Positions 1 to 37,534 of a DNA stretch of 37,534 nt are shown here, piece after piece. This stretch comes from a virus. Every line of letters starts with the position of its first letter. Within the stretch, counting starts at the first letter, position 1. The stretch covers positions 1 through 37,534 of the IMG/VR virus record IMGVR_UViG_3300047380_000542. One strand, given 5' to 3'. Position numbers and translations under genes: made by a program. The notes beneath the pieces are model-generated. The model was not told the origin of the DNA. It ran no database searches and was given only the letters and a program-made list of their open reading frames with translations.

Positions 1-1193
1 AAGTCCAGCATTGCCCATCCTCTGTCAGCACCAACAAACATAAAATTCTTTGAGCCTGGTAATTTATCAGTGGGTGTTCCTTCTGTCTTTTGGTACTTAG
101 ATCCTACTCTTAGATAACCTGGTTGGCTAACATTTGTACTTACATTGTTTAATGCATTAGCTTCTATTACATTTGGAACACCTCCAGTAAAACATGGTGT
201 ATAATCTACTTTTAATATATAATCATATCCACCACACATGATAACATTTGGTTCTGAGTTAGGGTTTACAATAAATAAACCAGGATCTCTATTATATCCA
301 TTAACCGTCTTAACTGAATTTGTTCCTGCTACAGTATCTTCTAAATCACACCATAGTGATTTTGGATCATTTGTTGAAGCATCTAGTATAACAGTAAATC
401 CACCATTTCCTTCATAGTTCCAATAATACATTCTATCATTAACTTCATCATAAGATAAAGAAGCTCTATAACCATTTCTATCATCAGTTGCAGAACCTGC
501 ATATTTAACTACTGAAGACTCTAACATTTGCTGTTCTCCTGTACGTAAATTTCTTCTAGGGTATTTTTTATAATGTCTAGCATCATGTTCTGAAGCATAT
601 ATCCAATCACCTGCAGCACACAAACCACCAGCATACCAATAACCAGTTCTTCTAACATATCCACTAGCCCTTGAGTTAGTGCCTGATGGATCTATAAAGT
701 CTGTTGGATTTGGGTGTGTTGGTCTATCTTCTCTAATTACAAGACCACCATTAGTTGTACCATCTTTAGCACCTTGATAATCAAATATAGAATAACCGTA
801 TACATTATAACTCATTACAACAGCTTTCCCTACACCTTTAGCCATGGCTGCAGATTGCATGTGATTATATGTAGAACCTGTATCTCTCCATAAAGCATTG
901 TTGTCATGATATAGTTTTGTCATAGACCCATCATTATTAAGTCTTCTGAAAGCAACACCATCACCCCAGCCACATGTCATTAATATATCTCCATCTATAT
1001 CATATGAATTATGACCTCCAATACATCTTTCTCCACCATCATATTCACCTGAGCCGCTATTAACAATGGCATTACTCATACCTCCTTTTTGAACAGGACC
1101 TAACGTATGAATACCCTCATAGTCTGACATAAAGCAACCTGTGACAGTTAAAGCTGTATTTCTATCTAATAATGCACTTGAAAATCTAGCCAT
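1..1193 (-). CDS. Large secreted-type tail/receptor-binding protein, 5' part only (C-terminus beyond left edge)
   Basis: An open frame starts at ATG 1193 and runs for about 397 codons to the window edge without a stop, so the C-terminus is missing. The start MARFSSALLDRN follows a small coiled-coil gene with an 8-nt overlap. The protein is rich in Gly, Tyr, Asn, Asp and aromatic residues, with repeated short strands such as 'GDILMTCGWGDGVAF', 'NDRMYYWNYEGNGG' and 'EPNVIMCGGYDYIL'. That spacing resembles a beta-propeller or beta-rich spike. It lies downstream of two fibre-like genes, so a role in receptor binding or as a tail appendage is likely. I recognise no specific family; the functional call is inference from composition and position. 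Confidence 0.6.
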   Translation of the reverse strand, partial: MARFSSALLDRNTALTVTGCFMSDYEGIHTLGPVQKGGMSNAIVNSGSGEYDGGERCIGGHNSYDIDGDILMTCGWGDGVAFRRLNNDGSMTKLYHDNNALWRDTGSTYNHMQSAAMAKGVGKAVVMSYNVYGYSIFDYQGAKDGTTNGGLVIREDRPTHPNPTDFIDPSGTNSRASGYVRRTGYWYAGGLCAAGDWIYASEHDARHYKKYPRRNLRTGEQQMLESSVVKYAGSATDDRNGYRASLSYDEVNDRMYYWNYEGNGGFTVILDASTNDPKSLWCDLEDTVAGTNSVKTVNGYNRDPGLFIVNPNSEPNVIMCGGYDYILKVDYTPCFTGGVPNVIEANALNNVSTNVSQPGYLRVGSKYQKTEGTPTDKLPGSKNFMFVGADRGWAMLD

Positions 1194-1347
1194 TCTTTAA
1201 TTTTTTTATTTTTTCTTCACAATGTATTATGCTTTTCTCTAATAAAACCTTTAGAGTTAAATCACTGTTTTCTATAGAAGTCTCATTTTCTAAATCAGTT
1301 TTATATTGCTCTAATTGCAATTCCCAATATTCTAAAGTCTCTTCCAT
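1186..1347 (-). CDS. Small coiled-coil protein (53 aa) between fibre genes
   Basis: The ATG at 1347 lies one base after the stop of the long fibre gene, and the frame ends TAG at 1186, overlapping the next gene by 8 nt (ATGGCTAG). The protein is Glu/Lys-rich with heptad-like Leu/Ile spacing (MEETLEYWELQLEQYKTDL, then KVLLEKSIIHCEEKIKKLK), which predicts one helical hairpin or coiled coil. The tight stop-start coupling on both sides supports translation as part of the fibre operon. A fibre chaperone or assembly factor is possible, since such small genes often sit beside fibres, but no family is recognised. Confidence 0.6.
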   Translation of the reverse strand: MEETLEYWELQLEQYKTDLENETSIENSDLTLKVLLEKSIIHCEEKIKKLKNG

Positions 1348-1348
1348 A

Positions 1349-4300
1349 TTAATTGTATATTACGTCAACCCAAAATTGAGTAAAGTTATCATCTTTTGAT
1401 ACAGCATGCATAAATGAAGTGTTTAATCCATCATATAATAATGTAGAATTACTTTTACTTAAAGAAGCTTGGTCAGCATGACTTTGCCCATATAACTTAT
1501 AAGTGTTTACAAACCTTGAGTTAATTGAAGGTTGATCCCATTGAATAAAGTGAGCAGTATTTAAGGATACACTATAAATATTTGCCACATCATTAGTTGG
1601 TGTAGTATAATCAATTGATGCTGTCAAAGGATCAGAATAAATACCATTCTTTACAGCATATACTCTATAATGTATTTTACCTGATTGCGTAAATGAGTCA
1701 TCTATAACACTCATAATCTTATCAAAATCTTGCGGAGAAAAAACTGATATTAAACCAAAACTACTATCATTAACTGCACTAAATACTAAATATTCATGGT
1801 TACCTTCACCGCCTTGTTCAAAAGTTACATTTATAGTATCATTTACAACACTTAATAATAAGTTAACTGGTTTAGCAGGTTTAGATATTCCTAAATTTGA
1901 AGCAGTTAAAGTTCTAGTTGTATGGGATGTAATAACACCATCTGTCATATATATATCATCTATGACCGTAGCACCTGATGTAGTTATATCTGAATCAGTA
2001 CCAATTATTGTATTGAACGCTAGACTTGGTTTATTAAGTATTAAAGCATCACCGCTTGTTGCATTCCAATCTGCTTGAACATTCTTTTCAGCATCAACAG
2101 GAGCATAGGAAGTAGGAATGTTATCTGCTGTTACATTCCCTGAAACAATAAGATTTGCATTTCCATTAGTAGCAGGTTTTAAAACCATTGCATCATAAAG
2201 AGTACTTCCTGAAGGTGTAAATCTCCATCTCCACCAATCATTATTATTGTCATCAGTTAAATTAAAATCAAAGTAAGTATGCGTACCATCTATGGTTGTT
2301 GTTATAGATGCAGCATCTGATGATTGTGCAGCAAATGTCAAGTTTGTAACTCCTGTTAATGAAGTATGATTGTGACTACTTGGTGCAAACGTACTGGGTT
2401 TGTTTTTTATAAACGCATCACCTGAAGTAGCACTCCAGTCTGATTGTACGTTTTTCTCAGCATCTGTAGGTGCATGAGTTGATTGAGAATGTGTATATGC
2501 AGAATTCCATTCTGTTGAATTATTAATAAGATTTGCAGAATCATGAACTAATATATTAGTAGCATTTGATCTTGTAATACCTTCTAAGTCAGTAGTTTTT
2601 TCTATCTTCCACCCTGAATCCAAATTCATAGAAGAACTGTAAAAAGATGGGTGAGCAATAACATCTACAGTTACATGACCATATGACCAGCTAGAATCTA
2701 TTTCACCAACTATTAAATAATCTTGATTAGCTTCTGTACTATAGCCAAAATCAATATTCTTTTTACTATGACCCCATTTTTTTATTGATTTATTATACCA
2801 TCCTGATGTCCAATCATGACCAGAAACAGTATAAGTTGTATGAGCATCACTTGTATATTCATATATAGTTATGCGTAAAACAAGCATTGACCAATTACTT
2901 GTATGTGTACCAGGAATTGTTATTTTAACAGCACCTTTCCAATTACCTGATTGAGCATAGTGTAAAATACTATCAGCAGATCTGTTTGCAATAATAACTG
3001 GGTTATCAATATCACCTCCATTAAATATAGTATCTGTTTTAGTATATCCTGCGTCAGCATGATTTCCCCAACCATGTGCAGTAACACCTTTATTAACTTC
3101 AGAAACAGAAAAATTGTCTGTTGTGTGAACTTGTGCCCAGTCTTCTTGCCAAGTACCACTTCTTTTATTTCTTATGTGAAGTTCTCTTTGGTGAAAGTCT
3201 TCAAACATTTGAACTGCCCAACTTGATGAATCCCAATACTTAGTAGTTAGTAAACCATCTGATGCCCCAACTGGATTATCTGTAGCACCACTTACATCCC
3301 ATATGTGAATACCTGATTCGTTTATAGTGTCACCGTTTGCATTTAATCTAGGATTTAATTTTAAGTATCTTCCATCATGATCATGAGTAGAAGGATTAAA
3401 TGTAGTTGGCTTGTCTTCTACTTCACTCCAAGTAGGTTTATGACCTGTTGAAAACAATGCATTACCATTATGTCTAAGTAAACTATTAGCATGTGTTGTA
3501 AAGGCTATACCATCTCCTACGTCATTTTGAGAACTAAACTCTAATACGGAACCTGCATGACCTCCAGTATTTTCAGTGTGTCTTATAAAAGCTCTATCTG
3601 AAAGATCTGTTGTACCTTCTTTATCAAAGCCGGTAAAATCAATCATCCTATTTTGATTGTCCGTTGTAGGATCACCTGTTAAAAGTATATCACCTTTTAT
3701 ATTAAGGTCACCGGTCATTGTATCACCTGTAACATTTACATAATCTGCATCATGATTGTGAGTTCCAGCAGCATAACCTTGACTACCTACCCACGTTTGT
3801 GTTGCTAAATTATCACCTGCGGATTTTGGTAATGCCTGAAAGTTTACACTTCCACTATAATCCCAAGTCCAAGGGTCTAATGTTTGACCACCGGAATAAT
3901 TACTTAATAAAAATAAACTCTTAAAGGGAAAATAATCATGAGATAAATCAGTCCAATCAATATCAATTTCAACACGCATCTTGTTTTTACCATCATGTAA
4001 AGAACTAGTTGTGTGCACATTCATACCACGTTGGAAATTGGAATAAGTCCATCTAGTCTTTTCATTCCAATTAGTTCCATCAAACGTTTCTATTTTAACA
4101 TCACATGTATGATCTTTTGTGTCTGACCAAGTACTTTGTAAAACAAACAAAGCTGTTGTTGGCCATCCACTACTTCTATTTATAACAAATCTAAAACGCT
4201 TGTTTGCGTGTTGTAAACTAAAACCAGTTTCTTCTCTACCATCAAATAAAACATCTAAACTTTGACTCCAAGCTTCCCAAGCGGTTCCATTCCAAAATTC

Positions 4301-5272
4301 AACATCTGAATAGCTTCTAAATCTAAAAGTATCAAAAACACTATTTTCAGTAAATAAACGTAAATAGTTTGCTTGATTATAAGAATCATAAAACTGTTCT
4401 CCATCAGAAAATGAATGATACTTATGACCTAAATATTCATAACGTCCATCTAAGTCTACTGTTTGATTTGTACTACCTGTTACAGTAAGAGTTAGTTTAC
4501 CATTACCAGTATTAAAACTAGCACCTGACAAATAATAATTTGTGTCTGTATTTGTGTCTGTGTCTGTAGAATTTATTGTTACTTTACCTCCAGCACCGTA
4601 ACTAATAGAAACATTTGTTCCTGCTATAAGGTCTAGTGTTCCTCCAGACTGCACAGAAGTACGTTGTACACTGTTAGTCTTTAAGTTCCATGATGTATAT
4701 TCATCAAATGCAAGACCATCTATGTAAGACCAAATTCCCCCACTTTTAACTAAAGCATTACTATTTTGTGTAGGTTCATTATTAACAATAGGTCCTATAT
4801 TAACTTGACCTGTATCAGTATCAATAGATGTGCTTATAGATACTCCATCACCAGCTACACTTTGTACAGGAGCTATATCTAATATACTATCATTGATATA
4901 AGTCCATATAGTACCACTAGTAACTAATGCTGTACCCGTTTCGGTAATTGTGTTATTAAAAATAGGAGTTACAACAACCTCACGTGTATCAAGATCTGTG
5001 GATGTACTAATTGTTGTACCGTCACCCCTAACTGCTTGAACATATCTACCATCAAGGTCAATTGTAACATCTGCAGAACCAGTTACTGTTGCCGTTAAAA
5101 CACCAGTACTTGTATCAAAAGATAAACCAGAAAGAAACTTATTGCTTCCTGTTGATTGTGTTGCCCATGTTAATTGACCTGAACCATCAGTTACTAAAAC
5201 TTGACCGTTGGTTCCATCTGTCATGGGGAAATAAAATTCCCCATGTTTTAGATGTGATAGTGATTTGATCAT
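1349..5272 (-). CDS. Long tail fibre protein (1307 aa)
   Basis: This is a typical modular phage fibre. Near the N-terminus are two copies of a 'V.GDG.(S/T)ISTS.D.DT' module with 'NNxxTxxxxALVxSGxIWxYI' between them. Mid-protein are 'TGDTMTGDLNIKGDI' and 'VNKGVTAHGWGNHADAGY', common in fibre shafts. Near residues 930-1080 are two copies of 'AEKNVQ(S/A)DW(S/N)ATSGDA...NKPS'. HxH motifs (THNHDADY, THDHDGRY, SSHNH) resemble the metal-binding HxH of T4 gp37-type trimeric fibres. The last 180 residues look like two fibronectin III-like domains (PAKPVNLLLSV..., HYRVYAVKNG). The first residues, MIKSLSHLKHG, match the start of the next fibre-like protein, suggesting a shared attachment segment. Function: adsorption apparatus; the receptor is unknown. 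Confidence 0.85.
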   Translation of the reverse strand: MIKSLSHLKHGEFYFPMTDGTNGQVLVTDGSGQLTWATQSTGSNKFLSGLSFDTSTGVLTATVTGSADVTIDLDGRYVQAVRGDGTTISTSTDLDTREVVVTPIFNNTITETGTALVTSGTIWTYINDSILDIAPVQSVAGDGVSISTSIDTDTGQVNIGPIVNNEPTQNSNALVKSGGIWSYIDGLAFDEYTSWNLKTNSVQRTSVQSGGTLDLIAGTNVSISYGAGGKVTINSTDTDTNTDTNYYLSGASFNTGNGKLTLTVTGSTNQTVDLDGRYEYLGHKYHSFSDGEQFYDSYNQANYLRLFTENSVFDTFRFRSYSDVEFWNGTAWEAWSQSLDVLFDGREETGFSLQHANKRFRFVINRSSGWPTTALFVLQSTWSDTKDHTCDVKIETFDGTNWNEKTRWTYSNFQRGMNVHTTSSLHDGKNKMRVEIDIDWTDLSHDYFPFKSLFLLSNYSGGQTLDPWTWDYSGSVNFQALPKSAGDNLATQTWVGSQGYAAGTHNHDADYVNVTGDTMTGDLNIKGDILLTGDPTTDNQNRMIDFTGFDKEGTTDLSDRAFIRHTENTGGHAGSVLEFSSQNDVGDGIAFTTHANSLLRHNGNALFSTGHKPTWSEVEDKPTTFNPSTHDHDGRYLKLNPRLNANGDTINESGIHIWDVSGATDNPVGASDGLLTTKYWDSSSWAVQMFEDFHQRELHIRNKRSGTWQEDWAQVHTTDNFSVSEVNKGVTAHGWGNHADAGYTKTDTIFNGGDIDNPVIIANRSADSILHYAQSGNWKGAVKITIPGTHTSNWSMLVLRITIYEYTSDAHTTYTVSGHDWTSGWYNKSIKKWGHSKKNIDFGYSTEANQDYLIVGEIDSSWSYGHVTVDVIAHPSFYSSSMNLDSGWKIEKTTDLEGITRSNATNILVHDSANLINNSTEWNSAYTHSQSTHAPTDAEKNVQSDWSATSGDAFIKNKPSTFAPSSHNHTSLTGVTNLTFAAQSSDAASITTTIDGTHTYFDFNLTDDNNNDWWRWRFTPSGSTLYDAMVLKPATNGNANLIVSGNVTADNIPTSYAPVDAEKNVQADWNATSGDALILNKPSLAFNTIIGTDSDITTSGATVIDDIYMTDGVITSHTTRTLTASNLGISKPAKPVNLLLSVVNDTINVTFEQGGEGNHEYLVFSAVNDSSFGLISVFSPQDFDKIMSVIDDSFTQSGKIHYRVYAVKNGIYSDPLTASIDYTTPTNDVANIYSVSLNTAHFIQWDQPSINSRFVNTYKLYGQSHADQASLSKSNSTLLYDGLNTSFMHAVSKDDNFTQFWVDVIYN

Positions 5273-5294
5273 AATTAATTATTATAAATTTATT

Positions 5295-7271
5295 TTAGCA
5301 TACTGCTATAATACATACTTCAAGAATTCCTGCTGGTACCATATCCACATGTATAGCCGCATTCAATTTATCAATTTGTGTAATCTCAGTATGAACTACT
5401 TCTTTTGTAGCTTTTTGTGTTATTTCTCCAATTGTAAACTCTTTGGCACTTTCACCTTCAGTTATCATCCATACTTGAACAATAATATGCTCACAGTCAA
5501 GATCATGTGTTACTATAACTCCGTTTTTACCTATATCTTCAGGTGTATATTGTTTGACAAATCTTTTACTAGCTTGTCTATCTGCAACTAAATCACTAGC
5601 TGCTTTAGGAGTTACTGCTCTTTCAGTATCAGTACCTGCAATTGCTTCAGCACTTGTTGCTAATTCAACAACACCCAATTGATCTACGCTAGTAGTATCA
5701 ACAGTTAAAGATACAGCAGAACCTTCACCCGATCCAGAACCATTTAATGCACCACTTGTACTAAGTGTTGCTACATAGTCTCCTGTTGTATCTGTACCTA
5801 GGGCAACAGAGTTAGGAGCTACACCAGATGCAGTAGTAGTTACGTCAAGAGTTACGTCCGCGCTACCATCAATTTCTACAGAACCAGAAGCATCACCACT
5901 TAAAGTAATTGTTCTAGCAGTAGTCCATTTAGCAGCTGAACTTGCTGTATCAGCGTTTCCTTCTAGATCACCAATAAATGCATTAGCACGTACATCATAA
6001 GCAGCACCAAAGTCCCATCTATCAGCTGTTTCATCCCAAAGTAAAAATACATTACTTGATGTACCTCTTTGAATTTCAATACCTGCATTTTCAGTTGGAG
6101 CTCCAACCTCTTCAGCATTTAATTTAATAATTGCATCACCTATATTAACTTCGTTAGCATCTTTAGTAAGCAAAGTACCAGCAACCGTTAAGTTACCAGG
6201 AATAGAAACAGTTGTTGTTCCCCCACCAATTGTAAGTATTTTTGCACCAATAGAAGCTGCAATAGAAGCATCTGCTGCAGTAAAATCTAATCCAGTTAAA
6301 CCAGCTATAGAAGTTGACGTACCACCAAGGGCTACCGTAGTAGATCCGTATGTTACACTACTATTTTTAAGCTTACCGTTTTCTATACTAAGAGCATCAA
6401 TACCTAAAGTAATAGTACCTGATGTAGTAATAGGGGAACCACTCACACTAATTCCATCATTACCTGTAACTTCTACAGAAGTAACACCTGTAAAATTGTT
6501 AAATGGTAAAGCTGATAAAGGATAACTTCTAGCTTCAGTAGCTTTTTTCTCATCTCCTTCAACAAAACTTGAAAGTAGTACATCAAATTCTGGAGTAACT
6601 GTAAGAGCACCAGCACCACCGGCTAATACAACGTTATCTCCTTCTTCATAATCTACATCTACAGTTACAGAACCACCCAATGCTACTGCACCACCAGTTG
6701 TTAAACCGTCACCAGCTGTAACAGTAACACTATCATTTGCAAGTGAAGTATTAGGTATATTTGAAAGACCTAATGCAATAGTCCCTGAAGCTGTAATTGG
6801 TGAACCTGAATCTACGTCAATACCGTCTGATCCTGTAATTGTTACAGAAGTTACTGTACCAACATTGTCTGTGAAAGGTAATGCAGATACTGGGAAGTAA
6901 TCAACATTACTTGAAGCATCAGATACTGCAATATGCATACTACTACTAACATCACCTGTACCAGCACCAGCAGCTAAAATAAAGTTATCCGCTCCAGCAT
7001 AATCTACATTCACTGTTACTGAACCGGAAGTACCACCTCCAACTAAACCTGTACCAGCTACTACTCCTGTAATATCACCTGCTGCACTTACCCATGCACT
7101 TCCATCCCACACCTCAAGAGCTTCGTCTGTTGAGTTGTATATAATTTGTCCAACACCCGGAGATGCCGGTTTTGACGTTGCAGTTACATTATGAACTACA
7201 GCATTCTGCAATTCATATCCCTGCATGTCAATGTTCAACGTCTCTAAATGAGACAAATACTTAATTGCCAT
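5295..7271 (-). CDS. Tail fibre / appendage protein with repeated beta modules (658 aa)
   Basis: The N-terminus MAIKYLSHLETL resembles that of the adjacent 1307 aa fibre. Residues about 40-75 carry 'SKPASPGVGQIIYNSTDEALEVWDGSAW', a widespread fibre adaptor motif. Then come repeats of 'GTVTSVTITGSDGI' / 'GVTSVEVTGNDGI' followed by 'SPIT(A/T)SGTI(A/T)LG'. Toward the end is 'GVVELATSAEAIAGTDTERAV', a motif of phage fibre repeat families, and then 'VTHDLDCEHIIVQVW', similar to 'HNLGKYP' strands of other tail proteins. Composition is Ala/Gly/Thr/Ser/Val-rich with few charged residues. A virion appendage role is well supported; whether it is a side fibre, a head fibre or an adaptor cannot be told. 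Confidence 0.8.
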   Translation of the reverse strand: MAIKYLSHLETLNIDMQGYELQNAVVHNVTATSKPASPGVGQIIYNSTDEALEVWDGSAWVSAAGDITGVVAGTGLVGGGTSGSVTVNVDYAGADNFILAAGAGTGDVSSSMHIAVSDASSNVDYFPVSALPFTDNVGTVTSVTITGSDGIDVDSGSPITASGTIALGLSNIPNTSLANDSVTVTAGDGLTTGGAVALGGSVTVDVDYEEGDNVVLAGGAGALTVTPEFDVLLSSFVEGDEKKATEARSYPLSALPFNNFTGVTSVEVTGNDGISVSGSPITTSGTITLGIDALSIENGKLKNSSVTYGSTTVALGGTSTSIAGLTGLDFTAADASIAASIGAKILTIGGGTTTVSIPGNLTVAGTLLTKDANEVNIGDAIIKLNAEEVGAPTENAGIEIQRGTSSNVFLLWDETADRWDFGAAYDVRANAFIGDLEGNADTASSAAKWTTARTITLSGDASGSVEIDGSADVTLDVTTTASGVAPNSVALGTDTTGDYVATLSTSGALNGSGSGEGSAVSLTVDTTSVDQLGVVELATSAEAIAGTDTERAVTPKAASDLVADRQASKRFVKQYTPEDIGKNGVIVTHDLDCEHIIVQVWMITEGESAKEFTIGEITQKATKEVVHTEITQIDKLNAAIHVDMVPAGILEVCIIAVC

Positions 7272-7304
7272 AATTGTTTTTTTATTTATTAATTAATTTT
7301 TACT

Positions 7305-7859
7305 CTATGTTAAATATGCTCTTCCAGAGACTGCAACGTCAAACGTAACAAGCATATTATTTTTATCTATATTAGTTATTTCTCCTTGTATATCTGTACC
7401 ATCTAATAACTCAAGTCTTACATTTGGATACTTATCTAAATTGTGTTCTATTTCCCATGTTATAGAATCTTCTGGTTGTGTAAATACATAATCATCTTCT
7501 TTCTGATTATCAATTCTTGAACTTAATTCTTGAATAGATTTTAATATATTATCCAATACACTTGTGTCAGGACAATATGTTACAGGAGCACATGAAGCTG
7601 TTTTAGCACTTGATGTAATAGGAGCTTCTTGATAAGGTGTACTCTTTAAAAATCCTTTTGACTCAACAGTAGTATCATTACATGTCTTTTCACATGTAGC
7701 TTTTTCTTGCCAATCACATAACTCCTTATTTATAGTGGCTGCTTCCTCATCTATAATACAACAAGGATTCATCCCAAACCTAAGAGATACAAAGTTTTTG
7801 TACACTGCAGTTGCAAATTTTCTTTCTATTTCAATTTTTTTGATCAGTGTATTATCCAT
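7305..7859 (-). CDS. Tail-associated structural protein with fibre-type C-terminal beta domain (184 aa)
   Basis: The first 50 residues are helical (MDNTLIKKIEIERKFATAVY) and lead into a Cys-rich stretch (CCIIDEEA, CDWQEKATCEKTC, CAPVTYC). The C-terminal 60 residues contain 'WEIEHNLDKYPNVRLELLDG' followed by 'GEITNIDKNNMLVTFDVAVSGRAYL'. This pattern (HNLxKYPxV ... I.Y.D.NN..V.F....GxAYL) recurs at the ends of many phage tail and baseplate proteins. It sits between the fibre genes and the neck genes, in the same late operon. I call it a tail or fibre-attachment protein; the exact role is unknown. Confidence 0.65.
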   Translation of the reverse strand: MDNTLIKKIEIERKFATAVYKNFVSLRFGMNPCCIIDEEAATINKELCDWQEKATCEKTCNDTTVESKGFLKSTPYQEAPITSSAKTASCAPVTYCPDTSVLDNILKSIQELSSRIDNQKEDDYVFTQPEDSITWEIEHNLDKYPNVRLELLDGTDIQGEITNIDKNNMLVTFDVAVSGRAYLT

Positions 7860-7863
7860 TTTA

Positions 7864-7995
7864 TTATTTTTTTACAGTACTTTTCAAATCTGCTTCATAA
7901 GAAGTTTTACATGTCTTATGTACTGTTGCACCATCTTTAGCCCTTGTTTTTTGACAACCGCATGTAAATGGCTTTTTACATTTTGCACAATTCAT
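7864..7995 (-). CDS. Tiny Cys-rich zinc-finger-like protein (43 aa)
   Basis: The frame from ATG 7995 to TAA 7864 encodes a 43-residue protein starting MNCAKCKKPFTCGCQKTRAK. Cysteines at 3, 6, 12 and 14 (CxxC-x5-CxC) could bind one zinc, with a further Cys near residue 29 (HKTCKTSYEAD). It fits neatly between its neighbours, with 18 nt to the gene upstream and 4 nt to the gene downstream, so it is probably translated with the tail operon. The two flanking genes are also Cys-rich. No family assignment; a role in virion assembly is inferred from position only. Confidence 0.6.
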   Translation of the reverse strand: MNCAKCKKPFTCGCQKTRAKDGATVHKTCKTSYEADLKSTVKK

Positions 7996-8013
7996 AGTTT
8001 GGTTTATTAATAT

Positions 8014-8565
8014 TTAACAACCTGCAGTTTTGCAAGATATTTTTTGTAGTCTTTTTTTAGCATAGTCATATAATGAAATACCTTCTTCTGGGCTATTGCA
8101 ATATTCTACTTTAGCTACAGCTGCATCTATAAGAGTTCTTATATACTTCATTTCATCTATTAGTTCTTTTCTTTCACTATGAGGTTCACAGTCTTTTACA
8201 TCAATATGACATAAAGTTTCATAGTATAGAGTAAGTAAGCTAGTAACTCTTAAATGATTATACTCAACATAGACTTTCTCAACTGGAGCTACGCTATATC
8301 TTATTACATAAATACCATCTCTTAAGTTAGTCCTTACCGTTCCACAGTTTTCTGTTTGAACTGCAAGTTGACATGCATTTAAATGTAAATTGAAGTCTGG
8401 ATCAACTTCTATTAATACGGGTACATTATACCCAGGGGATGTTATAAGGAGTTCACTACAATCTATATCCAAATTAGAAGAGTATTGACTAGTGTCACGG
8501 ACACTAAATATCTCTCTATTAGATACTGTAGGAACTTCTAAACTTAATATATGCTTATCAGCCAT
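8014..8565 (-). CDS. Putative structural protein, unknown (183 aa)
   Basis: The N-terminal two-thirds is predicted beta-rich (HILSLEVPTVSNREIFSVRD, SPGYNVPVLIEVDPDFNLHL). A helical C-terminus ends in a basic, Cys-containing tail (AKKRLQKISCKTAGC). It is the first gene of the fibre transcription unit: a promoter-like block lies 27-46 nt upstream, directly after the terminator of the 405 aa virion gene. The start MADKHILS has an A/T-rich leader without Shine-Dalgarno. Position suggests a neck or tail component. I do not recognise the family. Confidence 0.65.
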   Translation of the reverse strand: MADKHILSLEVPTVSNREIFSVRDTSQYSSNLDIDCSELLITSPGYNVPVLIEVDPDFNLHLNACQLAVQTENCGTVRTNLRDGIYVIRYSVAPVEKVYVEYNHLRVTSLLTLYYETLCHIDVKDCEPHSERKELIDEMKYIRTLIDAAVAKVEYCNSPEEGISLYDYAKKRLQKISCKTAGC

Positions 8566-8591
8566 AATGAATAAATTTTATAAATACTATA

Positions 8592-8615
8592 CTACATAGA
8601 TAATATACAAAAAAT
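8592..8615 (-). promoter_or_regulatory. Candidate late promoter (TTTGTATATT class)
   Basis: Read on the minus strand, TTTGTATATTATCTATGTAG begins at 8611. The first 10 bases are identical to blocks upstream of the genes starting at 9913, 15357 and 25570. It lies between a terminator and the start codon of the 183 aa gene. The preceding four bases (ATTT) are a weak match to the TAnn of the Bacteroidota -7 element. Confidence 0.5.
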
Positions 8616-8621
8616 CAAGGA

Positions 8622-8663
8622 GATTTGAAAATAAAAAAGGTGAAGGATTTCTCCCTCACCTTT
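8622..8663 (-). terminator. Rho-independent terminator after the 405 aa virion gene
   Basis: On the minus strand AAAGGTGAGGGA (8663-8652) pairs with TCCTTCACCTTT (8647-8636) around a 4-nt loop GAAA, giving 12 bp with one G-U pair. A T-rich tract follows. It sits 33 nt beyond the stop codon of the 405 aa gene. Confidence 0.9.
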
Positions 8664-8695
8664 AGTTTATAATAGATAATTTTTTTAATCTCTAT

Positions 8696-9913
8696 TTATG
8701 GTGCTACTTGTTGATCAATAGCAGTCTCTCTTTCTAGTGGATTACCAGAAGCGTTAGCTGCTACAACTAAAGCATCAAGGATAGCTTCTACTGAACCTTG
8801 AGTTGCTGCATCATCACATTTTACAAAGATCTCATATACATATTGATCATTATCAAATACACTTGTTGCATTGTTCAAACGTGGAATGCTGTGCTGTACA
8901 TAATAAGTCTTGTATAAAGCAGAACGATCTACTGCAGAAATTACTTCTTCAGAACCTTCAATCTCACGCATACGTACCGCATCTACATTTCCTTGGTGGA
9001 ATGGTGCTTGTCCATAAGATTCAGTTAATAAAATATTTCTAAGTACACCTTCTCCAGAAGTTTGTTGCATTGTACCTGCTGTACTTGTAACAGTTCCACA
9101 GTCATTACATGGATTTCCTGTTTCATCTAGCATTGAAGCTACTAATTGTACTGGCTCTTTTCCGTGGTAATCACGTGTATCAAAAGAACAGTCTCCAAAT
9201 TTAGTATCTACATAAGCACCTTGGAAGCTAATTGCTGCTGTTACTTCGTCACCTACTGGATCTGTTGATGGAGTATAAGTTCCATCTACTATTTCAGCAA
9301 ATGTATATGATGTAGCTACACCAGCTACTGTTACTACAATTCCACCTTCTTTAATGAATGGAGCAACAATAGGATCTGCAATTATCATTCTACCAATTTT
9401 TGCTAACGCTACTGCTGGATCAAGAAATTCTTGTCCTTCAATACAACATAAGCCTGGATCACTACCTTCTCCGATAGAATCTCCAATAGCATATGCGTTA
9501 CGGTTTAAGAAACGTAAAGCTGGTGCACCTTTTACGTCTAAACGTAACATTAGGTTTTCACCACATGGATGACATTTTGATCCTACTGCAACTGTTACAC
9601 TTGCTGGAGTTGCATTAATACATTCTGATTCCCAGACTCTTGTTAAATACTTAGGATTGATTCCTTTTGATTTAACTGATTCTGCATAACCACCATGATT
9701 GCCGTTTCCACCAATAGTGTCACTTGCGTGTAAAGATCCTTGTACTAAGTAAGCCAAACCAGGTACTGCTAAAGCACCAGTGTTTGCTTTCCAAGTTTTT
9801 CCATCAACTAGTGCAAGTTGTCCTGCAGCTAAGTCTTGGGTTTTTGTTCCGTTAGCTGCACTTGCGTCAACTGCTAGAAAGCTTTTATAAAAAGCATGAT
9901 TAAAATAAGCCAT
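8696..9913 (-). CDS. Abundant virion protein, tail-tube or capsid-auxiliary type (405 aa)
   Basis: The gene has its own promoter-like block upstream (9956-9979) and a strong terminator downstream, so it is probably a single-gene, highly expressed unit. The protein is Ala/Gly/Val/Thr-rich with low Lys, typical of a repeated virion subunit (SFLAVDASAANGTKTQDLAA, VPGLAYLVQGSLHASD). Cys pairs occur at 'CHPCGENL', 'LCCIEG' and 'CNDCGTV'. The C-terminal part has 'YVYEIFVKCDDAATQGSVEAILDALV'. The region is somewhat richer in GC than its surroundings. Candidates are a major tail-tube/hub protein or a second capsid protein; sequence alone does not decide. Confidence 0.6.
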   Translation of the reverse strand: MAYFNHAFYKSFLAVDASAANGTKTQDLAAGQLALVDGKTWKANTGALAVPGLAYLVQGSLHASDTIGGNGNHGGYAESVKSKGINPKYLTRVWESECINATPASVTVAVGSKCHPCGENLMLRLDVKGAPALRFLNRNAYAIGDSIGEGSDPGLCCIEGQEFLDPAVALAKIGRMIIADPIVAPFIKEGGIVVTVAGVATSYTFAEIVDGTYTPSTDPVGDEVTAAISFQGAYVDTKFGDCSFDTRDYHGKEPVQLVASMLDETGNPCNDCGTVTSTAGTMQQTSGEGVLRNILLTESYGQAPFHQGNVDAVRMREIEGSEEVISAVDRSALYKTYYVQHSIPRLNNATSVFDNDQYVYEIFVKCDDAATQGSVEAILDALVVAANASGNPLERETAIDQQVAP

Positions 9914-9955
9914 TGTTTTTTAATTTTAAGTTATAAATAAAGTTATTGTACGTTT

Positions 9956-9979
9956 GTACATATATAATATACAAATATT
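9956..9979 (-). promoter_or_regulatory. Candidate late promoter (TTTGTATATT class)
   Basis: Minus-strand TTTGTATATTATATATGTAC starts at 9975, preceded by AATA (AATATTTG, one mismatch to TAnnTTTG). It lies 43-62 nt before the 405 aa gene start in an 81-nt gap, and shares an invariant 10-mer with three other late units. Confidence 0.5.
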
Positions 9980-9994
9980 TTTTCATATAAGCAA

Positions 9995-10474
9995 TTAGCT
10001 AAGGAATAATAGTTTATACTTAGCTGAATTAATTTCATCTTTTATTAAATCTAGATTACTTACTATTTCAGAATGAGGCATACAGTATTGTAATTCATCT
10101 ATCTGAGATGTAAGCATTCTCATATAATCTAAAGCACCATCTACATTTGTTAAAGTTGCAGGTGCTTTATCTGGATACATTAATATTACTTCACAAGCAC
10201 CTTGATATCCTTCTGCTATAGTATCTACTAAATCAGGTAATGAATCATATAATTCATTTAATGCTTTATGTTGTGCAAAAGAACCATCACCTGTTACTTG
10301 TAAATGTAATTTATGAAAGCTTGTACGTGCATTCATTATTTCAACAACTAATGATGCTGTCTTTGCATCTACTTCTTTCATTTCATTAGATCTAGTGCCC
10401 ATAACTTTTTTGGTTGATGGTCTAGATAGTTTACCCGTAGCTTTGGCTTTTAAAGGTCTTTTATACGTATCCAT
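9995..10474 (-). CDS. Dps/ferritin-like four-helix protein (159 aa)
   Basis: After a basic N-terminus (TYKRPLKAKATGKLSRPSTK), the core 'TSFHKLHLQVTGDGSFAQHK' and 'ALNELYDSLPDLVDTIAEGY' (residues about 52-90) matches the helix pattern of Dps/ferritin-like proteins: H54/H57, H69, D77, D81, D84, E88. In Dps this corresponds to the His/Asp/Glu metal site (H..D..E in 'YDxLxxxxDxIAE'). Length fits a single Dps-like domain. It shares its start codon region with the stop of the connector gene (1-nt overlap) and lies just before the abundant 405 aa virion gene. Possible roles are a virion DNA- or metal-binding protein, or a structural protein that reused the fold. Iron-binding activity is not proven. 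Confidence 0.6.
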   Translation of the reverse strand: MDTYKRPLKAKATGKLSRPSTKKVMGTRSNEMKEVDAKTASLVVEIMNARTSFHKLHLQVTGDGSFAQHKALNELYDSLPDLVDTIAEGYQGACEVILMYPDKAPATLTNVDGALDYMRMLTSQIDELQYCMPHSEIVSNLDLIKDEINSAKYKLLFLS

Positions 10475-11175
10475 TAATTATTTCTTTCTGCTGTTTGTTG
10501 ATTAGTTTGATACTGATTAAAGTTTTCTATGTCACCTGCAATTAAAGATGCAGTTTCATCTATTAATACTTCTACTATATCATCTTTAAACTCAGATTCA
10601 ACTTGAGTTCCAGTTGCACTACCATCAAATGGATTTTGACAACCTAGTATTTCTATACGTCTTGGTTGTCTATAGTAAGTTAAATCAACATCTGTAATAG
10701 TAAAATCTCTTCTATATACTCTTATATCATTACCTATCCAAGTACAGAATGTTTCTCCCCATTCATAATCTGGTCTTTTTAAAGGATCTCTTAAAATTAA
10801 ATCTACATTAGCTTCTTCAGCTAAGTAAACTGTCATTGATCTAGGATCAGGACAACAATCACTTGTAGCAAAAGCAGATATCCTTTTAAATTCCATATAG
10901 TTATCTGGTATAGCTGTTGATTCAAAATAATCATTTGTAGAAAAACCAGGTAAGTTTACTTCTGTTAAAAGTATTTGAAGATCATCTATTCTTCTCTTAG
11001 ACATCTCATCACCTTCACGGTACATATTATTACCGTGAAGCTGACGTCTTACCCATTCAACTTGAGCTTTATTAAATGCCTCTACAATTTGCCAACATTC
11101 AATGTTATCAAAATCATTGCTAGAAAGCTTATTAAGCCTTTGTTTTATTTTAATTTGTAGAGTTGAGTTATTCAT
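10474..11175 (-). CDS. Head-tail connector / ring protein (233 aa)
   Basis: The N-terminus 'IKQRLNKLSSNDFDNIECWQ' with 'IVEAFNKAQVEWVRRQLHG' is, as I recall, a conserved signature of the ring (connector) protein of crAss-like phages, comparable to the first ring protein below the portal. A helical first half is followed by a beta-rich section (EFKRISAFATSDCCPDPRSM, TWIGNDIRVYRRDFTITDVD, LTYYRQPRRIEI) and a helical end (FKDDIVEVLIDETASLIAG). Position between MCP and the abundant tail/auxiliary protein agrees. It is probably present in 12 copies at the portal vertex; that number is family knowledge, not visible here. Confidence 0.7.
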   Translation of the reverse strand: MNNSTLQIKIKQRLNKLSSNDFDNIECWQIVEAFNKAQVEWVRRQLHGNNMYREGDEMSKRRIDDLQILLTEVNLPGFSTNDYFESTAIPDNYMEFKRISAFATSDCCPDPRSMTVYLAEEANVDLILRDPLKRPDYEWGETFCTWIGNDIRVYRRDFTITDVDLTYYRQPRRIEILGCQNPFDGSATGTQVESEFKDDIVEVLIDETASLIAGDIENFNQYQTNQQTAERNN

Positions 11176-11186
11176 TATATGTTAAG

Positions 11187-12203
11187 TTATGAGTTCCAAT
11201 AAGGTTCTACTTTAGATAGTAAACTTAACAATGTATCTTCATTACCTGGATCTTTAAGATATTCAATTACTTCACCAGATCTTTTACCTAGTTTTTCTGA
11301 ACTATCCATTGACTCAATCCAACCTGAAGATTTAGGAACTAAAAATCTGTAGTACATAGCATCTTTTACCAATGCTCTGATTTTAAGATCTTCCATAGAA
11401 CTATTAGATGCTTCTAAAAATTGCTTAGATGCTCTTTTTCTATTTCCTTCTGTTCCTTCACCATTAATATACATATCCATATTTTCGTACATTATGTCAT
11501 TTGGTGTAGACTTTGTGTATTGAACACTTTCTAAATCTACACACTTTGCAACATACATCAACTTAGTTGTATCAGTATCATACATATTTTGTAAAGCAAC
11601 TAAAGCTTTATTTCTCAGCTTAGTATACTCTGTTCTTTCACTAATGGTTTCTTCTAGTTGGTCTAAATAAAACTTTGGTGGATTTACAGCTTTCTTAGCT
11701 TCTTTCAATGATTTACCTACCATTGAAAATCCACCTGCATTTATAGCATATATCTTTATAAGATCATATGGATCTTTTACAGGATCTAAGAATACTGGAT
11801 CATTACCACATCTTAGGCTTATTCTTGACCAGAACTTATCATTGTCTGGTTTTAATAATGTTACTTTATTCCAAAAATCTTTATCTTCAAGATCTATGAC
11901 ATTAGACGCTAATTCAGCTTCTAATTGAGCAACTACTTTTCTTATCTCTTTTACTTTTACTTCTTTATCTCCTGGAGGTAACATCTTTACATCTGGTGCA
12001 AATTCATTTAGTCCAGTAACATATCTTTTAACTCCATTTAGTTCTAGACATGCTAAAGATTCTTCATGCCATACTCCTTCATGAAGTGCCATACCATATT
12101 GTTCAAGCCCCATGTTTTGTCTGCTTGCGTTAAAGTACGGTCTTACAGCAATAGCATTATTTTTGCCAAGCTGATATTTTTCTACAATAGTGTAATCACT
12201 CAT
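11187..12203 (-). CDS. Conserved structural-module protein, unknown (338 aa)
   Basis: A soluble protein with mixed alpha/beta pattern, starting MSDYTIVEKYQLGKNNAIAV. A Lys/Glu-rich middle segment (DKEVKVKEIRKVVAQLEAEL) looks coiled, and 'KFWSRISLRCGNDPVFLDPV' with 'DPYDLIKIYAINAGGFSMVG' follows. The start is preceded by a 193-nt gap holding the MCP terminator and a TACTTTTG box at 12244-12251 that fits the Bacteroidota -7 element but lacks a TTG 20 nt upstream. It begins the connector operon (338, 233 and 159 aa genes). I do not recognise the family; a head-completion or decoration role is plausible by position. Confidence 0.65.
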   Translation of the reverse strand: MSDYTIVEKYQLGKNNAIAVRPYFNASRQNMGLEQYGMALHEGVWHEESLACLELNGVKRYVTGLNEFAPDVKMLPPGDKEVKVKEIRKVVAQLEAELASNVIDLEDKDFWNKVTLLKPDNDKFWSRISLRCGNDPVFLDPVKDPYDLIKIYAINAGGFSMVGKSLKEAKKAVNPPKFYLDQLEETISERTEYTKLRNKALVALQNMYDTDTTKLMYVAKCVDLESVQYTKSTPNDIMYENMDMYINGEGTEGNRKRASKQFLEASNSSMEDLKIRALVKDAMYYRFLVPKSSGWIESMDSSEKLGKRSGEVIEYLKDPGNEDTLLSLLSKVEPYWNS

Positions 12204-12243
12204 TTCTTTGGTTTTTAAAAATTAATAATGTTTGTTTTCAACT

Positions 12244-12251
12244 CAAAAGTA
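12244..12251 (-). promoter_or_regulatory. Possible -7 promoter box upstream of the connector operon
   Basis: On the minus strand the bases read TACTTTTG, an exact TAnnTTTG match, 41 nt before the ATG at 12203 and downstream of the MCP terminator. A TTG lies 12 nt upstream instead of the usual 20, so confidence is limited. Confidence 0.35.
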
Positions 12252-12339
12252 GATATTTATCTACAATTATTATTAATATTTCTAAAGCCAGGGTTTACCT
12301 GACTATAGTTATTTGAGGAGAATAACACTTAACTCACAT

Positions 12340-12380
12340 TAAAAATAAAAAAAGGAGGAAGTTTTACCCACCTCCTTTTT
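12340..12380 (-). terminator. Rho-independent terminator after the major capsid gene
   Basis: Minus-strand AAAAAGGAGG (12380-12371) pairs perfectly with CCTCCTTTTT (12358-12349) across a 12-nt loop, followed by further T-rich sequence. It lies 17 nt beyond the capsid gene stop codon. Confidence 0.9.
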
Positions 12381-12396
12381 AGTTATTAAGTATATA

Positions 12397-14016
12397 TTAG
12401 AATGAACCTCCCGTTACAGGATTTCTCATTACAATTTTTAATACTTTGGTTGGATCCTTCACCCAGATAGCTGGCATGGTTTGAGTCATATAAACTCTAT
12501 AACCATTAAAGTTACCTGTAGAAGCAAAACCTTGAGTTCTTCCCATGTAGTCCATAGTACCATTTTGGTAGAACCACTTAAGTTGATTATCCCAAGATAA
12601 CTTCAATAAGTGAATGTTATCATTTCCATTTTCTGTCACATCAAAGATGATGAAGCTATAAGAGCTTAAAGGACGTCCATCAATTAATGGATTCTCTACA
12701 TCATTTGTGTGAAGATTATCAAATGCAGGGTTAAGTACAAACTTAACGTTAGCAAGGAAAGGAATAGTAAAGCTTGTGTAAGCAAAACCGAAATCTAAAT
12801 CCATTCCTGAACCTTTTACTGCACCAATATCACTAGCGTTTTGAACTAATCCAGAACCATATACTTCATCAGCAATAGCTTTGTTGATTAATTGCATTCC
12901 ACCAATACCTGTTTGTACAACAAGTTGTCTACTTGGGTCTGGCCCTTTGAACTCAACTTTACCTTGATAGAAGTTGTATAGCTCAGACTTGAACATATCA
13001 AGTGAGAAAGCAGACTTGTTATATACTCTTTTGAAAGAGTTATCTAACTGAGACCAAAGACCTACAGATAATCTAATATCATCTGGTCCATCTTGTTTTA
13101 CTTTTCCACCTTTACCCCACATTAGGTAAGTTTCAATATCATTTGCAATCTTGCTCAAGTGAGCAGCTTCCATGTTTGTAACGAAAGTTCTAGACAAACG
13201 TCCATCTTCAAATGCTTCTCTAGCACCTGCTTTTCCCATTCCAGCTACCAACTCATCAATTGATGATACAGAAGGATTGTTTGGATCTTGGTCAAAGTTT
13301 CTCCAGATCTCTGTTACAGGTACAGTACCATCAGCATTCAAACCACCTTTGATCATAAGATCAGCACGGCTAGAAATAGAATAGTGTACATGTGCCTCAG
13401 CTCCACCAACAAAGTTGTAGAACTCACGGAATCCAGAACCAGTTTCAATATCAGAGAATCTTTCACCATATTCACCTCTTGCAGAACCTTTTCTAAAGAA
13501 TTTAGTTCCTGGAGCTAAGTATGCGTTATCTAATGATGCTGCACTGTTATTGTTTACAAGTTGTACAGTGTAGATGTATCCATCACCTGCAGGGATAATA
13601 TCATCTGCAGTAATGTACAATTCTAAACCGTTATACTTGTCATAAGTAATGATATCACCATGACCAAAGCTTCTTTTTGAAACTTTAATCTTGAATGTAG
13701 TACCATCTACACCTTTTGTGTCATTTGCTGGCTCAATGTCAGCTACAACAAAAGGTAAATCTTGAGCGATTGGAGTTTGCCATTTATACTCCCCACGCGC
13801 GTTGTCTACCATGATTGTGTTCTTTCCACCAAAAGAAGCCATTTGATACAAAGGCATTTCTACCTTTTGGGTCATTGCCCAAAGATCAACTGGTCCCATA
13901 TCCATAGGCTCAGAAGATCCAAGCATTTGGGTTAGGTGATAAGAATCAACATGAGAGCTCGCTTTGTAAGCAGTATCTCTTAGGAAAATTCCATTGTTTA
14001 ATACAGGAGTTGCCAT
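12397..14016 (-). CDS. Major capsid protein (539 aa)
   Basis: Identified mainly by context and composition. It follows the scaffold-like gene, precedes connector genes, has its own strong terminator, and is longer and less biased than fibre proteins. The N-terminus (MATPVLNNGIFLRDTAYKAS) leads into 'DLWAMTQKVEMPLYQMASFG', and the protein carries many beta-strand and loop segments with 'FRKGSARGEYGERFSDIETG', 'SIDELVAGMGKAGAREAFED' and 'PAFDNLHTNDVENPLIDGRP'. Size fits large-podovirus and crAss-like HK97-fold capsid proteins (roughly 490-550 aa). Sequence is less AT-biased than neighbouring unknowns, as expected for high expression. No motif proves it; alternative structural roles are unlikely. 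Confidence 0.8.
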   Translation of the reverse strand: MATPVLNNGIFLRDTAYKASSHVDSYHLTQMLGSSEPMDMGPVDLWAMTQKVEMPLYQMASFGGKNTIMVDNARGEYKWQTPIAQDLPFVVADIEPANDTKGVDGTTFKIKVSKRSFGHGDIITYDKYNGLELYITADDIIPAGDGYIYTVQLVNNNSAASLDNAYLAPGTKFFRKGSARGEYGERFSDIETGSGFREFYNFVGGAEAHVHYSISSRADLMIKGGLNADGTVPVTEIWRNFDQDPNNPSVSSIDELVAGMGKAGAREAFEDGRLSRTFVTNMEAAHLSKIANDIETYLMWGKGGKVKQDGPDDIRLSVGLWSQLDNSFKRVYNKSAFSLDMFKSELYNFYQGKVEFKGPDPSRQLVVQTGIGGMQLINKAIADEVYGSGLVQNASDIGAVKGSGMDLDFGFAYTSFTIPFLANVKFVLNPAFDNLHTNDVENPLIDGRPLSSYSFIIFDVTENGNDNIHLLKLSWDNQLKWFYQNGTMDYMGRTQGFASTGNFNGYRVYMTQTMPAIWVKDPTKVLKIVMRNPVTGGSF

Positions 14017-14067
14017 AATTGTTAATTGTTATTTAAGTTAATTATTAATTGTTATTTATTCTTGTTA

Positions 14068-15357
14068 CTAAAATCTTTTAAATATGTTGTTACTTCTAGG
14101 TAACTTTTTCTTGGTAGACTTTTTTCTACCTTCTGTCTCACGCTCTTGTACTCCAAGAGATGACCCGCCGCTATTGCTTTGTTCAGTCTTTAACTTTCTT
14201 ACTGTGCTTTCTACACTCTTCTGTGCACCCTTCTCCATTATTCTGGTCTTATAACCATCTGGATCTGATAGTAACCATAGAGCTTCAGAAATCAATGTAT
14301 AGTTTGGTTCAACAAACTGATACTTCTCAAGCAAATGACCTAACAAGTTCGTATTTCTTCCACTTACTGAAGGATAATTTGGTTGAACTAATCCGTTGTA
14401 TAACATAGACTGTGTCTTTCTATCAACTTTTAATTCTCCTAAGCTACCTTCTTTAAGAGTATTATATACGTTCTCCATATATTGCTTTGAAGCTTGTTCT
14501 TGCTGTGCCTTGCGCATTTCCTGCTCTTCAAGTTTTTTAGCTAAAACTTTTTCTTGCATCTTATCCAATTTAGGTTTAAACTTTGAAGCTTGACTTTCAA
14601 GCTTACCTAAATCTTTCCAGATTTCAATTTCTTCTGCAATCTCTTCAGCATCACCATATCCTGTAGCTTGTAGGTAATCTCTGATTATTACTTCTTGATC
14701 ACTTTCTTTTTTAACATCCAAGCTCTTTTTTTCTTCAGCTTGTGCTAGAGTTGAAAATAACCCTTTTAAATCAGTACCACCATCAGCCACGTAACGTGCT
14801 GCTATTTGGAGTTCTTGCGGCAAACTTTCAAAGAACTGTTTTGGAGTTTCTCTTCTAACTTGGTTTGCCTTTTCTTCCAAGTTAGCTTCTATTAATTCCT
14901 CCCAATCTTTAGCAGAATAATCATCAAAAGATTTGTCATCATCAAAAGGAACAATTTTGTCATCTTTTATAAGCTTGTCAAATACATCACCTATACCAGA
15001 AATTTTCTTTCTTCCTCTTTTAGCTTTCTTATCTTCTACTTCATCTGCTTCATCTACTTCTAATGCATCAAATATATCATCTGCATTTTCTGTAGGTTTA
15101 GCATCATCTGCTTTTTTTTCTTCTGTATCCACTTCAGCTGATGCTTCTGTTTCAACTTCTTTTGTTACTTCTTTTTCTTCTTCTGCATCAGCAAAAGAAA
15201 AATCTGCTTCTTTAGTTGGTTTACTAAATACTGACTTAGGTTTGCTTTCTTCTGGTACTGTTACACTATCTGCTCCAGCGGCTCCGTCAAAAAGGCTATC
15301 TAAATCAATGTTTTCTTGAGTAACTTTACTCTCTACTGTTTTAGTATCTGTTGCCAT
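14068..15357 (-). CDS. Capsid scaffolding-type protein (429 aa)
   Basis: The first 130 residues are strongly acidic and low-complexity (TEASAEVDTEEKKADDAKPT, DALEVDEADEVEDKKAKRGR). A long helical, coiled-coil middle follows (KLDKMQEKVLAKKLEEQEMR, KAQQEQASKQYMENVYNTLK). The C-terminus is short, basic and Ser/Gly-rich, ending KKKLPRSNNIFKRF. This acidic-coil-basic layout just upstream of the capsid gene is what phage scaffolding proteins show, with the basic tail contacting capsid subunits. No protease catalytic signature was seen. A promoter-like block lies 31-54 nt upstream. The scaffold role is inferred from architecture and position. Confidence 0.65.
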   Translation of the reverse strand: MATDTKTVESKVTQENIDLDSLFDGAAGADSVTVPEESKPKSVFSKPTKEADFSFADAEEEKEVTKEVETEASAEVDTEEKKADDAKPTENADDIFDALEVDEADEVEDKKAKRGRKKISGIGDVFDKLIKDDKIVPFDDDKSFDDYSAKDWEELIEANLEEKANQVRRETPKQFFESLPQELQIAARYVADGGTDLKGLFSTLAQAEEKKSLDVKKESDQEVIIRDYLQATGYGDAEEIAEEIEIWKDLGKLESQASKFKPKLDKMQEKVLAKKLEEQEMRKAQQEQASKQYMENVYNTLKEGSLGELKVDRKTQSMLYNGLVQPNYPSVSGRNTNLLGHLLEKYQFVEPNYTLISEALWLLSDPDGYKTRIMEKGAQKSVESTVRKLKTEQSNSGGSSLGVQERETEGRKKSTKKKLPRSNNIFKRF

Positions 15358-15387
15358 TTTATTGTTGGTTTTTGTAATTGTTAATTC

Positions 15388-15411
15388 TTACATATACAAT
15401 ATACAAACATT
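15388..15411 (-). promoter_or_regulatory. Candidate late promoter (TTTGTATATT class)
   Basis: Minus-strand TTTGTATATTGTATATGTAA starts at 15407, preceded by AATG. It shares the invariant 10-mer and the following TATRTA with the other late blocks, and lies in the 139-nt gap between portal and scaffold genes, so it would drive scaffold and capsid expression separately from the upstream operon. Confidence 0.5.
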
Positions 15412-15496
15412 TTTACAAATAAACTTAAGAAATGCATACAACATAAATCATTTTGTGCAGTATATAGCTATCTATATTTTTTCTTCTTAATTAAGC

Positions 15497-18262
15497 TTAT
15501 TTTTTTGGTTTGTCATCCTTCTTATTGGACTTAACATCATATTTATTTTTATTCTCTCTTGCAATTTGTAATTGCTTATCTGCAATTTCTCTTTGAGTAG
15601 AAAGCTTTTCTCTATCAATGTTTAATTTATCTGTAGTAAATGAGTTTTTAACTGAGGCTTGTTCTCTCTTAAAGTTCATTTCCTCACGTTTCTCATTATT
15701 CCTCCTAATATCTTTCATGCTATCCTGGAAGTCAGATACTTGATTTTGATTTATATCACTTTGTGCACCATATCCAGCAGATCTAATCTCAGCAACTTGG
15801 AGTTTGTTTTGACGTTCTTTGTCATTTTCACTTATCTCCATTTGTATTTTTGCTTGAGCTTCTTCTGCCTGAGCTTTTAATTGTTGCTCTTGCATTTGTC
15901 TCTGTTGCTGCATTTCTTGTTCTCTTTGTGATTGAGTTTTCATTTCAGCTTCCTTCAAGATATCAGATACTTCAGCAATAGACTCAGCTTTAATAATATT
16001 ACCTAAGTCATAAATACTAGCACCACTTGTGTTATTTTGTATTGCAAGTTGTTTTAATTGATCCAGTATAGATCTATGATTTGTTTTAGTTGTTGCAAAA
16101 ACATTAAAGTCTCTCAATAAAAGATCAGTACCGTTTATTTGAAAGTTTACTTTTTCTGCCTCAGAGCTTATATAAGAGAGTCTAACGCTTGGGTTAGTAC
16201 TATAGTAGTGTTGAGCTAGATCTGTTCTCATTTGATGTACTCTAGGCATTAGGTGGTCTGAATGCTGTGTAAAGTAGACTTCAGTTTGAGCATATGATTG
16301 ATTCATTGCTTGTGTAACACCTGTTGCTGTTTGTTGAGCTATAGGAGCACCCAGTCTTTGTGGATTAATACCTATTGCATCAAATGCTTGTTGTTTAAAA
16401 TAATTAGCTAATTGAATACGTGACATTAATCTACCAGTCTGCTCCATGTTAAGAGTTTGGTAATGATTAAAGTTTGTAGCATTTTCTGTATTAGTAATTG
16501 AAGTATCTAAAGGTAGCATTTGGAAATCTTTCATTGCTACATAGGCTTTTGCATAATTGCCCTTACCCCAATCTTCACCCATAGAATGACGTGGTAAAGC
16601 ATTTTGATCAAACATAATAACAGTACCTAGTTCATCTACTAGTATATCTGCTATTTGATTATTAACCATATTGTAACCTACTTGATAAGCTTTCATTAAA
16701 TCAACCAATGAAGTAGATCTTGTATTTCTATCAGAGAATACTCTTCCTTCTACAGGTAGTTTACATCCATATAATGAACTATCCCCTTTAAACTGAAATG
16801 GTATTCTACCGGGTTTCTTTCTGTTAATACCTAAATAAATAGGATTCATATCTTTTGATGAATCAGCTTTCCAAAAACCTGGGAAATTAGCACCAATTTT
16901 GACACCACCCCAAACTTCATTAATCCAAATCCAATCTATATGCTCTCCCTGTACTAAAGTATTTTTGCTTTTGTTTTTAAATATAGTAGAATCATATATT
17001 GGTTTTTCTGTAACTTTAAATGTTTCATCAATGATCTCTTGCATTACTTGACCATCTTCTGTTATCTTAGTTAAATGACCAACTTTACGTTGTGTTTTCC
17101 AATACGTAGTTGTAACCCTCATTAAAGATCCCTCACCCCAGTTAGGTAAATCATCTCCTTCATTTAAAATAGAACCTACTATATCACCACCACTTGTTGA
17201 GTTGTTAGCCCAGTTACTCATAAACTGTCTGTAGCCTAAACTAGGAGCGTTTGTATTCCACTCGTGAGATTTAGTAGCATCATAATAAGTACCATCATTT
17301 TGATATCCGGATACTTGGTATTTAGCTGATTTAGCAGGATATATTTTTTGTAAGGAAGTTAATTGCTTTTCATCCATTAAGTAACCATACTTATCTATCA
17401 CATCTGCAATAGTCATTAAATCAACTTTACCTGCATAGTTAGATTGAGATATATATCTTGCATCTGGTGACTTCTGATAAAATGTTAATACCGGATTCCA
17501 TAACTCTACATCATAGTCATCTTCCATCATTCTAAAATGCCAGAATTCTCTATCTGTAATAAGCATGTCTCTAAAAGCTCTTTCTTCTAGTTCTTGCATA
17601 TTAAATCTCTCAGTATCAACATTCAATTGATGAGTGGCCCATTCTTCTACTAATGATCTGTAATCCTTTGTAAAAAAGTCTTGTATCTCTGGTAATGATT
17701 TTAATGCTTCAGGGTTCATTTTTTCCTGAGCTTCTTCTGATTGAGGATCCATTCCCATTTGAATCATGTTCATCATCATTTTGTTTGAAGCATCTCTTAA
17801 AAGATTTTCTTCAATCATAGCTCTTTTCTGCTCAAGCATTTCATTATAGGAAAGATCATCAACAGCTCTGAATTGTACTCTGCTTAATCTTTTAGAAAAT
17901 TCTCCAGATAGTACGTTTATAACGTTTGGAATAATAGGATAAAATTTTAATTCCAGTGCTGACTCATCTTCTTGAGTAAGTGTATCTAGTAAATCTTTAT
18001 ATTCATTGTCATCTTCAACTATATAGTCTGTTTTATCTATAATTCCTTTAGCAAGCTTATAGTTTTTTAATAATTTTCTAGCATTCTGTTTTAGAAACTG
18101 CATACCTTGCACTTCTAACCAATCTAAATTCCAAGCAGCCCAATCATCATCTTTCTTTTTAGCCGGCAAGAATTGTATAGGTTGTGTCAAACTAGAAGAA
18201 GCACCGGAGCCTGATTCAGCTTTAGCACCATTCTTCAATTGCATTGCGTTATATACTTTCAT
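15497..18262 (-). CDS. Portal protein (921 aa)
   Basis: This large protein lies directly after TerL (2-nt gap) and before the scaffold and capsid genes, the standard place for a portal. 'NARKLLKNYKLAKGIIDKTD' and 'PIIPNVINVLSGEFSKRLSR' near residues 38-125 match portal N-terminal features (a wing domain that often has 'P..I.N.I..i.G......p'). Mid-protein helices include 'DLMKAYQVGYNMVNNQIADI', and 'QTATGVTQAMNQSYAQTEVY' lies in the stem/crown part. The C-terminal 150 residues are Gln/Glu/Lys-rich coiled coil (QREQEMQQQRQMQEQQLKAQ), ending in a Lys-rich tail (DVKSNKKDDKPKK). Size is at the upper end, similar to crAss-like portals. The dodecameric DNA gate role is family knowledge. Confidence 0.8.
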   Translation of the reverse strand: MKVYNAMQLKNGAKAESGSGASSSLTQPIQFLPAKKKDDDWAAWNLDWLEVQGMQFLKQNARKLLKNYKLAKGIIDKTDYIVEDDNEYKDLLDTLTQEDESALELKFYPIIPNVINVLSGEFSKRLSRVQFRAVDDLSYNEMLEQKRAMIEENLLRDASNKMMMNMIQMGMDPQSEEAQEKMNPEALKSLPEIQDFFTKDYRSLVEEWATHQLNVDTERFNMQELEERAFRDMLITDREFWHFRMMEDDYDVELWNPVLTFYQKSPDARYISQSNYAGKVDLMTIADVIDKYGYLMDEKQLTSLQKIYPAKSAKYQVSGYQNDGTYYDATKSHEWNTNAPSLGYRQFMSNWANNSTSGGDIVGSILNEGDDLPNWGEGSLMRVTTTYWKTQRKVGHLTKITEDGQVMQEIIDETFKVTEKPIYDSTIFKNKSKNTLVQGEHIDWIWINEVWGGVKIGANFPGFWKADSSKDMNPIYLGINRKKPGRIPFQFKGDSSLYGCKLPVEGRVFSDRNTRSTSLVDLMKAYQVGYNMVNNQIADILVDELGTVIMFDQNALPRHSMGEDWGKGNYAKAYVAMKDFQMLPLDTSITNTENATNFNHYQTLNMEQTGRLMSRIQLANYFKQQAFDAIGINPQRLGAPIAQQTATGVTQAMNQSYAQTEVYFTQHSDHLMPRVHQMRTDLAQHYYSTNPSVRLSYISSEAEKVNFQINGTDLLLRDFNVFATTKTNHRSILDQLKQLAIQNNTSGASIYDLGNIIKAESIAEVSDILKEAEMKTQSQREQEMQQQRQMQEQQLKAQAEEAQAKIQMEISENDKERQNKLQVAEIRSAGYGAQSDINQNQVSDFQDSMKDIRRNNEKREEMNFKREQASVKNSFTTDKLNIDREKLSTQREIADKQLQIARENKNKYDVKSNKKDDKPKK

Positions 18263-18264
18263 AT

Positions 18265-20454
18265 TTATCTAAAATTTTTATAGGCAGATCTTTTGATCTT
18301 TTTCCCGCCAATACTAGTTTTTCCCCTTGCTAAATTTTTAAACGGACTATACTTTAATTTATACAAATTTTTTGAATTTACCAAAGAATTGTCTGATTCA
18401 CTTTCTCTTCTTTTCAAATAACCACGGTTTGATTGTTGAATTCTTACAAAAGCAACTAATGCTCCAAAAGCAACCAACCTATCCACGTTTAAACCAGGGT
18501 AGTAAGCAAGCATTTCTTTTAAAAGCATAGGATCTGGTATTCTTTCAACACCTAATGTTGTTGAAATGGTGTTTCCATCTTGGTCTGTTTCTTCATCTAT
18601 TTCTTCTCTTAAGAATTCTATAGCATAAGATATTAAATGACTCTTAAATAAAGTACCTGTATTTTTCCATCCGTATTCTTGATATACAGTTCTGTTAGAA
18701 CCTAGATCTTTCAGAAAAAGAATTTGTTGTTTTGGTACAAGGTATTTTTGTTTTTTCTTAGCAATCATGTGCTGAATAAAAAGAGATATGTTATTCTCAA
18801 CAAGAGTCCATGCGTTAAACCATTCAATAATTAATTCTAACTGACCATGTGTTTTATTTATATCATCATATCTACCACACCAAGCAGCTACAATCTTATC
18901 TTTTTCTATAAAATGTTCTAAACCAGCCTGAGTTTCTCTAGAAACTTCCATTGCATTCTTATAAACAAAGATACTACATAAGGAATCAGATGTTGTTGTT
19001 TTACCTTCTGATACGGGGTCAATAGAAGCATAGTAGGTTCCAAATTGTGGATTTGCAATAGGTCTTTCCCAAACAACTAAACAACCTGTTTTATCTTGTG
19101 CTTTTTTATTAGCAGGAAATTCTGATATAGGTAGCTTATTAGATCTTTTAGCTTCTATACCATCTTGTGTTCTTTCTAACTCAATGTGTTCATATGCATA
19201 TTCTTTATCTTCAATTTTCTTCATTTGCTTTGAAATGATACCTTGAGGAAATATAGATTCTTTTCTATAAGCAAATGCTTCTGCTATGTTAGTTGGTTTT
19301 TGAGATATACGTAACTGATATTGTTCTGGATTTAAATCAGCCTTCCATTTTTTTCTTTCTAATGTTATTGCATTAAGTGCTTCCTCTATTTTAGAGTTGC
19401 CGTATGCATCAATATAAGGAGGCATGGACCATTGTTCTGGAATAAACAGACCTGCCATATTAATTGTACCGTCAGCGTCCATTAGGTTTGTTTCTACAGC
19501 ATATATATCATTTGCTTTAGGATTGAGTATCATTTCCTTTAATGGCTCACATTGATCCAAATCACCAACAGAACCTGCTGCTATAAACATACCCGTTGTA
19601 ACCATACCAGAAGACATTGCAGGACGCAAGTACTCATAGGTCTGCATCATCTTTGGTGCTATACCTGCTTCTTCATGGAAAAAGTAACTTGTTGGTCCAC
19701 CTACACCAGTTGTTGCATTTTTTTCAAATGAGGCACCTTGTATTTTAGATTTTAAACCTCTAGATGTTTTTCTATTACCTACTTTAACTTCTATCTGCTG
19801 TTGCCATAGTAAAACCTTTTCTGGGTTACTGGGCCTATACCATGCAGTGTGCTCATTTAAAAATGTTTTATACTCATCTAAAAACTTCCAGGAACCTTTA
19901 TCATTTATGTAATCTTTTAGTGATGCACCAATCTTACAAGTACTACCTTCTTCAAACCAGTATGTATTAATTATTTTTCCCATGTGAAAATAGGAAGACG
20001 CAATCTGACGTTTTTTTAGTATTGCTGAATGTTTATAGTTGAGTTCAGCTAACAGTTCATATAATGCCATATGATATTGAGCATCTCTTACTTTAGCAAA
20101 ACCATACTTTTTTTCTTCTTTGTCATATATAGGTAAAAAGTTTAACCACATATAATAATCTCTTGTTAAATACCAAGTGTAAGGACCTTCTTTATAGATG
20201 ACCCCTACACGGCATTTATCTTTTTGATCATTCCAATATGTTATAAAGTCTTTTGATCTGAAAGGAGCTGAACAATAAAAACCATCTTTGTTGAAGTTTC
20301 TGGCTTCTTTGTTAAACAGTAAAGCTGATTTAGTAAAGTTATATAGACCGGGTTCTTTAAATATAGATTCTATAAATTCACTAAATGAATCTCTAGTTTC
20401 AAATTTAGTCACTGTCCAGTTACCATTTTCAAACGTTGGGACTTCTATAAACAT
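18265..20454 (-). CDS. terL: Terminase large subunit (729 aa)
   Basis: Packaging ATPase-nuclease. 'LKKRQIASSYFHMGK' (about residues 146-160) is in the place of a degenerate Walker A, 'SYFFHEEAGI' (256-265) is the Walker B with catalytic Glu pair typical of TerL, and 'GMFIAAGSVGDLD' (288-300) is the coupling motif. The RNase H-like nuclease begins at 'GTYYASIDPVSEGKTTTSDS' with D479 as the first metal ligand. The basic C-terminus (KTSIGGKKIKRSAYKNFR) fits DNA or portal contact. The gene overlaps the GroES-like gene by one base and is followed by the portal. The canonical GxxGxGKT P-loop is missing, as seen in some divergent terminases. Confidence 0.85.
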   Translation of the reverse strand: MFIEVPTFENGNWTVTKFETRDSFSEFIESIFKEPGLYNFTKSALLFNKEARNFNKDGFYCSAPFRSKDFITYWNDQKDKCRVGVIYKEGPYTWYLTRDYYMWLNFLPIYDKEEKKYGFAKVRDAQYHMALYELLAELNYKHSAILKKRQIASSYFHMGKIINTYWFEEGSTCKIGASLKDYINDKGSWKFLDEYKTFLNEHTAWYRPSNPEKVLLWQQQIEVKVGNRKTSRGLKSKIQGASFEKNATTGVGGPTSYFFHEEAGIAPKMMQTYEYLRPAMSSGMVTTGMFIAAGSVGDLDQCEPLKEMILNPKANDIYAVETNLMDADGTINMAGLFIPEQWSMPPYIDAYGNSKIEEALNAITLERKKWKADLNPEQYQLRISQKPTNIAEAFAYRKESIFPQGIISKQMKKIEDKEYAYEHIELERTQDGIEAKRSNKLPISEFPANKKAQDKTGCLVVWERPIANPQFGTYYASIDPVSEGKTTTSDSLCSIFVYKNAMEVSRETQAGLEHFIEKDKIVAAWCGRYDDINKTHGQLELIIEWFNAWTLVENNISLFIQHMIAKKKQKYLVPKQQILFLKDLGSNRTVYQEYGWKNTGTLFKSHLISYAIEFLREEIDEETDQDGNTISTTLGVERIPDPMLLKEMLAYYPGLNVDRLVAFGALVAFVRIQQSNRGYLKRRESESDNSLVNSKNLYKLKYSPFKNLARGKTSIGGKKIKRSAYKNFR

Positions 20455-20738
20455 TACTCTATCTCTTTAATTATAGCAAACACGTCTCCTGCATTAATTA
20501 ATAAATGTTTTAATCCATTGTGTTCTACCTCTTGAGGAACAGAATATTCTGCATATTGCACTAAATCATCCACAACAATTTCTTGTACTTCTGCACCAAC
20601 TCCAACAACAAAACCTTTGTATTCTTTCTCTAATGCAGAATCAGGAATTATTATATTAGTACCTGGTACAGTTCTAACTGCCTCCTTTGGTCTTATTAGA
20701 ACTTTTTTTCCAACTGGTACAATCTTTGTTTTTTTCAT
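20454..20738 (-). CDS. GroES-like co-chaperonin (94 aa)
   Basis: The length and strand order fit chaperonin-10. 'VPVGKKVLIRPKEA' forms the first strand pair, 'RTVPGTNIIIPDSALEKEYK' corresponds to the mobile loop and the conserved 'GxxIPxxAxEK' stretch, and 'GFVVGVGAEV', 'VDDLVQYAEY' and 'LLINAGDVFAII' match the later GroES core (G.VVAVG ... GD.V.F ... I.E.DI.AI.). Phages such as T4 (gp31) use a GroES substitute with host GroEL to fold the capsid protein. Its place just upstream of TerL in the morphogenesis operon supports this. No GroEL is seen in this window, so it presumably works with the host ring. Confidence 0.8.
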   Translation of the reverse strand: MKKTKIVPVGKKVLIRPKEAVRTVPGTNIIIPDSALEKEYKGFVVGVGAEVQEIVVDDLVQYAEYSVPQEVEHNGLKHLLINAGDVFAIIKEIE

Positions 20739-20811
20739 CTTTATTATTTTTTGGTTTTAATATTAAGGGTTCATCCCAATAACAGAATACCCATTCTTGT
20801 TTACTACTCAT
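20674..20811 (-). CDS. Possible small ORF overlapping the GroES-like gene (45 aa)
   Basis: ATG at 20811 comes one base after the stop of the 172 aa gene, an arrangement used by other genes here. The frame encodes a 45-residue protein starting MSSKQEWVFCYWDEPLILKP and ending in a Lys/Ser/Asn-rich tail, and stops at 20674 inside the GroES-like gene in another frame (65-nt overlap). The first 24 codons fill a stretch that is otherwise empty. The tail may be an accidental reading of chaperonin sequence. No family recognised; the call is tentative. Confidence 0.35.
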   Translation of the reverse strand: MSSKQEWVFCYWDEPLILKPKNNKDEKNKDCTSWKKSSNKTKGGS

Positions 20812-20812
20812 T

Positions 20813-21331
20813 TTATAATTGATCATATGCTAATCCAGCACCACCTCTAACGGAACTTTCTTGTTCTTGTTTCATATCACTAAACGCTCCTTTATAAGAT
20901 TGTCTAATTTGCTCAAACTTGGCAGCAGCATTAATCATAGAATTCATATTACCATCTCTTCCATGTTCAATTGGCGTTACTTCCATGTATCTAGCCAATC
21001 TATCAAGCATAGCTTTTATACCTACATAAGCTCTATAGGTAGGTGTTTCATACATTTTTTTACACATATCAATTGAGTATCTAATTTTAGAATCTTCAGG
21101 TGACTCTTCCAAACCTATCTCTTCAATTATTATATCTTCTTTCTCATGTTCTGGTAAATTAAAGAAAGGATTTAAATCTGGATTTGGACAAGTCATATAA
21201 AATAAATATTGATATATACTCATATAACTATCAGGATACTGCTCCATTAAATCTTTTAAGAAATTTAAAGTATAACAGTGTTCTGTTGGAATTACTTTTC
21301 CATTTTGCACATCAAATAATCTAACTATCAT
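20813..21331 (-). CDS. Unknown protein of the packaging operon (172 aa); small terminase is possible
   Basis: A mostly helical acidic protein. The N-terminal half includes 'DLMEQYPDSYMSIYQYLFYM' and an acidic patch 'EHEKEDIIIEEIGLEESPED'. The C-terminal half carries 'RAYVGIKAMLDRLARYMEVT' and 'INAAAKFEQIRQSYKGAFSD'. It overlaps the upstream gene by 4 nt and lies one small chaperone gene before TerL. A helical protein of this size upstream of TerL could be the small terminase subunit, but no helix-turn-helix is obvious, so function stays open. Confidence 0.6.
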   Translation of the reverse strand: MIVRLFDVQNGKVIPTEHCYTLNFLKDLMEQYPDSYMSIYQYLFYMTCPNPDLNPFFNLPEHEKEDIIIEEIGLEESPEDSKIRYSIDMCKKMYETPTYRAYVGIKAMLDRLARYMEVTPIEHGRDGNMNSMINAAAKFEQIRQSYKGAFSDMKQEQESSVRGGAGLAYDQL

Positions 21332-21621
21332 GGTTCTTCAGTTTTAGGTTCTTCTAGTAATGCTTTAATATCTGCATAAGTTCCTTTAACATCCATTTCT
21401 GAAAAAAAAGCAGCTATTACGGGACCTGGACCACTTGAGTATTGTAAAGGACCACCTGCTAAATATAACGTAGTAACATCATCATTAAAACTTACATTAG
21501 CTTCATTTTTTTTCATGTATGCTATAATAAAGTTAGTTTCTATAGTAACTAATACTTCATTGTATGTTATCAGACCTTTACTTGAACTTTGTATTAATCT
21601 TGTTAATTCTATCTTTGCCAT
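21328..21621 (-). CDS. Unknown small protein (97 aa)
   Basis: Starts MAKIELTRLIQSSSKGLITY and has a Gly/Pro-rich middle 'LYLAGGPLQYSSGPGPVIAA' before a helical, acidic end. It shares a base with the stop of the nuclease gene and overlaps the next gene by 4 nt, so it is translationally coupled on both sides. No transmembrane segment or recognised motif. Its place between a nuclease and packaging genes suggests a late role, but nothing firmer can be said. Confidence 0.55.
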   Translation of the reverse strand: MAKIELTRLIQSSSKGLITYNEVLVTIETNFIIAYMKKNEANVSFNDDVTTLYLAGGPLQYSSGPGPVIAAFFSEMDVKGTYADIKALLEEPKTEEP

Positions 21622-22436
21622 TATTTCTTATTGTCTTTAAACCACATTATAAGATTCCTTACTTCATCTTTTAAGTATGGTAATTTATACATTTTAACTT
21701 CTTGTATCACAGGTTCTCCATTGACTCTTTCATTTATTGGATAACCATTTTTATCTGTACCAACTTGTTTAAATTTAACATGTTGTACCACTAGATCACC
21801 TATCTTCAGTTTAGGGTTGTGCTTTTTAATAATATACGCATAAATACTGAGTTGTAAGTTATAATGATTCAAATTACAATCATCTAAATGATTAACAGGG
21901 TTATAAAGTTTAGATGTAATACCCTCCCAATTAGTAAAACCTTTCTCTTTTATTTCCTTGTTTGTTTTGTAATCTGTTATATTTATATAGCCATTTACAA
22001 CCTCAACTAAATCAGCTTGACCACAAAGACCAACTGATTTTAAATATACTAAATGTTCAGGGTATACACCTTCTTCAATTTTCTGGACTGGTGCAATTTT
22101 AATTCCGTCATCATTAATAATAGGCTTAATGATAGGGACTTCTACCCCATGTCTTCCTATTGTTTTAAGATCTAACATATCTGATTCACGTTGATTATGA
22201 TACCAGTTACCTAAGCCTATAGCTCTATCTGTTTCATTGCTCCAAGCAAGAAGTATTTCTTTTTCAGTCATACCATACCACTTGGATCTTTTATTTTTAG
22301 CAGATTTTTTTGCTTGTCCTTTAGCATCAAACTTAGGTTTAAATTTTCCTATAAATGATGTAACACTTGTCCAATTTATTTTGTCTTGGTCAGAGCTTTC
22401 ATAAACATGCCCCTCTTCTTTAAATATAATAGCCAT
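21621..22436 (-). CDS. PD-(D/E)XK nuclease of the Cas4/RecB/exonuclease type (271 aa)
   Basis: I choose ATG 22436 (MAIIFKEEGHVYESSDQDKI): upstream in-frame codons are poor, and this start sits just after a small gene's stop. The motif set of the PD-(D/E)XK fold is visible: 'GNWYH' (H80), 'YPEHLVYL' (E127), 'GLCGQADLVEVV' (D142) and 'INITDYKTNK' (D155-x-K157), followed by a helix 'NHYNLQLSIYAYIIKKHN' containing the conserved Q-L-Y. This matches RecB-nuclease or Cas4-like phage exonucleases that process DNA ends. No Cys cluster for an iron-sulfur site is evident, unlike Cas4. It could take part in recombination or end trimming before packaging. Confidence 0.75.
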   Translation of the reverse strand: MAIIFKEEGHVYESSDQDKINWTSVTSFIGKFKPKFDAKGQAKKSAKNKRSKWYGMTEKEILLAWSNETDRAIGLGNWYHNQRESDMLDLKTIGRHGVEVPIIKPIINDDGIKIAPVQKIEEGVYPEHLVYLKSVGLCGQADLVEVVNGYINITDYKTNKEIKEKGFTNWEGITSKLYNPVNHLDDCNLNHYNLQLSIYAYIIKKHNPKLKIGDLVVQHVKFKQVGTDKNGYPINERVNGEPVIQEVKMYKLPYLKDEVRNLIMWFKDNKK

Positions 22437-22438
22437 AA

Positions 22439-22528
22439 TTATAGTGTTGTTGTAGTGTACCACCACAAACCTTCTGTGTTAGCTTCTACAGTTATTGTTT
22501 CTTCTTTGTATATGTAATTAATCTTCAT
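22439..22528 (-). CDS. Possible 29-aa peptide between Cys-rich protein and nuclease genes
   Basis: A short frame starts at ATG 22528 within the last codons of the Cys-rich gene (11-nt overlap) and stops at 22439, two bases before the nuclease ATG. It encodes 29 residues starting MKINYIYKEETITVEANTEG. The exact fit between two genes supports translation, at least as a coupling peptide that leads ribosomes to the nuclease start. No homology is known; it may be chance. Confidence 0.4.
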   Translation of the reverse strand: MKINYIYKEETITVEANTEGLWWYTTTTL

Positions 22529-22835
22529 CTGTTATATCAGTTAAAAGTTCTTCTTGATCTTCTGTAATTAATGCTTCCCACTTATCTTGAGGACAGCTAG
22601 AAGATAAAGACCTTGTTTTAAATTTTAAACTACAACCACAGTCAGAACAACACGGTTGTGTACCAGGAGCAAAACAGTTAACTCCTTGATTATCAAGTTC
22701 TTTGCAATTTTTACAAATATTAAATCTTTCTTTTGCTACTTTTTCTACTTCTTCTTTTGTAAAAATAGTATTCAATACACCTTCAGTAATCTTATCAAAA
22801 CTTCTAAGTGCGTTTATTAGATTTTTTATTTTCAT
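22518..22835 (-). CDS. Cys-rich zinc-binding protein (105 aa)
   Basis: Cysteines at residues 41, 44, 54, 62, 63, 66, 68 and 81 sit in 'FNICKNCKELDNQGVNCFAP', 'PCCSDCGCSL' and 'SSSCPQDKW', enough for one or two zinc sites. The first 35 residues are helical, and the tail is acidic (EDQEELLTDITDED). It overlaps the IHF-like gene by 32 nt and is probably co-translated with it. Similar small CxxC proteins with a 'CGC.L..K' core are frequent in Bacteroidota phages, in my recollection, without a known role. DNA or RNA binding is possible. Confidence 0.65.
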   Translation of the reverse strand: MKIKNLINALRSFDKITEGVLNTIFTKEEVEKVAKERFNICKNCKELDNQGVNCFAPGTQPCCSDCGCSLKFKTRSLSSSCPQDKWEALITEDQEELLTDITDED

Positions 22836-23190
22836 ATCTTTTTTGCTTAAACTCTTTTTTTTCTTTTTCTAAACCTTCTATTAACTCTTTAGCATTTTGT
22901 AGCATATCTAATTTTTCTACAACACCTATATGTTTTTCATAACCTTTATATGTGTTTTTAACTAAATTACCTAAGATGCTTTTATTCTTCTTAATTGTTT
23001 TATTAAGTATTTTTTTTCTCAAATGAAAAGTACCTAATCCATATACTGTAATACTTGGATATGTTATATTAGATAAATTTTTTCTAAGCTTAGCATAATA
23101 AAAAGTTATAAAGTCTTCCACCACTTCTGGATGAACACCTACTTCTTCTGCTATTCCTTTTTTGAATTCTTTATGACTCTTGGGTCTCAA
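22804..23190 (-). CDS. IHF/HU-like DNA-binding protein (128 aa)
   Basis: The pattern of the HU/IHF fold is present: N-terminal helices 'HKEFKKGIAEEVGVHPEVVE' and 'DFITFYYAKLRKNLSNI', then 'PSITVYGLGTFHLRKK' matching the conserved 'V.i.GFGTF..R.r' strand turn. The tail after residue 60 is longer and very Lys-rich (EKEKKEFKQKRYENKKSNKR), which would aid nonspecific DNA binding. IHF-like subunits are known in crAss-like phages. It bends or compacts DNA and could act in replication, packaging or late gene control. It overlaps both neighbours (20 and 32 nt). Only one subunit is seen here, so it may act as a homodimer or with another subunit elsewhere. Confidence 0.75.
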   Translation of the reverse strand: MRPKSHKEFKKGIAEEVGVHPEVVEDFITFYYAKLRKNLSNITYPSITVYGLGTFHLRKKILNKTIKKNKSILGNLVKNTYKGYEKHIGVVEKLDMLQNAKELIEGLEKEKKEFKQKRYENKKSNKRT

Positions 23191-23542
23191 TACCTAAAAT
23201 TTTATAATCCAATAAAACAGGACCGGTTATTTGTACATTCATATCTTTATTTAAAAAAATCTTCTTTCTATTTTTCCCGTCTTTAGTTACAAGGTTCTTT
23301 TTGCTTGCTTTTGTTATTGCATTACGTGCTGACTGGGCACTTTTAAAAATACCCAAATCAGTCACGTCATTGCAAAATAAAGTAAGCTCTACTTTTTCAG
23401 TTTTAGCTAACTCAGCTAAACACTTTAGATCAGAATTACTAATCTGAATGTTATTAAAAAAACAGTATGTAACTATTTGATACTTTATTGTAGTATCTAT
23501 GTTTACTTTTGCTTTTTGATCAACTTTATTTACTATTGCCAT
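23171..23542 (-). CDS. Winged-helix-like protein, unknown (123 aa)
   Basis: The pattern is compatible with a helix-turn-helix plus wing: 'LKCLAELAKTEKVELTLF', then 'FKSAQSARNAITKASKKNLV' and 'KDGKNRKKIFLNKDMNVQIT' as recognition helix and beta hairpin. It is basic in the middle. It is encoded between the amidase and the IHF-like gene, overlapping the latter by 20 nt, in one tight operon. A DNA-binding or transcription role is possible. I do not recognise the family with certainty. Confidence 0.5.
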   Translation of the reverse strand: MAIVNKVDQKAKVNIDTTIKYQIVTYCFFNNIQISNSDLKCLAELAKTEKVELTLFCNDVTDLGIFKSAQSARNAITKASKKNLVTKDGKNRKKIFLNKDMNVQITGPVLLDYKILGIETQES

Positions 23543-23543
23543 A

Positions 23544-24458
23544 TTATAAACTTAAAAGCATATCAATTAAACTTGGATGAGGATATGCATCAAACTTATC
23601 CTTTCTCACATTAGTATGCGTTAATAATCCTTTTATTTTACCGTAGTATGCATCTTCTTGGAATTCAAATGCTTTATGAGGTCCAACTTTTTTAATCCAC
23701 TGTACAAGACCTTCTCTCAAATCAATGTTATCTCTTTCACCCACATACCTTAACCATTTTTCTAACTCAATAATTTGTTTGTCTGTATAGTTGTGCCATG
23801 TAGTAAATCCTTTAAAAGGTTCTTCTAAAGTACATATTTGTGATTCAAGTGCTCGGCTTCCTTGATATGCTTTACCATTTTTTAAGTAACCAAAATTGTT
23901 AATCTCTATTCCAACTGAATGACGGTTCATAAAACCTGATCCAGTTTTACCTAAGTGCCAACCTTGACATCCTTCTGGAAATGCTTGTACCATAACACCA
24001 TCATACTCATCATCACCGTTTGTAATCTTTTGACCACCTAATACAAATTCAGTTGCTACTCGGCCACGTGTATCTCTACCCCAATGATCAATTGTTTTAT
24101 AAGGGTTATTCCAACCTGCTGTATGATGAATAAAAATATAGTCATTAGATATATTTCCTTTTACATACTCACCTTTTGGTAAGAAGTATCTATGTATAAT
24201 TTGACCATAGTTTGTTGTGAAGTGTTGCCCTCTGATGTCTGTATCCTCATCAATTGCTTCTTTCTCTGGACCTCTACTTAGTAGTAATGTCCAGGTATCA
24301 TTCCCAACTACACCATCTGGGTGTAAGCCTGCACCTAATTGAAATCTTACTACGTATTTTTTTGTAATAGGACCAAAGTCTCCGTCTGCTTTCACACCTA
24401 ATAGGCGTTGTAGTTTCTTTACGGCTTCTCCTTTTGAGCCAAGACTTATCATTTCCAT
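23544..24458 (-). CDS. N-acetylmuramoyl-L-alanine amidase endolysin (304 aa)
   Basis: Cell-wall lysin. Residues about 5-62 form a peptidoglycan-binding type 1 domain ('LGSKGEAVKKLQRLLGVKAD', 'GDFGPITKKYVVRFQ', 'DGVVGNDTWTLL'). A zinc amidase of the Amidase_2/PGRP type follows: 'YIFIHHTAGWNNPYKTIDHW' (H111/H112 ligand region), 'VATEFVLGG', 'EGCQGWHLG', 'RHSVGIEINNFG' and 'GPHKAFEFQEDAYYGKIKG' with a later His ligand. It would cut the amide between N-acetylmuramic acid and L-alanine. There is no signal peptide, so export would need a holin, or it could be a virion-associated enzyme. It overlaps the coiled-coil gene upstream by one base. Confidence 0.9.
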   Translation of the reverse strand: MEMISLGSKGEAVKKLQRLLGVKADGDFGPITKKYVVRFQLGAGLHPDGVVGNDTWTLLLSRGPEKEAIDEDTDIRGQHFTTNYGQIIHRYFLPKGEYVKGNISNDYIFIHHTAGWNNPYKTIDHWGRDTRGRVATEFVLGGQKITNGDDEYDGVMVQAFPEGCQGWHLGKTGSGFMNRHSVGIEINNFGYLKNGKAYQGSRALESQICTLEEPFKGFTTWHNYTDKQIIELEKWLRYVGERDNIDLREGLVQWIKKVGPHKAFEFQEDAYYGKIKGLLTHTNVRKDKFDAYPHPSLIDMLLSL

Positions 24459-24754
24459 TATGTGCGTTTTAGTTTTCTACGAGATTCTTCTTGCTCCATA
24501 GCAGCTTTGAAGTCTGCTTCTGCACCTTCTTCATCTGTGCTATTGGTTTCATCTGCACCGTATGCTTGAGCTAAAAACATTTGTGCTTGCACACGTTCTG
24601 CTCTTGCCTTCTCAACATCCCTTAATAGTTCTTCATACTCTTTCTGAACTTTAAGGTGCTTAATGTTTTCTTTGTAGAAATTAGTAATCTCTAATCTACG
24701 TGCTTGTAGTTCCTCCTTTGACAGTTGAACTTCTTCTTGATTTTCTTTTGACAT
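24458..24754 (-). CDS. Helical coiled-coil protein next to the endolysin (98 aa)
   Basis: Almost entirely Glu/Lys/Arg/Ala-rich helix: 'NQEEVQLSKEELQARRLEIT', 'VQKEYEELLRDVEKARAERV', and an acidic stretch 'NSTDEEGAEADFKAAMEQEE' before a basic end RRKLKRT. No membrane segment, so it is not a holin or spanin. The stop shares a base with the start of the amidase, so expression is coupled. Possible roles include an accessory or structural factor. A TATATTTG box at 24782-24789 may be its promoter. Confidence 0.6.
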   Translation of the reverse strand: MSKENQEEVQLSKEELQARRLEITNFYKENIKHLKVQKEYEELLRDVEKARAERVQAQMFLAQAYGADETNSTDEEGAEADFKAAMEQEESRRKLKRT

Positions 24755-24781
24755 TTTATTTGGTTTTAAATGTTATTCCAA

Positions 24782-24812
24782 CAAATATAACCAAAAAGTT
24801 TAAATAAAAGAA
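24782..24812 (-). promoter_or_regulatory. Possible host-type promoter for the lysis/morphogenesis operon
   Basis: Minus-strand TATATTTG (24789-24782) is an exact TAnnTTTG -7 box. Exactly 20 nt further upstream is TTC (24812-24810), one mismatch to the TTG element. It lies in a 73-nt gap before the 98 aa gene. Confidence 0.45.
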
Positions 24813-24827
24813 GTTTAACGCACTTAT

Positions 24828-25262
24828 TTATAATTGGATTTTTAATCCTACGTGTAAATAGTTTAGATTACGATTTATTTGAAGAACGCCTGCGGTTGCC
24901 CACAACCTCTTATATATTTTAAGATCTGCGCCTACTCTACCCATAATTAAAGTTGGGTTATGATTCAACCTGTAAGCTGGGCCACCATACAGTCTAGATC
25001 TACCAAAAGGTACCTCATACTGTAAAAATGTATAAGTTGCACCATGATGACCTTTACCCATTGCTAATATCCCAAGAAACATCTTGTCATAGCCTACTTC
25101 AGCAACTACGCCTCTTGCATGCATACAAGCTACATAACCAATAGCTGCTGACTTATTCTTATCTAACTTGTAGTGATGAGGTTTGTGAAACGGGCTACAC
25201 TCTTGACTAAATGCAATACTGGTAATTAGAATACACAATACTACGGCTATTCTCTTAATCAT
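24828..25262 (-). CDS. Secreted outer-membrane-like small beta-barrel protein (144 aa)
   Basis: A clear signal peptide 'MIKRIAVVLCILITSIAFSQ' with cleavage probably before the Gln, a common pattern in Bacteroidota secreted proteins. The mature part alternates polar and aromatic/hydrophobic residues in short strands ending in Gly or aromatic ('AAIGYVACMHARGVVAEVGY', 'GATYTFLQYEVPFGRSRLYG', 'LWATAGVLQINRNLNYLHVG'), with a terminal 'LKIQL' like outer-membrane beta-barrel proteins. A phage-made outer membrane protein could mask a receptor (superinfection exclusion) or assist lysis. Its origin may be a captured host gene. It overlaps the upstream gene by 4 nt. The function is inference. Confidence 0.6.
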   Translation of the reverse strand: MIKRIAVVLCILITSIAFSQECSPFHKPHHYKLDKNKSAAIGYVACMHARGVVAEVGYDKMFLGILAMGKGHHGATYTFLQYEVPFGRSRLYGGPAYRLNHNPTLIMGRVGADLKIYKRLWATAGVLQINRNLNYLHVGLKIQL

Positions 25263-25570
25263 GCTGTAAGGATTTTATGAATGACTGCACACTTCTCATA
25301 CTCTTCCCTTTCTTGAAAGTATATAATTATGTTTTCTAAATCAGTGTTTGAAGGTCCGTCATCCGTATTATGTGCTACAGCAGTATAAGAAAACATTTTA
25401 TTATCATTTGCCCTTTCCTCAATTAAGTCTGAGAAAGTTATTTTTTCTGTGATTATTCTAAAAGAATTATTAAATGCCTGCTCCATTAGTGCATCCTCTT
25501 CTTCTATTTTTTCTATCTCAGACATCCCTGCAAAGATATCATCATCAAAGTCATCATAGTTATCATCCAT
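25259..25570 (-). CDS. Acidic small protein, first gene of the leftward arm (103 aa)
   Basis: The very acidic N-terminus 'MDDNYDDFDDDIFAGMSEIE' and 'KIEEEDALMEQAFNNSF' is followed by a mixed region ending in a helix 'EYEKCAVIHKILTA'. It is the first leftward gene after the divergent control region and has a promoter-like block 10-33 nt upstream. The C-terminal part 'IIYFQEREEYEKCAVIHKIL' resembles the UvrB/C-type helical hairpin segment 'Yee.A.irD.I', which is only a weak resemblance. DNA mimicry is another option given the acid content. No firm family. Confidence 0.6.
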   Translation of the reverse strand: MDDNYDDFDDDIFAGMSEIEKIEEEDALMEQAFNNSFRIITEKITFSDLIEERANDNKMFSYTAVAHNTDDGPSNTDLENIIIYFQEREEYEKCAVIHKILTA

Positions 25571-25865
25571 GTGTGTAGTTTATATAATCAATATACAAAA
25601 TTAAATTATTATACTAAAACAGAATTACCAGAGAAATGACAATTAACATATAGACAATCCACTAAAAAAAAGAGTGAAACAAAAAAATAATTTTTTAATT
25701 TTTAATTTCTGAGTCCATAAACTATATATATTATTCAGTCCTCTGCCCCCCGGCCCTGCAAAAGTTTTGTGTATGGCATTTTCAAGATGTCATAGGCTAC
25801 GGCTCCCCTCCAATTAATTGACGGTGGTGTACCCCACCATAATGTATAACTTAAATTTTTAACAA
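25571..25865. other. Divergent intergenic control region; candidate replication origin
   Basis: This 295-bp gap separates the leftward and rightward arms. About 25600-25740 is extremely AT-rich with A-tracts (around 25665-25720). At 25745-25760 a GC-rich block containing CCCCCCGGCCC stands out sharply. A perfect 5-bp hairpin GGTGG-TGTACC-CCACC (25823-25838) lies 27 nt before the 116 aa gene. A leftward promoter-like block is at 25580-25603. An AT-rich unwinding element next to a GC-rich block at the strand switch is what an origin or bidirectional promoter could look like; no repeated initiator boxes were recognised. Confidence 0.45.
25580..25603 (-). promoter_or_regulatory. Candidate late promoter (TTTGTATATT class with full TAnnTTTG)
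   Basis: On the minus strand TAATTTTG (25603-25596) matches TAnnTTTG exactly and continues TATATTGATTATATAA. This is the member of the late block family closest to the start codon (about 10 nt), and it would drive the whole leftward arm. Confidence 0.5.
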
Positions 25866-26216
25866 ATGTCAAACAATTCAGTTTATTTCCGCAAGATGAG
25901 AATCAATGAGAACACTAAGAACGTGACCATTTATGTCACATCTAAACCACTGACACAGTCAGACACCAAGTTTCTTGGCTTTGACGTGGCAGTCCGTGAC
26001 CAAGATACTATTGTATCAGGTCAGCTTAACTTTGTTGACCCTGCAACAAAGAAGACCATGACTTCTAATCACCCAATGGTGAAGAAGCTCAAGGCCACTA
26101 AGCCTGGGACAGAGATTAAGGGTTTCACCATCAATACAGACGCACCTGTGCGTGATATTGAGACTGGTGATCCACTACGTAATCTCTACTGGGTAGAAGC
26201 TGTTGCATCTGAATAG
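25866..26216 (+). CDS. First rightward gene, unknown 116 aa protein with distinct codon use
   Basis: Starts MSNNSVYFRKMRINENTKNV and has predicted beta strands ('NVTIYVTSKPLTQSDTKFLG', 'TIVSGQLNFVDPATKKTMTS', 'IKGFTINTDAPVRDI'), ending 'LYWVEAVASE'. It looks like a small beta-barrel of the OB type, which would suit a single-strand nucleic-acid binder, but this is inference. Codon use is richer in C/G-ending codons (AAC, AAG, GTG, CTC) than in neighbouring AT-rich genes, and it is followed by non-coding structured sequence. A hairpin in its leader may affect expression. Likely very highly expressed early or of different origin. Confidence 0.7.
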   Translation: MSNNSVYFRKMRINENTKNVTIYVTSKPLTQSDTKFLGFDVAVRDQDTIVSGQLNFVDPATKKTMTSNHPMVKKLKATKPGTEIKGFTINTDAPVRDIETGDPLRNLYWVEAVASE

Positions 26217-26293
26217 ATGCACAGCTGGCCCGCAAGGGTTTGCACTATATGATTGACATGCATTGTTACGTCCATTCCAGGCGTGATGTGCAT
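26217..26293 (+). ncRNA. Structured module 1: 7-bp closing stem with extended helix
   Basis: ATGCACA (26217-26223) pairs with TGTGCAT (26287-26293). The helix continues inward as CTGG with CCAG. A CCC-GCAA-GGG hairpin with a GNRA tetraloop follows directly. It begins right after the stop codon of the 116 aa gene. Confidence 0.45.
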
Positions 26294-26308
26294 GTTACCC
26301 ATATGTTT

Positions 26309-26374
26309 ACACAGTTTACGCTTAAACTACCTGGCTGGCGTTGAAAGTTACCAGGAACTGTGTTTATTTTATTT
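26309..26374 (+). ncRNA. Structured module 2: nested stem followed by T-rich tract
   Basis: ACACAGTT (26309-26316) pairs with AACTGTGT (26356-26363), and directly inside it CCTGG (26330-26334) pairs with CCAGG (26351-26355). AGTTT/AAACT offers an alternative local hairpin. The T-rich sequence after it (TTATTTTATTT) gives a weak terminator look. Confidence 0.4.
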
Positions 26375-26376
26375 GT

Positions 26377-26455
26377 TTGTGTGTTAAGTTGTAAAGATGT
26401 GATCATATATGCCATAATCATTGGTTGTATGCTCAACATAATTGCAGTCACACAA
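26377..26455 (+). ncRNA. Structured module 3: 7-bp stem with competing partner
   Basis: TTGTGTG (26377-26383) pairs with CACACAA (26449-26455), enclosing GTTG/CAAC and TGAT/ATCA helices. The 3' half (ACACAAT, 26450-26456) can instead pair with ATTGTGT (26516-26522), so two exclusive folds are possible. Confidence 0.35.
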
Positions 26456-26690
26456 TATAATATAAATATAGCTATAATAGTTACGTGCACTCAACAAGCA
26501 CTCAAATTATAATTGCATTGTGTATTATGTTCTTCTCTCTATGTATCTATATAAAGAGTAGTATAATATTACCCGCAATATCAAAACAGGCACATAGACA
26601 TATTCCTGTATAAACATGGTTGGTCTCATCCAGTAAGCTGCTGGCGTAAGAGAGAACTTACAGTAATCTAAACTCAACAATATATAGAGT

Positions 26691-26787
26691 AAGTGTAGCC
26701 AGACAAATTAAAGACCAAGACGTTGGTCATCCTACTGTCACATAGATGACAGCTTGTAAACGTTATGTCAACGGGGATGCTACACTT
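26691..26787 (+). ncRNA. Structured module 4: 9-bp closing stem around three hairpins
   Basis: AAGTGTAGC (26691-26699) pairs perfectly with GCTACACTT (26779-26787). Inside in order are GACCAA/TTGGTC (26713-26728, 4-nt loop), CTGTCA/TGACAG (26735-26752, 6-nt loop) and CGTT/AACG (26761-26773). The result is a four-way junction of a kind typical of functional RNA. Confidence 0.5.
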
Positions 26788-26802
26788 ATATCTATAACTC
26801 TT

Positions 26803-26881
26803 ATACTTTTGTGAATTAACAGTATACCTGGAACCCATCGTGGTGTAAAGGCAGACAGGTTGGGATACCCTACAAAAGTAT
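26803..26881 (+). ncRNA. Structured module 5: perfect 10-bp closing stem
   Basis: ATACTTTTGT (26803-26812) pairs with ACAAAAGTAT (26872-26881). Inside, GTATACCTG (26822-26830) pairs with CAGGT (26856-26860) and, after an unpaired TGGG, ATAC (26865-26868). The left arm also contains TACTTTTG, a TAnnTTTG match, so a promoter box is an alternative reading. Confidence 0.5.
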
Positions 26882-26898
26882 ATTATATATACCTGCTG

Positions 26899-26964
26899 TA
26901 ATTAGGGATTAAAAGTAAAAAGTGCTGTAGGCATGTACTTTCATGCACGTCTGCTCCTTAATTA
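26899..26964 (+). ncRNA. Structured module 6: 10-bp stem with apical hairpin
   Basis: TAATTAGGGA (26899-26908) pairs with TCCTTAATTA (26955-26964) with one G-U pair. GCATG (26931-26935) and CATGC (26942-26946) form the inner hairpin with a 6-nt loop. Confidence 0.45.
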
Positions 26965-27017
26965 TAAGTAGGTTATTATTAATCACCTAAAGCTGAAGAG
27001 CATTGTACTATCCTATT

Positions 27018-27146
27018 ATGGAATATATATCACATTGGAATTTTATATCACAAACATCAGCAGATGCTAATGGTAATTACACTATCACTTGGAAGGACCA
27101 AGATGATAATACAGTATTAACAGAACACAATCTATTTAATTGCTAG
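27018..27146 (+). CDS. Small unknown protein (42 aa)
   Basis: ATG 27018 to TAG 27146 encodes a 42-residue polar protein starting MEYISHWNFISQTSADANGN and ending EHNLFNC. The next gene begins one base after the stop (TAGTATG), a spacing common in this genome. It is the first likely gene after the long structured non-coding stretch. No motif recognised. Confidence 0.5.
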   Translation: MEYISHWNFISQTSADANGNYTITWKDQDDNTVLTEHNLFNC

Positions 27147-27147
27147 T

Positions 27148-27315
27148 ATGTTCTTTGAAGATGCACAAGATGCTTGGGAGCTATATAAGATATCTCCTGA
27201 GCTAACATGCACTTGTGATGAGGTTCATACATGTCAACAATGCTATGAGGAATGGCAAGAAGAAAAGAAACTTAGACTTCAAAGACTTGAAGATGCTCTG
27301 AAAGAGAGTAAATAG
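27148..27315 (+). CDS. Small Cys-rich, possibly zinc-binding protein (55 aa)
   Basis: The frame from ATG 27148 to TAG 27315 encodes MFFEDAQDAWELYKISPELT followed by 'CTCDEVHTCQQCYEEWQEEK' and a basic/acidic helix 'LRLQRLEDALKESK'. The C-x-C ... H-x-x-C-x-x-C cluster can hold one zinc. Coding character is good (few rare codons, full-length helix after the cluster). It may be a small host-takeover or regulatory protein. No family known. Confidence 0.6.
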   Translation: MFFEDAQDAWELYKISPELTCTCDEVHTCQQCYEEWQEEKKLRLQRLEDALKESK

Positions 27316-27342
27316 TAATTAATCATTTAAATCTAAATCGTA

Positions 27343-27543
27343 ATGGTAAAGACTAAAACTATGCTCGTAAGCATAACCGTATTCATAATCACCGTAGTAA
27401 TATTTAACACACTCGTATGGTATCTAGAAGATACTTGGACATTCAAAGAGTGCTTTGGCCATGGTGCAACACTAGGCTTCTCAGTTATATTTGCTTGGGT
27501 ACCTGCTTTTATAGTAGGAAATGATTACTACAATCGTATATAA
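27343..27543 (+). CDS. Small membrane protein with two transmembrane segments (66 aa)
   Basis: Two hydrophobic stretches, 'MLVSITVFIITVVIFNTLVW' (about residues 7-26) and 'LGFSVIFAWVPAFIVG' (about 44-59), are separated by a polar loop with a Cys and His. Residues after the second segment (NDYYNRI) are short and polar. It is placed among several other tiny genes and directly before a structured non-coding segment. It could be a holin-like or superinfection-exclusion protein, but early-arm placement away from the endolysin speaks against a simple holin. Confidence 0.6.
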   Translation: MVKTKTMLVSITVFIITVVIFNTLVWYLEDTWTFKECFGHGATLGFSVIFAWVPAFIVGNDYYNRI

Positions 27544-27752
27544 GATAATACCCGTGGCAACGGGAGTGTTGGGTGTCACTTTTTACACCAAGAGGAATAG
27601 TTTGTCAGCTTAACCTCGTATACGTTAGGGCCAATGTGCCTGTAAGGTTTGACAACCTGAAACCGTGTATTTGACTTGTCTGTGGTATATGTAACAGTCA
27701 TCGTCAACCGGGTAAACGGTCATTAAGAGGTAACCAAGCTCTTTATTTTTTT
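27544..27752 (+). ncRNA. Structured non-coding segment ending in an intrinsic terminator
   Basis: About 210 nt without a gene. CCCGT-GGCA-ACGGG (27551-27564) is a perfect hairpin. TTGTCA plus AACCT (27602-27616) pairs with AGGTT plus TGACAA (27645-27655), interrupted only by GCTT, and encloses the palindrome CGTATACG (27617-27624). ACCG/CGGT (27707-27720) follows, and then a terminator. This could be a small regulatory RNA or a leader for the following gene. Confidence 0.5.
27725..27752 (+). terminator. Intrinsic terminator of the structured segment
   Basis: AAGAG (27725-27729) pairs with CTCTT (27739-27743) across a 9-nt loop, and TTATTTTTTT follows. The stem is short but the T-run is strong. 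It lies 20 nt before the 58 aa gene start. Confidence 0.6.
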
Positions 27753-27771
27753 CACCTTAAACAAAAACATC

Positions 27772-27948
27772 ATGCTAACAAGAATCTTAGTAGTGCTATT
27801 AACAGTGTTTGTAGCATTTAACTGCTTTAGAGCAGGACATGATGCATCAACAAATGGAGATACTGCTAGTGCAGTTTTACTCTTTATCATTGGAGTTGCA
27901 TCGTTATATATACCATTAATCCTAAAAGAAGAACCTAATAACACCTAA
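27772..27948 (+). CDS. Small membrane protein (58 aa)
   Basis: MLTRILVVLLTVFVAFNCFR gives a first hydrophobic segment that could also be a signal sequence. A second, 'TASAVLLFIIGVASLYIPLI', follows after a short polar loop, and the tail is KEEPNNT. It ends 5 nt before the next gene. It is likely an inner-membrane protein with two helices; function unknown. It is one of at least four small membrane proteins in this arm. Confidence 0.6.
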   Translation: MLTRILVVLLTVFVAFNCFRAGHDASTNGDTASAVLLFIIGVASLYIPLILKEEPNNT

Positions 27949-27953
27949 TCATT

Positions 27954-28238
27954 ATGAGAATATATGTAAAAAACCCAGGCAGATTTGCTAAGTACAAGGG
28001 TCAAGTTGTACTAACACACTTTCAAGACACTAATAATACTATAATCCGTGACAATTACGGAGATATACAACGTGTCAATACAGATAAGTTAGAAGCAATC
28101 AGTATTGTAGAGCTTAATGAAGCTTTAGAATCTGATGAATCGTTACGTGAAGTAGCATCACATGAAGAGTATATCACTGTTGGAGAACCCAAGTATGATG
28201 ATGTATCTTACATGAAGTATGTTGCATTACACTGTTAA
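27954..28238 (+). CDS. Small unknown protein (94 aa)
   Basis: The N-terminal part looks like a small SH3-type or Tudor-like beta barrel: 'MRIYVKNPGRFAKYKGQVVL', 'THFQDTNNTIIRDNYGDIQR', 'VNTDKLEAISIVE'. A more acidic, helical C-terminal half follows (LNEALESDESLREVASHEEY) and ends 'VSYMKYVALHC'. Good ATG start 5 nt after the previous stop. No catalytic residues recognised. It is followed within 7 nt by a strong inverted repeat. Confidence 0.6.
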   Translation: MRIYVKNPGRFAKYKGQVVLTHFQDTNNTIIRDNYGDIQRVNTDKLEAISIVELNEALESDESLREVASHEEYITVGEPKYDDVSYMKYVALHC

Positions 28239-28244
28239 ATTTAT

Positions 28245-28284
28245 CAGGTAGGGTTGTATAAACTCTACCTGTTACATATCTTTA
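28245..28284 (+). promoter_or_regulatory. Promoter overlapped by an 11-bp inverted repeat
   Basis: TTG (28254-28256), 20 nt, then TATCTTTA (28277-28284) is the Bacteroidota promoter form with the final G changed to A. CAGGTAGGGTT (28245-28255) pairs with AACTCTACCTG (28261-28271), 11 bp with one G-U pair, across the -33 element and spacer. The repeat may be an operator that controls the 49 aa gene, or a terminator of the gene upstream without a T-run. Confidence 0.55.
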
Positions 28285-28301
28285 CTTCAAACAATTATAT
28301 T

Positions 28302-28451
28302 ATGGAAGATCAAGAGTGTACTTACAGTTATTATTTAGATGGATTAGAATATATTACTCCATCTTTAGAATATGCAATAGAAAAAACAGATAGAAAGACC
28401 ATCATTGCTAAATGTTATGGTCTTAAACCAAAAACAATAGAATTAAAATAA
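28302..28451 (+). CDS. Small unknown protein (49 aa)
   Basis: I choose ATG 28302 (MEDQECTYSYYLDGLEYITP). A TTG codon further upstream is part of the proposed promoter, and the transcription start would fall near 28291. The protein is acidic and aromatic at its start and basic at its end (RKTIIAKCYGLKPKTIELK). No known motif. It is probably the first gene of a short early unit under its own regulated promoter. Confidence 0.5.
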   Translation: MEDQECTYSYYLDGLEYITPSLEYAIEKTDRKTIIAKCYGLKPKTIELK

Positions 28452-28468
28452 CTTTTAAAAACAATCTT

Positions 28469-28597
28469 ATGTATAGACCAAAATTTAGTTTTCAATTAAC
28501 CTTTGCAGAATTTATAGGCTTAGGTATAGCATGGCAAAGAGACCGTGTAGCATTAATCATCCCTTTTGTAATGTTTGAACTGTCATGGAGAAATTAA
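28469..28597 (+). CDS. Small protein with one amphipathic/hydrophobic helix (42 aa)
   Basis: The frame from ATG 28469 to TAA 28597 encodes MYRPKFSFQLTFAEFIGLGI followed by 'AWQRDRVALIIPFVMFELSW' and RN. It overlaps the start of the 195 aa gene by 13 nt in another frame, which suggests translational coupling. Two moderately hydrophobic stretches could associate with membrane. No family recognised. Confidence 0.45.
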   Translation: MYRPKFSFQLTFAEFIGLGIAWQRDRVALIIPFVMFELSWRN

Positions 28598-29172
28598 TAA
28601 ATGAATTATTAGACAGAAGAAAGACAAACAATTACTGTGGTGGAGATGGTTATGAACTTAACATACTTAAATTTGAAAGAAATAAAGTATGTAAGGGACA
28701 TGCTGGTAGAATAGTATATGGTAAAAATGATGATAATCAATATTTACAAATGCACAATCAGTACTATGATGGTAATATATCATTTGAATATAACTTTAAA
28801 GGTGATTATTCACGCATTGATGTAAGCATAACTGCAGATAATCCAAAGTATTTGCAAAAATTTCATGACAAGATCACAGAAAATGGAAAGTATCCTGTTG
28901 GAATTGAGACTCCAAACTCAATTTTAGATAACAGTACTGAATTAATGTTTGATCGTCATTGGTTATGTATAAAGCATAGTATAGTTATGCAATCATTTGT
29001 GGCGTTAAGTCATTATGAAAACATCAAGTTGGTAGAATCTATAAGAATAATTCTTAAAAGATTTAAATCAATAATACGTGAAAATGTAACTAATGATGCA
29101 TTTTGTGATTCAGTTACATTCAAATGTGAAGAGAAGAAAGAGGTTTACTTAGCTAAATCTCTATACAATTAA
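28585..29172 (+). CDS. Unknown protein (195 aa)
   Basis: Starts MEKLINELLDRRKTNNYCGG. The middle is beta-rich with many Tyr and Asn ('NQYLQMHNQYYDGNISFEYN', 'FKGDYSRIDVSITADNPKYL'), and the last third is helical and basic (VESIRIILKRFKSIIREN). No membrane segment or catalytic signature is obvious. It is the largest gene in the small-ORF early cluster, so a host-takeover role is possible by position only. Confidence 0.6.
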   Translation: MEKLINELLDRRKTNNYCGGDGYELNILKFERNKVCKGHAGRIVYGKNDDNQYLQMHNQYYDGNISFEYNFKGDYSRIDVSITADNPKYLQKFHDKITENGKYPVGIETPNSILDNSTELMFDRHWLCIKHSIVMQSFVALSHYENIKLVESIRIILKRFKSIIRENVTNDAFCDSVTFKCEEKKEVYLAKSLYN

Positions 29173-29349
29173 TAAGTGCAACATATTGCATACTAACAGT
29201 ACCAGTATTCTAATAGAGTATACTACTATAAGTAAAACTGCAATATATTGCCATAACTTATGTTTAGGTGATGAAGGTAACTTGTTCTTATATGGACGCA
29301 AGCTGTTAACAGGCAAGTTATTTCTTCTAAACATTATTCCTAATTAATC
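29173..29349 (+). other. Gene-free spacer with palindromes and a stem before the 179 aa gene
   Basis: GCAATATATTGC (about 29240-29251) is a perfect 12-bp palindrome, nested inside ATAAGT/ACTTAT. A related imperfect copy (GCAACATATTGC) lies about 60 nt upstream. TAACTTG (29278-29284) pairs with CAAGTTA (29314-29320) around CTGTTAACAG, itself a palindrome. Protein-binding sites or a leader RNA are possible. Confidence 0.4.
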
Positions 29350-29889
29350 ATGGCTAAAGTCAGTAATAAAACCGTAGAGAATATATTTATTAAATGTTTA
29401 GATAATAAACAACATATCAATTATGTCCATGCAATTAAAGCTATACTAGCAAACCTGCAAGATGAGCAAATGGAGTTAATACTTGATATGCTTAGTACAG
29501 AAGAAGCTTACAACCCAGTCAATAAAAATGACTATGTTAAAGCTGAGATACAAGACTATCATTTAAGAAAATACTTTAATTATGATACCCTTAAAGAAAT
29601 AGGTCTTATATGTAGAGATACAGATAGGGTTTATGCTAGAGTTGTAGATGACTCAAGCTGGGGTAATTCATATAACCCTTATCATGGCCAAGTTAAAGTA
29701 GAGTATCTATATCACAATGATAAAAATGAGTTGCAGATACATGAAGACACTGTACACTCTATTGGTTTACAAAAAGTAAACAAAGAAGATATATTATACT
29801 TTAAAAATTTAAACAATGGCAAAGATAAGCAAACCACTACTCAGGGAGGAGATAAAGAAATGGGGATCGTTGAAGAGAATGTATTCTAG
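29350..29889 (+). CDS. Unknown protein (179 aa)
   Basis: The N-terminal part is helical (MAKVSNKTVENIFIKCLDNK, HAIKAILANLQDEQMELILD). The middle is an aromatic beta-like section (CRDTDRVYARVVDDSSWGNS, YNPYHGQVKVEYLYHND) and the tail is polar (NNGKDKQTTTQGGDKEMGIV). It overlaps the following small gene by 74 nt. No catalytic motif recognised. Likely an early gene of unknown role. Confidence 0.6.
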   Translation: MAKVSNKTVENIFIKCLDNKQHINYVHAIKAILANLQDEQMELILDMLSTEEAYNPVNKNDYVKAEIQDYHLRKYFNYDTLKEIGLICRDTDRVYARVVDDSSWGNSYNPYHGQVKVEYLYHNDKNELQIHEDTVHSIGLQKVNKEDILYFKNLNNGKDKQTTTQGGDKEMGIVEENVF

Positions 29890-30013
29890 ACAAGTCCACT
29901 CCTTTGGTAGTTATATGAACAAAAAGTACTTAATGAGAAGTACTACTTTAGCAGATGCAGAGACATCTATAGCTGCTATTAGATTAATTCTTGAACATCA
30001 TGTCGTATACTAA
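29816..30013 (+). CDS. Small basic protein overlapping its neighbours (65 aa)
   Basis: The frame starts at ATG 29816 inside the end of the 179 aa gene and ends at 30013 inside the start of the HTH gene. It encodes a basic helical protein (MAKISKPLLREEIKKWGSLK, RMYSRQVHSFGSYMNKKYLM, TLADAETSIAAIRLILEH). It covers a 110-nt stretch not used by other genes, which supports it. Overlaps of 74 and 14 nt are large but seen elsewhere in this window. Role unknown. Confidence 0.5.
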   Translation: MAKISKPLLREEIKKWGSLKRMYSRQVHSFGSYMNKKYLMRSTTLADAETSIAAIRLILEHHVVY

Positions 30014-30248
30014 ACGTTTTGGTATAGTGAGTCAAGAAGTTTTACAAGATCCTGAGCTAAGTATTCAAGCAAAAGGTTTATATAGTTTATTATGTACATA
30101 CGCTGATAAAAATAGAGAGTGTTTTCCTTCAATAAATACACTAGCAGATCACTGCAATAAATCAGTAAGAAGTATATCATATCTTATCTCTGAACTAAAA
30201 AACAAGAAATATTTAACAAGAAATGGTAGAATAATCACATTAAAATAA
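30000..30248 (+). CDS. HTH_36-type DNA-binding protein, replication-initiator-like (82 aa)
   Basis: I start it at ATG 30000 (MSYTKRFGIVSQEVLQDPEL), which is better than the upstream alternative. The pattern 'LSIQAKGLYSLLCTYADKNR', 'CFPSINTLADHCNKSVRSIS' and 'YLISELKNKKYLTRNGR' is that of the HTH_36 winged helix found at the start of phage and plasmid replication proteins: 'Ls..aK.lY..L...a......cfPS...La...g.s.rTv...i..L...g'. Here it stands alone, so it may be a transcription regulator. A 19-bp palindrome lies 88 nt downstream, before the next gene. Confidence 0.75.
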   Translation: MSYTKRFGIVSQEVLQDPELSIQAKGLYSLLCTYADKNRECFPSINTLADHCNKSVRSISYLISELKNKKYLTRNGRIITLK

Positions 30249-30335
30249 AATAGTTAGCTATATACTGCTAATTATTTGCAGAACACCATCATTAATCTCT
30301 TAATTATACTTCTATAGTAGCATTTATATTCATAC

Positions 30336-30354
30336 TTTTACAATAATTGTAAAA
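30336..30354. promoter_or_regulatory. 19-bp palindrome upstream of the 91 aa gene, candidate operator
   Basis: TTTTACAAT (30336-30344), one central A, then ATTGTAAAA (30346-30354): 9 of 9 bases are symmetric. It ends 5 nt before the ATG at 30359, where repressor or initiator binding would block expression. A smaller hairpin TTAGC/GCTAA lies about 80 nt upstream. Confidence 0.55.
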
Positions 30355-30358
30355 CAAA

Positions 30359-30634
30359 ATGATATACCAGTTACCAAATGGACGTATAATTGAATTATCT
30401 GTAGAACAGTTTCTTGAACTGAATGATACAGAGGTTAACGAGCTTAATGGTTTAAGTTCAGCATATAGTCTTGAGTGTAATAATCCTTTTTATAACTTAT
30501 TTGCTAAAGGAGACAAAGAATCAAAGAAAGTACTTAAAGAACTTGTTAATGAACAAGAGTTTGAGCCAAGTCTTTTTGACATTGATCCCTTAGAAAAGTT
30601 AGAAGATGATTATTTTCATCCAGATGACATCTAA
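30359..30634 (+). CDS. Small acidic protein (91 aa)
   Basis: Starts MIYQLPNGRIIELSVEQFLE and continues with an acidic, helical body (NDTEVNELNGLSSAYSLECN, KESKKVLKELVNEQ) and a very acidic end (DPLEKLEDDYFHPDD). The start codon follows the palindromic operator candidate by 5 nt, and the stop overlaps the region upstream of the 197 aa gene. Resembles small Bacteroidota-phage proteins with a 'MIYQLPNGRVIELSVEQYLD' start that I recall as common and uncharacterised. No function assigned. Confidence 0.65.
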   Translation: MIYQLPNGRIIELSVEQFLELNDTEVNELNGLSSAYSLECNNPFYNLFAKGDKESKKVLKELVNEQEFEPSLFDIDPLEKLEDDYFHPDDI

Positions 30635-30659
30635 AAGTTTAACCTTTAATAATTTAAAA

Positions 30660-31253
30660 ATGAATAACAAAGTTCAAATTATCCCTGATGATTTAGGGAA
30701 CGTAATCCGTGTATCTCAAAACAATTCAGAATTTGGTCATGTAAGACTAGAACAACAAAGAATTATCTTTGGTAACACAGGATGGGTAGACAGAAAACCC
30801 GTATCAACACTATTACATGGTAAAGTAGAAAACCTTCAAGCTATGGGTCTAGCAGACCTAACTGAGATGGAAGGTAAGATTGTAATAAATGAGTCTTTAG
30901 AGCCATTTAACAAGAAAGATCCAGACCGTGACCTTAAAATTGCTGGTAAAACAGGAATTATTTGCTGTCAAGATGGACAACCTATTTATAGGAAAACAGT
31001 CTTTTTATCAGATATGAATGCAAAAGATACATTAATAGCACACAACAATGGTGATGCAATTAAAGAAGCTAATGCATTACAGTATGAAGAATCTAATCAA
31101 CCAAAGTTAACTGTTACAGCAGAAGAAGCATTTGGAACTGATGATGATAACCAAATAGACTTAGAAGATTCTATCAATGAAGTACAAGCTTCAGAAGTAG
31201 ATGTTGAATCAGAAGAAGTAGTAGAGCTAGAAGACTCTACATTTGAGCTATAG
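30660..31253 (+). CDS. Acidic-tailed protein, single-strand DNA-binding-like candidate (197 aa)
   Basis: I choose ATG 30660 (MNNKVQIIPDDLGNVIRVSQ), because earlier in-frame codons overlap the previous gene and are poor. The first 140 residues look beta-rich ('SEFGHVRLEQQRIIFGNTGW', 'IAGKTGIICCQDGQPIYRKT'). The last 50 form an acidic tail ending 'EEVVELEDSTFEL', with an aromatic residue near the end as in SSB protein-interaction tails. A strong terminator follows 28 nt later, so the gene closes an operon and may be highly expressed. SSB-like function is inferred from layout, not from a known motif. Confidence 0.55.
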   Translation: MNNKVQIIPDDLGNVIRVSQNNSEFGHVRLEQQRIIFGNTGWVDRKPVSTLLHGKVENLQAMGLADLTEMEGKIVINESLEPFNKKDPDRDLKIAGKTGIICCQDGQPIYRKTVFLSDMNAKDTLIAHNNGDAIKEANALQYEESNQPKLTVTAEEAFGTDDDNQIDLEDSINEVQASEVDVESEEVVELEDSTFEL

Positions 31254-31281
31254 TAATATAGCATAGTACACTTATCAAAAG

Positions 31282-31314
31282 GGGCTGGTAGAAATACTAG
31301 CCCTTTTTATTTTT
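31282..31314 (+). terminator. Strong Rho-independent terminator
   Basis: GGGCTGGTA (31282-31290), loop GAAA, TACTAGCCC (31295-31303) with one G-U pair, then TTTTTATTTTT. It ends the operon of the 197 aa gene and separates it from the 170 aa gene. Confidence 0.9.
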
Positions 31315-31339
31315 CACCTTTATAAACACACTTTAAAAC

Positions 31340-31852
31340 ATGCTAACTAATGAACAAAAAGAAATCCTTAGAATTGAAAGACAAATCAATGAGATTGAGA
31401 AACGTAAGTCACGTTATGAGTATTTAGGTATACTAAGTGAATATCAATTACAACCTGAAATCATGGCTCAGTGCCTTGATTACACCAAACTTAATCCCAC
31501 ACAACACTTTTTATTTAAGAGAGTGTTGCACGGACTTAATGTATATACTCCAGAAGAAAGGAGTAAACTTCACTGGGACAAAGCAAGAAGAATAAAAAAA
31601 GTATGGCAAAGAGGACAAAGAGAAGTTAATGCTTGGAAACAAGTTATAACTGCTAAGAAAGTTCAGCCATTATTTAGTATATTTACAGGAACACCATTTG
31701 GTCGTGCTCTTGCAGAGTTTCCTATAGATGAGACAGATCATACTATTATTAACAAGATTAGTTTTAAAGATCTTGGAATAAAATATGAAGATTTAATCTT
31801 GTTTTATATGAAGAAAGGGCTACTGCCTAGAAATTATCTTACGTTAAAATGA
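31340..31852 (+). CDS. Unknown helical basic protein (170 aa)
   Basis: Starts MLTNEQKEILRIERQINEIE, a coiled helix, and continues with 'CLDYTKLNPTQHFLFKRVLH', 'SKLHWDKARRIKKVWQRGQR' and a C-terminal part 'FGRALAEFPIDETDH' and 'DLGIKYEDLILFYMKKGLLP'. It is strongly basic overall. It overlaps the HNH-like gene by 4 nt, so they are co-translated. It may assist nucleic-acid processing, but no family is recognised. Confidence 0.6.
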   Translation: MLTNEQKEILRIERQINEIEKRKSRYEYLGILSEYQLQPEIMAQCLDYTKLNPTQHFLFKRVLHGLNVYTPEERSKLHWDKARRIKKVWQRGQREVNAWKQVITAKKVQPLFSIFTGTPFGRALAEFPIDETDHTIINKISFKDLGIKYEDLILFYMKKGLLPRNYLTLK

Positions 31853-32250
31853 TTAAGCAGAAAAAGAAACTATGTAACAATTGCAATACGGAACAATTTA
31901 TCTGGAAAAATGATAAAGGAAGCCGTTATTGCAAAAGTTGCTGGTATAAATCAAAAGAAGTTAAAAAACCATTACAAAGGAAACCCATTAATAAAAAATC
32001 AAAAATGATGGTGGCCATGGATTCAGCTTACAGTAAACTTAGAAAAAAGTTTATGGAAGAGAACCCAATGTGTCAAGCCGCGTTACCTTGTTGTACAGGA
32101 GCATCAACTGATGTTCATCACAAACAGGGAAGAGGTAAAAATCATTTAAAAGTAAGTACATGGTTGTCTGTTTGCAGGCAATGTCACATGTATATTGAGG
32201 AACATCCGAAAGAAGCAATTGAATTAGGATTCTCTATTAAAAGAATATAA
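31849..32250 (+). CDS. HNH-like / NinG-type zinc protein (133 aa)
   Basis: The N-terminal zinc ribbon has C9-x2-C12 and C28-x2-C31 ('KLCNNCNTEQ', 'RYCKSCWYKS'). A basic linker (PLQRKPINKKSKMM) follows. The C-terminal half has C75, C81/C82, then 'DVHHKQGRGKNHLKVSTWLS' and 'VCRQCHMYIEEHP', giving the HH...N...C-x2-C-H layout of HNH nucleases and lambda NinG/Rap-type recombination proteins. It is probably a structure-specific or nicking endonuclease in recombination. Catalytic activity cannot be verified. The tRNA cluster follows 18 nt later. Confidence 0.7.
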   Translation: MIKQKKKLCNNCNTEQFIWKNDKGSRYCKSCWYKSKEVKKPLQRKPINKKSKMMVAMDSAYSKLRKKFMEENPMCQAALPCCTGASTDVHHKQGRGKNHLKVSTWLSVCRQCHMYIEEHPKEAIELGFSIKRI

Positions 32251-32255
32251 ATTTG
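32248..32255 (+). promoter_or_regulatory. -7 box upstream of the tRNA cluster
   Basis: TAAATTTG is an exact TAnnTTTG match, 14 nt before the first tRNA. The -33 position 20 nt upstream reads TAG/TTA instead of TTG, so strength is uncertain. It overlaps the end of the HNH-like gene. Confidence 0.4.
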
Positions 32256-32268
32256 TTACTTCACATTA

Positions 32269-32342
32269 GGTCCTATAGCTCAATTGGATAGAGCAACAGC
32301 CTTCTAAGCTGTAGGTTCAAGGTTCAAATCCTTGTGGGATCA
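32269..32342 (+). tRNA. tRNA-Arg (UCU)
   Basis: Acceptor GGTCCTA pairs with TGGGATC; D arm GCTC/GAGC; anticodon stem ACAGC/GCTGT with loop CTTCTAA, anticodon TCT; T arm CAAGG-TTCAAAT-CCTTG; discriminator A. CCA is not encoded. It reads AGA/AGG, and AGA is the common Arg codon in the phage genes. Confidence 0.95.
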
Positions 32343-32347
32343 CTGAT

Positions 32348-32436
32348 GGCCGGATGATGAAATTGGTAGACATGAAGGACTTAAAATCCTTTGGGTAGTA
32401 ATGCCCGTGTGGGTTCAAATCCCACTCCGGCTACCA
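32348..32436 (+). tRNA. tRNA-Leu (UAA), CCA encoded
   Basis: Acceptor GGCCGGA pairs with TCCGGCT (G-U first pair, as in E. coli tRNA-Leu). Anticodon stem AAGGA/TCCTT with loop CTTAAAA gives anticodon TAA. A long class II variable arm with a GGG/CCC stem and T arm GTGGG-TTCAAAT-CCCAC follow. The 3' ACCA is encoded and abuts the next tRNA. It reads TTA, abundant here. Confidence 0.95.
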
Positions 32437-32510
32437 GCACTCTTAGCTCAGTTGGTTAGAGCAATTCACTCATAATGAAAAGGTCACAGGTTCAAGTCCT
32501 GTAGGGTGCA
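32437..32510 (+). tRNA. tRNA-Met (CAU), elongator-type
   Basis: Acceptor GCACTCT pairs with AGGGTGC; D arm GCTC/GAGC; anticodon loop CTCATAA, anticodon CAT; T arm ACAGG-TTCAAGT-CCTGT; discriminator A. The anticodon arm and 'GGTCACAGGTTC' resemble elongator Met. An Ile2 identity after lysidine modification of C34 cannot be excluded. It begins directly after the CCA of tRNA-Leu. Confidence 0.9.
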
Positions 32511-32530
32511 CCTTTATAAAACTAAAATAT

Positions 32531-32671
32531 ATGAATCACTTAAAAAAATATGATACACCTGGTCAAGGTAGATCTAAAGATCAATACAAGCATAGTCTTA
32601 TTATATTCACATTAGCCTTCATTGGTATATGTGTTATGGGCTCTGTACTAATATTAACAACATTTTTATGA
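32531..32671 (+). CDS. Small single-span membrane protein (46 aa)
   Basis: ATG 32531 to TGA 32671 encodes MNHLKKYDTPGQGRSKDQYK, a basic cytoplasmic part, followed by 'HSLIIFTLAFIGICVMGSVL' and 'ILTTFL', one transmembrane helix at the C-terminus. The stop overlaps the helicase ATG by four bases (ATGA), so the two are translated together. Role unknown; a tail-anchored membrane peptide. Confidence 0.6.
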   Translation: MNHLKKYDTPGQGRSKDQYKHSLIIFTLAFIGICVMGSVLILTTFL

Positions 32672-33765
32672 AGCACAGAGAAGTAGTACAAGCAGATGCA
32701 CTAGCTATAGCAGTACAACATAAAAGATGTGGATTGGGTATATCAATGGGTGTAGGTAAAACTAGAATAGCTATACAACACCTTCAGAGAAACTATGATC
32801 CTTTTATAAAAGCACTGGTAGTAATACCAAAACTGTCCATAAAAGATTCTTGGATTGCAGAACTTGAGAAGATGAATCTATCAAAATTAGAATTTCATTT
32901 AACCTTTACTACGTATTTATCAATAAACAAACATGATCCTTCAGAGTACCAACTTGTATATTTAGATGAATGTCATAGTTTATTACATAATCACAAACCT
33001 TTTTTATCTAACTTTAAAGGTAAAATACTTGGGTTAACTGGTACGCCACCAGTACGTAAAGGAACAGAGAAATATGAGATGGTATCACAATATTGCCCTA
33101 TACGTTATAGTTTTACAGTTGATGAAGCCACTGATAGTAATATTCTTAATGATTATCAAATAGTTGTACATGAGCTTTTATTAGCTAAAACACCTACTTA
33201 TAAGAAAAAGAATAAGAAAGGTGGTCAATGGTATACATCTGAGTTTAAAGACTACATGTATGTAGAAAGTAGATTTAATGATGCAGTTACACCAAAGCAA
33301 AAACAGTTTTCTGCTATTATGAGAATGAGAGCCCTTATGGATTATACAAGCAAAGAAGCTTATGTAAAATCTATATTAGGTAATATAAAATCTAAATGCA
33401 TTGTCTTTGCAAATACTCAGGCACAAGCAGATAGAGTTTCTAAACATTCTTTTCATTCATCAAATCCAAATTCAGAAGATAATTTACAGTTATTTTCTGA
33501 TGGCCGTATTAATCAACTATCTTGTGTCTTACAGTTATCAGAAGGTGTTACAATACCTCAGCTAAAACAAGGTATTATTATGCATACATATGGTAATGAA
33601 ACTAAAACTGCTCAACGTATTGGTCGTTTACTTAGACTTAATCCAACAGAAACAGCTACATGCCATATACTATGTTATAAGGGAACAGCTGATGAAAGAT
33701 GGGTTAAGAATGCATTAAAGACGTTTGATAAAAATAAAATTAAATATTATAATCCTTTAGACTAA
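32668..33765 (+). CDS. Compact SF2/SNF2-type helicase (365 aa)
   Basis: Start chosen at ATG 32668 (MKHREVVQADALAIAVQHKR). Motifs in order: Q-like 'CGLGISMGVGKTRIAIQ' with Walker A GVGKT (28-32), 'ALVVIPKLSIKDSW' (Ia), 'LVYLDECHSL' with DECH (100-103, motif II), 'GLTGTPP' (122-128, motif III), 'KCIVFANTQAQADRVSKHSF' (IV), 'CVLQLSEGVTIPQLKQGII' (V) and 'TAQRIGRLLRL' (VI, QRxGRxxR). It is an ATP-dependent DNA translocase of SF2, near the small SNF2-like helicases of crAss-like phages. It is short, with no accessory domains. Likely role: fork remodelling, repair or replication. Confidence 0.9.
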   Translation: MKHREVVQADALAIAVQHKRCGLGISMGVGKTRIAIQHLQRNYDPFIKALVVIPKLSIKDSWIAELEKMNLSKLEFHLTFTTYLSINKHDPSEYQLVYLDECHSLLHNHKPFLSNFKGKILGLTGTPPVRKGTEKYEMVSQYCPIRYSFTVDEATDSNILNDYQIVVHELLLAKTPTYKKKNKKGGQWYTSEFKDYMYVESRFNDAVTPKQKQFSAIMRMRALMDYTSKEAYVKSILGNIKSKCIVFANTQAQADRVSKHSFHSSNPNSEDNLQLFSDGRINQLSCVLQLSEGVTIPQLKQGIIMHTYGNETKTAQRIGRLLRLNPTETATCHILCYKGTADERWVKNALKTFDKNKIKYYNPLD

Positions 33766-33769
33766 AAGC

Positions 33770-34000
33770 ATGGGAAGAATGAAAGAAATATTTATGAGAG
33801 AAGTACAAGAAAAGTATGGCTCATATGAAAATTATACACAACAACTCAATGAAACAGCCGCTAAACAGTGGGTACATAAGGAGACTCCTTGTCCTAACTG
33901 TATGAATGCTACGTTGTTACAAAACCAACACCTAAACATTGTATGTGATAGTTGTGGTCAAGAGTTTATAGAAGTAGAAGGTGCACTTAGATTTAAATAA
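33770..34000 (+). CDS. Zinc-ribbon protein (76 aa)
   Basis: The N-terminal helical half (KEIFMREVQEKYGSYENYTQ) precedes a four-Cys zinc ribbon: 'CPNCMNATLLQNQHLNIVCD' and 'SCGQEFIEVE' with C41, C44, C59 and C62. It begins 4 nt after the helicase stop. Such small ribbons may bind DNA or RNA polymerase. The family is not specific enough to name a function. Confidence 0.65.
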   Translation: MGRMKEIFMREVQEKYGSYENYTQQLNETAAKQWVHKETPCPNCMNATLLQNQHLNIVCDSCGQEFIEVEGALRFK

Positions 34001-34066
34001 CCTTTAACACCAACCTGACGTTTAATAATACATTGTCAGGTGATAGCTTGACACCTTTAACACCAA
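34001..34066. repeat. Direct 13-bp repeats flanking a 7-bp hairpin
   Basis: CCTTTAACACCAA occurs at 34001-34013 and 34054-34066. Between them ACCTGAC (34013-34019) pairs with GTCAGGT (34035-34041) across a 15-nt loop. The second copy ends 6 nt before the next start codon, so it may be a regulatory site. Confidence 0.5.
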
Positions 34067-34072
34067 AGAGAA

Positions 34073-34324
34073 ATGAAAGAGATAGATTTAATAACAGATT
34101 CAGGAGAAAGTGTAACTATACAGTATTCTTATGATCCAGGAGAACCGGACCAGTGGTATGATTCTAATGGAGATCCAGGAACACCAGGTTATGGACCAAG
34201 TGTTGAAGTATATCATGTATGGTATAACACTAGAGATAGAATAGGTAATCTTGTATCAGTAGATGTAATGAATCTTCTTGAAGAAGATTTTGAAGATAGA
34301 ATATTAGAGACACATGAAGAATAA
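34073..34324 (+). CDS. Small acidic unknown protein (83 aa)
   Basis: Begins MKEIDLITDSGESVTIQYSY and continues with a Gly/Pro/Asp-rich loop (DPGEPDQWYDSNGDPGTPGY) and beta-like 'SVEVYHVWYNTRDRIGNLVS' before an acidic end (EEDFEDRILETHEE). Overlap of 11 nt with the next gene. No catalytic motif recognised. The leader contains the direct repeats and hairpin listed above. Confidence 0.55.
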   Translation: MKEIDLITDSGESVTIQYSYDPGEPDQWYDSNGDPGTPGYGPSVEVYHVWYNTRDRIGNLVSVDVMNLLEEDFEDRILETHEE

Positions 34325-34700
34325 TATAAGTATAAACGGTATAATTAAGGATGGTAAAATACACTATCCTGTAAAAGCTAATGAATCAAGAATGAATAAT
34401 TTTTTAGCTAATGCACCAGAAGGTGCTAAAGTTGAAATGTTTGTTAGTATATCAGATGAAGTAAAAGGGAGTAATGCTCAGTTAGCAAGAATACACGCTA
34501 TGTGTAGAGAAATTGCTAATGAAATTGGTTATACATTTAATGAAGTTAAACTCCAAGTGAAGAGACAAGCAGGTCTTTGTTTTATGAAAAATAATTCAGA
34601 GTACTGCAAGTCCTTTGCGCAATGTGATAAAGCTGAGTTAAATCTAGCAATACAAGCATGTATAGAAATAGGAGAATTTAGTAATATGAATCTAAGATGA
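34314..34700 (+). CDS. Possible NinB-like recombination protein (128 aa)
   Basis: After a short beta-rich start (GIIKDGKIHYPVKANESRMN), 'GSNAQLARIHAMCREIANEI' and 'GYTFNEVKLQVKRQAGL' follow. This pattern, with a polar helix 'S.aQ..r.ha...ia...g.t..evK', is also seen in NinB/ORF family-like phage recombination proteins that bind single-strand DNA. The end 'AELNLAIQACIEIGEFSNMN' is helical. The match is weak, so this is a suggestion. It overlaps the converging minus-strand gene by 9 nt at its 3' end. Confidence 0.45.
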   Translation: MKNNISINGIIKDGKIHYPVKANESRMNNFLANAPEGAKVEMFVSISDEVKGSNAQLARIHAMCREIANEIGYTFNEVKLQVKRQAGLCFMKNNSEYCKSFAQCDKAELNLAIQACIEIGEFSNMNLR

Positions 34701-35120
34701 TTTACCATTAATCACAGTCATTATATCAGAAAGAGCACTTTTTGGATCTTTATTTCCATCTACAGTTTGATCTACAAATGATGATAGATATTCTTTTAAG
34801 TCTTTTTCTGTTACTTCTGTTTTAGATTCAAGCTCAAGATTTTGTTCTTTAGCTTTTTGCTTAAAAAGCATTTGTAATGCATAGAGAGTATATAACATCT
34901 TTTCTTCAACAGAAAGTGTAACATGTTCTTTACTAGGATCTTCAGATGTAATAATTGTTTTAAATTTTTCTAAGGTAGCAGGTAATTTTGCTACATCAGG
35001 AAGTATATTAGTCATCCAATATAAGAGAATATCATTAAGACCCATTATAAACCCTGTGTTTATTTCTAAGTCTTTAATATTCTTTGTGAGATCGTATACT
35101 ATTCCATTTTTATAACTCAT
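34692..35120 (-). CDS. Lone inverted gene in the rightward arm, unknown helical protein (142 aa)
   Basis: It starts MSYKNGIVYDLTKNIKDLEI and is helical with one hydrophobic patch (TGFIMGLNDILLYWMTNILP), 'LSVEEKMLYTLYALQMLFKQ' and an acidic/polar end (TEVTEKDLKEYLSSFVDQTV). It is the only minus-strand gene right of 25570 and has a perfect host-type promoter. Its 3' end overlaps the preceding gene in convergent orientation by 9 nt, and no competing plus-strand frame covers it. Separate control suggests a different timing from its neighbours. Function unknown. Confidence 0.7.
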   Translation of the reverse strand: MSYKNGIVYDLTKNIKDLEINTGFIMGLNDILLYWMTNILPDVAKLPATLEKFKTIITSEDPSKEHVTLSVEEKMLYTLYALQMLFKQKAKEQNLELESKTEVTEKDLKEYLSSFVDQTVDGNKDPKSALSDIMTVINGKSS

Positions 35121-35140
35121 AACATTTCATTTTATAAAAG

Positions 35141-35171
35141 CAAATATAATAAATTATGAATAAAGTTACAA
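35141..35171 (-). promoter_or_regulatory. Host-type promoter for the inverted gene
   Basis: Minus-strand TTG (35171-35169), 20 nt, TATATTTG (35148-35141) is an exact TTG-N20-TAnnTTTG promoter of Bacteroidota. The TTG lies inside the uracil-DNA glycosylase coding region, and the start codon at 35120 is 20 nt after the -7 box. Confidence 0.75.
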
Positions 35172-35857
35172 TAAATCTTCCTGAAAAGGTAGATGCGTTA
35201 AAACATCAAGTACAAAACACTGGATGGGAAGAAATTCTTATTCCTTATTTAAACTCTGAGAGTTTTTATAATACACTTGGTAAACTAGTCAAGTTTGTAG
35301 ATGAGGGCAAAAGGTTTACACCACCAATGAAGGACTGGTTTAAATCTTTTATAGAATGTTCTTATGAAGATACAAAAGTTGTATTTATAGGACAAGACCC
35401 TTATCCGCAACTTGGAGTTGCTGATGGTATATCTTTTAGTTGTAGTAAAACAATGAAGGAACAACCATCATTAAGACACATATTTAATTCTGTAGAGAAA
35501 CAGTATCCTAACTTTGATAGAAACCCTGACTTAACAAGATGGGCTAATCAAGGCGTTTTAATGTTAAATACTGCATTGACTGTAGAAATAAATAAAATAG
35601 GTAGCCATTATTCATTATGGCATACCTTTACCACTGGTCTTCTAAATTCATTAAACTCTTATCCTAATAGACTTATAGTAGTTTTGTTAGGTAAGAAAGC
35701 TCAAGAATGGCAGAAGCTTTTACCAAATCATGATATCATACAGGTAGTCCACCCTGCAGCAGCAGCTTATAAAGGTGGAGTTTGGGATGATAAAAACCTC
35801 TTCTTAAATATCAATCAGATGTTAAAACAGAGAGGAGAAACCTTGATTAATTGGTAA
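35156..35857 (+). CDS. ung: Family 1 uracil-DNA glycosylase-like protein (233 aa)
   Basis: Removes uracil from DNA. Motif A is 'VVFIGQDPYPQLGVADGISF' with D81 as the water-activating Asp, but the usual His after GQDPY is Pro. 'GVLMLNTALTVEINKIGSHY' (133-152) and 'WHTFT' fit the family core; in canonical Ung 'LLLN..LTV..g...SH...GW..FT' is the matching stretch. Motif B is 'VVHPAAAAYKGGVW' (197-210) where canonical Ung has HPSPLS. Length fits. crAss-like phages carry such genes. It may protect the phage genome from deaminated bases, or act in replication; activity with the changed motif B is untested. Confidence 0.9.
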   Translation: MNKVTINLPEKVDALKHQVQNTGWEEILIPYLNSESFYNTLGKLVKFVDEGKRFTPPMKDWFKSFIECSYEDTKVVFIGQDPYPQLGVADGISFSCSKTMKEQPSLRHIFNSVEKQYPNFDRNPDLTRWANQGVLMLNTALTVEINKIGSHYSLWHTFTTGLLNSLNSYPNRLIVVLLGKKAQEWQKLLPNHDIIQVVHPAAAAYKGGVWDDKNLFLNINQMLKQRGETLINW

Positions 35858-35873
35858 AATTTTATTAACTTTG
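35843..35873 (+). promoter_or_regulatory. Host-type promoter for the replication genes
   Basis: TTG (35843-35845 ends CTTG), 20 nt (35846-35865), TAACTTTG (35866-35873) is an exact TTG-N20-TAnnTTTG. It overlaps the end of the glycosylase gene and places transcription start near 35880, which rules out the upstream TTG codon and supports ATG 35895 as start. Confidence 0.8.
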
Positions 35874-35894
35874 ATACCCCAGAAAAATATACAA

Positions 35895-36416
35895 ATGACT
35901 AATAAACAAACAGTTAACATACTAAAGGATGTTACTAGATTCAAAAGAAGATTCTTTGACAAGTATGGTATAGATGTGCATTTATTTTTTCAACAAGATA
36001 AAAGTAGATTGAGTTTAAATGCTATTGAAGGCTTTTGTCTTCAAACATTACATGAAATTTACCCTGAGTACAAATACATAGACAGTCTATCTGTGAGAAC
36101 ACGTTTTAGACCAGTCACTATGATGAGACAAATTTATTTTTATTTAGCAATAACTAAGTATGGCTATAGAAAAAGTGAGACAGCTGTCTTTATTAAAAGA
36201 AATCATGCTACTGCTATTCATTCTATAAAAGTTTGTGAAGACTACTTATATGTTGGATATCATGAATTTGAATTATGTTTAACAACAGCAAACCAAAAAA
36301 TAATAACATATGTGGGAACTCTTTCAGAAGATAATACTGGAGAAGATAACACCAAATCAGATGCTAATGCTTTACAGCATGAAGGAAAAGACATCAGTTC
36401 CTTCATTGAGCTCTGA
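35895..36416 (+). CDS. DnaA domain IV-like DNA-binding protein (173 aa)
   Basis: Start ATG 35895 is set by the promoter just upstream. The N-terminal 60 residues are helical (TVNILKDVTRFKRRFFDKYG). Residues 66-117 match the C-terminal DNA-binding domain of DnaA: 'SVRTRFRPVTMMRQIYFYLA' and 'ITKYGYRKSETAVFIKRNHA', 'TAIHSIKVCEDYL'. The 'RNHATAIHS' part corresponds to the DnaA signature 'RDHTTVIHA'. The ATPase domain is missing, so it likely recognises an origin or regulates rather than melts DNA itself. The polar tail is acidic (EDNTGEDNTKSDA). It overlaps the next gene by 107 nt. Confidence 0.75.
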   Translation: MTNKQTVNILKDVTRFKRRFFDKYGIDVHLFFQQDKSRLSLNAIEGFCLQTLHEIYPEYKYIDSLSVRTRFRPVTMMRQIYFYLAITKYGYRKSETAVFIKRNHATAIHSIKVCEDYLYVGYHEFELCLTTANQKIITYVGTLSEDNTGEDNTKSDANALQHEGKDISSFIEL

Positions 36417-36903
36417 TAAGGAGATACCTAATCTAATTAAACAAGGATTCCTTATAAAAGAGGACTCTATATATAAACTTACACCAGAAGCTAAGAAGCT
36501 TATAATAAAACTGGATAACTATTTCATTAAAGCTAAGAAAAAGACTAACATCCAACTTATGGGTAAAGACTATAGCAGTATGATTGAACAATACAGAACA
36601 ATATTTCCAGCAGGCAAATTACCACACGGTAAACCTGCTAGACAAAATGTTAAAGCACTTGGAGAATCATTTAGATGGTTCTTTGAAACTTATGATCATA
36701 ACTGGCAAGCTGTTATTAAAGCAACTAAGATGTATGTTAATGAGTACAGGAGTAATAATTATATGTATATGTCTACTAGTCAATATTTTATAGCTAAACA
36801 AGACAAACATAAAGTTAAAACTAGTGCACTAGCTGATTATTGTGATATGATAGTTGATGGTGTAGAAACTGAAATTCACACATTTAAAGAGAAAGTTGTA
36901 TGA
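36310..36903 (+). CDS. Winged-helix replication-associated protein (197 aa)
   Basis: The segment 'ITPNQMLMLYSMKEKTSVPS' and 'DKEIPNLIKQGFLIKEDSIY', 'KLTPEAKKLI' (residues about 13-66) is a MarR/PadR-like winged helix and falls inside the overlap, so translation from ATG 36310 is supported. The rest is helical and basic, with 'FPAGKLPHGKPARQNVKALG' and 'WQAVIKATKMYVNEYRSNNY', a pattern like replisome organiser or helicase-loader proteins. It sits between the DnaA-like and DnaB-type genes, where a loader would be expected. Loader function is inference. Confidence 0.6.
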   Translation: MWELFQKIILEKITPNQMLMLYSMKEKTSVPSLSSDKEIPNLIKQGFLIKEDSIYKLTPEAKKLIIKLDNYFIKAKKKTNIQLMGKDYSSMIEQYRTIFPAGKLPHGKPARQNVKALGESFRWFFETYDHNWQAVIKATKMYVNEYRSNNYMYMSTSQYFIAKQDKHKVKTSALADYCDMIVDGVETEIHTFKEKVV

Positions 36904-37055
36904 CACCAGAAGAAATCAATGAAGTACTATATAAATTAAACCAAATACTAGAAGATTTTCAGATGCTAAGAGATGAAACATGGGTTCCTGACAAAGAATC
37001 ATGTGAAGCAAGTATTGATAATGTAGAAAGTATTATACACATAATAGAGAAATGA
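36900..37055 (+). CDS. Small helical acidic protein (51 aa)
   Basis: The ATG at 36900 overlaps the previous stop (ATGA), and the TGA at 37053-37055 overlaps the next start (ATGA). It encodes 51 residues starting MTPEEINEVLYKLNQILEDF and ending in an Ile-rich helix (SIDNVESIIHIIEK). Tight coupling on both sides supports expression. It could be a small partner of the helicase or loader; no family known. Confidence 0.6.
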   Translation: MTPEEINEVLYKLNQILEDFQMLRDETWVPDKESCEASIDNVESIIHIIEK

Positions 37056-37534
37056 GCAAACCAACAGAAGGATGGGTTGGGCAGTACGCTGCCTTTAATG
37101 ATGCCCTAAAGTATATGTACAAACGTGCTAATGGTGAAGAGAAATCTATATACACACCATGGCCTAAGTTCAATGATGCTACTACTGATGGTTTAGAGTG
37201 GAATACATTAACAGTTATTGGTGGGAGACCTGGTTCAGGTAAAACATTAATTAAAGATCAAATTATAAGAGAGTCTTTTACTTTAAATCCGGATGATGAT
37301 TTTAGAGTTTTAGAGTTTCAGTTTGAGATGGTGGGTAGAACCTCAGCTCTTCGTGAGTTTAGTTCTATAACTGGTAAAACATACAAAGAGTTATGTAGTG
37401 CTGGTAGTACATTAACTACAGATGTTCTTAATGCATGTCATCAATATGCAAAAGAAAGAGTAAAGTATCCTGTAGATATTGTGTCTAGACCAATGACTGT
37501 AAATCAAATGCGTGAGCAAATTGATCAGTACATG
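37052..37534 (+). CDS. DnaB-family replicative helicase, 5' part (161 codons, cut by right edge)
   Basis: Starts MSKPTEGWVGQYAAFNDALK at ATG 37052. 'DGLEWNTLTVIGGRPGSGKT' carries the Walker A (GGRPGSGKT, residues 57-65), and 'DFRVLEFQFEMVGRTSALRE' corresponds to the DnaB 'LeM' strand with the catalytic Glu (E in FQFEM). 'NQMREQIDQYM' runs off the edge, so Walker B and the arginine finger are outside. It lacks the DnaB N-terminal helical domain and begins with a short lead before the RecA core. Role: unwinding at the replication fork, with the preceding DnaA-like and winged-helix genes. Confidence 0.85.
   Translation, partial: MSKPTEGWVGQYAAFNDALKYMYKRANGEEKSIYTPWPKFNDATTDGLEWNTLTVIGGRPGSGKTLIKDQIIRESFTLNPDDDFRVLEFQFEMVGRTSALREFSSITGKTYKELCSAGSTLTTDVLNACHQYAKERVKYPVDIVSRPMTVNQMREQIDQYM

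Follow-up and report, generated by a model that had tools for sequence, protein, structure and literature searches.

Exchangeable small RNA domains in a putative array that opens the early region of a phage related to crAss-like phages

Results

Genes and features of the locus

The window (the whole stretch of DNA analysed, 37,534 nucleotides) is a 37.5 kb IMG/VR fragment of a tailed phage; the large terminase shares about 25% identity with those of crAss-like phages. Relatives are numerous in IMG/VR (their loci carry the prefix L below), and the phage is presumably marine, judging by the IMG samples from which close relatives come; among the INPHARED phages there was no DNA-level match to the window. 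Structural genes run leftward (1-25570) and early genes run rightward, starting with p116. The predicted structure of p116 (AlphaFold, pLDDT 87) had PriB as its best Foldseek match, with a probability of 0.97 and a TM score of only 0.33. Two tandem copies of the p116 family are frequent in relatives.

Between p116 and the next real gene, which begins with the ATG at 27018, lies an interval of about 800 nt (26217-27017, + strand) that holds no convincing gene, as the initial annotation had stated; its features are listed in Table 1. A possible tiny open frame at 26481-26609, ending in FSLCIYIKSSIILPAISKQAHRHIPV before its stop, was considered as a standard gene at box E. It is also open in nearly all relatives with the core and would give a similar peptide there, but no start codon is conserved, and it may represent a tiny membrane peptide or a nucleic-acid motif. 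The product of the small gene that follows the array matches an ORF product of L103 (60% over 52 residues), and a similar one occurs in L150. Just outside the interval, at 27551-27760, is Me, a conserved structured RNA of about 200 nt with twelve two-sided (covarying) pairs and a terminator-like hairpin at its 3' end; it has no Rfam match and is 96% identical in phages whose neighbourhoods have otherwise diverged.

Table 1. Features in and around the early non-coding interval of the window
Feature	Position	Strand	Description	Evidence
p116	25866..26216	+	Opens the early genes; marks the upstream side of the array in most relatives	Weak OB-fold (PriB/SSB-like) model
Mj	26244..26306	+	Long closed hairpin module	Shuffles; 98.5% in L092
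Mi	26309..26361	+	Small closed module ACAGTT...AACTGT	96% identical in L041
Core A-C	26360..26480	+	Box A TTTATTTGTTTGTGTGTT, box C ATATAAATATAGCTA	Conserved, ~120 bp
C-E stretch	26481..26583	+	Ends in ATATTACCCGCAATAT; conserved boundary, relatives diverge beyond
hp0	26586..26609	+	Hairpin ACAGG...CCTGT ahead of Ma
Ma	26615..26681	+	Hairpin AUCCAG-URAGYUG-CUGGCGU (26628-26647) and GUAAG...CUUAC
Mb	26683..26799	+	Multibranched; closing stem AAGUGUAGC/GCUACACUU	Covariation, 5 homologs
Mc	26802..26882	+	Closing stem UAUACUUUUGU/ACAAAAGUAUA	100% identical in L115 at different spacing
Md	26896..26973	+	Closing stem UGUAAUUAGGGA/UCCUUAAUUAUA	Shuffles; homologs
Leader of next small gene	26984..27017	+	CACCTAAAGCTGAAGAGCATTGTACTA..., common to relatives	Comparison with relatives
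Small gene after array	27018..27146	+	42 aa, MEYISHWNFISQTSADANGNYTITWK...	Related ORF product in L103

Folding energy

The three inverted-repeat stems quoted in the initial annotation are all present and each encloses a different domain: AAGTGTAGC (26691-26699) pairs with GCTACACTT (26779-26787) in Mb, ATACTTTTGT (26803-26812) with ACAAAAGTAT (26872-26881) in Mc, and TAATTAGGGA (26899-26908) with TCCTTAATTA (26955-26964) in Md. Additional closed domains lie at 26247-26304 and 26311-26361. On the + strand the whole region (804 nt) had a minimum free energy of -221.5 against -187.5 for shuffled sequences (z -4.9, 20 shuffles), and the - strand was weaker (z -1.9). Per-module z values on the + strand (500 shuffles, with a second value for some modules), which are biased in that we picked the module boundaries by structure, were significant for Mb (-4.6), Mj (-3.8, and -5.0 with 0/200 shuffles as good) and Md (-2.9 and -3.0), marginal for Mi (-1.6 and -2.3) and Mc (-1.8 and -1.6), and not significant for Ma (0.0). 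Blind 110-nt windows averaged -1.0 inside the region and -0.5 elsewhere. Because the blind windows from this stretch stand out only slightly, folding energy alone is weak proof; with stability this modest, the case for structured RNA is carried by covariation in relatives.

Covariation in relatives

Such compensatory changes, which the initial annotation had proposed to look for, were found in Mb and in stems of the Ma family. Across five homologs Mb has 29 pairs, 6 of them changed on both sides; only 0-1 of 500 shuffles did as well and slid controls were near zero. Helices 2-5 are 100% paired in the five sequences, the outermost helix is the sole imperfect one (76%), and G-U pairs occur on the + strand. 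The stems flanking the Ma hairpin covary strongly in other carriers of the motif (L027 and L157-L190), in which sets the hairpin itself is invariant; in L103 the hairpin changes from CCAG/CTGG to CCAA/TTGG. M1, a family found in relatives, has seven two-sided pairs. The alignments behind these counts comprise only 5-13 sequences, which are related to one another, and the homolog of Mc is identical and so offers no variable sequence for covariation. Judged by compensatory base changes in homologs, Mb, the Ma family and M1 qualify as structured RNAs.

Two further modules have divergent counterparts. A homolog of Md in an L197-type locus has a z of -6.7 and a different outer stem, and the Md homologs are located near p116, upstream of the core. 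A counterpart of hp0 in L183 reads GAGG...CCTC by eye.

Mosaic distribution of the modules

Close relatives of the L002 type keep 26217-26581 at 97.8% identity and lack 26582-26983, with an ORF in its place. L021 lacks Ma-Md: there the hairpin on the near side of the insertion (26584-26610) matches at 93% and the gene leader on the far side at 100%. Absent from these near relatives, Ma-Md recur in further relatives, alone or differently combined and placed. Ma and Mb are found together in L110, and Ma, Mb and Mc in L115, which lacks Md and carries about 40-45 nt of additional sequence ahead of Mc. In L183 Ma is joined by a shortened Mb. Mb occurs without Ma in L194 and follows Mg in L195, and in L103 Ma is placed upstream of the core. 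The M1, Mf and Mg families are similarly mosaic, M1 standing before box E in L067, after it in three relatives (L047, L069, L079) and beyond the following gene in L018. In L041, Mi is conserved (Table 1) although the flank otherwise differs.

Ma is 100% identical in L110 and 97% in L115, and Mc is identical over 81/81 positions in L115, whose proteins are mostly only 34-88% identical to those of the window, which points to recent sequence exchange. All matches of twelve module queries, in early regions, fell on the strand of the core. Of 56 phage records searched with the models, 6 had Mb (model R1) and 7 had M1, in each case as a single copy per genome. The Ma motif occurs in 47 IMG/VR stretches, mostly relatives of this phage, against 10 matches in bacterial genomes, which by our estimate is about the chance level. 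Some of its occurrences are inside non-coding regions of 1-1.7 kb; two of these (L190 1-1760 and L157 1597-2700, reverse strands) also hold other recurring submodules and are candidates for large composite RNAs.

The genes that follow Mb begin MQIKSESK in L110, MSKEITST in L115 (after Mc), MKKKLLYL in L194 and MANTIKVR in L195, and this placement before different genes speaks against gene-specific switches.

The conserved core

The core A-C had one match in each of 79 loci, with a constant distance of 88-91 between box A and box C, and contains ACCAC-type repeats in relatives. A gene's ATG lies directly within box C in L014, L145, L147 and L027. The consensus fold over 53 distinct sequences reached only -1.7 kcal (RNAalifold), which rules out the core as a structured RNA, and it is probably an early promoter/operator or an origin-type DNA element. 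The box C sequence (TAGCTATATA) recurs in inverted form (position 30255) about 2-5 kb downstream, ahead of the MIYQLPNGRIIEL gene, in many relatives. The motif AAAGCTG.AGAGCAT was considered as a recurrent promoter and rejected, as the window has only one copy.

Searches for known RNA families

In an Rfam search of the window the only matches were three tRNAs (32.3-32.5 kb); lax thresholds (E up to 5, 25560-27800) gave only weak snoRNA/RT-11 chance matches. The GOLLD and ROOL covariance models had no match in the window or in 25560-27800 at E up to 5, and models of self-cleaving ribozymes (hammerhead, hatchet, pistol, twister and others) were unmatched in the window. In relatives, however, Rfam ribozymes were found in non-coding DNA on the early strand: hatchet in L190 (10438-10575, -), pistol in L157 (3451-3512, -) and L166 (1434-1498, +), and RAGATH-1 hammerhead in L021 (3058-3136, -). 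A freshwater-1 RNA lies near tRNA genes in L187 (12522-12584). A description of these modules was not found in the open-licence PMC literature, preprints excluded.

Discussion

The modules are present or absent in a mosaic pattern and keep one orientation; Mb and the Ma family show compensatory changes, and those modules that were searched for occur once per genome. With moderate confidence we read the locus as a series of small RNA domains, exchangeable and presumably carried in an early transcript, and not as one large RNA. It opens the rightward early region, where the core probably starts or regulates early transcription. After the core and in the gap next to p116 would come folded domains of about 50-115 nt, each with its own closing stem (Mj, Mi, Ma, Mb, Mc, Md), which appear to be exchanged among phages singly or in short runs in the manner of accessory genes, and which are presumably transcribed with the early operon within leader or intergenic RNA. 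Since the modules precede different genes and relatives carry ribozymes, we favour self-contained accessory RNAs or processing/stability elements: most likely each domain is independent, freed by cleavage or acting in place, and is not a switch dedicated to any single gene downstream.

A plausible if tentative alternative is that the modules are purely cis-acting elements of early mRNA (RNase or ribozyme cleavage sites, stabilisers or attenuators) which separate or protect the mRNAs of small genes and have no role in trans. They are intergenic, always in the sense orientation and between small genes, the early non-coding regions of relatives hold hatchet, pistol and hammerhead, and closed hairpins in such places recall the RNase III sites of T7. 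Mb and M1, on the other hand, are multibranched with conserved unpaired residues, beyond what a plain cleavage hairpin needs, and there is a single copy per genome despite many intergenic gaps.

We consider it unlikely that the conserved part serves as an origin of replication or a partition-type DNA locus and that the inverted repeats function at the DNA level, as cruciforms or single-strand loops. The fixed spacing of the boxes, the lack of an RNA fold in the core and the weakly PriB/SSB-like fold of the adjoining p116 would suit such a locus. GC skew changes sign near 26-27 kb, but it also follows gene direction; the modules have strand-specific G-U pairs and a fixed orientation, and the universal part is the core only.

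The initial annotation had raised the possibility of a new large phage RNA, with a transcript of 600-800 nt, whose size and setting recall GOLLD and ROOL. One large ornate RNA of this type over the whole interval, with a fast-evolving periphery, would agree with the size, the phage setting, the many stacked domains and the 1-1.7 kb non-coding regions of other phages with the Ma motif. We regard it as very improbable: half of the interval is missing in phages that are 97.8% identical over the other half, modules are found alone and elsewhere, a conserved core without structure lies in the middle, and Rfam gave no match. What survives of the proposal is a phage-encoded, non-coding, structured and modular locus that is new to Rfam; its central ~120 bp is unstructured and DNA-like. 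Hardly any weight attaches to MITE-type DNA transposons with the closing stems as terminal inverted repeats, as suggested by inverted-repeat closure and presence or absence at matching sites, for the stems vary with compensation and are not fixed, the modules occur in one orientation and one copy per genome, and no target duplication was seen by eye at the junctions compared.

For the array of RNA domains, the RNA families and their mosaic arrangement are new, and phage structured RNA as such is of a known kind. Phage accessory regions are mined for small proteins with roles in anti-defence or takeover; here folded RNAs appear to be traded in the same manner and place. It is conceivable, though we hold it doubtful, that crAss-like-related phages keep a variable early locus of interchangeable structured RNA genes, traded like morons, several of which are new classes of ribozymes or trans-acting anti-host RNAs. 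The outcome is a set of defined families, for which sequences, boundaries and a covariance model are available, and the relatives with hatchet, pistol or hammerhead may be a good place to look for ribozymes or RNA effectors as yet unknown.

Several known systems resemble the locus in part. The early intergenic RNase III hairpins of the T7 type are likewise closed stems between early genes, but the window's modules are multibranched, have conserved unpaired sequence and are exchanged as families. GOLLD and ROOL are also phage-encoded, non-coding, multi-domain structured RNAs of unknown role, and they form a homo-oligomeric cage (PMC12286853). They differ in being continuous RNAs with a conserved long-range architecture, whereas the domains here are small, independent, separable across relatives and gained or lost one by one, and the tRNA genes are about 5 kb off instead of adjacent. 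The hatchet, pistol and RAGATH-1 hammerhead of relatives are likewise small, structured and encoded on the early strand within the same phage group, although their models do not match the modules of the window. Phage accessory gene cassettes (morons) are patchy, single-copy, horizontally exchanged and located in the early variable region, as the modules are, with the difference that the unit here is a folded RNA and not a protein gene.
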